In this document: piece after piece, positions 1 through 32,913 of the stretch
How positions within the stretch are numbered: position 1 is the first letter of the stretch
How the letters are laid out: every line of letters begins with the position of its first letter
Source of the DNA: a virus
Direction: 5' to 3' (one strand)
IMG/VR virus record: IMGVR_UViG_3300005827_000069
Span: 1-32,913 of that record
DNA: 32,913 nucleotides
Notes under the pieces: model-generated
What the model saw: the letters and a program-made list of their open reading frames with translations, nothing else
Told to the model about the DNA's origin: nothing
The model's database searches: none
Translations under genes and position numbers: made by a program

Positions 1-1515
1 ATGGACATCTTGGAATGTTATGACCCCCGCTGGGGTTATTTCTATGTCCGCATCACCGAAGTAGAGGAGGATGATGAGGATAAGCTGTCGATCATTGCTG
101 AGGAGTATGGCGGTCCCGGAGGTGGAGGCACGGGGATGGAGGCGGGAGGTGTCGGCAACGTCGGCCCTGTCACTAACGTGCCTGTGGATAATAACCCGAT
201 CAACAGCAATGTGGCTCCGGGTCCCGTTAATCCCCCGATTATCTTCGAGCCTCCTTCTTCCCTGGCGGGTACTACCGCCCAAGTGTGGGCAGCTGTTTCC
301 GGCGGTGACGGGTCCGTGGCTAATCCCAACTGGGGAGGGTGCTACGTATGGCTGTCCACGGATAACGTAACCTACAACCAGATAGGACAGATTGAGTCTG
401 CTGCTCGACAGGGTAAGCTGACCTCGACTCTCGCTACCTACGGTGGCGTTAATCCCGATGCGGTTCACACTCTCCAAGTCGACATGGCGATGAGTAATGG
501 GGAGCTGAGCGATGCTGCTTCCTCCAGTGATGCGGAGGCCGGGGTAACTCGAAGCTACGTGGATGGAGAGATCCTGTCCTATGAGGATGCTACCTTGACG
601 GGAGCAGACCTCTATGACCTTGACATTCTGTGGAGGGCTCAATATGGAACAACGGTTGGAGCCCACAGCACGGGCACTGACTTCGTTCGTCTGGATGATG
701 CGATCTTCGCCTACGATCTGCCCGCTGACTATATCGGGGTTACTCTCTACTTGAAGTTCCAGAGCTATAACATCTTCGGCGGCGCCCTTGAGGACATCAG
801 CTCTGTTACCGCATACACCTATACCCCCACAGGTGTTGGCTTTGGTACGGGCACCGGAGGTATTCCTGCGGTACCGACCAACCTCGCGGGAAGTGCGGGA
901 GTCACCTTCGTTCGTCTCACCTGGGATGCTAACCCAGCAAATGATAATGTCACGGGCTACAAGGTCTATCGGGCTACGGGGGCTTCCCAGCCGTTCGGAT
1001 CGTCAACGCTCATCGCTACCACTACGGGGCTCGAGTATGTAGACTCCGCGGTAACGGGAGGCCAAGCTTATACCTACTTCTTGGTTGCATCCAATTCGGT
1101 TGGCAACAGCGGGAACACTTCGGGTGTAAACCTTACCCCGACCGCCGCTACTGTAGTTACGCCTTACGGCTTTGCCTTCTCGAAGCCCGGACCTGTCGCG
1201 GACAAGATTATCGCTTCCTTTGACACTCCTCTTGCCTGGACACTTCCCGCCGGGCTTGCTGACTGCCAGGCTACGATCATCGACAGCGATACCGACACAG
1301 CCGCAGCTCCCAGTGCTCAGACGGACTTCGACATTCAATCTCCTCCAGGGTCCAGCATCGGTACTCTGCGGTTTGCTGCAAGCGCTCTTACCGCAACCTT
1401 TATCAAGGCTTCTTTGTCCTCGATCCCGATTGGCCAGATTGTGCAGATCGTAGCACCCTCCAACCTTAATGGGATCCTCGGAACAATTACTGGCTCACTC
1501 AAGGGAACAAGGTAA
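1..1515 (+). CDS. Tail protein with fibronectin type III domain, possibly 5'-truncated
   Basis: The first 35 residues, with an R-I-T-E-V-E-E-D-D-E core followed by AEEY and a Gly-rich run, look like the end of the large baseplate/tip protein domain found in gpJ-like and GTA-like tail proteins. This suggests the reading frame continues upstream of base 1 and the ATG there may be internal. Residues about 290-385 form a fibronectin type III domain (VPTNLAGSAG, LTWDAN, GYKVYRATG, YTYFLVASN). The rest is Ser/Thr/Gly-rich beta-structure with no cysteine cluster or membrane segment. Its stop overlaps the next ATG by one base (TAATG), so the tail genes are translationally coupled. Likely role: distal tail or receptor-binding structure. 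Fold class is fairly sure; the exact part is not. Confidence 0.7.
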   Translation: MDILECYDPRWGYFYVRITEVEEDDEDKLSIIAEEYGGPGGGGTGMEAGGVGNVGPVTNVPVDNNPINSNVAPGPVNPPIIFEPPSSLAGTTAQVWAAVSGGDGSVANPNWGGCYVWLSTDNVTYNQIGQIESAARQGKLTSTLATYGGVNPDAVHTLQVDMAMSNGELSDAASSSDAEAGVTRSYVDGEILSYEDATLTGADLYDLDILWRAQYGTTVGAHSTGTDFVRLDDAIFAYDLPADYIGVTLYLKFQSYNIFGGALEDISSVTAYTYTPTGVGFGTGTGGIPAVPTNLAGSAGVTFVRLTWDANPANDNVTGYKVYRATGASQPFGSSTLIATTTGLEYVDSAVTGGQAYTYFLVASNSVGNSGNTSGVNLTPTAATVVTPYGFAFSKPGPVADKIIASFDTPLAWTLPAGLADCQATIIDSDTDTAAAPSAQTDFDIQSPPGSSIGTLRFAASALTATFIKASLSSIPIGQIVQIVAPSNLNGILGTITGSLKGTR

Positions 1516-2999
1516 TGGCTGAACCAGACTATGAGTTCATGGATGGCTTTGACAAGTATGGTATTATCGGTACCGACTTTGGCATTGCCCTTATAGATGA
1601 CAATGAGTGGAGCTCGACCGGCGGTACCTTGAATATCGCCGCGGCGTTGGTCGGCAATGGCACTTGCCTTGCTGCCGGTAGTACGGGTCCCTCGGTGTCT
1701 AAGACTCTTCCCAGCAACTACGCCCGGTGCATCGGGGGAGTTACCCTTAAGGTTGCTTTCGCTTCATTCAGTACTACTATCTCTCTGAATGACGGCGGCA
1801 CCAACCAGATGCAGGTGATCGTAAACTCCACGGGTGCCTTGTCTGTTGCCCGCAATGGTACCAGTCTTGCTTCCCAGACCGGCGTGTTCGCCGATGGTGA
1901 AACGAAGTGCGTCGAGTGGGACATTATGATTGCGGACTCCGGCGGCTGGGCGAAGGTGTGGATTGACTCGCTGCTAGTTCTCAACTTCTCAGGGGATACC
2001 AAGAATACCGCCAACGCTTACTACAATGCCTTGAGCATCAATCTTGGTCAAAGTCGATCCGTAGATCACTTCTACTCCTGGCACTACATCAGCAACGTGG
2101 ACGCCGGCGAGACTCCTTGCTTGACCAATCCCGTAATTGAGACTCAACAGGTCAGCGCCGAGTCTTCCTGTGCTTCCACCTGGGGAGCTAACTTCTTCCA
2201 GTACCGAGATGGCCCAAGCTCCAGGAACCAGGTAGTCAACGCCCTACACCTTAGAAAGATAGTTACTAATGACAGCGGCAACTTGGATGGTGTGTACTTC
2301 TGGAAGAATGGGGCTAATGGAACTGCGAAGTATATCCCGGCCCTCTACTCGGATAGCTCCGGATCTCCCAACGCTCTGCTGAAGACCGGGTCCGAAGTTA
2401 CTGGGGCTGCATCGGGTACCAACTACCTGCCCTTTGCCTCTTCCCAGGCTGTTACTCCTGGAACAACTTATTGGATAGGCTTTCTGACCAACACCGCCGA
2501 CACCGGTGGTATCTACAGTGGAGGTAACGATAGTAACGAGGGGTGGCTGAGAAGCGGCTTGACCTACGCGAGCGGCGCACCCAACCCTGTGGGCGGCGGT
2601 TCAGCTGTTCAGTCTTTCCTCATCATGGGTAAACTCTCCGGGGGTTCGGATCGGGCTGATACTCTTAACCATGACATCGTTAGTGATCTTGCCTACAACC
2701 TGCTGACCGCTGCTAACGTCGAGGATCTATATACCTTCCCCGCCTTGTCCGTGAACCCCTCACAGATCTACTCCGTGGCGGTAAAGAACTACATGAAGAG
2801 GGCGGATGCCGGTGTTCGCACAGTTGACGTTAGGTTGAAGTCGAGCTCAACCACCAGCAGTGGCTCGGGTGGAACTCAGGCACCAACTACGGGAGGCGGC
2901 TGGATCAGCTCAAATTACCGCAAGGATCCCAACGGCAACATCGACTGGGTTAAAGCTGCACTTGACGCCGCGACTGCTGGCTACAAGTCCATAACATAG
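1515..2999 (+). CDS. Tail fibre/virion structural protein, LamG-like and carbohydrate-binding-type domains
   Basis: 494 residues. The N-terminus (FMDGFDKYG) is a common opening of phage fibre proteins. Residues about 20-195 resemble a concanavalin/LamG-like jelly roll ending in a VDHFYSWHY segment. Residues about 245-375 (VYFWKNG, YIPALYSDSSG, TPGTTYWIGFLTN) resemble the beta-sandwich seen in many secreted and phage surface proteins. The C-terminus has a Ser/Gly/Thr linker and a short tail. Composition is Ser/Thr/Asn/Gly-rich, as in receptor-binding proteins. It starts one base inside the stop of the upstream tail gene. The domain calls come from residue patterns only, not from a profile search. 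Confidence 0.65.
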   Translation: MAEPDYEFMDGFDKYGIIGTDFGIALIDDNEWSSTGGTLNIAAALVGNGTCLAAGSTGPSVSKTLPSNYARCIGGVTLKVAFASFSTTISLNDGGTNQMQVIVNSTGALSVARNGTSLASQTGVFADGETKCVEWDIMIADSGGWAKVWIDSLLVLNFSGDTKNTANAYYNALSINLGQSRSVDHFYSWHYISNVDAGETPCLTNPVIETQQVSAESSCASTWGANFFQYRDGPSSRNQVVNALHLRKIVTNDSGNLDGVYFWKNGANGTAKYIPALYSDSSGSPNALLKTGSEVTGAASGTNYLPFASSQAVTPGTTYWIGFLTNTADTGGIYSGGNDSNEGWLRSGLTYASGAPNPVGGGSAVQSFLIMGKLSGGSDRADTLNHDIVSDLAYNLLTAANVEDLYTFPALSVNPSQIYSVAVKNYMKRADAGVRTVDVRLKSSSTTSSGSGGTQAPTTGGGWISSNYRKDPNGNIDWVKAALDAATAGYKSIT

Positions 3000-3009
3000 G
3001 TGACTACTC

Positions 3010-3462
3010 ATGCCAATCGGAACCTGGACCTGGTTTGACAAATCCCTTGAGAAGGTTGATACCCTTAACCTCCTCACGGATACCCTGAAGATCGTCTTGA
3101 CTTCCAGCTCCCAGGCCCTGTCGAGGACCTTTGTGGGGGCTTCAGGGGACTGTCGTTACTCGGATCTTACCGCTGAGCTTACGACCGCGGGTGGTTATAC
3201 AGCGGGAGGACAAACGCTCACTGGACCCAGTTCCTCGCGATCCTCCAACGTGGTAACTGTTGCCTACAACAACCCCTCGTGGGTAATAAGTTCCTCCATC
3301 ACCTTTAAGTATGCGGCAATCGTGGATGACACTTTGGCCAATGATAACCTCCTCGCTTTCCTGGATACGGATACGGGTGGGGGAAGTTCCACAGTTGATC
3401 CCGCCGGTAGCCCGCTAGCTTTCACCTTCCTTACCGGACTCTTCAGATACACAGGAGCATAG
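3010..3462 (+). CDS. Small virion/tail-associated structural protein
   Basis: 150 residues, start ATG 10 bases after the upstream stop. The N-terminal pattern (FDKSLEKVDTLNLLTDTLKIVLTSS) followed by SDLTAELTTAGGYTAGGQTLTG and a C-terminal ITFKYAAIVDD...LLAFLDTD block is typical of a widespread family of small phage proteins encoded among tail-fibre genes. It appears all-beta and has no catalytic motif. It lies in the tail operon directly before another fibre-type protein. Function unknown; a decoration or fibre-tip role is inferred from position. Confidence 0.6.
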   Translation: MPIGTWTWFDKSLEKVDTLNLLTDTLKIVLTSSSQALSRTFVGASGDCRYSDLTAELTTAGGYTAGGQTLTGPSSSRSSNVVTVAYNNPSWVISSSITFKYAAIVDDTLANDNLLAFLDTDTGGGSSTVDPAGSPLAFTFLTGLFRYTGA

Positions 3463-3465
3463 GCC

Positions 3466-4245
3466 GTGCCAACTAACCCACTTCTTAACAGAGCTCGAGT
3501 AACAACCTCGACTACGGGGACTGGTACGGTTACCCTCGGCAGCGCGGTTACGGGCTTCAGGACCTTCGCTTCTGCGGGTGCAGCGGATGGCGCCCGTTAC
3601 TACTACCTTATTGAAGACGGTAGTTCTTGGGAGATTGGTCGAGGTGTTTACACTGCTTCAGGAACCACACTGAGCAGAATTCTCATCGCCTCCTCGACGG
3701 GTTCTCTACTCAACCTGTCCGGCTCGGCTACAGTATCGATCACCACCAACACTCAGTCACTCAGCGACTGGGAACAGCTTACCTGGGATGCTACGGAAAC
3801 CCGGTATGGTATCGCCAACCTATATCCTGCCTCTCATACCTTTACCCTTGCTGCGGGTCAGAGGCTAGAGGTAAATGCGGAAATCTATAAGGCTATCGAT
3901 ACCTCAGCTGCTCTGGTGATCGGGGATGGTACCAACGCTTACTTTCTAAACTTGCAGTCAGATAACAATAATGTCCAATACAGGTTCAACGGCGGTGCTC
4001 AGACGTCCCTCGTTGCGACAGGTGCTAGTGCCACCTATGACTACACGGGCATCCACCGAGTTGAGGCGGTGCTTAATGTCCATGCGGCTTCCAACAACTT
4101 CCTCTATCACGTGGTAAACGATCAGAGACTTCCCACTACCCTGAATACCAACAACACCACCTTTACCATGGTCGGTACCTTGCGTGTGTCCATATCCACT
4201 AGCGACATTACCAAGTGCCGCGTTCTTGCTCGTGTTCTAGGATAA
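3466..4245 (+). CDS. Tail fibre/structural protein
   Basis: 259 residues, start GTG, preceded by ACAGGAG at 3451-3457 within the end of the previous gene. The first 100 residues ([51 protein letters not shown]) match a motif family that recurs in phage fibre and virion proteins, where a short module describes 'GVY...GTTLSR'. The C-terminal half is beta-rich with a C1q/TNF-like or jelly-roll appearance ([28 protein letters not shown]). No enzyme motif. Part of the tail operon. Confidence 0.6.
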
Positions 4246-4248
4246 GCT

Positions 4249-4587
4249 ATGTCCGGCCCCGGCTTTAATGCGGTAGGATCCGAACCGGTTGCCGCCATAA
4301 CGGTAACCATTGTGGGGACGTGGTTTAATGCGGACCCTGCAGTAATCACAGTCGGCACAGTCCCCGCGGCAAGTCAATTCTCGGGGGTTCGGGTACTCGT
4401 TGAAGGGCTATACAGAGAAAACCTCATATCCATCAATGGCGAGGTTAAAGTCCAGGGAACCTATCGTGAGGTGCTTCGAAGTGCTCAAGAAACTAGGGTT
4501 CAAGTTTGGGGCGTATACCGTGAGGTTCTGATACCCGGTGTATCCACTGCACCACCCGCAGAGATGAACGTGTCCATAATATGGTAA
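4249..4587 (+). CDS. Small tail-region protein with three short repeats
   Basis: 112 residues beginning four bases after the preceding stop. The second half has three tandem degenerate repeats of the form V-x-G-x-Y-R-E-x-L (VEGLYRENL, VQGTYREVL, VWGVYREVL) spaced about 20 residues apart, suggesting a small beta-helical or stacked-strand structure. No signal peptide, membrane span or catalytic motif. Last gene before the lysis genes, so probably structural. Unrecognised family. Confidence 0.5.
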   Translation: MSGPGFNAVGSEPVAAITVTIVGTWFNADPAVITVGTVPAASQFSGVRVLVEGLYRENLISINGEVKVQGTYREVLRSAQETRVQVWGVYREVLIPGVSTAPPAEMNVSIIW

Positions 4588-4613
4588 TGGGCGAACAGGC
4601 AAGGAGGTAAGCC

Positions 4614-4889
4614 ATGTTGGAGAAATGGAAGAACAAGCTGATTGAAGAATGCCGCGACTGGTGGAAGATGTGGTCTTCCTGGCTGGCCGTCCTGTGGGGC
4701 ATCATCGTCACCGCAGTCTGGAACAGCCCGGAGACCCTGAGTCTGCTGGTGCAGCAGATGCCCGAGGAGATCCGCGCCTACCTGTCGCCCCTGGTGTTGG
4801 GGTTGGTCGCAGGTCTCCCGATCCTCGTCCGCCTGACGAAGCAGAACATCAACAAGAAGGAACCGACCGATGACGACAACATGGCCTAA
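4614..4889 (+). CDS. Holin
   Basis: 91 residues with two hydrophobic segments, about residues 18-34 (WSSWLAVLWGIIVTAVW) and 57-75 (YLSPLVLGLVAGLPILVR), joined by a short polar hairpin, plus a charged C-terminus (NKKEPTDDD). Size, two-span topology and position directly before the endolysin fit a class II-type holin that permeabilises the inner membrane to release endolysin. A strong Shine-Dalgarno sequence (AGGAGGT) lies 6 bases before the ATG. The gene overlaps the endolysin start by 20 bases, implying coupled translation. Confidence 0.8.
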   Translation: MLEKWKNKLIEECRDWWKMWSSWLAVLWGIIVTAVWNSPETLSLLVQQMPEEIRAYLSPLVLGLVAGLPILVRLTKQNINKKEPTDDDNMA

Positions 4890-5394
4890 GCCGCTCCCGC
4901 TGTGGATCGATCATGCCTTCCGGCATTTGGGGTTGAAGGAGATCCCGGGCCCGAAGCATAACCCGATCATCCTCAGGTGGATCCGTAGCCTCAAGGGCTG
5001 GTTCACGGATGACGAGACTCCCTGGTGCGGGACTTTCGTTGCTCACTGCCTGCAGGAGGCCGGTCTGCCGATCCCGAAGAACTGGTTCCGCGCGAAGGAG
5101 TATGGGGCTTACGGGACTTACTGTCCCAAGAACGCCATCCCCTTCGGCGCCATCTGCGTGAAGTCTCGACAGGGGGGAGGCCACGTGTTCTTCGCTGTTG
5201 CTTCTTCACGCGACGGGCGGATCATCTATGGACTGGGTGGAAACCAGCGGAACATGGTCAACATCACGTCCTTCGGCCTGGATGACATCGACTCGGTCCG
5301 CTGGCCCGACTCTTCCCTGAAGAAGATGGCGCTTCCCATCGCGGAGAGCGCGGCATCACTGAACGCCCAGGGCTCGGGAGGTTCCGAGGCCTAA
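4870..5394 (+). CDS. Endolysin, CHAP/NlpC-P60-like peptidase (TIGR02594-type)
   Basis: 174 residues. The pattern HLGLKEIPGPKHN, then D-E-T-PWCGTFVAHCL (catalytic Cys near residue 55), G-GHVFFAVAS (catalytic His near 110) and GLGGNQRNMVNI matches the TIGR02594 family of phage cysteine amidase/peptidase lysins. It would cleave the peptide part of peptidoglycan. There is no signal peptide, so export should depend on the adjacent holin. AAGGAA lies 7 bases before the ATG. Its end overlaps the opposing J-domain gene by four bases, marking convergence of two transcripts. Confidence 0.85.
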   Translation: MTTTWPKPLPLWIDHAFRHLGLKEIPGPKHNPIILRWIRSLKGWFTDDETPWCGTFVAHCLQEAGLPIPKNWFRAKEYGAYGTYCPKNAIPFGAICVKSRQGGGHVFFAVASSRDGRIIYGLGGNQRNMVNITSFGLDDIDSVRWPDSSLKKMALPIAESAASLNAQGSGGSEA

Positions 5395-6035
5395 TACTGG
5401 AATGGAGTTCCTCCTCCGAGAAGGGGAGGTGTGGGGTCCGGGTCGTGTTGTCCCTCCGGTCCGGGCCCCACTTCATAGGAATACTCTTCGAACGCCTTCT
5501 CCATAGCGACGGACAATTCCATCGCGTCCCTGTGCATCTTGAGCTGGAACTCCATCGCCTCGATCCGGGACTTGAAGATCTCACCCACAGGATCGTGTTC
5601 CTGCTTCGGCTTGAACCGGGCGGCCAAGGATCTTATCCGCTTCAGCTTCTTCTCCGACCGCTTGACGTTCATCGTTATCTCACGACGGCCGGACTTGATT
5701 GACAGGATGATCTTCGTCCGGATATCTTCCCAGCAAGGATCATCCGTCGTTCCGTCAGGACGTTCTGCGTCGATCACTGCGTCTATCATCCCCGACATCG
5801 CGCTGCGTATCGCCTCAGGCGTGACAGGATCAGCGTCAGTTCGTCCTGTGCGATCATATCGCTCGCGACGACCTTGGTCGTTTAGAATGTCATAGGCTTC
5901 CTTGATCTCCCGAAACTTGTCTGGGCTACCTCCCTCCTTGTCGGGGTGATGAAGACCGGACAGCTTTCGATAGGCTGCCTTGATCCTTGCAGTTCCCGCG
6001 TCTCGGTCTACGCCGAGGACCTCATAGGGGTTCAT
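5391..6035 (-). CDS. J-domain (DnaJ-like) protein
   Basis: 214 residues. Residues 1-65 form a complete J domain: NPYEVLGVDRDA, AYRKLSGLHHPDK with the HPD triad at 30-32, and FREIKEAYDILND. The remainder is a charged alpha-helical region without the Gly/Phe or zinc-finger domains of full DnaJ. Such proteins stimulate host DnaK (Hsp70). The start at 6035 is chosen because the J domain begins there and GGAGGA lies directly upstream. A longer in-frame extension to 6092 lacks such support. ATGA overlap with the outer-spanin stop shows it belongs to the spanin operon. Its role there (assembly, host chaperone diversion) is unknown. Confidence 0.85.
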   Translation of the reverse strand: MNPYEVLGVDRDAGTARIKAAYRKLSGLHHPDKEGGSPDKFREIKEAYDILNDQGRRERYDRTGRTDADPVTPEAIRSAMSGMIDAVIDAERPDGTTDDPCWEDIRTKIILSIKSGRREITMNVKRSEKKLKRIRSLAARFKPKQEHDPVGEIFKSRIEAMEFQLKMHRDAMELSVAMEKAFEEYSYEVGPGPEGQHDPDPTPPLLGGGTPFQY

Positions 6036-6346
6036 CGCTCTTCCTCCGCCGCGCGAAGACTGGCCACGTAGTCGATCATCTTCTGCCTCCATTCCTCATA
6101 GAGGCTGACCACAGCTGAGTGCTTCTGCTGACAGCCCGCATACTGAATGGAGGAGTTGACGTCTTCTGTGACCAGCGTTCCAATTGTCTTGTCACCGAGT
6201 TGGTTCAACGGCGGGCAGTTCGAGGCAAGCGTCGGCGTCAGTGCCGGCGGGACAGGGACGCTGCTGGCTGAAGCCACGTGCTCGGTTGAGTTCGTTGAGC
6301 ATCCCATCAGTAATGCCAGCGGCAGGATCAGAAAAACGCGGTTCAC
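6032..6346 (-). CDS. Outer-membrane lipoprotein spanin subunit (Rz1-like)
   Basis: 104 residues starting at GTG, with AAGGAG 8 bases upstream. The N-terminus (MNRVFLILPLALLMGCS) is a lipoprotein signal peptide with lipobox L-M-G-C, so Cys16 should be lipidated. A Pro/Ala/Thr-rich stretch follows, as in Rz1 proteins, then a predicted helical C-terminus. The gene starts inside the inner-spanin gene in another frame and runs past its end, sharing 155 bases: the classic overlapped Rz/Rz1 arrangement. It would bridge to the inner spanin and disrupt the outer membrane, which implies a Gram-negative host. Confidence 0.8.
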   Translation of the reverse strand: MNRVFLILPLALLMGCSTNSTEHVASASSVPVPPALTPTLASNCPPLNQLGDKTIGTLVTEDVNSSIQYAGCQQKHSAVVSLYEEWRQKMIDYVASLRAAEEER

Positions 6347-6665
6347 TTTGGATCTCCTTCACAAGAGTAGGTTGGATGATTGTGCGATTGACCACGCCGA
6401 TGCGATCCATCTGTCCCATCACTCGTGCGTCGGACTCATTGATCGATGTCTGCATGGAGTCTTCAAGGCCGTCAACCTTCTGGGCCATGAGGATATTGAA
6501 GGCGGCAAGCTGAAGCTTTCGCTCGGTATCTCGAGCAGCGGCCTCGGCTTCTGCCCGTTCGTATCCCCGGTTATCCAGGAACCACACAGCAGCGCCGAGC
6601 AGGAGGACGCCGCCGATATACGGGGCAACCTTCCAGAACAACTTCCAAGTCAGCCAGGCTGGCAT
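6192..6665 (-). CDS. Inner-membrane spanin subunit (Rz-like)
   Basis: 157 residues. One N-terminal membrane anchor (about residues 10-29, FWKVAPYIGGVLLLGAAVWF) is followed by a long, charged, coiled-coil-prone periplasmic region (RGYERAEAEAAARDTERKLQ), fitting an i-spanin of the N-in, C-out type. The start at 6665 has GGAG 9 bases upstream; an earlier in-frame ATG at 6749 would add a 28-residue tail overlapping the regulator gene and is less likely. Partner of the overlapping lipoprotein gene. The pair sits on the opposite strand to holin and endolysin. Confidence 0.8.
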   Translation of the reverse strand: MPAWLTWKLFWKVAPYIGGVLLLGAAVWFLDNRGYERAEAEAAARDTERKLQLAAFNILMAQKVDGLEDSMQTSINESDARVMGQMDRIGVVNRTIIQPTLVKEIQSEPRFSDPAAGITDGMLNELNRARGFSQQRPCPAGTDADACLELPAVEPTR

Positions 6666-6667
6666 GT

Positions 6668-7081
6668 CTATTTCTCCTTGATGTTCTTGCGGTAAAGTTC
6701 GCCCACCCATTTGACCAACTCGGGTGAAGCTCGATAGCCAGTGTTCCACACTGTATCGATGCGGATCCGCTTGTCCAGGTCGTAGACCTCATGCCATTGC
6801 TTGAGGATGGCCCTGAGCCTCGTGATGTGGACAGCGAAGATCTTGGGTTCGGGTCCCCCATCATCCCTATCACCATAGAAGATGGTATGCAGGGCGTTGC
6901 GAGAGACGGTGGCGGGAGCTCGCTTCACCAGGATATGGAGTATCTGCGCCAGGCGGTTGGTGATACCATACCCCTGTGCAAGAAGAACACCCAGCTCCTT
7001 GCTCGATCCCGTGAGGGCGGACAGTTGCTGCCGAAGCAGCTCGACCTCGTCTTCAAGTTCCTGTTCTCGTGATGGCATCAT
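6668..7081 (-). CDS. Winged-helix DNA-binding protein with N-terminal coiled coil
   Basis: 137 residues. Residues 5-25 (QELEDEVELLRQQLSAL) form a short coiled coil, probably for dimerisation. Residues about 40-125 resemble the OmpR/PhoB-type winged-helix output domain: LAQILHILVKRAPATVSRNALHTIFYG, then VHITRLRAILKQW as recognition helix region and IDTVWNTGYR as the wing. There is no receiver domain. It is the first gene of the spanin/J-domain operon, about 30 bases after a strong promoter, so it may regulate late genes or itself. Function inferred from fold. Confidence 0.7.
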   Translation of the reverse strand: MMPSREQELEDEVELLRQQLSALTGSSKELGVLLAQGYGITNRLAQILHILVKRAPATVSRNALHTIFYGDRDDGGPEPKIFAVHITRLRAILKQWHEVYDLDKRIRIDTVWNTGYRASPELVKWVGELYRKNIKEK

Positions 7082-7113
7082 AACCCTAAATCCTGGCTTG
7101 CTGGTATAGGGGT

Positions 7114-7142
7114 ATGATACTTCCCATTAACAATTTGGTCAA
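7114..7142 (-). promoter_or_regulatory. Sigma-70-type promoter for the regulator/spanin/J-domain operon
   Basis: On the minus strand, TTGACC (7137-7142) is followed after exactly 17 bases by TATCAT (7114-7119). Transcription would start near 7107 and reach the winged-helix gene at 7081. Between this site and the hairpin at 7291 I see no convincing gene. Confidence 0.7.
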
Positions 7143-7290
7143 CGGGCACCTTATCGCGCTCGTTTGACGCATGAAAATGGCACGAAACTGGCAGGCTAGG
7201 CGAGCGCTGAGGCGTGTCGCGAGTTCATTGCGTGACGCACTACGCAAACGCGCGGCGATATGACCTCGGGCTCTCTACGTCATCTACTAG

Positions 7291-7323
7291 AAGGGGCCCC
7301 AGGTATGGCACCTGAGACCCCTT
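7291..7323 (-). terminator. Strong hairpin terminating the leftward replication operon
   Basis: AAGGGG (7291-7296) pairs with CCCCTT (7318-7323), and inside it CAGGT (7300-7304) pairs with ACCTG (7310-7314) around a five-base loop. It lies 28 bases past the stop of the HTH gene at 7352. There is no long T-run, so efficiency is uncertain; it could also protect the 3' end. Confidence 0.55.
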
Positions 7324-7351
7324 GAAGATTGTGGCAGTGAACGGCCGCGGA

Positions 7352-7714
7352 TCAGTCGTCGTCGTCATCCGACTTCTTGGACTTCTTGCCCTTGGTATCG
7401 GCCTTCTTCGACTTCTTGCCATCGTCCTTCTTGGACTTCTTGGCGGGCTTGTCGTCGTCGTCGTCGTCCTTGCCGGCCTTGAGCTGGGCGATGACTTCCT
7501 TCAGCTCCTTCTTGGTATCCCAGCCGTAGGCCTTGCCGGCCTTCTCGATGCCCTTGTTGCGGAGCTGGACGCGGACCGATGCCGGCTTGATGCCCAGTTC
7601 CTCGGCCAGGTCCTCGACGCCAAACTCGAACTCGCGCTCGGCAGCCTTTTCGACCTTCTCGACCTTCTTCTCGGCCTTCTTGTCGGCCTTCTTGTCCTTC
7701 TTGTCCTTCGCCAT
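7352..7714 (-). CDS. Small HTH protein with Lys/Asp-rich tails (paralogue A)
   Basis: 120 residues. The N-terminal 28 residues are almost all Lys, Ala, Asp and Glu. Residues about 30-78 (FGVEDLAEELGIKPASVRVQLR, YGWDTKKELKEVIAQL) form an HTH-like domain, and the C-terminus alternates KKSKK with poly-Asp. The central domain is related in pattern to domains in the proteins at 21391-22131 and 23799-24326, and more distantly 31474-31791. Probably a DNA-binding, nucleoid-like or regulatory protein. GAAGGGA precedes the ATG. Last gene of the leftward replication operon. Function unknown. Confidence 0.65.
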   Translation of the reverse strand: MAKDKKDKKADKKAEKKVEKVEKAAEREFEFGVEDLAEELGIKPASVRVQLRNKGIEKAGKAYGWDTKKELKEVIAQLKAGKDDDDDDKPAKKSKKDDGKKSKKADTKGKKSKKSDDDDD

Positions 7715-7732
7715 GGTATTGTCCCTTCGGGG

Positions 7733-9337
7733 TTAACGTTGCAATCGACCATAGAACAGTTCAGTGATCGATTGCTTCTTTCTTACAGCAGAAACGATGT
7801 CCGTGTCAATAGACTTACGTGCCGCTATCAGAAAAAATTCCGCCCTCGTTGATTGTTCAAGAAAATCGCCTCGGCTCAGCATCTGATCGAAGTCGATGAA
7901 ACTATGGCCCATCGAGTACACGAAGAACTTGCGGGCTCGGTAAAGATCGATGCCAACACCACCGGTCCTTTGCTGACATACCATCCAATCGAGCTCGCCT
8001 GCCTGGAACGCCAGGAGCATCTTCGTCCTTCGCTTATCCCTCTTGATGTCCTTGACCTTACCCCACAGTGATGCACCTCTGCCAAGCCTCATTCGCTCGA
8101 GCATCCTGTGGACTCGATGAACCTCGAAGACGTACTTGCAGAACACCACGAAGGGTTCACCATCTTTAACTCGATCCAGTATCTCTTGCCTCAGGATCCT
8201 TCGCTTGGAAGTTCCTGTGATATGGACCTCACCATCCTCGTCCTTGATGTGACCGCCCGTCAGCTGCTGCAGCTTTCCGATCTTGGTTATCTTCAACGGG
8301 GTCTTGATTACTTGGCCGTTGTGTTTGACGACCATCGTCTTCTCGAGTTGATCGTACCGCCTGCGTTCCTGTGGGTCCAGCTCGAACCGGATCACTTTGA
8401 CCTTCGCACCCTCAATCCCCGCATCGGCTTTGGAGATCCTCATAACGTGCGGGCTTATCAGCTCGGCGAACTCATCCAGTCGGTCATCCCGCATCGGGGC
8501 CTTTCGCTTGGCGATCTGATAGGCGAGCAGCATCTTCCGTCGTTCGATGGCCCCCATCTTCTTCTTGAGGTCAATCGTGGGCTGCACAAGGAAGTAGCTC
8601 TCAAAGTCCTTCCATACATCGCCGAGAGCATTGCGATCCACAAAGCGCATGATCCCCCACAGATCCTTCGGGTCCAGGTCCATGGGAGTTCCTGTCAGCG
8701 CTAGTCGCCTGCGCGCGGACTTTGCAATCAGCGCTGCATCGCGTGACGACTGAGAAGATCGGTTCTTGAGGCGCTGAGCCTCGTCCCATACGAACCAGTC
8801 CCACTTGCGCCTTGCAAGCTTTGTCCGGATCGGGGTGACCTGCTCGGGGTTCAGCAGCAGGACGCGGTATTCCTGTGGGTGCTTCTTCCTGTGAGCATCA
8901 TAGGCCGCTAAGTCACGGTGCACCGAGTACCAAGGCAGCTTCTCCGCTAGGAACTTTCCCCAGGTGCTTTCTAAATTGGTCAACGGCCCAACGAGAAGAA
9001 CGTCTCGGGACTCGCTTCTTTCCACGGTTAGTACGGCGCCCGTAACCCAGGTCTTCCCCGTGCGCTGCGCGAAGAGTGCGGCAAATCCATCGGTAGAGAC
9101 GATCGCCTCGGTACCTATTCGCTGATGACTCCTGAGCTGCTTTAACCAGGGATACTGCTTGCTGAGGCGTTTCCACGATACAGGCGATAGCTCCCTGCTC
9201 CCGCCACTCAATGAGAGTCTGGAGTTGAATGTCGCTAGGCTCTCCTTCGACAGGGAGCTTGACTTCGAACTTGAACGAGATCCCACCGCACACTCCATCG
9301 ATGTCAGGCTGGCCGCTTTCTTGGAAGGCCGAGCCAT
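7733..9337 (-). CDS. SNF2/DEAD-like superfamily 2 helicase (start uncertain)
   Basis: The frame encodes 534 residues. Helicase motifs: LRSHQR (68-73), Walker A-like QRTGKT (91-96), DEAQ box (185-188), LTGTP (214-218), and C-terminal RTGGVGIDLYRA with QMLSRG, a reduced motif VI. The recognisable domain begins near residue 60. Residues 1-52 are Ser-rich and out of frame inside the VRR-NUC gene, and none of the in-frame ATG/GTG/TTG codons (9337, 9298, 9286, 9211) has a clear ribosome-binding site. Translation may start within the nuclease gene or follow a frameshift. Likely role: phage replication/recombination helicase acting with the adjacent nuclease. Confidence 0.8.
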   Translation of the reverse strand: MARPSKKAASLTSMECAVGSRSSSKSSSLSKESLATFNSRLSLSGGSRELSPVSWKRLSKQYPWLKQLRSHQRIGTEAIVSTDGFAALFAQRTGKTWVTGAVLTVERSESRDVLLVGPLTNLESTWGKFLAEKLPWYSVHRDLAAYDAHRKKHPQEYRVLLLNPEQVTPIRTKLARRKWDWFVWDEAQRLKNRSSQSSRDAALIAKSARRRLALTGTPMDLDPKDLWGIMRFVDRNALGDVWKDFESYFLVQPTIDLKKKMGAIERRKMLLAYQIAKRKAPMRDDRLDEFAELISPHVMRISKADAGIEGAKVKVIRFELDPQERRRYDQLEKTMVVKHNGQVIKTPLKITKIGKLQQLTGGHIKDEDGEVHITGTSKRRILRQEILDRVKDGEPFVVFCKYVFEVHRVHRMLERMRLGRGASLWGKVKDIKRDKRRTKMLLAFQAGELDWMVCQQRTGGVGIDLYRARKFFVYSMGHSFIDFDQMLSRGDFLEQSTRAEFFLIAARKSIDTDIVSAVRKKQSITELFYGRLQR

Positions 9338-9422
9338 GAACCTTCCACCACTTACCGCCGCACTCTTTCTTCAACGCCTTCTGTATGCGTTGCTGTAGTC
9401 GGCTCTCAGCTTTCTTCGCCAT
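8913..9422 (-). CDS. VRR-NUC domain nuclease
   Basis: The frame encodes 169 residues. The first about 95 make a complete small VRR-NUC (PD-(D/E)XK) nuclease: KVHGSAFQESGQPDI with Asp40, F-K-F-E-V-K with Glu53 and Lys55, QLQTLIEW with Gln66, and a final GAIACIVETPQQAVSLVKA. The start at 9422 has AGGAG five bases upstream; a GTG at 9428 is possible. After residue 95 the frame runs on for about 75 residues opposite conserved helicase codons, so that tail is probably not conserved protein. VRR-NUC/helicase pairs are common in phage replication modules, as Holliday-junction or flap processing enzymes. Confidence 0.8.
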   Translation of the reverse strand: MAKKAESRLQQRIQKALKKECGGKWWKVHGSAFQESGQPDIDGVCGGISFKFEVKLPVEGEPSDIQLQTLIEWREQGAIACIVETPQQAVSLVKAAQESSANRYRGDRLYRWICRTLRAAHGEDLGYGRRTNRGKKRVPRRSSRWAVDQFRKHLGKVPSGEAALVLGAP

Positions 9423-9435
9423 ATCCACTCCTACT

Positions 9436-9467
9436 GAAAAGGGCGACCCGATTGCTCGAGCCGCCCT
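9436..9467 (-). terminator. Candidate Rho-independent terminator after the ssDNA-binding protein gene
   Basis: On the minus strand AGGGCG and CGCCCT (9462-9467 and 9440-9445) form a 6-bp stem with a 16-base loop, directly followed by TTTTC. It sits between the ssDNA-binding protein gene and the VRR-NUC gene. The stem is short, so termination may be partial. Confidence 0.4.
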
Positions 9468-9474
9468 CCTCGCC

Positions 9475-9534
9475 TGATGCAGCCTTGTGCTATCGAAGCA
9501 CGGAGCGGAACACGCGGAACCTCCCGCTGCATCA
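9475..9534 (-). other. Structured intergenic segment, possible small RNA or 3' UTR element
   Basis: TGATGCAG (9475-9482) pairs perfectly with CTGCATCA (9527-9534), closing a 44-base interior that contains another hairpin, GTGCT/AGCAC (9487-9491, 9497-9501), and G/C-rich complementary runs. It lies downstream of the ssDNA-binding protein stop and is followed on the same strand by the hairpin at 9436-9467. No coding potential is apparent. Confidence 0.35.
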
Positions 9535-9557
9535 TACCGTCAGTGCGACCCGACGGC

Positions 9558-10526
9558 TCAGTCGTCGTCCTCGAGCAGATCTTCGTCGTCGAGGGCCTCG
9601 ATGACCGCAGCAACCTTCTTCGGCAGCTTCTTGTAGTCGTCGAGGTCAACGTCCAGGTCATGCTCGTCGATCAGCTCCTGGAGCTCATCTTCGTCCATGT
9701 CCTCGACATCGGACTTGTCGATCTTCGCAGGCTTGTCGTCCTTCTTGGACTTCTTGCCCTTCGAGGACTTCTTGCCCTTGGGCTCATCGTCCTCCTCGTC
9801 GTCATCGTCCTTCTTGGACTTCTTGCCGCCCTTGGACGACTTGGTCGCGGCCTCGTCAGCTTCCTCGAGGGCCTCGCGCAGTTCGTCCTCGTCGAGCTTC
9901 TTGGCTTCCTTCTTCGAGCCGAGTTCGCGTTCGAGGTAAAGCTCACGGAGCTCGTCCTCATCCATGTCCTCGTAGTCGGGGGTCTCGGGCTCTTCCTTCT
10001 TCGAGGCCTTGCCCTTCTTCCCCTTCTTGCCCTTGCCGGCGTCGGCATCGTCGTCGTCATCGTCCGACTTCGACTTCTTGCCCTTCTTGCCCTTGGACTT
10101 CTTGTCGTCGCCTTCGTAGTCGTCCATCGAGCAGAAGTCGGTCATCTTGAACGACCGCTTGCCGTTGTAGGTGTCCGGCGTGAAGACGCCGACGACCTCG
10201 CAGTCGACCAGCTCGGACAGATCGATGTCCATTTCGTCGTCGGGGACATCGACGCCCATCGCGGTCAGCAGGGCGTGAAGCTTCCACAGCGACTTCTCGT
10301 CGAGGGTGCAGTAGAACCAGGCCTTGGCGCCTTCGAACTCGCCATCGCTCACCTCGAAGGTGAACTCGATCTGTTCATTCCCCGCACCTGACTTGCCGGC
10401 GACCGCTTCGATGCAGCGCAGAGGATAGTCACCCTCCTTGCTGACGCGAGTCCGCGTCTCGATGTCCTTGAAGTTGACCTTGATGGTCCCCTTCTTGCCG
10501 CCAGCTTTCTTTCGAGCACGTGCCAT
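9558..10526 (-). CDS. ssDNA-binding protein (DUF669-like) with long acidic/lysine repeat tail
   Basis: 322 residues. Residues about 14-130 match the DUF669-type core: FKDIETRTRVSKEGDYPLRCIEAVAGKSG, IEFTFEVSDGEFEGAKAWFYCTLDEKSLWKLHALLTAMG, then GKRSFKMTDF. These proteins are thought to bind ssDNA and work with Sak4-type recombinases. Residues about 140-322 are an unusual tail of K/D/E runs carrying three short helical units (MDEDELRELYLEREL, LDEDELREALEEA, MDEDELQELIDEHDL), the last followed by KKVAAVIEAL as in SAP/HeH modules. Its ATG overlaps the stop of the Sak4-like gene (TAATG), supporting joint function. Confidence 0.7.
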   Translation of the reverse strand: MARARKKAGGKKGTIKVNFKDIETRTRVSKEGDYPLRCIEAVAGKSGAGNEQIEFTFEVSDGEFEGAKAWFYCTLDEKSLWKLHALLTAMGVDVPDDEMDIDLSELVDCEVVGVFTPDTYNGKRSFKMTDFCSMDDYEGDDKKSKGKKGKKSKSDDDDDDADAGKGKKGKKGKASKKEEPETPDYEDMDEDELRELYLERELGSKKEAKKLDEDELREALEEADEAATKSSKGGKKSKKDDDDEEDDEPKGKKSSKGKKSKKDDKPAKIDKSDVEDMDEDELQELIDEHDLDVDLDDYKKLPKKVAAVIEALDDEDLLEDDD

Positions 10527-11353
10527 TATTCTTTACCTTTCACAATCTTCATGAGTTTCCGGAAAGTGGGATCTACGATGTAATCAGGAGCCTCGATCCC
10601 CTTGGGCTTCCTGATCTTTGTGGTGAAGACCTCGTTGGGTCCTACCCGCAAGCAGTATAATTTCTCAATGGTCTTGGTGACCTTCTTCGTCTTGGGATCC
10701 TTTTCCTTCGTCACCTTGACGCGGATGAAGGTATTGCCCAGGATATTCACCGAAGCTTCGAGGTCCTTACGAACGGACTTCATCAGCTTGCATCCCACCT
10801 CGGGAGCAATCTGGTCTGCGCCGTCGTCTCCCTCGTCATCGGGAAGGTTGTAGACTTTCTCCTGTGCGATAAACACAGAGTGGACGGGGAGCTGACGAAT
10901 GTCCATGATGAACTTAATCATATCCCCGGAGATAAGCCCCCAGTGCTGCATAGTCAGGGTACCGAAATCTCCCGGTCGCTTGCCCTTCAACTTCAGGTTA
11001 AGACGTTCGGCAAGTTCGCGGGTCAGCAGTCCCTGCAGCTGCGACATCGTATCCACGATGACAGTCTTGTAGATCAGCTTGCCCTTCGAGGCCTTCTTCG
11101 CCAACCACAGGACCTGCTCGAGCAATTCGTCACTGCTCTCAATGTCGACCACGTCCAGGTCCTCGACATCGCTGATCGACTCTTCGCCGTTGTCCATGAT
11201 GTTGAGATACAGGATCGGCTTGGGCCATGTAGCAGCGAGCGTGGTCTTGCCTGTGCCGCTTCTGCCATAGAGTGCGGTGGAGGACTGACGCTTGACATCA
11301 GCTACAGGCTTCGAGCGGGGTGCTCGGTCCTCTTTACGAATGGTTGTTGCCAT
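10526..11353 (-). CDS. Sak4-like RecA/RAD51-fold ATPase
   Basis: 275 residues. Walker A GRSGTGKT (30-37) and a Walker B-like KTVIVDTMSQL, with a QEKVY segment and a conserved C-terminal KPKG region, fit the phage AAA_24/Sak4 family of single-strand annealing and recombination ATPases. These proteins act with a dedicated ssDNA-binding protein, which here is the next gene, overlapping by one base. ATG 11353 is preferred; a TTG six bases upstream is an alternative, both behind GAAGGA. A good promoter lies 30-60 bases upstream. Confidence 0.75.
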   Translation of the reverse strand: MATTIRKEDRAPRSKPVADVKRQSSTALYGRSGTGKTTLAATWPKPILYLNIMDNGEESISDVEDLDVVDIESSDELLEQVLWLAKKASKGKLIYKTVIVDTMSQLQGLLTRELAERLNLKLKGKRPGDFGTLTMQHWGLISGDMIKFIMDIRQLPVHSVFIAQEKVYNLPDDEGDDGADQIAPEVGCKLMKSVRKDLEASVNILGNTFIRVKVTKEKDPKTKKVTKTIEKLYCLRVGPNEVFTTKIRKPKGIEAPDYIVDPTFRKLMKIVKGKE

Positions 11354-11382
11354 TTTCAAATCATCCTTCGGGGTAGGTCACC

Positions 11383-11411
11383 GTTATATCACCGCCGGCG
11401 TCACCACTCAA
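11383..11411 (-). promoter_or_regulatory. Promoter for the Sak4/ssDNA-binding protein pair
   Basis: On the minus strand TTGAGT (11406-11411), 17 bases, then TATAAC (11383-11388). It sits in the 87-base gap between the RecB-like nuclease and the Sak4-like gene, giving these recombination genes their own start within the leftward replication region. Confidence 0.6.
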
Positions 11412-11440
11412 CCCCTTTAATGCCGGCCGGGGTAGTTTGT

Positions 11441-12577
11441 TTAGTCCTCGGTTCGATCTTTTTGCTCAGCCTTGTGACTGAGGTCTTCGGTCTGGTAGTC
11501 GCGCTTGAGCAACCACTCGATGTCAGAGTCCGTAACCTCAGCCTTGCACAGCTCTCGGTAGTCGCAGCTGTTGCACTGGAAGCCGATGTTCTGATCCTTC
11601 TTCTTGCCGAAGTTATCCTGGATCTCTTTCGCGGTGTCTACGAAGTCATTCCAGATGCTGTCCACAATTCGAGGCTTGATCGGGCTGTATAGGCGGACGA
11701 AGCGATTGCGGCGGTTTGCTTTCGCATCCTCCAGCATCTTCTTGAACTCCTTCCGCTTGTGACCCTCCTCCTCGATCCAGGCCTCGACGCGGCTCGGCAG
11801 TGTGTCGATTGCTCGCTGACTGATCCGCCCTGTGGGAGTGAGTTCGCCGGGGACGTTGCACGGCTTGCTGCTGATGTAGTCCCACAGGACGCCGTCCAGG
11901 GAAGGGAACCCCATTTCCTCAGCAGCGCGGAAGTAGGCCGCTGCCTGAACGGACCTCCAGCGATCACCCTCGCTCGGCATTCTACTGAATGACTTGTGCT
12001 CGACCAGCCACTTCATGCCCTTCGACTTGGCGATAGTATCGATCTTGCCGGTAAACCATAGACCTTCGTCCATCTCGATACGAAACTCAAACTCCGAGTA
12101 CCGGCCGTCATGCTTGATGGGCTTCAGTGTTCCTTCCCAGTGCTCGAAGTAGTCCTCCATGATGTAGCCGATGTCCACGAGAATGTTGCCATACATTTCT
12201 CGCTCCTTGCGGAACATCGGGCCGAGGTTCTTCTCGTAACGACGAAGGACCTTGCGCCACTTCTGTCCCTCGAGCTGGGCCTCAATAATCTCATGGACGA
12301 TGCTGCCAAACATCAGCGGACGGCTCTTCTTCTTTTTCTGGATACCAAGCACGAACTTGTTATGGAATGCTCGGCGGCAGTTACGCCAGGTCTTCACCTT
12401 CGATTGACTGACGTTGATCTGACCGTCCTTCGTCATCACCGTGCTGTGGTCATGCTCCGGTGCTTCGGGTGGACGATTATGACCTAGGCCGACTCGAGCT
12501 GCCGCTTCTTCCGTCGGGCTTCTTTTGAGCTTTGCTTGGCGGTCTGCTCTGCGATCAGCAATTGTTCGTCTAGCCAT
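11441..12577 (-). CDS. RecB/Cas4-like PD-(D/E)XK nuclease with a 4Fe-4S cysteine set
   Basis: 378 residues. RecB-family motifs in order: His95 (GSIVHEI), Asp180 (FTGKID), Glu193-His-Lys195 (LVEHKSF) and Gln211/Tyr215 (SVQAAAYF). Four cysteines, C67 (TWRNCRRA) then C335, C338, C344 (FQCNSCDYRELC), are spaced as in AddB/Cas4 iron-sulfur nucleases. Likely an exonuclease for DNA-end processing during recombination or replication. The N-terminal 45 residues carry GLGHNRPPEAP, a motif common in alphaproteobacterial and phage proteins, which supports the start at 12577 despite a 94-base overlap with the polymerase gene. AAAGGA lies about 9 bases before that ATG. Confidence 0.8.
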   Translation of the reverse strand: MARRTIADRRADRQAKLKRSPTEEAAARVGLGHNRPPEAPEHDHSTVMTKDGQINVSQSKVKTWRNCRRAFHNKFVLGIQKKKKSRPLMFGSIVHEIIEAQLEGQKWRKVLRRYEKNLGPMFRKEREMYGNILVDIGYIMEDYFEHWEGTLKPIKHDGRYSEFEFRIEMDEGLWFTGKIDTIAKSKGMKWLVEHKSFSRMPSEGDRWRSVQAAAYFRAAEEMGFPSLDGVLWDYISSKPCNVPGELTPTGRISQRAIDTLPSRVEAWIEEEGHKRKEFKKMLEDAKANRRNRFVRLYSPIKPRIVDSIWNDFVDTAKEIQDNFGKKKDQNIGFQCNSCDYRELCKAEVTDSDIEWLLKRDYQTEDLSHKAEQKDRTED

Positions 12578-15075
12578 TTCTTCAATCCTTTACCTTGACT
12601 CCATGCACCGATCTTCGCTTCCGCTTCGATAGGAACACCCAATTCAACCTCAAAGTCCTCGAGCAGCTCGGGCTGCGACATTATCTCAAGGCCTCGCTTG
12701 TAAACGTGTTCCACCTTGTCGTTACGAACCTCTAAGAGCACGGCGTCGTGAACAGTTCCCACAAGGCGGAACCAGCCTTTCTTAAACTCCTTACGCATTT
12801 GGATAGCAGCCATGAGGTTAAGCTCATTAGCGAAACTCTGAACAGGTGAATTGATTGCCTGCCGCTGAGCTTCTCGACGCTCGGGAGAATCTCTACCTCC
12901 CATCGCTGCCGGCAACCTACGCTTTCGGCCAGATAGAGACCGGACGTATCCGTTGATCTGAGCAAAACGACGCTGCTTATCGTGCCATTTTGGAAAACCA
13001 GGATTGAGTTCGAAGAAGGCTTCTCGGCTTGCCTGTGCTTCCTCGTCCGTGACCGTGACACCATAGTTGTCCCTCGCGTAGATCTTGAACTTCTTCCACC
13101 ACATACCATAGAGGTAGCCGAAGTTGATTGCCTTTGCTTTCTTTCTCGTTTCCTTCCAGTCGATGAAGGCTTCTTCCATAGCCTTCGTCTCTTTCCATTC
13201 CTCGACAACGCGGACAGCTTCATCGCCACCGATGCCCAGGACGTATTCGACAGCATCACTATAAGACAATTTCTTGCCGCCGTGCAACTTCGCGGTCTTG
13301 ATTATTTCCTTGCGGTATCCTCCGCCACGTTCTATCTCGCGAATTGCAGTTTGCCAGTGAGGGTCACCGCCTTCGTTGAACACTCGCAGGAGGTTATGCT
13401 CATCTGCAAGCTCGGCGGCAATGCGGAGTTCAATCTGGCTGAGATCCATCTCAATAAGCGACCATCCCTCAGGAGCTGTAATGAGACTTCTGATCCGAGG
13501 ATCTCGAGGGACTTGCTGGAGATTGGGATGCTCGCAAGAGAGGCGGCCGGTAACAGTACCATGCAATTTGAATACCGGATGAAGCCTGCCAGTGGTGTCA
13601 ATGTAAGGACGCCATCCTTCAATGAAACTGCTGAGTTGCTTCTGTGCAGCTCTAACCCGGAGTAGGTCGCCGACCATTGGATGGTCGATACGGAGGAGGA
13701 CGCTTTCTGAAACACTGTTTTTCCCCGTCTTGGTTTGCTCGATGGGTTTGATCTTCAGGACGTTGAACAGCAGGTCTCCCAGCTGATCGGCGCTGCCCCA
13801 ATTGATCTTGCCCTTGTTCTTTCCCTTGGTGTCAACCTTCTGAGCCTTCTTACCCCACTTCTCGAGTTTGCCAAGGGCGTCCTCGAGTTCTTCACGGAGG
13901 TAGGCTTCGGCATCATCCATCTTGTCCATGTTGATGAACACGCCGCGGTGCTCAGCTTCAATGAACAATTGGATGCAAGGCACCATGATAAGATCATAGA
14001 CACGCTTTACGTCATGGTCCTCATTGAGCTGAGCCTTGAGGAACTTACGAAGGAGCCTTGTGTAGTAGACGTCATGGGCTGCATACTTCGCATTCTTCGG
14101 TGACCAGCTCGTCTTCTCCTTACCGTCAATGTCCCAGTCAGGAGCACCGAGATATTTCTGTGCGAGATACTTCAGGCTGTGCCGGTCATTCTCATCGATC
14201 AGGTAGTGAGCCAGCATGGTGTCAAAGTCGACACGCCACTTGACGCCGAAGCGAACCAGCATCCACAGGGCATCGAACTTGCCGTTATGGAATACCGTCT
14301 TGCACTCATTGAATTTGCGGGTCGCCAGCTTGACGATCTTCTTCAGTTCGTCGGGAGTCCAGATGCCCGCTGTTTCCATGGGCACGATCCACTGCCGCTT
14401 GCGACAGCCGAACTGCATAGCCACGACACGAGGAAGATTGTTTGAGCCGTGAGTGCCTTTGTGCTGGGCTAGGAGTTCTTTCGATGCACGACCAGCCTCG
14501 ATCAATTCATCTTGCATCGTGGTAAAGGGATATAGCCGGGACGTTTCAAGGTCGCAGGACACAACTCCCTTGATGTCTCGGAGCATCGCTTTCACCTTAT
14601 CCCAGGTGTCTACGATGTGATAGTCGAGCGCCTTCTCCTCGGGAATACCTCCGAAGGCTACACACTCCTTGAGTCGTTGAAGGTCGGACTCGATGATGCT
14701 CACCCACTTCTCATCATGGAGAGCCTGGTTCGGGTGAAGCAATGGTAGAACGATCTTGCCTTGATGCTGAATGGGTTTACCCCTCAGCTTCGTGATACCC
14801 GCTTTGTCCATGAATGCTTGGCAAGCAGTATTGCCGAGAAGCACAACGTACTTCGGATCTCGTTTTTCCATCTTGCCGAGGAAACGCTCCTTGGCATTCT
14901 TTATCATGGTCTTGGTGATGTTCTTGCCCTGTGGAGGGGCTTCCTTCAGTACGTTCAACCAACGAAAGTCTGACTGCTCAAAACCCGCGGACAGCATCGC
15001 ATCCATGAAGATGGACTTTGCCCGCGGGTTGATCTGGGAATGCTCTCCGACAACTACAATCTCTTTACGCTTCAC
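12484..15075 (-). CDS. Family A DNA polymerase with UDG-like N-terminal domain
   Basis: 863 residues. Residues 1-140 resemble the uracil-DNA glycosylase superfamily (VVVGEH, LNVLKEAPPQGKN, VVLLGNTACQAF, GITKLRGKPI, PLLHPNQALH). Residues about 150-350 are a 3'-5' exonuclease with Asp175/Glu177 (CDLETS), HNGKFD (263-268) and Tyr331/Asp335. The polymerase domain has motif A DLSQIELR (544-551), motif B RKKAKAINFGYLYG (644-657) and motif C HDAVLLE (776-782). An extra segment of about 60 residues lies between A and B. Phe652 at the E. coli Phe762 position predicts discrimination against dideoxynucleotides. All catalytic exo and pol residues are present. The replicative polymerase of this phage. Confidence 0.93.
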   Translation of the reverse strand: MKRKEIVVVGEHSQINPRAKSIFMDAMLSAGFEQSDFRWLNVLKEAPPQGKNITKTMIKNAKERFLGKMEKRDPKYVVLLGNTACQAFMDKAGITKLRGKPIQHQGKIVLPLLHPNQALHDEKWVSIIESDLQRLKECVAFGGIPEEKALDYHIVDTWDKVKAMLRDIKGVVSCDLETSRLYPFTTMQDELIEAGRASKELLAQHKGTHGSNNLPRVVAMQFGCRKRQWIVPMETAGIWTPDELKKIVKLATRKFNECKTVFHNGKFDALWMLVRFGVKWRVDFDTMLAHYLIDENDRHSLKYLAQKYLGAPDWDIDGKEKTSWSPKNAKYAAHDVYYTRLLRKFLKAQLNEDHDVKRVYDLIMVPCIQLFIEAEHRGVFINMDKMDDAEAYLREELEDALGKLEKWGKKAQKVDTKGKNKGKINWGSADQLGDLLFNVLKIKPIEQTKTGKNSVSESVLLRIDHPMVGDLLRVRAAQKQLSSFIEGWRPYIDTTGRLHPVFKLHGTVTGRLSCEHPNLQQVPRDPRIRSLITAPEGWSLIEMDLSQIELRIAAELADEHNLLRVFNEGGDPHWQTAIREIERGGGYRKEIIKTAKLHGGKKLSYSDAVEYVLGIGGDEAVRVVEEWKETKAMEEAFIDWKETRKKAKAINFGYLYGMWWKKFKIYARDNYGVTVTDEEAQASREAFFELNPGFPKWHDKQRRFAQINGYVRSLSGRKRRLPAAMGGRDSPERREAQRQAINSPVQSFANELNLMAAIQMRKEFKKGWFRLVGTVHDAVLLEVRNDKVEHVYKRGLEIMSQPELLEDFEVELGVPIEAEAKIGAWSQGKGLKKWLDEQLLIAEQTAKQSSKEARRKKRQLESA

Positions 15076-15566
15076 GGGAGCTCCACCACTTTTCGAGAGA
15101 AGTGATCGACAATATAACCTGCGGGCGTGACCAAGTAAACTTCCGTTATCCCATGAAATTGCCCCAGGTGACTGACATCGCGGTACGGCGTCTCATAGAA
15201 TATCCGGCCCACCCGGATCCCCGCATCCTCCAGGATGAACTTGGTGCAGAAGGAGCATGGGCTGTCAGTGCAATACAGATCGACCGGTGCTACCATGTGT
15301 GCGGGATACTCGGCTAGCAAGACCTTCGCCGCCTTGGTCAATGCGTTGACTTCAGCATGGAGAGTCCCACAGTTGCCGGGCACGATGCCGGGACACTCAT
15401 TGCCGCGACAGTGAGGAGCACCCGGCTCCTGACCGTTCCAGCCGACTGCGATGGGATTGTTCTCCTGGGTGACTATCGCACCGACGTTCAATCGGTGACA
15501 GGTTGACCTCAGCGAGGCCACCCTTGCCATCTGCATGAACATCTGGGCTCTGCTTATGCGCCCCAT
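15072..15566 (-). CDS. dCMP deaminase
   Basis: 164 residues of the zinc-dependent deoxycytidylate deaminase family. The zinc/catalytic motif is H70-A-E72 with P-C104-x2-C107 (DSPCSFCTKF). Further Cys residues (HCRGNECPGIVPGNC) suggest the second zinc site known from T4-type dCMP deaminase. It converts dCMP to dUMP, feeding dTMP synthesis. ATG 15566 is chosen because GGAGG lies 8 bases upstream; an in-frame start at 15593 lacks this. It overlaps the polymerase start by four bases (ATGA) and lies beside two TS-fold genes, so nucleotide supply and replication are co-expressed. Confidence 0.9.
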   Translation of the reverse strand: MGRISRAQMFMQMARVASLRSTCHRLNVGAIVTQENNPIAVGWNGQEPGAPHCRGNECPGIVPGNCGTLHAEVNALTKAAKVLLAEYPAHMVAPVDLYCTDSPCSFCTKFILEDAGIRVGRIFYETPYRDVSHLGQFHGITEVYLVTPAGYIVDHFSRKVVELP

Positions 15567-15748
15567 TTGTTTAACCTCCACTCTTCTACCCAAGGCGAAT
15601 TACTTGACCCGCAGTGGATATAGCTTACTTCATAGGTGACGTTGAGACCCGTGCCTCGGTGACACACCGCGGTGACCACTCCGATAAGACTCTCGTCCCG
15701 GTCGATGGTCACCCGGTCACCGATGTCATAGGTGGTAACCAGTTGCAT
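15554..15748 (-). CDS. Small SH3/KOW-like protein
   Basis: 64 residues: MQLVTTYDIGDRVTIDRDESLIG...VTAVCHRG...YEVSYIHCG...WVEEWRLNKWGA. This matches a common small phage/prophage family of the form 'GDRVTID...VTA...YEVSW...WxEEWRL', likely a single SH3-like beta barrel. Function unknown. The ATG at 15748 overlaps the stop of the TS-fold gene (TGATG) and GGGAG lies upstream. The 3' end overlaps the deaminase start, so it is embedded in the nucleotide operon. Confidence 0.7.
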   Translation of the reverse strand: MQLVTTYDIGDRVTIDRDESLIGVVTAVCHRGTGLNVTYEVSYIHCGSSNSPWVEEWRLNKWGA

Positions 15749-16590
15749 CAGATCAACTCCCAGTCGGGCTTGAAGGAATGAAGCGAACCGATCTGCATAA
15801 TGAAATCGCCGACCCGAACTCCCTTCCACCGAGCGTCACGAGACTGGAGCTCACGAAGCATCCAGACGACAAGCCGCGCAGTCAAGTACAGATCATTGCG
15901 GAAATGCTTGACGAAGTCGCAGCTGCGGATATGGTAGTTGACGCTGAGACGATCCTGCCGCATCATAAAGTGATAGCCGATGGTACAGGGTGCTCGCTTG
16001 TCGCCTCCTCCCGTGTCTTCGGGGAACCAGACCGGCAGGTAAGCCTGTCGCGTCAGGGGATCATCGATCATCAGAGCCACAACGTCCTTGAGGTCGCCAT
16101 ACTCATACATGATGCCGGCCATGGTCGTTGACTTGCCCATCTGGAAGTAGTCCCGATACCTCGAACGGAACTCGGCGCTGTCCTTTGTGGGTTCCTTGAC
16201 CACGTGAGCGAGCTTCGGCCAGTACCGTTCCATGTAGTTGTGATTGAACTTGCCTCGACGATCAAGGAAGGACTCCGCTCCTCGCCCGGCGTTCCACGGC
16301 CAGTTCTTGAACTCAGTGCCGGGGTTGATCGGGAAACCGCAGACACGTTCCTCGAAGTGAGCATCCGCCCAGGGAAGATCGGGTTCGATGTCCTTGGCGT
16401 ATGCCTCGAGGTCCGTTTCATACCCATCCATGGGAATTTGCAGGTGGAGGTGGGTAAGCTCGAGACAGGCCATGTTGGGATTGTTAGCAATCTCCACACC
16501 CTGCCACCGACGACTGTGAACCAGCTCACCTTCATCCTTGAGCTCACATCGGATATTCTTGATGGCCTGGCCGAAACTGTCGTAGATCAT
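15748..16590 (-). CDS. Thymidylate synthase-superfamily enzyme, candidate dCMP hydroxymethylase/methylase
   Basis: 280 residues. TS-family landmarks: DDPLTRQAYLPVW (phosphate-binding Arg181), PC202 (catalytic Cys), IRSCD (Arg222-Asp225) and IGSLHSF (His271). The spacing from Cys202 to the RSCD motif equals that of E. coli ThyA. Counting eight residues past Asp225, the position of ThyA Asn177 is Asp233. In T4 dCMP hydroxymethylase and engineered TS, Asp here switches specificity from dUMP to dCMP. An Asn (232) sits next to it, so a one-residue shift is the main caveat. Predicted product: 5-hydroxymethyl- or 5-methyl-dCMP; ordinary TS remains possible. ATGA overlap with the second TS-like gene; SD GGAGAAG. 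Confidence 0.75.
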   Translation of the reverse strand: MIYDSFGQAIKNIRCELKDEGELVHSRRWQGVEIANNPNMACLELTHLHLQIPMDGYETDLEAYAKDIEPDLPWADAHFEERVCGFPINPGTEFKNWPWNAGRGAESFLDRRGKFNHNYMERYWPKLAHVVKEPTKDSAEFRSRYRDYFQMGKSTTMAGIMYEYGDLKDVVALMIDDPLTRQAYLPVWFPEDTGGGDKRAPCTIGYHFMMRQDRLSVNYHIRSCDFVKHFRNDLYLTARLVVWMLRELQSRDARWKGVRVGDFIMQIGSLHSFKPDWELI

Positions 16591-17423
16591 TCGTCTTCTC
16601 CTTCTTCGGTCTCATCGTAGTCATTGCGATGTCCCGGATGATTGTCTCGCAGGTATTGAGTAAGTTCCCTGCGCCGTTTGCCCTTGATGCGCTTATCCGC
16701 ATCCATCTTCACCCTCAGCGCCTGTGCGAACTTGGCAATGCCCCGGTAATGCTCCTCGCACAGGTAACGAGCAGTCCATTTGATAATCCAGTCGTAGAAA
16801 TACCGATCCTTCTTCTTGATCTTCTCCAGCTCCGCGATGGGATCCTCCAGGTGGGGGATCGCCGTCACGAAGTACTGCGGGTGGACTGTAATGTTTGCGA
16901 AGTGACAGGTCAACCCTAGAAACTCCATGCCCGAGAAATCGAAATCCTTGAGCAGGACGTCTCGAATGAAGACCAGATCGGCCGGGAACTTCTTGAGCAG
17001 CTCGGTCGTTCGGTAGAAGACATCGATGAAGTACTGAGCGTTCTTGCCGCCCTTCACTTGGGTGATGACAACGGACTGAAGGCAGGGCCCCATGACCGAT
17101 GCTCGCTTGGACTTCTTCACCGCGTCATTCTTGAGGAAGTGGTTGTAGCAGGTGAAGCCCACAGAGCCATAGGACGGCTTCGACCTGCGAAGCTTCCATA
17201 GCATCAGTGCTGCCTCAATGCTTTCTTCGTGAACGTAGAGACGCTTCAAATGCGACATCTTCGCAGACGTATAACCAGCATCCTCGAGGATGAGTGGATC
17301 CTTGTGATCCCATAGGTCGTCGAACCTGATAGACCTCCCCCTGATAATCTTGCGACAACCTGAATAGAAGTCAGCCTCGCGGCGTGACAGCTTCAGGACC
17401 TCATTGATCCACTCACTCTTCAT
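16587..17423 (-). CDS. Second thymidylate-synthase-fold protein (divergent)
   Basis: 278 residues. A diverged TS pattern is visible: GPC114 (Cys), a beta-strand segment of about 23 residues, YRTTE (Arg138, Glu141), FPADLVFIRDVLL and NITVHPQY (His181). Eight residues past Glu141 is Asp149, again Asp where TS has Asn. The N-terminal 90 residues are helical and not typical of TS, and the C-terminus is basic then acidic. It is directly upstream of, and overlaps, the other TS-like gene, so the two may form a heteromer or catalyse successive steps. The assignment rests on motif spacing and is less certain than for the neighbour. Confidence 0.55.
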   Translation of the reverse strand: MKSEWINEVLKLSRREADFYSGCRKIIRGRSIRFDDLWDHKDPLILEDAGYTSAKMSHLKRLYVHEESIEAALMLWKLRRSKPSYGSVGFTCYNHFLKNDAVKKSKRASVMGPCLQSVVITQVKGGKNAQYFIDVFYRTTELLKKFPADLVFIRDVLLKDFDFSGMEFLGLTCHFANITVHPQYFVTAIPHLEDPIAELEKIKKKDRYFYDWIIKWTARYLCEEHYRGIAKFAQALRVKMDADKRIKGKRRRELTQYLRDNHPGHRNDYDETEEGEDE

Positions 17424-17426
17424 GAC

Positions 17427-18371
17427 TCAGATTGCCCTTGTGTCGGAGTATCGGTCGGCGTCTTGGTTGAAGCCCTGGAACTCGGGCTCGTCTTGAGGAA
17501 CCCCGAACAGTTCATCAAAGATGGCGTTGTCTTCGATCAGATCGCGGTGATCGGGTGGCAGCCAGCCGGCAGGTTTCCGGACATCATACTTGACCTCACG
17601 GCCGCTGTCCTCGGCACCTGGATCATCGGTCGCCAAGACCTTGGCCATGTTGGCCTTGACAACGCGGCGCCATGCTTCCATGAAAGCCTTCCGACCGAAC
17701 TGAACGTCGGCAGTTCCCAGGACAACCCACACTGCGTCAACGAGGGAGTCCAGCTGCTTCTCCAGGGCAGTGATGATGTCCCGGCGATCCCGTCGCTCGA
17801 TTGCGTCGATCAGCTTGGGATACTCGTCTTCATATTCGCCGGTCTCCTCCTGATGGAACTTCGTTCTGAAGTCATGGAGGTCGGCCGGCAGGAGACGGGG
17901 CTTGCCGAGGTATTCCTGACCGAACTTGGCATGGAACGCATTGACATCGCCCATCAGGTCAGGGAAGTCGTGCTCTCGAAGATGAAGCTTCTCGGCGATC
18001 ATTTCTGCCTGTGCGTCCAGGACACGCCTCATCCAGTCAACGAACTCGCGGCCCATTCGATGATTGTTCTGCGGGGCCGCGCGGGTAATCATATGGTAGA
18101 CGTCGGTCACCTCGTGCAGTTCGATGCGGAACGCAGCCGCGCTCTGGTTCTCATCGTCCCAGATCATAACGTCACGGGATGCAACGGCCTCGAGTTCGGT
18201 GAAGCGATGAGCCCACCTGTCATCGTTGGTCCAGAACATCATGCCTTCCTCATTGCGGTAGGCTACGCCATCTACCCAGACGTATTCCCAGTCATTCGAC
18301 TTGCCCTTCTGTGGTCCCATGAACTGATATAGGCCGCCCTCTGCATGGCGGTGTGTTGGTACGAACTTCAT
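17427..18371 (-). CDS. MazG-like all-alpha NTP pyrophosphohydrolase with N-terminal extension
   Basis: 314 residues. Residues about 140-250 carry the MazG/dCTPase-type helical motif: DVNAFHAKFG, E175-E-T-G-E179 (QEETGEYEDE), D208-x3-D212 (LDSLVDAVWVVLGT) and K239-x-N241-x2-K244. These residues bind magnesium and the triphosphate. Residues 1-110 form a separate unidentified domain (WEYVWVDGVAYRN, MFWTNDDRWAHRF). The enzyme should hydrolyse a nucleoside triphosphate to the monophosphate and PPi; T4 uses an all-alpha enzyme of this kind (gp56) to remove dCTP. GAGGAG precedes the ATG. It ends three bases before the second TS-like gene. Confidence 0.75.
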   Translation of the reverse strand: MKFVPTHRHAEGGLYQFMGPQKGKSNDWEYVWVDGVAYRNEEGMMFWTNDDRWAHRFTELEAVASRDVMIWDDENQSAAAFRIELHEVTDVYHMITRAAPQNNHRMGREFVDWMRRVLDAQAEMIAEKLHLREHDFPDLMGDVNAFHAKFGQEYLGKPRLLPADLHDFRTKFHQEETGEYEDEYPKLIDAIERRDRRDIITALEKQLDSLVDAVWVVLGTADVQFGRKAFMEAWRRVVKANMAKVLATDDPGAEDSGREVKYDVRKPAGWLPPDHRDLIEDNAIFDELFGVPQDEPEFQGFNQDADRYSDTRAI

Positions 18372-18382
18372 TGGATAGCTCC

Positions 18383-18883
18383 TCAGTTGGAGTTGGCTTG
18401 GGTGTACTCATAGTGGAAATAGACCGTAGCGATCAGCTGGTCCATGTCATCGCCGATGCGATAGATGAAGTGAGCATGACGAGCAGCCCACAGACGATAC
18501 TCCTTGAGGAGCTCTTCCTGCTTGGTAGCGAGAAGCTTTTGATGGACCTCGGTATCGTGGTCCTTGAGAACGTGACCCTCGAAGCCTCGATCACCGGCAT
18601 CGCAGTAGATCAAGGTGGGCTTCGACTCATAGAACAGCATTGCTCTGCCCGGCGTGATAGGATCACCTTCGGGACGGAACTTGCCGTAAATGGAATTGGA
18701 GATCACGGGATGACGGACGAATAACGTCTGCGTTAAGGTGGCATAGCCATCAACGCGAGCATTTATCTCGTCATCCGACTTTGGCGGCCCTTCACTTTCT
18801 TGGATATTCAGGCCTATATAATCAGCGAGCGCCTGCGCCAGGGTGCTCTTCCCTGAATTGTCCATTCCTTCAATAACGATCAT
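18383..18883 (-). CDS. P-loop deoxynucleoside monophosphate kinase-like protein
   Basis: 166 residues. Starts MIVIEGMDNSGKSTLA with Walker A GMDNSGKST (6-14), and has RHPVISNSIYGKF and LIYCDAGDRGF, the arrangement of thymidylate kinase-like enzymes. It probably phosphorylates a dNMP, perhaps the product of the adjacent TS-like enzymes. The phage HMdU-DNA kinases belong to the same P-loop class, so a DNA substrate cannot be excluded. First gene of the leftward nucleotide/replication operon, about 40 bases from its promoter. Confidence 0.7.
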   Translation of the reverse strand: MIVIEGMDNSGKSTLAQALADYIGLNIQESEGPPKSDDEINARVDGYATLTQTLFVRHPVISNSIYGKFRPEGDPITPGRAMLFYESKPTLIYCDAGDRGFEGHVLKDHDTEVHQKLLATKQEELLKEYRLWAARHAHFIYRIGDDMDQLIATVYFHYEYTQANSN

Positions 18884-18908
18884 CGGGCATACCCCCAGGT
18901 TTGACGGT

Positions 18909-18924
18909 GTTGACTCAAGTCGAC
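18909..18924. promoter_or_regulatory. Candidate operator (inverted repeat) at the divergent promoters
   Basis: GTTGACT (18909-18915), two bases, AGTCGAC (18918-18924): 7-bp inverted arms with one mismatch. It covers the -35 of the rightward promoter and lies at the expected start site of the leftward one, so one bound dimer could affect both. Confidence 0.45.
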
Positions 18925-18939
18925 ATTTGCTGTTATACT
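18910..18939 (+). promoter_or_regulatory. Rightward promoter of the regulator/primase-helicase operon
   Basis: TTGACT (18910-18915) and TATACT (18934-18939), 18-base spacer; read as TTATAC the spacer is 17. Transcription should begin near 18946, leaving a short leader before the GTG at 18974. Confidence 0.65.
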
Positions 18940-18961
18940 CTGGAACTCACGCCGTTGTCAA
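18932..18961 (-). promoter_or_regulatory. Leftward promoter of the nucleotide/replication operon
   Basis: On the minus strand a perfect TTGACA (18956-18961), 18 bases, then TATAAC (18932-18937). The start should be near 18925. It shares its -10 bases with the rightward promoter at 18910-18939. Confidence 0.7.
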
Positions 18962-18973
18962 CCGGGGGTATTC

Positions 18974-19150
18974 GTGGAAAGACTTGAGGATTACTTTTCG
19001 GTGGAAGCGGCAGCCCGCGCCACCGGGATAAAATACAAGACGCTCCTACAACGGATTGCTAGAGGCACCGTTGAAGCCAAGGAGTTCGGGAGGATGAAGC
19101 TTGTTCCTACTAAGGAAGTTGAGCGCCTTAAGAAGGAACAGACCCTGTGA
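18974..19150 (+). CDS. Excisionase/MerR-like mini-regulator (58 aa)
   Basis: 58 residues from GTG 18974 to TGA 19150. The sequence YFSVEAAARATGIKYKTLLQRIARG followed by VEAKEFGRMKLVPTKEVERLKK is the helix-turn-helix plus wing pattern of the HTH_17/excisionase class ('SVEEAARxTGxxxxTLxRRIxRGxxxAxxxGRxxxI'). It probably binds DNA, perhaps the nearby inverted repeat. A weak GGGGGT precedes the start. It ends in GTGA, overlapping the GTG start of the primase-helicase gene, so the two are coupled. Excision itself is unlikely since no integrase is in the window. Confidence 0.75.
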   Translation: MERLEDYFSVEAAARATGIKYKTLLQRIARGTVEAKEFGRMKLVPTKEVERLKKEQTL

Positions 19151-21087
19151 GCATCATTACCCAGCTGTGGAAAGATCAGCCAGGCAAGTTCTTCTGCATC
19201 TCAACAAAATCGGGAGCAGGCAAGTGGAAAGATCATTTCTTTTCCGTCGATGAGTTCGGCGAGATAAAAGCCTTCCTCCGTGACAACTCTGACAAGGACA
19301 TCTACTTCTGCCCTCACGGGTTCAATCGTCGTAGTCGCTCGAAGACCGAAGCGGTTATCCCCAACCTGCTATGGGCTGACCTTGATTTCTCCAATCCCAC
19401 GAACAAGAAGATCTTCAAGGGACTAAAGCCGACCATCGCTATCGAGTCTTCTCCTGGTCGATATGTCGGCCTGTGGATACTCAGCGAGCCGATGACAGAG
19501 TCGATCAACCGGCGCTTAACCTATCACCTCGAGGCTGACCATGGCGGATGGGATCTCACACAGGTTCTGAGGTTCCCCGGCACCCGTAACTTCAAGTACA
19601 AGTCTCAGCCTATTGTTCGTGTCCTATGGGATGACGGACCGATCTACTCGCTGAAGCGTATCGAGAAGTACTTGCCGGAGGATGACGAAAGCGAAGACGG
19701 GGATGGTGAGAACCTATCCGCTGCCGAGGTGTTCGAGGAATATCAAGGCAAGATGCCCCGTTGGCTTCGTCGGGAACTTATGGCCAAGAAGGTTACCAGC
19801 AAGGCTGATCGCAGCGAGATGCTGTGGAAGTTGGAGAACGCCTGCATCGAGATTGGTATGTCTCTCGACGAGGCTTTCGCTGTAATCAAGAATAGCATAT
19901 GGAACAAGTTTGCGGGTCGGCGCAATGAGGACAGTCAACTGAGGAGAGAACTCAGCAAGATTGTTGACAGCCACTTCAAGGAAAAGCCCAAAGGCGCTGA
20001 TAAGCGTCACATGAAATCGGATGAAGAAGAGTCCCAGGAAGAAAAGACCTACAACAGCTTCATCAAGTTCGAGAGTATGGATGATGTCCGTGAAGAGAAG
20101 CTCGACTTTATCTGGAAGCCTTACCTTGCTCGAGGGGAAGTGTCGATCCTCGAAGGCGATCCGGGCCTCGGTAAATCTTACATGGCTCAGATGGTTGCAG
20201 GCTCCATAGCCACAGGTCGGAGAATTCCATCGCCCTACAAGGGACAGCCTAAGGTGACAGGCTCTGTCGTTTATTTCGACATGGAAAACTCAGCAGGCAC
20301 AGTCACCAAGCCTCGACTAACGCAGAACGGCTTTACTAACTTCGACGGCAACTACCATGTTGTTCAGCAACCATTCAGCGTCGATGACGAGGAAGCATTG
20401 GACTTGATCTATGAGAACCTTGAACGTATCAAGCCCTCGCTGGTTGTCTTCGACACACTTAACACCTACATCGGACGAGCAGATACCCATAAGGCTTCCG
20501 AGGTTGCCCAAGCATTCGGTATCTTTATGCAGATCGCCAAGGATTTCAACTGTGCAGTCCTGGTCCTCCGACACCTTACGAAGGGATCTGGTCCAGCAAT
20601 TTATCGAGGCCAAGGGTCGGTATCCTTCGGTGGTCTTGCACGAGTTGTCATGGTGGTTGGTGTAGACCCGGAAGACAGCGATACTCGAGTCATGGCGATT
20701 GTGAAGATGAACTTCGCCAAACCGCCGCAGGCCATTGAGTTCCGTATCGAGGAACGAAAGAAGGAAGCTTCTCAGTTTGTCTGGGGTGAGTATACCAACC
20801 TGTCCGCACAGGAGATCCTCGATGCTTCGGCTCAGGCTCGACAGGAAGGTAAGCAAGGCCAGGGCATTCAGGATGCAATGGAATTCCTCGAGAGCACGAT
20901 CACCGGCGTAGCTGTAGAGGTAGGGAAGCTGTATAGGATGGCGGAGAAAAAGTCCGTCTCGAAGAAGATGCTTGATCGCGCAGCTTCAAAGATGAACATT
21001 GACAAACGTGTTAAGGGCAAGAAGGAAAATCGCGTCGAGAAGTGGATCATCAATCCCGACGGCGACGAGGACGACTCCGAGGACTGA
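19147..21087 (+). CDS. Primase-polymerase/RecA-fold replicative helicase
   Basis: 646 residues, GTG start. Residues about 1-170 look like a RepB-type archaeo-eukaryotic primase: W-A-D78-L-D80, IESSPGRYVGLW and LTQVLRFPGTRNFKYK. Residues about 310-570 form a RepA/RecA-fold hexameric helicase domain: Walker A GDPGLGKS (337-344), VYFDMEN, Walker B LVVFDTLN (Asp436), VLVLRHLTKG. The C-terminal 75 residues look like a winged helix ending in an acidic tail. It would unwind and prime phage DNA in one polypeptide. A hairpin at 21095-21125 follows the stop. Confidence 0.85.
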   Translation: MSIITQLWKDQPGKFFCISTKSGAGKWKDHFFSVDEFGEIKAFLRDNSDKDIYFCPHGFNRRSRSKTEAVIPNLLWADLDFSNPTNKKIFKGLKPTIAIESSPGRYVGLWILSEPMTESINRRLTYHLEADHGGWDLTQVLRFPGTRNFKYKSQPIVRVLWDDGPIYSLKRIEKYLPEDDESEDGDGENLSAAEVFEEYQGKMPRWLRRELMAKKVTSKADRSEMLWKLENACIEIGMSLDEAFAVIKNSIWNKFAGRRNEDSQLRRELSKIVDSHFKEKPKGADKRHMKSDEEESQEEKTYNSFIKFESMDDVREEKLDFIWKPYLARGEVSILEGDPGLGKSYMAQMVAGSIATGRRIPSPYKGQPKVTGSVVYFDMENSAGTVTKPRLTQNGFTNFDGNYHVVQQPFSVDDEEALDLIYENLERIKPSLVVFDTLNTYIGRADTHKASEVAQAFGIFMQIAKDFNCAVLVLRHLTKGSGPAIYRGQGSVSFGGLARVVMVVGVDPEDSDTRVMAIVKMNFAKPPQAIEFRIEERKKEASQFVWGEYTNLSAQEILDASAQARQEGKQGQGIQDAMEFLESTITGVAVEVGKLYRMAEKKSVSKKMLDRAASKMNIDKRVKGKKENRVEKWIINPDGDEDDSED

Positions 21088-21094
21088 TACTAGT

Positions 21095-21125
21095 AAGGCC
21101 GCCTGCGTGATTGCAGAACGGCCTT
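21095..21125 (+). terminator. Hairpin after the primase-helicase gene
   Basis: AAGGCCG (21095-21101) pairs with CGGCCTT (21119-21125), and CTGC/GCAG pair inside. It starts 8 bases after the stop. No T-run follows, so it may be a weak or Rho-assisted terminator. Confidence 0.45.
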
Positions 21126-21320
21126 CACTGGATATGAAAGGATCGGGGGGTTAATCTGTCTTGCTACGGCCAGGTCATGGGCAGTTCTCCTCGTCGGCGA
21201 TCAACCACCCGAGGCTTGTCGAATGCACCTCGGGTCAACAGTCATCATATTCGCGCAACGAGCGCCTTGTGTCAACCACCATATGCTGTCCAGTGATTGC
21301 TATGGTGTGGCATAAAACAG

Positions 21321-21349
21321 TTGACGCCATATGATGGTGGTGGTACATT
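21321..21349 (+). promoter_or_regulatory. Sigma-70-type promoter for the early HTH gene
   Basis: TTGACG (21321-21326), 17 bases, TACATT (21344-21349). Expected start is near 21356, giving a leader of about 35 bases before the ATG at 21391. Confidence 0.65.
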
Positions 21350-21356
21350 CATCGCG

Positions 21357-21370
21357 TCGTCAATTGACGA
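21357..21370. promoter_or_regulatory. Perfect 14-bp palindrome at the transcription start, candidate operator
   Basis: TCGTCAATTGACGA is fully self-complementary and lies immediately downstream of the -10 at 21344-21349, where a bound repressor would block initiation. Confidence 0.45.
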
Positions 21371-21390
21371 TGATCTGAAAGGACCCAACC

Positions 21391-22131
21391 ATGTCTAACA
21401 ACCTTGAGAAGCTTAACCGCTTGAGAGTGAATGCGGGGAAACCCGAACTCAAATCGTGGAAGGCCCCGCAGGCCAAACTCGATCAGCAAATCGCCAACCT
21501 CGAGAAAGCCGGCTTCACTGATGTCTTGCCCGGAGCGAATGTCGAGGCCAAACCTGTCATCGATGATCCGAAGGTTGCCGCAGCGCGACCGGAGCCCGAT
21601 CCCGCGCCGGACCTGAGCAATGTCGATGCCGCGGGCATCAGCGGGAAGGGAGTCCGGGTGATGAACGGCAAGCCCTCACTCGCCCGAGGACTCGATACCG
21701 ACGGCTACGCCCGTCACTCCCGCAAGGCTGTGCAGGATCATCGAGCCCAGGAGAAGAAGGAGAAGAAGGCCTCAAAGGTCAAGCTCTCCGATACCGACAA
21801 GAAGCAGATCAAGGATGAGGCCGCGGCGCGCGGCAAGGTCGATCCCAAGAAGGATCCCGAGAAGGCGAAGCGCCAGGAGAAGCACATCGCCGACAAACGC
21901 GCCAAGCGCGAGAAGGAAGGCAAGCTCAAGCCGGTCAAGGAGAAGGATCCGAACATCGTGACCGCAGCGGACCTTGCTCGGGAGCTCGACATCGATCCCA
22001 AGGTTGCGCGGGCCAAGCTTCGCCGCCACAAGGAGAAGATCGAGAAGATCGTTCCCAAGTGGGACGGCAGCTGGGAGTTCCCGAAGAAGGCGGCCGAGGC
22101 TATCAAGAAGATCCTCCGCAGCGAGAAGTAA
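21391..22131 (+). CDS. HTH protein with charged linker (paralogue B)
   Basis: 246 residues, AAAGGA upstream of the ATG. The first 110 residues hold a helical segment and a Pro/Asp-rich region; about 120-190 are a Lys/Glu/Arg-rich linker (KKEKKASKVKLS, KRAKREKEGKLK). The C-terminal 55 residues (NIVTAADLARELDIDPKVARAKLRRH, WDGSWEFPKKAAEAIKKIL) form an HTH-like domain with the same layout as the protein at 7352-7714. It probably binds DNA or nucleoprotein and is the first gene of the rightward early block, under its own promoter with a palindromic operator. Function unknown. Confidence 0.7.
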   Translation: MSNNLEKLNRLRVNAGKPELKSWKAPQAKLDQQIANLEKAGFTDVLPGANVEAKPVIDDPKVAAARPEPDPAPDLSNVDAAGISGKGVRVMNGKPSLARGLDTDGYARHSRKAVQDHRAQEKKEKKASKVKLSDTDKKQIKDEAAARGKVDPKKDPEKAKRQEKHIADKRAKREKEGKLKPVKEKDPNIVTAADLARELDIDPKVARAKLRRHKEKIEKIVPKWDGSWEFPKKAAEAIKKILRSEK

Positions 22132-22163
22132 CCCCGATTGCAGAACATAACGGCATCGGCGAG

Positions 22164-22192
22164 TTGATCGTCGGTGCCCGTTGTGTCATTGT
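22164..22192 (+). promoter_or_regulatory. Early cassette promoter, copy 1
   Basis: TTGATC (22164-22169), 17 bases, CATTGT (22187-22192), then a leader with GCAATAACGCAACGGAGAAA before the ATG at 22226. Same architecture as the seven other copies listed below. Confidence 0.6.
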
Positions 22193-22225
22193 GTGATCGT
22201 TGCAATAACGCAACGGAGAAATGAC

Positions 22226-22465
22226 ATGACCCAACAAGCTATTGTTGCCGACACGCCGGAGAAGATTGAACGCTTCCGCGCTGTCGTTATCCGAAGCGCG
22301 ATCAAGCTGTATGCCAAGACAGGCATGAAGGCCAACCGCGCCTACACCCCGTCCAACATGAAAGCCGCAGCCGAGCAGATCACCGGCAAGAAGTTCAAGC
22401 GCGGCGATTGGCCGGCCATGATCCAAGCCATCAGCGACTACCTGGGGGACCCCGCCAATGACTGA
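22226..22465 (+). CDS. Small early protein, unknown function
   Basis: 79 residues, start chosen at 22226 with GGAG 8-9 bases upstream; a longer frame from 22181 would run through the promoter leader. Basic and helical, with LYAKTGMKANRAYTPSNMKAAAEQITGKKFKRG, a pattern seen in small phage proteins. No catalytic motif. It overlaps the DUF2786 gene by 8 bases, so the two are probably co-translated and may cooperate. Confidence 0.65.
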   Translation: MTQQAIVADTPEKIERFRAVVIRSAIKLYAKTGMKANRAYTPSNMKAAAEQITGKKFKRGDWPAMIQAISDYLGDPAND

Positions 22466-23309
22466 GGAAGAAATCAGGAAGGCCAAGGAGCGTATCGCCA
22501 AGCTCCTCAACATGACGGTCGAGAACGGCTGCTCGGAGGACGAGGCCGAGAACGCCATGCGAATGGCCGCGGGCCTTGCAGCTCGCGTCGGCATATCGGT
22601 CGAAGCCTGTCGGCCGGCCGGCGAAGCGAAGCCGAAGATCAACGAGAAGCGCATCAACCGGCAGATGAAGGTCTATGAGTCCTTCTGTGCTGAGGCTGCA
22701 GCCGTGCTCTACGGAGTCGACTGCTATGCTCCGAACTTCGGCAAGAACGGCTTTTGGTTCACCGGGCGTGAAGAGAACATCGAGCTGGCCGAACAGACTC
22801 AGCTCTGGCTCGTTCGTCAGGTAGAACAGCTCTACAAGCAAGCCCTCCCGCGAGGATTGTCGAAGCGTGACCGCGCGGAGTTCCGCGGCTCGTTCAAGGA
22901 TGCCTGTGGTGAGCGGATCTACGAGCGAGCCCGCAGGATGATGCGGGATATGAAGACCAACGAGAGAGCTGCACAGGAGGCAACAGGATCCAACGCCCTG
23001 GTCGTCGCCGGCTACTTCGAGACGCTCAAGCAGGAAATCAAGGACTACGAGGACAAGAAGTACTTCGAGCCCATGAGACTCGCCGCACAGAAACGCGAGG
23101 AGGAACGGATAGCGATGCTCGCCGCCATGACGGAAGAGGATCGAGTCGACTTCCTCGCGGCCGAGGAGGCAGCCCGCAACAAGCCCGAGAAGAAGACCAA
23201 GGTCAAGGCCTACAAGGCGCCCCGCACTCGCAACCCCAAGCGAGGATCAGGAACCGGAGCCGGGTGGTCGGCTGGGGACAGCGTTCAGCTTCGTCAGACG
23301 ATAGGATAA
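22458..23309 (+). CDS. DUF2786-type protein
   Basis: 283 residues. The opening (EEIRKAKERIAKLLNMTVENGCSEDEAENAMRMAAGLAARVGIS) is characteristic of the DUF2786 family, a short helical domain. The central part (CAEAAAVLYGVDCY, FTGREENIELAEQTQLWLVRQVEQL, FRGSFKDACGERI) matches the companion domain often following it in phage and bacterial proteins. The last 70 residues are charged and Lys/Arg-rich. Function of this family is not established. Second gene of the first early cassette. Confidence 0.8.
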   Translation: MTEEEIRKAKERIAKLLNMTVENGCSEDEAENAMRMAAGLAARVGISVEACRPAGEAKPKINEKRINRQMKVYESFCAEAAAVLYGVDCYAPNFGKNGFWFTGREENIELAEQTQLWLVRQVEQLYKQALPRGLSKRDRAEFRGSFKDACGERIYERARRMMRDMKTNERAAQEATGSNALVVAGYFETLKQEIKDYEDKKYFEPMRLAAQKREEERIAMLAAMTEEDRVDFLAAEEAARNKPEKKTKVKAYKAPRTRNPKRGSGTGAGWSAGDSVQLRQTIG

Positions 23310-23316
23310 GACGGAT

Positions 23317-23343
23317 ATGAGGAGTTGCGTTGCGGCTCCTCAT
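23317..23343 (+). terminator. Hairpin enclosing the -35 of early promoter copy 2
   Basis: ATGAGGAG (23317-23324) and CTCCTCAT (23336-23343) form a perfect 8-bp stem with an 11-base loop containing TTGCGT, the -35 of the next promoter; TTTCG follows. It could end the upstream transcript at the point where the next begins. Confidence 0.4.
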
Positions 23344-23353
23344 TTCGTATTGT
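23325..23353 (+). promoter_or_regulatory. Early cassette promoter, copy 2
   Basis: TTGCGT (23325-23330), 17 bases, TATTGT (23348-23353), then CGCAATAACGCGATGGAGAA and the ATG at 23387. Confidence 0.65.
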
Positions 23354-23386
23354 CAACGCATCGCAATAACGCGATGGAGAACGCAT

Positions 23387-23596
23387 ATGACATACCACGC
23401 AAATCCTCCCAAGGCCTGCGACCTTTGCAGTGCCCCGATAGCCGAGGAATTCTCTGACGCCTTCGTTCCGCTCCATCAGATGTGGGGCAACGTCGGGCCT
23501 GAATGCGTCAAGGATGCCGAAGTCCGCTACGGCACAGGTCTCGGCCAACGCTACGTCATGCAGGATGACGGCCGATACTACAAGGTGGAGGGCTGA
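23387..23596 (+). CDS. Small early protein with Cys pair
   Basis: 69 residues from ATG 23387, the first start after the conserved leader. CDLCSAPI near residue 12 and a later WGNVGPECV give three cysteines that could bind zinc, although a fourth is missing. Function unknown. Followed two bases later by the next gene. Confidence 0.65.
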   Translation: MTYHANPPKACDLCSAPIAEEFSDAFVPLHQMWGNVGPECVKDAEVRYGTGLGQRYVMQDDGRYYKVEG

Positions 23597-23598
23597 CC

Positions 23599-23802
23599 AT
23601 GTTTCGACTTTTCCGAATAACGGGATGGGATGAGCCCATGCTCGTAGGCATCTATTCCACCTTCGAGGAGGCAGCCAACGCTGCGGAGGAAAAGTCCCTA
23701 GATGAGGATGATGGGCCCAGTGAAGATCACTGGCTAATATCTCAGCCGGACGGGACTTTGTGGATGGTTGATGGCGGCGCCTGGTCGGAGTTACTCCCAT
23801 GA
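23599..23802 (+). CDS. Small acidic early protein
   Basis: 67 residues: FRLFRITGWDEPMLVGIYSTFEEAANAAEEKSLDEDD followed by HWLISQPDGTLWMVDGG. Compact alpha/beta, acidic, no recognised motif. GGAGG precedes the ATG. Overlaps the next gene by four bases (ATGA). Confidence 0.65.
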   Translation: MFRLFRITGWDEPMLVGIYSTFEEAANAAEEKSLDEDDGPSEDHWLISQPDGTLWMVDGGAWSELLP

Positions 23803-24326
23803 GCTACGTCCTATACGCTCATGGCCATAGGCCACCCGATCAGTTCTCCCGCACCTACGTTCCCGTGATGCAAGACCCTGACTATGCCCAACGCTGGCTG
23901 TCATTCTTCCTCAAGGGTCAGGAGTACCAACGGGAAGGCAACGTCCTTCATCTGACCAACGGCTATCGGCTCAAGTCCGACCAGCTCGATGAGCTTCTGC
24001 CTGTGGTCGATGATCCTCAGCCAATCTCCGAGCGTGACCACAACGCCATCCTTCGGTTCAAGTATGGGTCCTGGGAGGAGGTTCACGCAAAGCCGGAGCC
24101 TGAGAGTGATGGCGAGGTGACATCGGCGCCGAGGCGTGAGCGCAGCGCTCGAGCGCATAAACCTGACGGTTATGTGTCGATCACCGAGCTGTGCGCCGCC
24201 TCAGGTGTGCCAGCGTGTGACGCGCGAGCGTTGCTGCGAGCGTCAGGACGCGAGAAGCCTTCCTACGGCTGGGCGTTCGCGCCGAGTGAGATACCGGCTA
24301 TCCGCAAGCTATGCGGTATTGGGTAG
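23799..24326 (+). CDS. Early protein with C-terminal HTH (paralogue C)
   Basis: 175 residues. The N-terminal half (SYVLYAHGHRPPDQFSRTYVP, RWLSFFLKGQEYQ) is unrecognised. The C-terminal 50 residues (YVSITELCAASGVPACDARALLRASG, YGWAFAPSEIPAIRKL) repeat the HTH-domain layout of the proteins at 7352-7714 and 21391-22131, with a basic linker before it (APRRERSARAHK). Probably DNA-binding. Its stop is immediately followed by the next cassette's -35. Confidence 0.7.
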   Translation: MSYVLYAHGHRPPDQFSRTYVPVMQDPDYAQRWLSFFLKGQEYQREGNVLHLTNGYRLKSDQLDELLPVVDDPQPISERDHNAILRFKYGSWEEVHAKPEPESDGEVTSAPRRERSARAHKPDGYVSITELCAASGVPACDARALLRASGREKPSYGWAFAPSEIPAIRKLCGIG

Positions 24327-24355
24327 TTGATTGCAGACCCCGTATCGTTCATATT
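24327..24355 (+). promoter_or_regulatory. Early cassette promoter, copy 3
   Basis: TTGATT (24327-24332), 17 bases, CATATT (24350-24355); a TATTGT two bases further gives 19 bases. Leader CGCAATGACGCGATGGAG leads to the ATG at 24388. Confidence 0.55.
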
Positions 24356-24387
24356 GTTGCAATCGCAATGACGCGATGGAGTGAAAC

Positions 24388-24669
24388 ATGACCAAGACCC
24401 TGCTTCGAGTCCGACCCGCCACCTGGCACGTGACCGCATCCCATATGGTTGCGTTGCCGATGACGCTGCAGGCTCATAACCTCGACGACCTGCGACAGCA
24501 GCTCGACGCATACGCGAAACGGTATCGGGCAACGCCTGACAAGCCCGCACTCGGCGAGCTGACCTATCGCTACGAAACCGACAGCCGGGATCGCGTGAAG
24601 CTGATCCACGCATACTTCACAGGACGAGACAGCAAGCTGAAACGCTTTGCTCGTCTCGAACGCGCGTGA
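24388..24669 (+). CDS. Small early protein
   Basis: 93 residues, basic, directly behind the conserved leader (GGAG 9 bases upstream). WHVTASHMVALPMTLQAHNLDDLRQQLDAYAKRYR suggests a small alpha/beta fold. No recognised family. Ends in GTGA, overlapping the GTG start of the next gene. Confidence 0.65.
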   Translation: MTKTLLRVRPATWHVTASHMVALPMTLQAHNLDDLRQQLDAYAKRYRATPDKPALGELTYRYETDSRDRVKLIHAYFTGRDSKLKRFARLERA

Positions 24670-24965
24670 TACCCGTTGAGGGCATCGAACCCATCGAGGG
24701 CTGGGTGATGATGTGGATGGAGTATGACTACGGCCATGACCGTAAGCCGACTCCTTGGTATGAGGCTCACCATCCGGAGCATGGGACCATTCTGTTCCAG
24801 ACGTCGGGATACTCATTCCATCCCACACAGGCTCGCTTCGATTGGCTGTTGAGAAACGGCATGGTTCAGCGTAGAGTCCCTTCGCCCTATGGACACAACG
24901 GCTTCATGGGAATACCGTGGTGCGATGAGTCGATAGACGCCGAAATCGAGAAGGAACAGTCATGA
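24666..24965 (+). CDS. Small early protein
   Basis: 99 residues from GTG 24666, coupled to the preceding gene. Rich in aromatic residues (WVMMWMEYDYGHD, TPWYEAHHPEHG, SGYSFHPTQARFDWLL). No catalytic motif recognised. Overlaps the next gene by four bases (ATGA). Confidence 0.6.
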   Translation: MIPVEGIEPIEGWVMMWMEYDYGHDRKPTPWYEAHHPEHGTILFQTSGYSFHPTQARFDWLLRNGMVQRRVPSPYGHNGFMGIPWCDESIDAEIEKEQS

Positions 24966-25180
24966 GCAAGTATGTGGAAATAACGGACGATCTAATTGTG
25001 GATCACGTGGTTAACAATCCTTTGGGGTATGATAGCTGCCATGACGCAAGGAACTACCCTTACACTTTCTTGAAGGGCTATAGGGATGCCGAGTCGGGTA
25101 AGATGGAACGGGATAAAGAATGGTCTATGGCTGAAGCAAATGCTTACGACTTGGGAAGATATGAATGGGAGAACAGCTGA
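24962..25180 (+). CDS. Small acidic early protein
   Basis: 72 residues with ITDDLIVDHVVNN and a helical C-terminus (WSMAEANAYDLGRYEWENS). Unrecognised. Base composition is more AT-rich than its neighbours. Start and stop overlap the flanking genes (ATGA and TGATG), placing it inside one operon. Confidence 0.6.
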   Translation: MSKYVEITDDLIVDHVVNNPLGYDSCHDARNYPYTFLKGYRDAESGKMERDKEWSMAEANAYDLGRYEWENS

Positions 25181-25458
25181 TGCCCCGACAGCGCAAGGTA
25201 GTCACCGAGAAGATCGACTCGGGAGAGCTGCACAGGTCGGCGATCAGCCGGGCCGTAAAGCTGCATAGCCCGTATGAGGTAGTTGAAGGCGAGTTGCTGT
25301 CTCAACACGAGGATCTTTATTATGTCGTTTATCGCGCGCCACTGGGAGGTGACCGAAAGGTGATCGCCAACCGATCCAAGCGCGGGAACGCTGTGAAGCT
25401 TCGAGACATACTCAACGAGGCATGGGCAGAAGGCTACTGGAGTTCGGGCAGACATTAG
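25180..25458 (+). CDS. Small basic early protein
   Basis: 92 residues from ATG 25180, which overlaps the previous stop and has GGGAG 8-9 bases upstream; an ATG 15 bases earlier is less well placed. PRQRKVVTEKIDSGELHRSAISRAVKLHSPYEVVEGELLSQ and VVYRAPLGGDRKVIANRS suggest a compact alpha/beta protein. Function unknown. Last gene before cassette copy 4. Confidence 0.6.
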   Translation: MPRQRKVVTEKIDSGELHRSAISRAVKLHSPYEVVEGELLSQHEDLYYVVYRAPLGGDRKVIANRSKRGNAVKLRDILNEAWAEGYWSSGRH

Positions 25459-25461
25459 ATG

Positions 25462-25490
25462 TTGCATTGCGGTGTCCATTGTCGCATTGT
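25462..25490 (+). promoter_or_regulatory. Early cassette promoter, copy 4
   Basis: TTGCAT (25462-25467), 17 bases, CATTGT (25485-25490), then GCAATCACGCATGACACACGG and the ATG at 25533. Confidence 0.6.
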
Positions 25491-25532
25491 TGCGATGTCG
25501 ATGCAATCACGCATGACACACGGAGAACGACC

Positions 25533-25874
25533 ATGAACGACCGAACCCAAATCCTCGATGAAAACGGCCAAGATGTCCATTATGACGATTGGCTCTGGGG
25601 ATGCGAAATCGAAAACCAGGACGGCATCGCCTCGAATGGCCAACGGGTAACGACGGCCCTCGCGTTGCAAATCGCGGCCGACATACTCCGCGATCACGAT
25701 CCATCCGTTCCCGCAATGCCGCATCGCTGGGATGATCGAGACCTGAAGCTTGCCCGCGCGGCAATCGCGGGTATTCGAGGCCAGCAGGGTATCATGGGGG
25801 CCGACGCCGAGTTCCTCAATGAACCCGACGGCATTCCCGCCACGCGCCAAATCGACATCTGGGTCTACGGCTAA
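25533..25874 (+). CDS. Small acidic early protein
   Basis: 113 residues, start set after the cassette leader with GGAG 9 bases upstream. Acidic (HYDDWLWGCEIENQDG) with a helical middle (TTALALQIAADILRDHDPS). A longer frame from 25422 runs back through the promoter and was not used. Function unknown. Confidence 0.65.
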   Translation: MNDRTQILDENGQDVHYDDWLWGCEIENQDGIASNGQRVTTALALQIAADILRDHDPSVPAMPHRWDDRDLKLARAAIAGIRGQQGIMGADAEFLNEPDGIPATRQIDIWVYG

Positions 25875-25887
25875 CAGGAGAACTCCC

Positions 25888-26484
25888 ATGCCTTCAATGT
25901 TACCAACACTCCGCGAGCATATGCTGGCCACGGACACCACGCCGTCGGAAATGCTCAGCATCCTGTGCGATTACATCGCGGCCATTGACGAGGGCCAACA
26001 GCCAGGTCCTCACCTGACCAACGCGGAAAGCCTGATCGACTTCGTGGTCGAGAGCCTTGAGCGAGGTCCCGGAGATTGCGGACCGGGTCTCTTCCCCAGC
26101 GCCGTGACGCTCGCCCGTTACGATCCGCGTTTCACCGAGCAGGATCTCCAGCAGATGTGGGAAGGCGCACTCGAGGAGGGCAATGACCTTGGCCGCAAGG
26201 AAATAGCCGAGCTCGTGATGGATGGCTGGGACCTGACGAGCTGCATCGCGGCTTGCACGGTCATCAATGGGGAGCATCGCTGCGATGAACTCGCACAGAT
26301 CCTCCAGCGCATCGACCGCAGGGATGAGGAAGACTATATCACCGGCGAGTTCCTTCGGCTCCATGATGACGATGGGGATGATTACGGCTTGATCCTCGAC
26401 TTCGCCAAGCGGATGGGCCTCATCAATGAGGATGAGACCGAAGCCACCGAGCTCGGCAAGGAATACTACCAGGCTCTGGTGTAG
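25888..26484 (+). CDS. Acidic early protein
   Basis: 198 residues from ATG 25888 behind AGGAG. Helical and strongly acidic, with repeated segments such as DYIAAIDEGQQ, MWEGALEEGNDLGRKEIAELVMDGWDL and RRDEEDYITGEFLRLHDDDGDDYG. Acidic phage proteins of this size often act as DNA mimics or inhibitors, but nothing specific supports that here. Unrecognised family. Confidence 0.65.
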   Translation: MPSMLPTLREHMLATDTTPSEMLSILCDYIAAIDEGQQPGPHLTNAESLIDFVVESLERGPGDCGPGLFPSAVTLARYDPRFTEQDLQQMWEGALEEGNDLGRKEIAELVMDGWDLTSCIAACTVINGEHRCDELAQILQRIDRRDEEDYITGEFLRLHDDDGDDYGLILDFAKRMGLINEDETEATELGKEYYQALV

Positions 26485-26504
26485 AGCTGCACAGGAGGGT
26501 AAAG

Positions 26505-26672
26505 ATGGGCTTCTGGCTTGACAAAGACCGCAACGAGGAATTCTCACGCATCGATGACGAAATCCGCGAACGGGAAAGGCGATGGATCCCCGACTGGCGA
26601 TGGACCATACTCCTGGCCGTGGTCATCATGTCCGCGATCTATTGCGGAATGTGGGTAGCGTTGGCTGGTTGA
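26505..26672 (+). CDS. Small single-span membrane protein (55 aa)
   Basis: 55 residues from ATG 26505 to TGA 26672. A charged N-terminus (LDKDRNEEFSRIDDEIRERERR) precedes a hydrophobic segment of about 20 residues (TILLAVVIMSAIYCGMWVALAG) ending at the C-terminus, as in a tail-anchored inner-membrane protein. AGGAGG lies 6-8 bases before the start. Its stop codon overlaps the -35 of cassette promoter 5. Function unknown. Confidence 0.65.
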   Translation: MGFWLDKDRNEEFSRIDDEIRERERRWIPDWRWTILLAVVIMSAIYCGMWVALAG

Positions 26673-26697
26673 CATACGGGGCCCGATGCGCGATTGT
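26669..26697 (+). promoter_or_regulatory. Early cassette promoter, copy 5
   Basis: Perfect TTGACA (26669-26674), 17 bases, GATTGT (26692-26697), then CGCAATGACGCGATGGAG. The -35 overlaps the stop of the upstream gene. Confidence 0.65.
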
Positions 26698-26731
26698 GCA
26701 TTATCGCAATGACGCGATGGAGAAATGACAA

Positions 26732-26881
26732 ATGGACACGAACAACAAGCTTTGGCGCTCGATCACCGGAGAACGCCAATCGTCGTCGGGACGCACGGAC
26801 CTGAGCCGTCGTCGCGAAGGTGCCATCCGTGAGCAGCGCCGTATGTTCGGCGATGTTGACCCGCAGGGCCGGAGGTACTGA
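26732..26881 (+). CDS. Very small basic early protein (49 aa)
   Basis: 49 residues from ATG 26732 to TGA 26879-26881, Arg/Ser-rich (RSITGERQSSSGRTDLSRRREGAIREQRR). Follows the cassette leader; GGAG is 9-10 bases upstream. An alternative ATG at 26725 opens only a 35-residue frame. The gene ends two bases before the next ATG, supporting its reality. Function unknown. Confidence 0.5.
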   Translation: MDTNNKLWRSITGERQSSSGRTDLSRRREGAIREQRRMFGDVDPQGRRY

Positions 26882-26883
26882 CC

Positions 26884-27159
26884 ATGCACACCGAAATCTC
26901 ATACCGCGGGGATAACTCCGATCACCGAGCTCTGCTCGACCTGGCCCATTGGTTCGGGTTCAACAAGACCCGCGTGATATTCCGCGAGTTCCGTAACGCC
27001 AAGCGTTACCTCGACGCCCACCCCGAATGGGACCCGACGAAATTCCTCAACGGCTCGGTCATGGCTATCGAGTTCGGAGGAGTCTCAGGCCACCCCGTTC
27101 GTTGTCTCATCCGCAGGTTCTTCGGGGAAGAAGTCCTGCAAGCATGGATCAGGAGCTAA
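26884..27159 (+). CDS. Small early protein
   Basis: 91 residues: DHRALLDLAHWFGFNKTRVIFREFRNAKRYLDAHPEWDP, then FLNGSVMAIEFGG and a basic C-terminus. Probably alpha/beta; no recognised motif. GGAGG lies upstream within the end of the previous gene. Second gene of cassette 5. Confidence 0.65.
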   Translation: MHTEISYRGDNSDHRALLDLAHWFGFNKTRVIFREFRNAKRYLDAHPEWDPTKFLNGSVMAIEFGGVSGHPVRCLIRRFFGEEVLQAWIRS

Positions 27160-27163
27160 TGCC

Positions 27164-27301
27164 ATGAAGACCATCGAGTACCTCGCAATCACCATCCTGT
27201 CTCTGGGCTTCGCCGCCTGGGTATCGACCGTCGCCATCAATGCTGTGCAGGTGTCCTTCGACCGCGCCAACGCAGCCCTCATCCAGGCCAACGCCCGATG
27301 A
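27164..27301 (+). CDS. Small membrane protein (45 aa)
   Basis: 45 residues from ATG 27164 to TGA 27299-27301 with AGGAG 8 bases upstream. Residues 5-25 (EYLAITILSLGFAAWVSTVAI) form one membrane span followed by a short amphipathic tail. It overlaps the next small gene by four bases (ATGA). Function unknown. Confidence 0.55.
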   Translation: MKTIEYLAITILSLGFAAWVSTVAINAVQVSFDRANAALIQANAR

Positions 27302-27471
27302 ACTCGCGGTGGCTCCCGATCTTCGCGTTGTCCGTGGGACCCTGCGCAGCCTACCTTGTGTGGGCATTGCAACGCCGCAGGTGGGGGCACGTGAGTCTCG
27401 CCGTCTCAGCCAACCTGATCCTGTGGATCGGGGGCCCCTCATTCATCGCCTACATGGGAGGAATGCTATGA
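27298..27471 (+). CDS. Small membrane protein with two spans (57 aa)
   Basis: 57 residues from ATG 27298 to TGA 27469-27471. Two hydrophobic stretches (LPIFALSVGPCAAYLVWAL and VSLAVSANLILWIGGPSFIA) are separated by a basic loop (QRRRWGH). The ATGA overlaps with both neighbours suggest a tight mini-operon of envelope proteins. Function unknown; superinfection exclusion or membrane remodelling are only guesses. Confidence 0.5.
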   Translation: MNSRWLPIFALSVGPCAAYLVWALQRRRWGHVSLAVSANLILWIGGPSFIAYMGGML

Positions 27472-27635
27472 CCACCCTTTACGTCCCACTCCACCTGCCC
27501 GCTCATCAAGCCGAAGACTTCCTGCGCCGTGAACTCGGCCATCGTGAAGTCCAGTCCGTGAAGCTCGACCCCGATCTGAACTCCATGGTCATTGTCCATG
27601 ACCGAAAGCCCCCGGAGACGGGGATATGGCTCTGA
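27468..27635 (+). CDS. Small early protein (55 aa)
   Basis: 55 residues from ATG 27468, with GGAGG 6-7 bases upstream. TTLYVPLHLPAHQAEDFLRRELGHREVQSVKLDPDLNSMVIVHDRK suggests a small ferredoxin-like alpha/beta fold. A longer in-frame extension to 27240 overlaps two better-supported small genes and was rejected. Function unknown. Confidence 0.6.
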   Translation: MTTLYVPLHLPAHQAEDFLRRELGHREVQSVKLDPDLNSMVIVHDRKPPETGIWL

Positions 27636-27656
27636 GCATAATGCGGATATTGGGTG

Positions 27657-27685
27657 TTGCGTGATGGTGCCCATTGTCGTAACGT
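27657..27685 (+). promoter_or_regulatory. Early cassette promoter, copy 6
   Basis: TTGCGT (27657-27662), 17 bases, TAACGT (27680-27685), then GCAATGACGCAAACGACATGG and the ATG at 27730. Confidence 0.6.
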
Positions 27686-27729
27686 GTCATTGTCGGAATG
27701 CAATGACGCAAACGACATGGAGAAATGCT

Positions 27730-27969
27730 ATGACGCCCGCCTCAATCGAAACCCAAATCCGCAAGGCCTTCGAGGAGCTCTACCCTCACCACAACGTCGT
27801 GATCCACGGCGCGGGCGAGGAAACGATCATCGTGGCCGTTCAATTCAAGACCGCCTACATCATCGGGTTTGATGCCGAAATCCCGTCCGATGATGACGGG
27901 TTCTTCCATTTCCACCCGATCAACGGCGATACCGCGACGACCATCCTCGTCCCGTATCCGGAGGATTGA
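27730..27969 (+). CDS. Small early protein
   Basis: 79 residues from ATG 27730 behind TGGAGAAAT. MTPASIETQIRKAFEELYPHHNVVIHGAGEETIIVAVQFKTAYIIGFD suggests an alpha/beta protein; the C-terminus is acidic. Unrecognised. Three bases separate it from the next gene. Confidence 0.65.
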   Translation: MTPASIETQIRKAFEELYPHHNVVIHGAGEETIIVAVQFKTAYIIGFDAEIPSDDDGFFHFHPINGDTATTILVPYPED

Positions 27970-27972
27970 GCC

Positions 27973-28230
27973 ATGAGCATCGCTGAAGAATTCGCGGCGC
28001 TGATTGCCGAACGCCCCAACCTCTCCATATTCATCGACCGCATCGAGGCCACCCATCACGGCTGCAAGTATCTCTTCGATGGCTATATGCCCTGCCACGT
28101 CGTATTCTACGCGGGTCGGTACCGCGATGTCCAGGACCGCGAGCACCCGCTGGAGGACATTCTGAGGTTTACGGCTTATGACTCCGTCTTATCTCTGGTG
28201 CTTAACATGGAAGAGACGTTGAGCCCCTGA
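27973..28230 (+). CDS. Small early protein
   Basis: 85 residues: SIAEEFAALIAERPNLSIFIDRIEATHHGCKYLFDGYMPCHVVFYAGRYRDVQ, with a helical acidic C-terminus. No recognised motif. Second gene of cassette 6. Confidence 0.65.
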   Translation: MSIAEEFAALIAERPNLSIFIDRIEATHHGCKYLFDGYMPCHVVFYAGRYRDVQDREHPLEDILRFTAYDSVLSLVLNMEETLSP

Positions 28231-28251
28231 GTATATGGCAGACATGGAGGG

Positions 28252-28280
28252 TTGCGTTGCGGAGCCCATCGTCGTATCGT
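28252..28280 (+). promoter_or_regulatory. Early cassette promoter, copy 7
   Basis: TTGCGT (28252-28257), 17 bases, TATCGT (28275-28280), then ATCGAAACGCAATGACGCG and TGGAG before the ATG at 28327. Confidence 0.65.
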
Positions 28281-28326
28281 GATTGCATCGAAACGCAATG
28301 ACGCGAATTGATAATGGAGAAATCCC

Positions 28327-29058
28327 ATGCACACGTTCACATTTCAATCCATCGCGGATCATATCCAATCCGCAATCGACGCTGGCCGCGATGACCTCGA
28401 CGTATGCGGCTTTACCGATTTGGACGATGACGAAACCATCGTTTCCATGGTTGAATACTATCTCTCCGAGGCTCGCGAGACCACCTTCAATGAACTCCGC
28501 GAACGTGGCTTCGATGTCGACCATGATGCCAAGACGATCACCATCCGCGACGCCGCCACGATGTCCAATGCCCAACGGCTCACGGCCGAAATCGCATTTG
28601 AATACGATGCGACCAAGCCACGCGAGGAACTCCCCACGAACTGGTGGACCACGCTGTCTCTGGGTGGGGACGATGATGTGGATTACAACGGGAGCTACCT
28701 CGATACCATCTTCGACATCGTGGAAGATATGCTTCCCGAAGACCACAGATCGACTGCCGAAGGAATGCCGTCGCATGACGCATACCATCTCCCGGCCGAT
28801 GTGATCGAGGCCAACGTCAAGGCCTACCGCGAGCAGTTCTACAAGGACAATCCCGAAGCGCTCGTCCGCGATACCCTCCGCGCTCGCGTCCATGACATCG
28901 TGAAGCTGACCTATCCGACAGCAGGCCTCGTGCTCAACGTCGATGAATTTCAGCTCTACCATGACGGGGCTGTATATCGCGCACCCCGCGCTGACAACGG
29001 CCCTTGGCTCTTCGCGGCTGACGGCCGTGAGGTAATCTGCATCAGGGAGGCTGAATGA
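28327..29058 (+). CDS. Acidic early protein, unknown
   Basis: 243 residues, strongly acidic. The start follows the conserved leader with GGAG 8-9 bases upstream. Segments: SIADHIQSAIDAGRDDLDVCGFTDLDDDETIV, ETTFNELRERGFDVDHDAKTITI, DIVEDMLPEDHRS and VLNVDEFQLYHDGAVYRAP. No known motif. Largest protein among the cassette-headed genes after the DUF2786 protein. Overlaps the next gene by four bases. Confidence 0.65.
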   Translation: MHTFTFQSIADHIQSAIDAGRDDLDVCGFTDLDDDETIVSMVEYYLSEARETTFNELRERGFDVDHDAKTITIRDAATMSNAQRLTAEIAFEYDATKPREELPTNWWTTLSLGGDDDVDYNGSYLDTIFDIVEDMLPEDHRSTAEGMPSHDAYHLPADVIEANVKAYREQFYKDNPEALVRDTLRARVHDIVKLTYPTAGLVLNVDEFQLYHDGAVYRAPRADNGPWLFAADGREVICIREAE

Positions 29059-29249
29059 TGAAAAAGCTTTACGGGATCTGGGCCATTCGATCATCTCGAT
29101 CAGTATTCGGCCACGCGGAGTCATGGACCAAGCATTATGACAAGCGTCTCGAATTTACCAACCTTGCTGCCGCTGAGGCAACGGCCAAAGCCCTCAACGC
29201 CAGGGGTACTTCAAACATCAGCTACCAAGCTCGGGAGATTAGCCAATGA
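29055..29249 (+). CDS. Small basic early protein
   Basis: 64 residues. KKLYGIWAIRSSRSVFGHAESWTKHYDKRLEFTNLAAAEATAKALNAR fits a small strand-helix protein of a type common in phages. Either of two consecutive ATG codons (29055, 29058) may be used. Overlaps the next gene by four bases. Confidence 0.65.
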   Translation: MMKKLYGIWAIRSSRSVFGHAESWTKHYDKRLEFTNLAAAEATAKALNARGTSNISYQAREISQ

Positions 29250-29620
29250 GCGAGGCTGAACTCTACAAGGCCATAAACGCCAACCTGATCTACGTCTTCT
29301 CCGGTCAGGCCCGCCGCGACAAAGAAAGGCTCGCCGCACAGAGGAAGGCCGAGAGGAAGGAGAAGAAGCGCCGCGAGAAGGAGAAAGAGCGCAAGCTCAA
29401 GTCCATCCCGAAACGGCTCGACAAGATCCGTGAAGAACTCGAAGGCCTCGACCAATACTACAACGAGGTTGAGGCTGACCCGAACCCGCTGGGATATGCC
29501 GAGGGCATGGACGCAGCACAGAAACAAGGCTTGCTCGAGGAAATCGAGGTTGCTCGAGAAGGCTGCCTGAAGGAAATCATAGACCTCGAAGATGAGCTGA
29601 GGAGACTGACGGATGATTAA
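29246..29620 (+). CDS. Coiled-coil early protein
   Basis: 124 residues. Residues about 25-50 are a Lys/Arg/Glu helix (RRDKERLAAQRKAERKEKK), and the C-terminal half (LDKIREELEGLDQYYNEVEAD, LLEEIEVAREGCLKEIIDLEDELRRL) is a heptad-like coiled coil. Function unknown. Eight-base overlap with the next gene. Confidence 0.65.
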   Translation: MSEAELYKAINANLIYVFSGQARRDKERLAAQRKAERKEKKRREKEKERKLKSIPKRLDKIREELEGLDQYYNEVEADPNPLGYAEGMDAAQKQGLLEEIEVAREGCLKEIIDLEDELRRLTDD

Positions 29621-29861
29621 GTACTGCTGTGAAGTGTCCCTGTCGCTCGACAGGTGCTGCGTAGAGCTCGACAGGCTCGGTGCTCGATACAATGTGACGC
29701 ACGAACGCGAGCTGTCCTTCCGCGAGCGTCCTACGCGCCGTGTCAAGGAGATCTTATCCCGTCACGGCTTCAAGCGCGATGAGACTATCTCGTGGCCAAG
29801 CGATGAGCAGATCGAGGCACTGAAGAACCGCTTCAAGGTCCGGGAGGCTCACCGTGGTTGA
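29613..29861 (+). CDS. Small basic early protein
   Basis: 82 residues with four cysteines in the first 15 residues region (KYCCEVSLSLDRCC) and Arg-rich remainder (ERELSFRERPTRRVKEILSRHGF). The cysteines could bind zinc, though spacing is unusual. Overlaps both neighbours in the operon. Function unknown. Confidence 0.6.
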   Translation: MIKYCCEVSLSLDRCCVELDRLGARYNVTHERELSFRERPTRRVKEILSRHGFKRDETISWPSDEQIEALKNRFKVREAHRG

Positions 29862-30105
29862 GTTGCCCAAACCGTTCAGGTTCCGTCGAACCAAGACTCG
29901 CTACGACCGTGAGCGCTACTTGTTAGACAAGGCGGACATTGAGGCCTTGATCGTTGAAGGCCTGAAGCAGCGCTTATATCTGGGAGGTTCGCCTGGAACC
30001 AACAACCGCATAGGCGAGGTTGAGTTCCGTGCTGTCTGGCGCGGAAACACGCTGGAGCTCTCAGCGCTCGTGGATACCTGGACTGAGGTCACGGCTTCGG
30101 AATAA
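29854..30105 (+). CDS. Small early protein
   Basis: 83 residues from GTG 29854. ELPKPFRFRRTKTRYDRERYLLDKADIEALIVEGLKQRLYLGG followed by EVEFRAVWRGNTLELSALV looks like a strand-rich domain. Unrecognised. Last gene of the rightward early block; its end overlaps the opposing HTH gene by 17 bases. Confidence 0.6.
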   Translation: MVELPKPFRFRRTKTRYDRERYLLDKADIEALIVEGLKQRLYLGGSPGTNNRIGEVEFRAVWRGNTLELSALVDTWTEVTASE

Positions 30106-30649
30106 TATACCACGTGATCTTGTCTTCGCCGTAGCCCCGTGTCTCTTTAGTAATACCAACCTGCTCAGCTGCCAGCCTGAGGGTCCGCTTGCTGAAACCG
30201 CCCGAGTTCGCCGTCTTGTGCAGCTCTTCTGTGGACATCTCCCTGTGTGGGGTGTGAGCAAGAGTTGAGATCAGGTGGATGATAGCTTCGGACTCAGAGT
30301 TGGTATTCCACTCCATGTATTCGGCAATTGTCTCTAGGCCGTTTCTTCGTAGCTGACCTAACACCTTCTCAGCCTTGATGCGGATCTTCTTGTGCTTTGA
30401 CGCCGCCATCCACCGGTGCACCTCTTTGACGGCGCTGTGGAGATTGACATATTCCCAGTACCGCTTGGGAGCTGTCTTAGACCACCTTCGAATTGTGCGT
30501 TGGTTCACCTGAAGAGCCCTGCTTGTTGCTGTCCAGTTCCCCTCGAAGCATCCCTCGTGGAGTATGTCGAATAGCTGGTGGAACTTCTCCTCGTTAATCT
30601 CTGGAGGGGAGAACTTGGAAGTAGGTCCAGAGTTGGTGTATTTTGACAT
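30089..30649 (-). CDS. Two-part DNA-binding protein, candidate autoregulated repressor
   Basis: 186 residues. Residues about 20-60 (FHQLFDILHEGCFEGNWTATSRALQVNQRTIRRWSKTAP) look like a helix-turn-helix. The C-terminal 50 residues (MSTEELHKTANSGGFSKRTLRLAAEQVGITKETRGYGEDKITWYII) match the winged-helix module found at the end of RepA/primase-type proteins. It is alone on the minus strand, more AT-rich than the early genes, and preceded by a strong promoter and repeated TTTACCAAGT sites, suggesting a repressor that controls itself. TGGAGA lies upstream of the ATG. Target unknown. Confidence 0.65.
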   Translation of the reverse strand: MSKYTNSGPTSKFSPPEINEEKFHQLFDILHEGCFEGNWTATSRALQVNQRTIRRWSKTAPKRYWEYVNLHSAVKEVHRWMAASKHKKIRIKAEKVLGQLRRNGLETIAEYMEWNTNSESEAIIHLISTLAHTPHREMSTEELHKTANSGGFSKRTLRLAAEQVGITKETRGYGEDKITWYIIPKP

Positions 30650-30662
30650 GGTATTTTCTCCG

Positions 30663-30676
30663 TGGTAAATTTACCA
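30663..30676. promoter_or_regulatory. Palindromic operator candidate in the leader of the HTH gene
   Basis: TGGTAAATTTACCA is a perfect 14-bp palindrome 14 bases upstream of the ATG. The half-site recurs as TTTACCAAGT at 30721-30730 (the same ten bases occur at 30670-30679) and as TGGTAAA at 30805-30811 beyond the promoter. Confidence 0.5.
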
Positions 30677-30759
30677 AGTTTCGCTTTCGTTGGGACACGC
30701 ATAAATGCTTTTCGAGAGCTTTTACCAAGTCTCGAATGTCACCATGGACAATGATGGTC

Positions 30760-30788
30760 ATTTTATAGCAAGATAGGCCATTTGTCAA
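30760..30788 (-). promoter_or_regulatory. Promoter of the minus-strand HTH gene
   Basis: On the minus strand a perfect TTGACA (30783-30788), 17 bases, TAAAAT (30760-30765). It predicts a leader of about 100 bases. A seven-codon frame (ATG 30745 to TAA 30722) inside the leader has no ribosome-binding site and is not called as a gene. Confidence 0.7.
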
Positions 30789-30904
30789 TACGGTAATCAA
30801 TATATGGTAAAAAGTCTCTCTTTTTGTATGTTTTTGTTTATTCGCGGGCGGGCGTATCTTTATCGGGGTAGGTTGGTATGTCGGAAAGGCTGTAATTTAG
30901 CAGC

Positions 30905-31252
30905 TGGACCAGCCGAAAGATGGACCAAATATGGCCCAACCGATTACGTGTCCATGTAGGTAGAGACTGTATAGCCGGGGTTGGTCCAACCAGTAGGTCT
31001 AGAGCAAGACACTACGAGATCTTTTGTAGCACGTAATTAATTGTCCAGGTGTCTTTTACGTGTAGCTGAACTATTATGGGTGGGCCAGCCGTACTATGCG
31101 GCTTTAGCATGGCCGGTCCGCTGAGCGCCTGTGGGAATACTGCGATGCGCGGACATGGGTTGGCCAAGCCAGAGGTAGAGACTGCGTAGGTGGGTAGCCC
31201 AGGGTTGGCCCAACCACGTAGGATCTGGGGAGACTTTTAGTTTGGCCAAACT
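30905..31252. repeat. Cluster of eight TGGNCCA/TGGCCA palindromes
   Basis: Sites: TGGACCA 30905, TGGACCA 30921, TGGCCCA 30932, GGTTGGTCCAACC 30979-30991, TGGGCCA 31081, TTGGCCAA 31160-31167, GGTTGGCCCAACC 31203-31215, AGTTTGGCCAAACT 31239-31252. Three extend to 13-14 bp near-perfect dyads. Such arrays usually mark binding of a dimeric protein: repressor, partition or replication initiator. Confidence 0.55.
30958..31226 (+). repeat. Pair of imperfect direct repeats
   Basis: Copies at 30958-31000 and 31173-31226, offset by 215 bases, share AGGTAGAGACTG, TAGCC, GGGTTGGNCCAACCA and GTAGG-TCT in the same order. The second copy has an extra stretch of about ten bases in the middle. Each contains one of the long dyads. 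Confidence 0.55.
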
Positions 31253-31395
31253 TTTCTGGGCAAATCTAAGACGCCCAGGGTCGGATTACACCCGACATTC
31301 AATTCGTCATCGATGCGTATATTTTAACGTCATCGCGTGAATATGTCAAACGATAAAATGCGATTAATGACGCGCGATTAATCGTAATTATTCAT

Positions 31396-31423
31396 TTGTG
31401 TTATTCGACAATCATTGTATTGT
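31396..31423 (+). promoter_or_regulatory. Early cassette promoter, copy 8
   Basis: TTGTGT (31396-31401), 16 bases, TATTGT (31418-31423), then ATCGAAACGCAATCACGCGA, nearly the same leader as copy 7. Confidence 0.5.
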
Positions 31424-31473
31424 GAACACATCGAAACGCAATCACGCGATCGATGCAAAAAGGAATTAACGAA

Positions 31474-31791
31474 ATGTCACGCAAGAACAACGCGAATTCG
31501 ATTGTTTTTCCAATCGTGTTGAAATCGATCATCGCGCATACGTATCGTGATGACAAAACGTTCGCAAAGAACGACAAACAAATTCGTGCAACGCTGCGCG
31601 CGAAAAACGTGAACGATCACATTCGCAACACATCGTGGATTGCAACGAATATGCGTGAATATGACGCAATTCGTCGCGCATATGATTTGCGTTATGATGC
31701 GTCGTGCGTCAATCGTGCGAAGCGTGTCACGAAAACGCGCGTTGCGAAATCGAACGACGTTGCAAACGTCGATGTCGCAAACGTCGAATGA
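31474..31791 (+). CDS. Small basic protein, possible fourth member of the HTH family (paralogue D)
   Basis: 105 residues from ATG 31474; AAAAAGGAA 7-8 bases upstream is the only AGG in the island. KNDKQIRATLRAKNVNDH, NTSWIATNMREYDAIRRAYD resembles the 'DPKxxRAxLR...W...EYxxIxxxL' layout of the HTH domains at 21391-22131 and 7352-7714. Codon use is unlike every neighbour (CGT, GCG, AAC, GAC; almost no codon with AG, GG, CC or CT). Probably DNA-binding; recent transfer or special sequence selection is possible. Promoter copy 8 lies 50 bases upstream. Confidence 0.6.
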   Translation: MSRKNNANSIVFPIVLKSIIAHTYRDDKTFAKNDKQIRATLRAKNVNDHIRNTSWIATNMREYDAIRRAYDLRYDASCVNRAKRVTKTRVAKSNDVANVDVANVE

Positions 31792-31803
31792 CGCGATGAT
31801 GTC

Positions 31804-31831
31804 GCGCGCGGTGATTAACGTCATCGCGCGC
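31804..31831 (+). terminator. Long hairpin after the island gene
   Basis: GCGCGCGGTGA (31804-31814) pairs with TCATCGCGCGC (31821-31831): 11 bp with one G-U, six-base loop, followed by AACATTATTAT. Starts 12 bases after the stop. Lack of a pure T-run makes full termination uncertain. Confidence 0.5.
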
Positions 31832-31929
31832 AACATTATTATACCCGCCCCGTCTAAAATTTCGCCCAATATACGTATGTCACGCACCAGCCACCCATCT
31901 ATATTTCTGAGGTTTTATGGAGACACGTA

Positions 31930-32238
31930 ATGACGTTAAGGATTGCCCTAGATGCCGAGGTGCTTGGTCACTTGCTGATCCTCTCGCACAAGACCGGCAA
32001 GACTATAGACCAAGTGATCCGCATACTTCTCCAGCAGGATAATCCACAGCTGGACCTATACAAGGATGAAGCCTATGAACTGGTGGAACGCTACCGTGCC
32101 TCTTTGGCAGCTGATCGTTCTAGCAACGGTCTACACGATCTACAAGGAGGTAATCAAGCTGACCCTGAAGACCCTTCTCAAACTACGGAGAGAGCGAAAT
32201 GCGAACCGACAACACTGCCAAATTCTGGAAAAGCCTGA
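31930..32238 (+). CDS. Small early-type protein
   Basis: 102 residues behind TGGAGACACGTA. The first 55 residues (LRIALDAEVLGHLLILSHKTGKTIDQVIRILLQQ) look like a helical, ribbon-helix-helix-style domain: a short strand then two helices. The C-terminal half is polar and lies over another possible gene in a different frame, so it may be a non-conserved tail. Function unknown. Confidence 0.5.
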   Translation: MTLRIALDAEVLGHLLILSHKTGKTIDQVIRILLQQDNPQLDLYKDEAYELVERYRASLAADRSSNGLHDLQGGNQADPEDPSQTTERAKCEPTTLPNSGKA

Positions 32239-32254
32239 CAACAAAGACACGTAA
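32075..32254 (+). CDS. Possible small membrane protein overlapping its neighbours
   Basis: 59 residues from ATG 32075 with AAGGA 8 bases upstream. WWNATVPLWQLIVLATVYTIYKEVI forms one hydrophobic span, followed by a basic tail (LRRERNANRQH). It is out of frame with the gene at 31930-32238 for 164 bases, so at most one of the two tails is under strong selection. Confidence 0.4.
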   Translation: MNWWNATVPLWQLIVLATVYTIYKEVIKLTLKTLLKLRRERNANRQHCQILEKPDNKDT

Positions 32255-32393
32255 TTCATTGCTGAGGTCCGGCTTCATCACACGAGACTCTCAGCCCTGG
32301 AACTACAGCGTCAAGGAGCTGATCCGCATTCCGGGTATTGGTCCCACAGCAATCGCAGAGATTGCCACACTCACGGAGAAGTATTGTGTATAG
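32199..32393 (+). CDS. RNA polymerase alpha C-terminal-domain-like mini-protein
   Basis: 64 residues. KTRNSLLRSGFITRD...SVKELIRIPGIGPTAIAEIATLTEKY follows the alpha-CTD pattern: a helix (L-xx-R-xx-N-xL-xxxGI), V-x-x-L, then a helix-hairpin-helix (L-x-x-I-x-G-I-G-x-x-x-I-x-E-I). In bacteria this domain binds UP-element DNA and activators. A free phage copy could compete with or recruit host RNA polymerase parts, or simply bind DNA. GGAGAG lies about 7 bases before the ATG. Overlaps the next gene by 8 bases. Confidence 0.6.
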   Translation: MRTDNTAKFWKSLTTKTRNSLLRSGFITRDSQPWNYSVKELIRIPGIGPTAIAEIATLTEKYCV

Positions 32394-32751
32394 TCAAGTT
32401 CTCAGCATCACCCCCGTCGACCGGCCTAATGCTCCAATGGGCATCAAGATCCGCAAGCTCACACTGGAGGGCGGAATAGAAGTCCAGGTCTACAATGAAA
32501 GCCTGGAGATCGAGGTGGGGAAGAGCTACCACTTCACCTGGCAGGAAAGCAGCTGGTGGAGAATGGAGGAGCCTCACCCTTACCACATGGTCCTCTTTCC
32601 CACCGGCGAAGCTCAGCTGCTGAAGGACTACAAGCTCCTGGATCTACCTCGCGGCACGGTCACCGCAACCATCGTCGCAGAGGACAAGACAGTCAACGGC
32701 CTGCTAACGCGCCTTTCCCGCGAAAAACTCGGCGGCACCTCCGGTGAGTAG
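32386..32751 (+). CDS. Small strand-rich protein
   Basis: 121 residues from GTG 32386, which has GGAG 8 bases upstream and overlaps the previous stop; an ATG at 32440 would give a shorter form. IKIRKLTLEGGIEVQVYNESLEIEVGKSYHFTW and GTVTATIVAEDKTVNGLLTRLS suggest an OB- or SH3-like barrel. No motif recognised. Confidence 0.55.
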   Translation: MYSQVLSITPVDRPNAPMGIKIRKLTLEGGIEVQVYNESLEIEVGKSYHFTWQESSWWRMEEPHPYHMVLFPTGEAQLLKDYKLLDLPRGTVTATIVAEDKTVNGLLTRLSREKLGGTSGE

Positions 32752-32785
32752 TCTGTCTACGCCAGACTCCAGCGGTATTGACCGG

Positions 32786-32814
32786 TCGACATCGGCCTGT
32801 GGTCGTGACATAAT
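32786..32814 (+). promoter_or_regulatory. Promoter before the last, partial gene
   Basis: TCGACA (32786-32791), 17 bases, CATAAT (32809-32814). It does not share the leader of the early cassettes. A GGAGACACGAC ribosome-binding region follows. Confidence 0.5.
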
Positions 32815-32843
32815 ACACTGTCACTTAACTGTGGAGACACGAC

Positions 32844-32913
32844 ATGATGAAGCCTGAGCATATCCACGCTATCTTCGATGCACTTGAGGTCGGCATTGAA
32901 GGTGCGGACGTTA
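32844..32913 (+). CDS. Partial CDS cut by the window end
   Basis: ATG 32844 behind GGAG opens a frame of 23 codons to the end of the window, reading MMKPEHIHAIFDALEVGIEG and a few more residues. Helical and acidic start; product not identifiable. The same GGAGACACG leader piece precedes the gene at 31930. Confidence 0.5.
   Translation, partial: MMKPEHIHAIFDALEVGIEGADV

Follow-up and report, generated by a model that had tools for sequence, protein, structure and literature searches.

A phage gene cassette with two thymidylate synthase-fold proteins, probably serving the synthesis of a modified cytosine nucleotide

The virus DNA analysed here, a stretch of 32,913 nucleotides (IMG/VR record IMGVR_UViG_3300005827_000069, positions 1 to 32,913; hereafter the window), carries a cassette of nucleotide-metabolism genes that includes an enzyme of the thymidylate synthase (TS) superfamily, TS1, and a second, divergent protein with a predicted TS fold, P. 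On balance, we think that this cassette makes a modified deoxycytidine triphosphate for placement of modified cytosine in the phage DNA and, judging from its sequence, an altered cytosine is probably built into the virus DNA. Nucleotide-level modification of cytosine, carried out by a new TS subfamily together with a linked second TS-fold protein, is, in our view, more likely than T4-like formation of 5-hydroxymethylcytosine. Phages alter their bases as a protection against host defences, and such changes usually begin with an enzyme of the TS fold.

The genes lie on the minus strand in the order dNMP kinase, MazG-like pyrophosphohydrolase, P, TS1, dCMP deaminase and DNA polymerase I:

18383..18883, minus strand: P-loop (d)NMP kinase, thymidylate-kinase-like (phrog_761, E 1.8e-9; PF02223, E 0.007)
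17427..18371, minus strand: MazG-like all-alpha NTP pyrophosphohydrolase with an EExxE-type motif (phrog_671, E 6.9e-16)
16587..17423, minus strand: P, divergent TS-fold protein (AF2 pLDDT 92; best PDB matches all of the TS family)
15748..16590, minus strand: TS1, member of the TS superfamily whose specificity residues are of the dCMP type (phrog_160, E 3.6e-28; AF2 pLDDT 91.9)
15072..15593, minus strand: dCMP deaminase with the zinc motif HAE ... PCxxC (PF00383, E 5.9e-16; phrog_174, E 6.9e-32)
12484..15075, minus strand: DNA polymerase I (PolA), downstream of the cassette (PF00476, E 1.5e-70)

A preliminary description of this DNA had reported the five open reading frames of the cassette side by side in one operon, and all of them are present at the coordinates given, tightly packed. 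Only 11 nt separate the kinase and MazG-like genes and 3 nt the MazG-like gene and P, while P and TS1 overlap by 4 nt, as do the deaminase and PolA; the 154 nt between TS1 and the deaminase are the sole loose junction. Among loci that have four or more of the six genes, 94 of 97 show the same order on one strand, as do 76/79 once identical TS1 sequences are removed. Because gene order is conserved in this way, a chance cassette is excluded.

Conventional domain searches come close to missing TS1, which reached E 3e-5 against PF00303 in a single-protein scan, slightly below the Pfam cut-off; a six-frame search of the whole window record with the same model gave no match, TS1 being sub-threshold rather than absent. 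Its fold is nevertheless that of TS (AF2 pLDDT 91.9; VIA Z ~19.5 to TS, MilA and AfhB; rmsd 2.1-2.8 to TS and MilA), and its best profile matches are structures of AfhB. The nucleophile is Cys202, and the catalytic residues Y119, C202, R222 and H271 correspond to Tyr94, Cys146, Arg166 and His207 (positions 147 and 177 follow E. coli numbering) and are retained with few or no exceptions across the aligned sequences. The specificity positions are different from those of ThyA: position 177, Asn in ThyA, is Asp233 in TS1 and Asp in 94/95 and 82/82 aligned sequences, whereas position 147, His in ThyA, is Thr203 and either Thr or Ser across the aligned sequences. This combination, Asp177 with Thr/Ser147, was associated with modified-cytosine contigs in the MetaGPA study (PMC8670742). 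From these residues, dCMP would be the substrate of TS1, and the suggestion that thymine might be the modified base is disfavoured by Asp177. TS1 also lacks the C-terminal folate-closing tail of ThyA, ending in the window 7 residues past the Tyr209 equivalent as compared with 55 in ThyA, and it forms a clade of its own, separate from both T4-type gp42 and ThyA.

The TS fold of P is invisible to ordinary sequence search: P has no Pfam match, a PHROG match of unknown function only, and nothing was found among PDB sequences either by phmmer or by profile. Its predicted structure (AF2 pLDDT 92), however, has strong matches to TS enzymes only, all the listed matches belonging to the TS family, with AfhB (9iqu) the best at Z 13.3, rmsd 3.5 and 177 residues aligned. 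Across families whose mean identity is ~27%, Tyr63, Cys114, Arg138 and Asp149 are invariant and no other residue is (61, 80 and 84 sequences), and these four correspond to TS Tyr94, Cys146, Arg166 and position 177. A shallow first profile comparison between P and TS1 gave a probability of 2%, which rose to 53% with more sequences (hhalign, enlarged; E 1.4e-4), aligning Cys with Cys, Arg with Arg and Asp with Asp; the enlarged P profile drifted into a separate family of ~180 residues, P2, whose sequences were excluded from the structure alignment. The model-based evidence strongly supports P as a TS-fold protein. The claim of two TS-fold proteins in the preliminary description is supported, TS1 being recognised by profile and AF2 and P by AF2 and fold search rather than by sequence search, and both proteins are apparently retuned toward cytosine nucleotides.

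P is closely tied to TS1 at the level of the locus. A search anchored on P found TS1 downstream in 78 of 79 loci, the one exception ending at a contig edge, and the spacing between the two genes is short or overlapping in most loci. Some viral records have TS1 but no P, and P is therefore not essential to TS1. Mirror-tree correlations of pairwise distances were 0.66 for P-TS1, 0.66 for TS1-PolA and 0.90 for P-PolA. Since the P-TS1 value is no better than that of TS1-PolA and lies below that of P-PolA, the distances give no indication that the two have co-evolved in any special way, and we do not claim a tight obligate P-TS1 heterodimer. This second divergent TS-fold protein is the main oddity of the cassette, and one that the analogy with T4 had missed.

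The remaining genes encode classes of enzyme suited to a nucleotide-level pathway. By profile matches, a dCTP/dUTP pyrophosphatase class and a dNMP kinase class lie beside a TS-fold enzyme, as in the T4-like pathway. The MazG-like protein, whose relatives are annotated as dUTPase, MazG or dCTP pyrophosphatase and which has an N-terminal extension of ~150 residues, is likely to hydrolyse dCTP/dUTP to dNMP. The dCMP deaminase is likely to be a source of dUMP for dTTP and to trim dCMP. The kinase, which occupies an equivalent position in the loci of relatives, would phosphorylate the modified nucleotide. At its N-terminus (residues 23-121), PolA carries a uracil-DNA-glycosylase-like domain (PF03167, E 6.9e-9).

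We propose that modified dCTP would be made ahead of replication and that the phage polymerase would insert the modified cytosine. The MazG-like enzyme would convert dCTP to dCMP, and Cys202 of TS1 would attack C6 of dCMP so that a group could be installed on C5; P, with its own Tyr/Cys/Arg/Asp active-site set, would then act on the TS1 product or within a TS1-P complex, while the kinase would begin re-phosphorylation and the deaminase would provide dUMP. That P acts with TS1, and that the modified base enters DNA, we infer from the arrangement and residues described above. More tentatively, we speculate that TS1 and P form an undescribed two-component TS-fold system, present in dozens of cultured phages including Muddy and yielding a cytosine base hitherto unknown in DNA, with P adding a group to the C5-methylene or hydroxymethyl product of TS1 through its own Cys, or through a mixed active site. 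We found no measured nucleosides in the literature on phages of this group. Against the proposal, the annotations of phages Muddy and PMBT14 contain neither a glycosyltransferase nor another later modifying enzyme. Strzyga comes from an isolate set fingerprinted with EcoRI, which is mildly against a bulky base that blocks cutting.

The alternative that survives best, although we regard it as unlikely, is a plain T4-like pathway, in which TS1 would act as a dCMP hydroxymethylase using methylene-THF, 5-hydroxymethylcytosine would occur in the DNA, and P would serve as an accessory protein or second hydroxymethylase. TS1 shares with T4 gp42 the fold, the catalytic Cys, Asp at 177, Thr after the Cys and the missing long C-terminal tail; the gp42 folate-site residues Trp82 and Asp171 (Trp80 and Asp169) are matched by Trp97 and Asp225, and Glu60 probably by the conserved E81, judged by its spacing to Tyr in a region where the alignment is unsure. 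The enzyme classes also match, since a polymerase and the functions of pyrophosphatase, kinase and deaminase lie next to TS1, and TS1 scores Z ~19 to MilA. However, the signature described for T4 dCMP hydroxymethylase (PMC6400193), which has Asp/Glu at Cys-3, three positions ahead of the Cys, and Ser at Tyr-2, is absent from the TS1 family. Where gp42 has Asp145 and Ser94, TS1 has Arg199 and His117, with Arg at Cys-3 in 176/177 rows and His at Tyr-2 in 170/177, which makes 5-hydroxymethylcytosine of the T4 kind a less safe reading than others. In T4 dCMP hydroxymethylase the Asp/Ser pair activates water; TS1 has the near-invariant His117 and Arg199 instead, and for this reason its product probably does not arise by simple T4-type water addition. 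Beyond its catalytic set TS1 conserves Arg199, His229 and Gln182, with His in place of Gly173, Phe in place of Tyr209 and, relative to gp42, Phe for Tyr218. As the preliminary description had said, no DNA glucosyltransferase or later modifying enzyme is seen among the main ORFs scanned in the window, which is a fragment. Its T4-like pathway is partly supported, by the enzyme classes, the dCMP-type residues (Asp177, Thr/Ser147) and relatives with ThyA or ThyX, but 5-hydroxymethylation specifically is not supported.

Somewhat less probable still is that P has no catalytic role and pairs with TS1 in a heterodimer as a structural or regulatory subunit that completes or tunes the TS1 active site. 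In TS dimers, R126/R127 are donated across the interface; by alignment P is without this paired-Arg motif, while TS1 keeps R181, and P hardly ever occurs without TS1, the two genes being closely spaced or overlapping in most loci. An idle subunit, however, would need neither the nucleophilic Cys nor the specificity Asp, both invariant in P despite its low mean identity, and the distances of P and TS1 show no excess co-variation.

We consider it improbable that TS1 (or P) performs a flavin-dependent 5-hydroxylation to 5-hydroxy-dCMP, like AfhB of phage HY126, whose PDB titles (9iqu, 9iqc) read dCMP hydroxylase and riboflavin-dependent monooxygenase and whose neighbouring genes are annotated as hypothetical. 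The AfhB structures rank first for P in the fold search and for TS1 in the profile search, and TS1 and AfhB have Asp177, Phe209 and Asp212 in common. But AfhB has Asn169 and Glu at Cys-3 and lacks Trp80, where TS1 has Asp225, Arg199 and a retained Trp80, the AfhB class residues being inferred from one sequence; identity over the aligned fold is 15-21%, and the AfhB fold score for TS1 ties with those of other TS enzymes. A preprint cited in PMC13390438 concerns 5-hydroxycytosine biosynthesis (bioRxiv 2025.06.16.659550).

Least credible is ordinary nucleotide supply, with TS1 a diverged thymidylate synthase turning dUMP from the deaminase into dTMP: most records do annotate it so, and deaminase and kinase suit dTTP supply, but we reject this since Asp177/Thr147 replace Asn/His, the cofactor pocket is rebuilt, the ThyA tail is missing and relatives encode a separate ThyA or ThyX. 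In Microbacterium phage Triscuit, TS1 (gp66) adjoins a textbook ThyA (gp67), and ThyX is above cut-off in 16/45 TS1-bearing records and is also present in two named phages carrying TS1; for this reason TS1 is unlikely to be the phage dTMP synthase.

Two further systems resemble the cassette in part. MilA, a CMP 5-hydroxymethylase, has the same fold (Z ~19.5 to TS1, 12.6 to P) and a cytosine substrate class, but its substrate is CMP, and at Cys-3 it shares the Asp of T4, where TS1 has Arg. The MetaGPA contigs (PMC8670742) combine an Asp177-type TS with a pyrophosphohydrolase (PRA-PH) and dCMP deaminase; they also carry a carbamoyltransferase, none of which was seen within the window, and that study used Pfam domains, whereas P has no Pfam model. 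The Serbin paper suggested that the cassette might stand in place of the 7-deazaguanine cluster found in phage 9g, an idea that was dropped, as the 9g map has no matching slot.

The cassette has gone unrecognised in many sequenced phages; it is found in cultured phages of Gordonia, Mycobacterium, Serratia, Pseudomonas, Yersinia, Streptomyces, Microbacterium and Brevundimonas, and in the therapeutic Mycobacterium phage Muddy its genes are annotated as thymidylate synthase and hypothetical protein. The TS1 subfamily looks tuned to dCMP yet does not follow the hydroxymethylase signature known so far, and it is linked to a protein outside Pfam whose only invariant residues are the catalytic ones of TS. 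These features are relevant to how phages escape restriction and to enzymatic tools for modified DNA.

The minus-strand genes named in the preliminary description are all present in the window, a 32,913-base viral record that is probably a fragment, and profile matches agree with the names given.

Genes of the cassette in the window
18383-18883, minus strand: kinase; profile match fits the name
17427-18371, minus strand: MazG-like enzyme; profile match fits the name
16587-17423, minus strand: TS-fold protein P; no match to Pfam models, sole PHROG match a family of unknown function
15748-16590, minus strand: TS-fold protein TS1; profile match fits the name
15072-15593, minus strand: dCMP deaminase; profile match fits the name
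12484-15075, minus strand: DNA polymerase I, after the deaminase; profile match fits the name

The polymerase, of family A, carries a fused N-terminal uracil-DNA-glycosylase-like domain (residues 23-121). The cassette probably performs base modification at the nucleotide level, a known strategy, using a linked pair of unusual thymidylate synthase (TS)-fold proteins.

P is predicted to have a TS fold. Its AlphaFold2 model (mean pLDDT 92; alignment of 61 sequences drawn solely from the window and IMG/VR), in which extra helices make up the C-terminal third, has essentially only TS-family structures as top fold matches (Foldseek, VIA-align), including the phage dCMP hydroxylase AfhB (9iqu; Z 13.3, 177 residues, rmsd 3.5), the CMP 5-hydroxymethylase MilA (Z 12.6) and thymidylate synthases (Z about 11). 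P families are on average ~27% identical, and their sole invariants, Tyr63, Cys114, Arg138 and Asp149, hold in 80/80 sequences of one set and 84/84 of another. These correspond to TS Tyr94, Cys146, Arg166 and position 177 (E. coli numbering), the tyrosine match being our reading of the alignment. The Arg-to-177 spacing of 11 is identical to that of ThyA and TS1, and profile comparison lines up the Cys, Arg and Asp with their TS1 equivalents; the alignment shows no counterpart in P of His207 or of the paired Arg126/127. Iterated P profiles can drift, and drifted small proteins were left out of the structural alignment; the position adjoining TS1 lends the identification independent support. The name 'pyrimidine hmase synthase' has been given to P in two separate database records. 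The predicted structures and conserved catalytic residues of P and TS1 support the earlier proposal of two TS-fold proteins.

Another protein family, P2, about 180 residues long and marked by the motifs FCL, YRSLELxGGF.YD and ALKGNSNEKL, shares with P the Cys and the Asp 11 residues after the Arg. It lies downstream of TS1 in loci L032:4834-5382, L033:4944-5510 and L063:6768-7316 and in L057, L065, L066, L069, L077, L083, L098 and L104. It may be a third TS-fold protein, placed between TS1 and the deaminase in Knuthellervirus and its relatives.

The TS1 model (pLDDT 91.9) matches TS, MilA, AfhB and T4 dCMP hydroxymethylase. Cys146, Arg166, Asp169 and His207 are retained; the substitutions are Asn177Asp, His147Thr/Ser, Arg127Gln, Gly173His and Tyr209Phe, and the ThyA tail is missing. 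A metagenome association study (PMC8670742) ties cytosine modification to two positions, 177 and 147. We read TS1 as an unusual TS enzyme of dCMP type. A role in dTMP synthesis is unlikely, since a normal ThyA adjoins TS1 in Triscuit and ThyX scored above cut-off in 16/45 TS1-bearing records. A divergent ThyX-like protein (motifs RNARSSRAVP and HKQ.ANRPLEW; low score against PF02511) occurs in the close relatives L130, L131, L132 and L134 (records G013, G012, G011 and G020) and was not found in the window fragment.

The preliminary reading of a T4-like pathway is supported in part: the dCMP-type TS1 fits it, but 5-hydroxymethylcytosine is less likely, as TS1 lacks the hydroxymethylase signature. 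A structural study of T4 dCMP hydroxymethylase (PMC6400193) gives this signature as Asp (or Glu) three residues ahead of the Cys (Cys-3) and Ser two ahead of the Tyr (Tyr-2), and its D145N variant makes no 5hm-dCMP; TS1, in contrast, has Arg (176/177 rows) and His (170/177) at these positions. It also differs from AfhB, to which Asn169 and Glu at Cys-3 belong. In the tree, the TS1 clade, with P-less members nested within it, stands apart from T4-type gp42 and ThyA, while AfhB forms a long branch of unsure placement. His117/Arg199 of TS1 occupy the site where the T4 enzyme positions water, making a different nucleophile or cofactor geometry plausible.

Protein searches matched TS1 in 239 phage records (at least 80% of the query covered in 56) and P closely in 18. 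On gene maps, phages of Brevundimonas, Yersinia, Gordonia, Serratia, Streptomyces, Microbacterium, Desulfofustis, Mycobacterium (including Muddy), Curtobacterium and Pseudomonas all have a kinase followed by the MazG-like gene, a hypothetical protein, thymidylate synthase, (deaminase) and PolA, and profile iteration identified the hypothetical protein as P in all mapped phages. P is present in 99/113 loci holding TS1 or a distant TS match. Canonical order and strand are kept in 94/97 loci having at least four of the six genes (76/79 without identical TS1). TS1 also occurs on contigs binned in MAGs of Phenylobacterium, Gammaproteobacteria, Lokiarchaeota, Spirochaetaceae, Pacearchaeota and Proteobacteria (L121-L126), which are probably phage contigs; five of these six hold P.

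When the search was instead started from actinophage P, 78 of the 79 loci found had TS1 downstream and in the same orientation, the remaining locus being cut off by its contig end. P-less TS1 does occur, often, by our sequence reading, beside DNA C5-cytosine methyltransferase-like genes, and a search without positive control found no P in these records. P was therefore hardly ever seen without TS1, yet TS1 can exist without P. The P-less TS1 genes of L075, L081, L086, L094 and L100 often follow such methyltransferase-like genes, hinting at another route joining TS1 and methylation. The P-TS1 distance correlation does not exceed that of TS1-PolA. Two P genes are seen in L089 (4903-5730 and 7077-7877) and L110 (5108-5938 and 7742-8485), and a degenerate TS1 copy (L095:5310-6008), in which Thr replaces the Cys and Leu replaces Tyr94 and position 177 is Asn, sits between P and an intact TS1.

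The analysis demonstrates the genes with their order and linkage, the folds as predicted models and the conservation of the catalytic residues; beyond this, family knowledge suggests a pathway in which the MazG-like enzyme would convert dCTP to dCMP, Cys202 of TS1 would attack C6 so that C5 is substituted, the kinase would re-phosphorylate the modified nucleotide and the polymerase would incorporate it, with the deaminase supplying dUMP. P most likely works together with TS1, either in sequence or within one complex, and its substrate would be dCMP or the product of TS1, given that it keeps the full Tyr/Cys/Arg/Asp set and is almost never found without TS1. No later modifying enzyme was found among the main ORFs scanned in the window, a weak test in a fragment, and P itself may be that enzyme. 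No nucleoside data were found for cassette phages; an isolate set including Strzyga was fingerprinted with EcoRI (PMC10070969), which suggests that Strzyga DNA may be cut by this enzyme and argues mildly against a bulky base. The linked TS-fold pair is open to direct testing in cultured phages.
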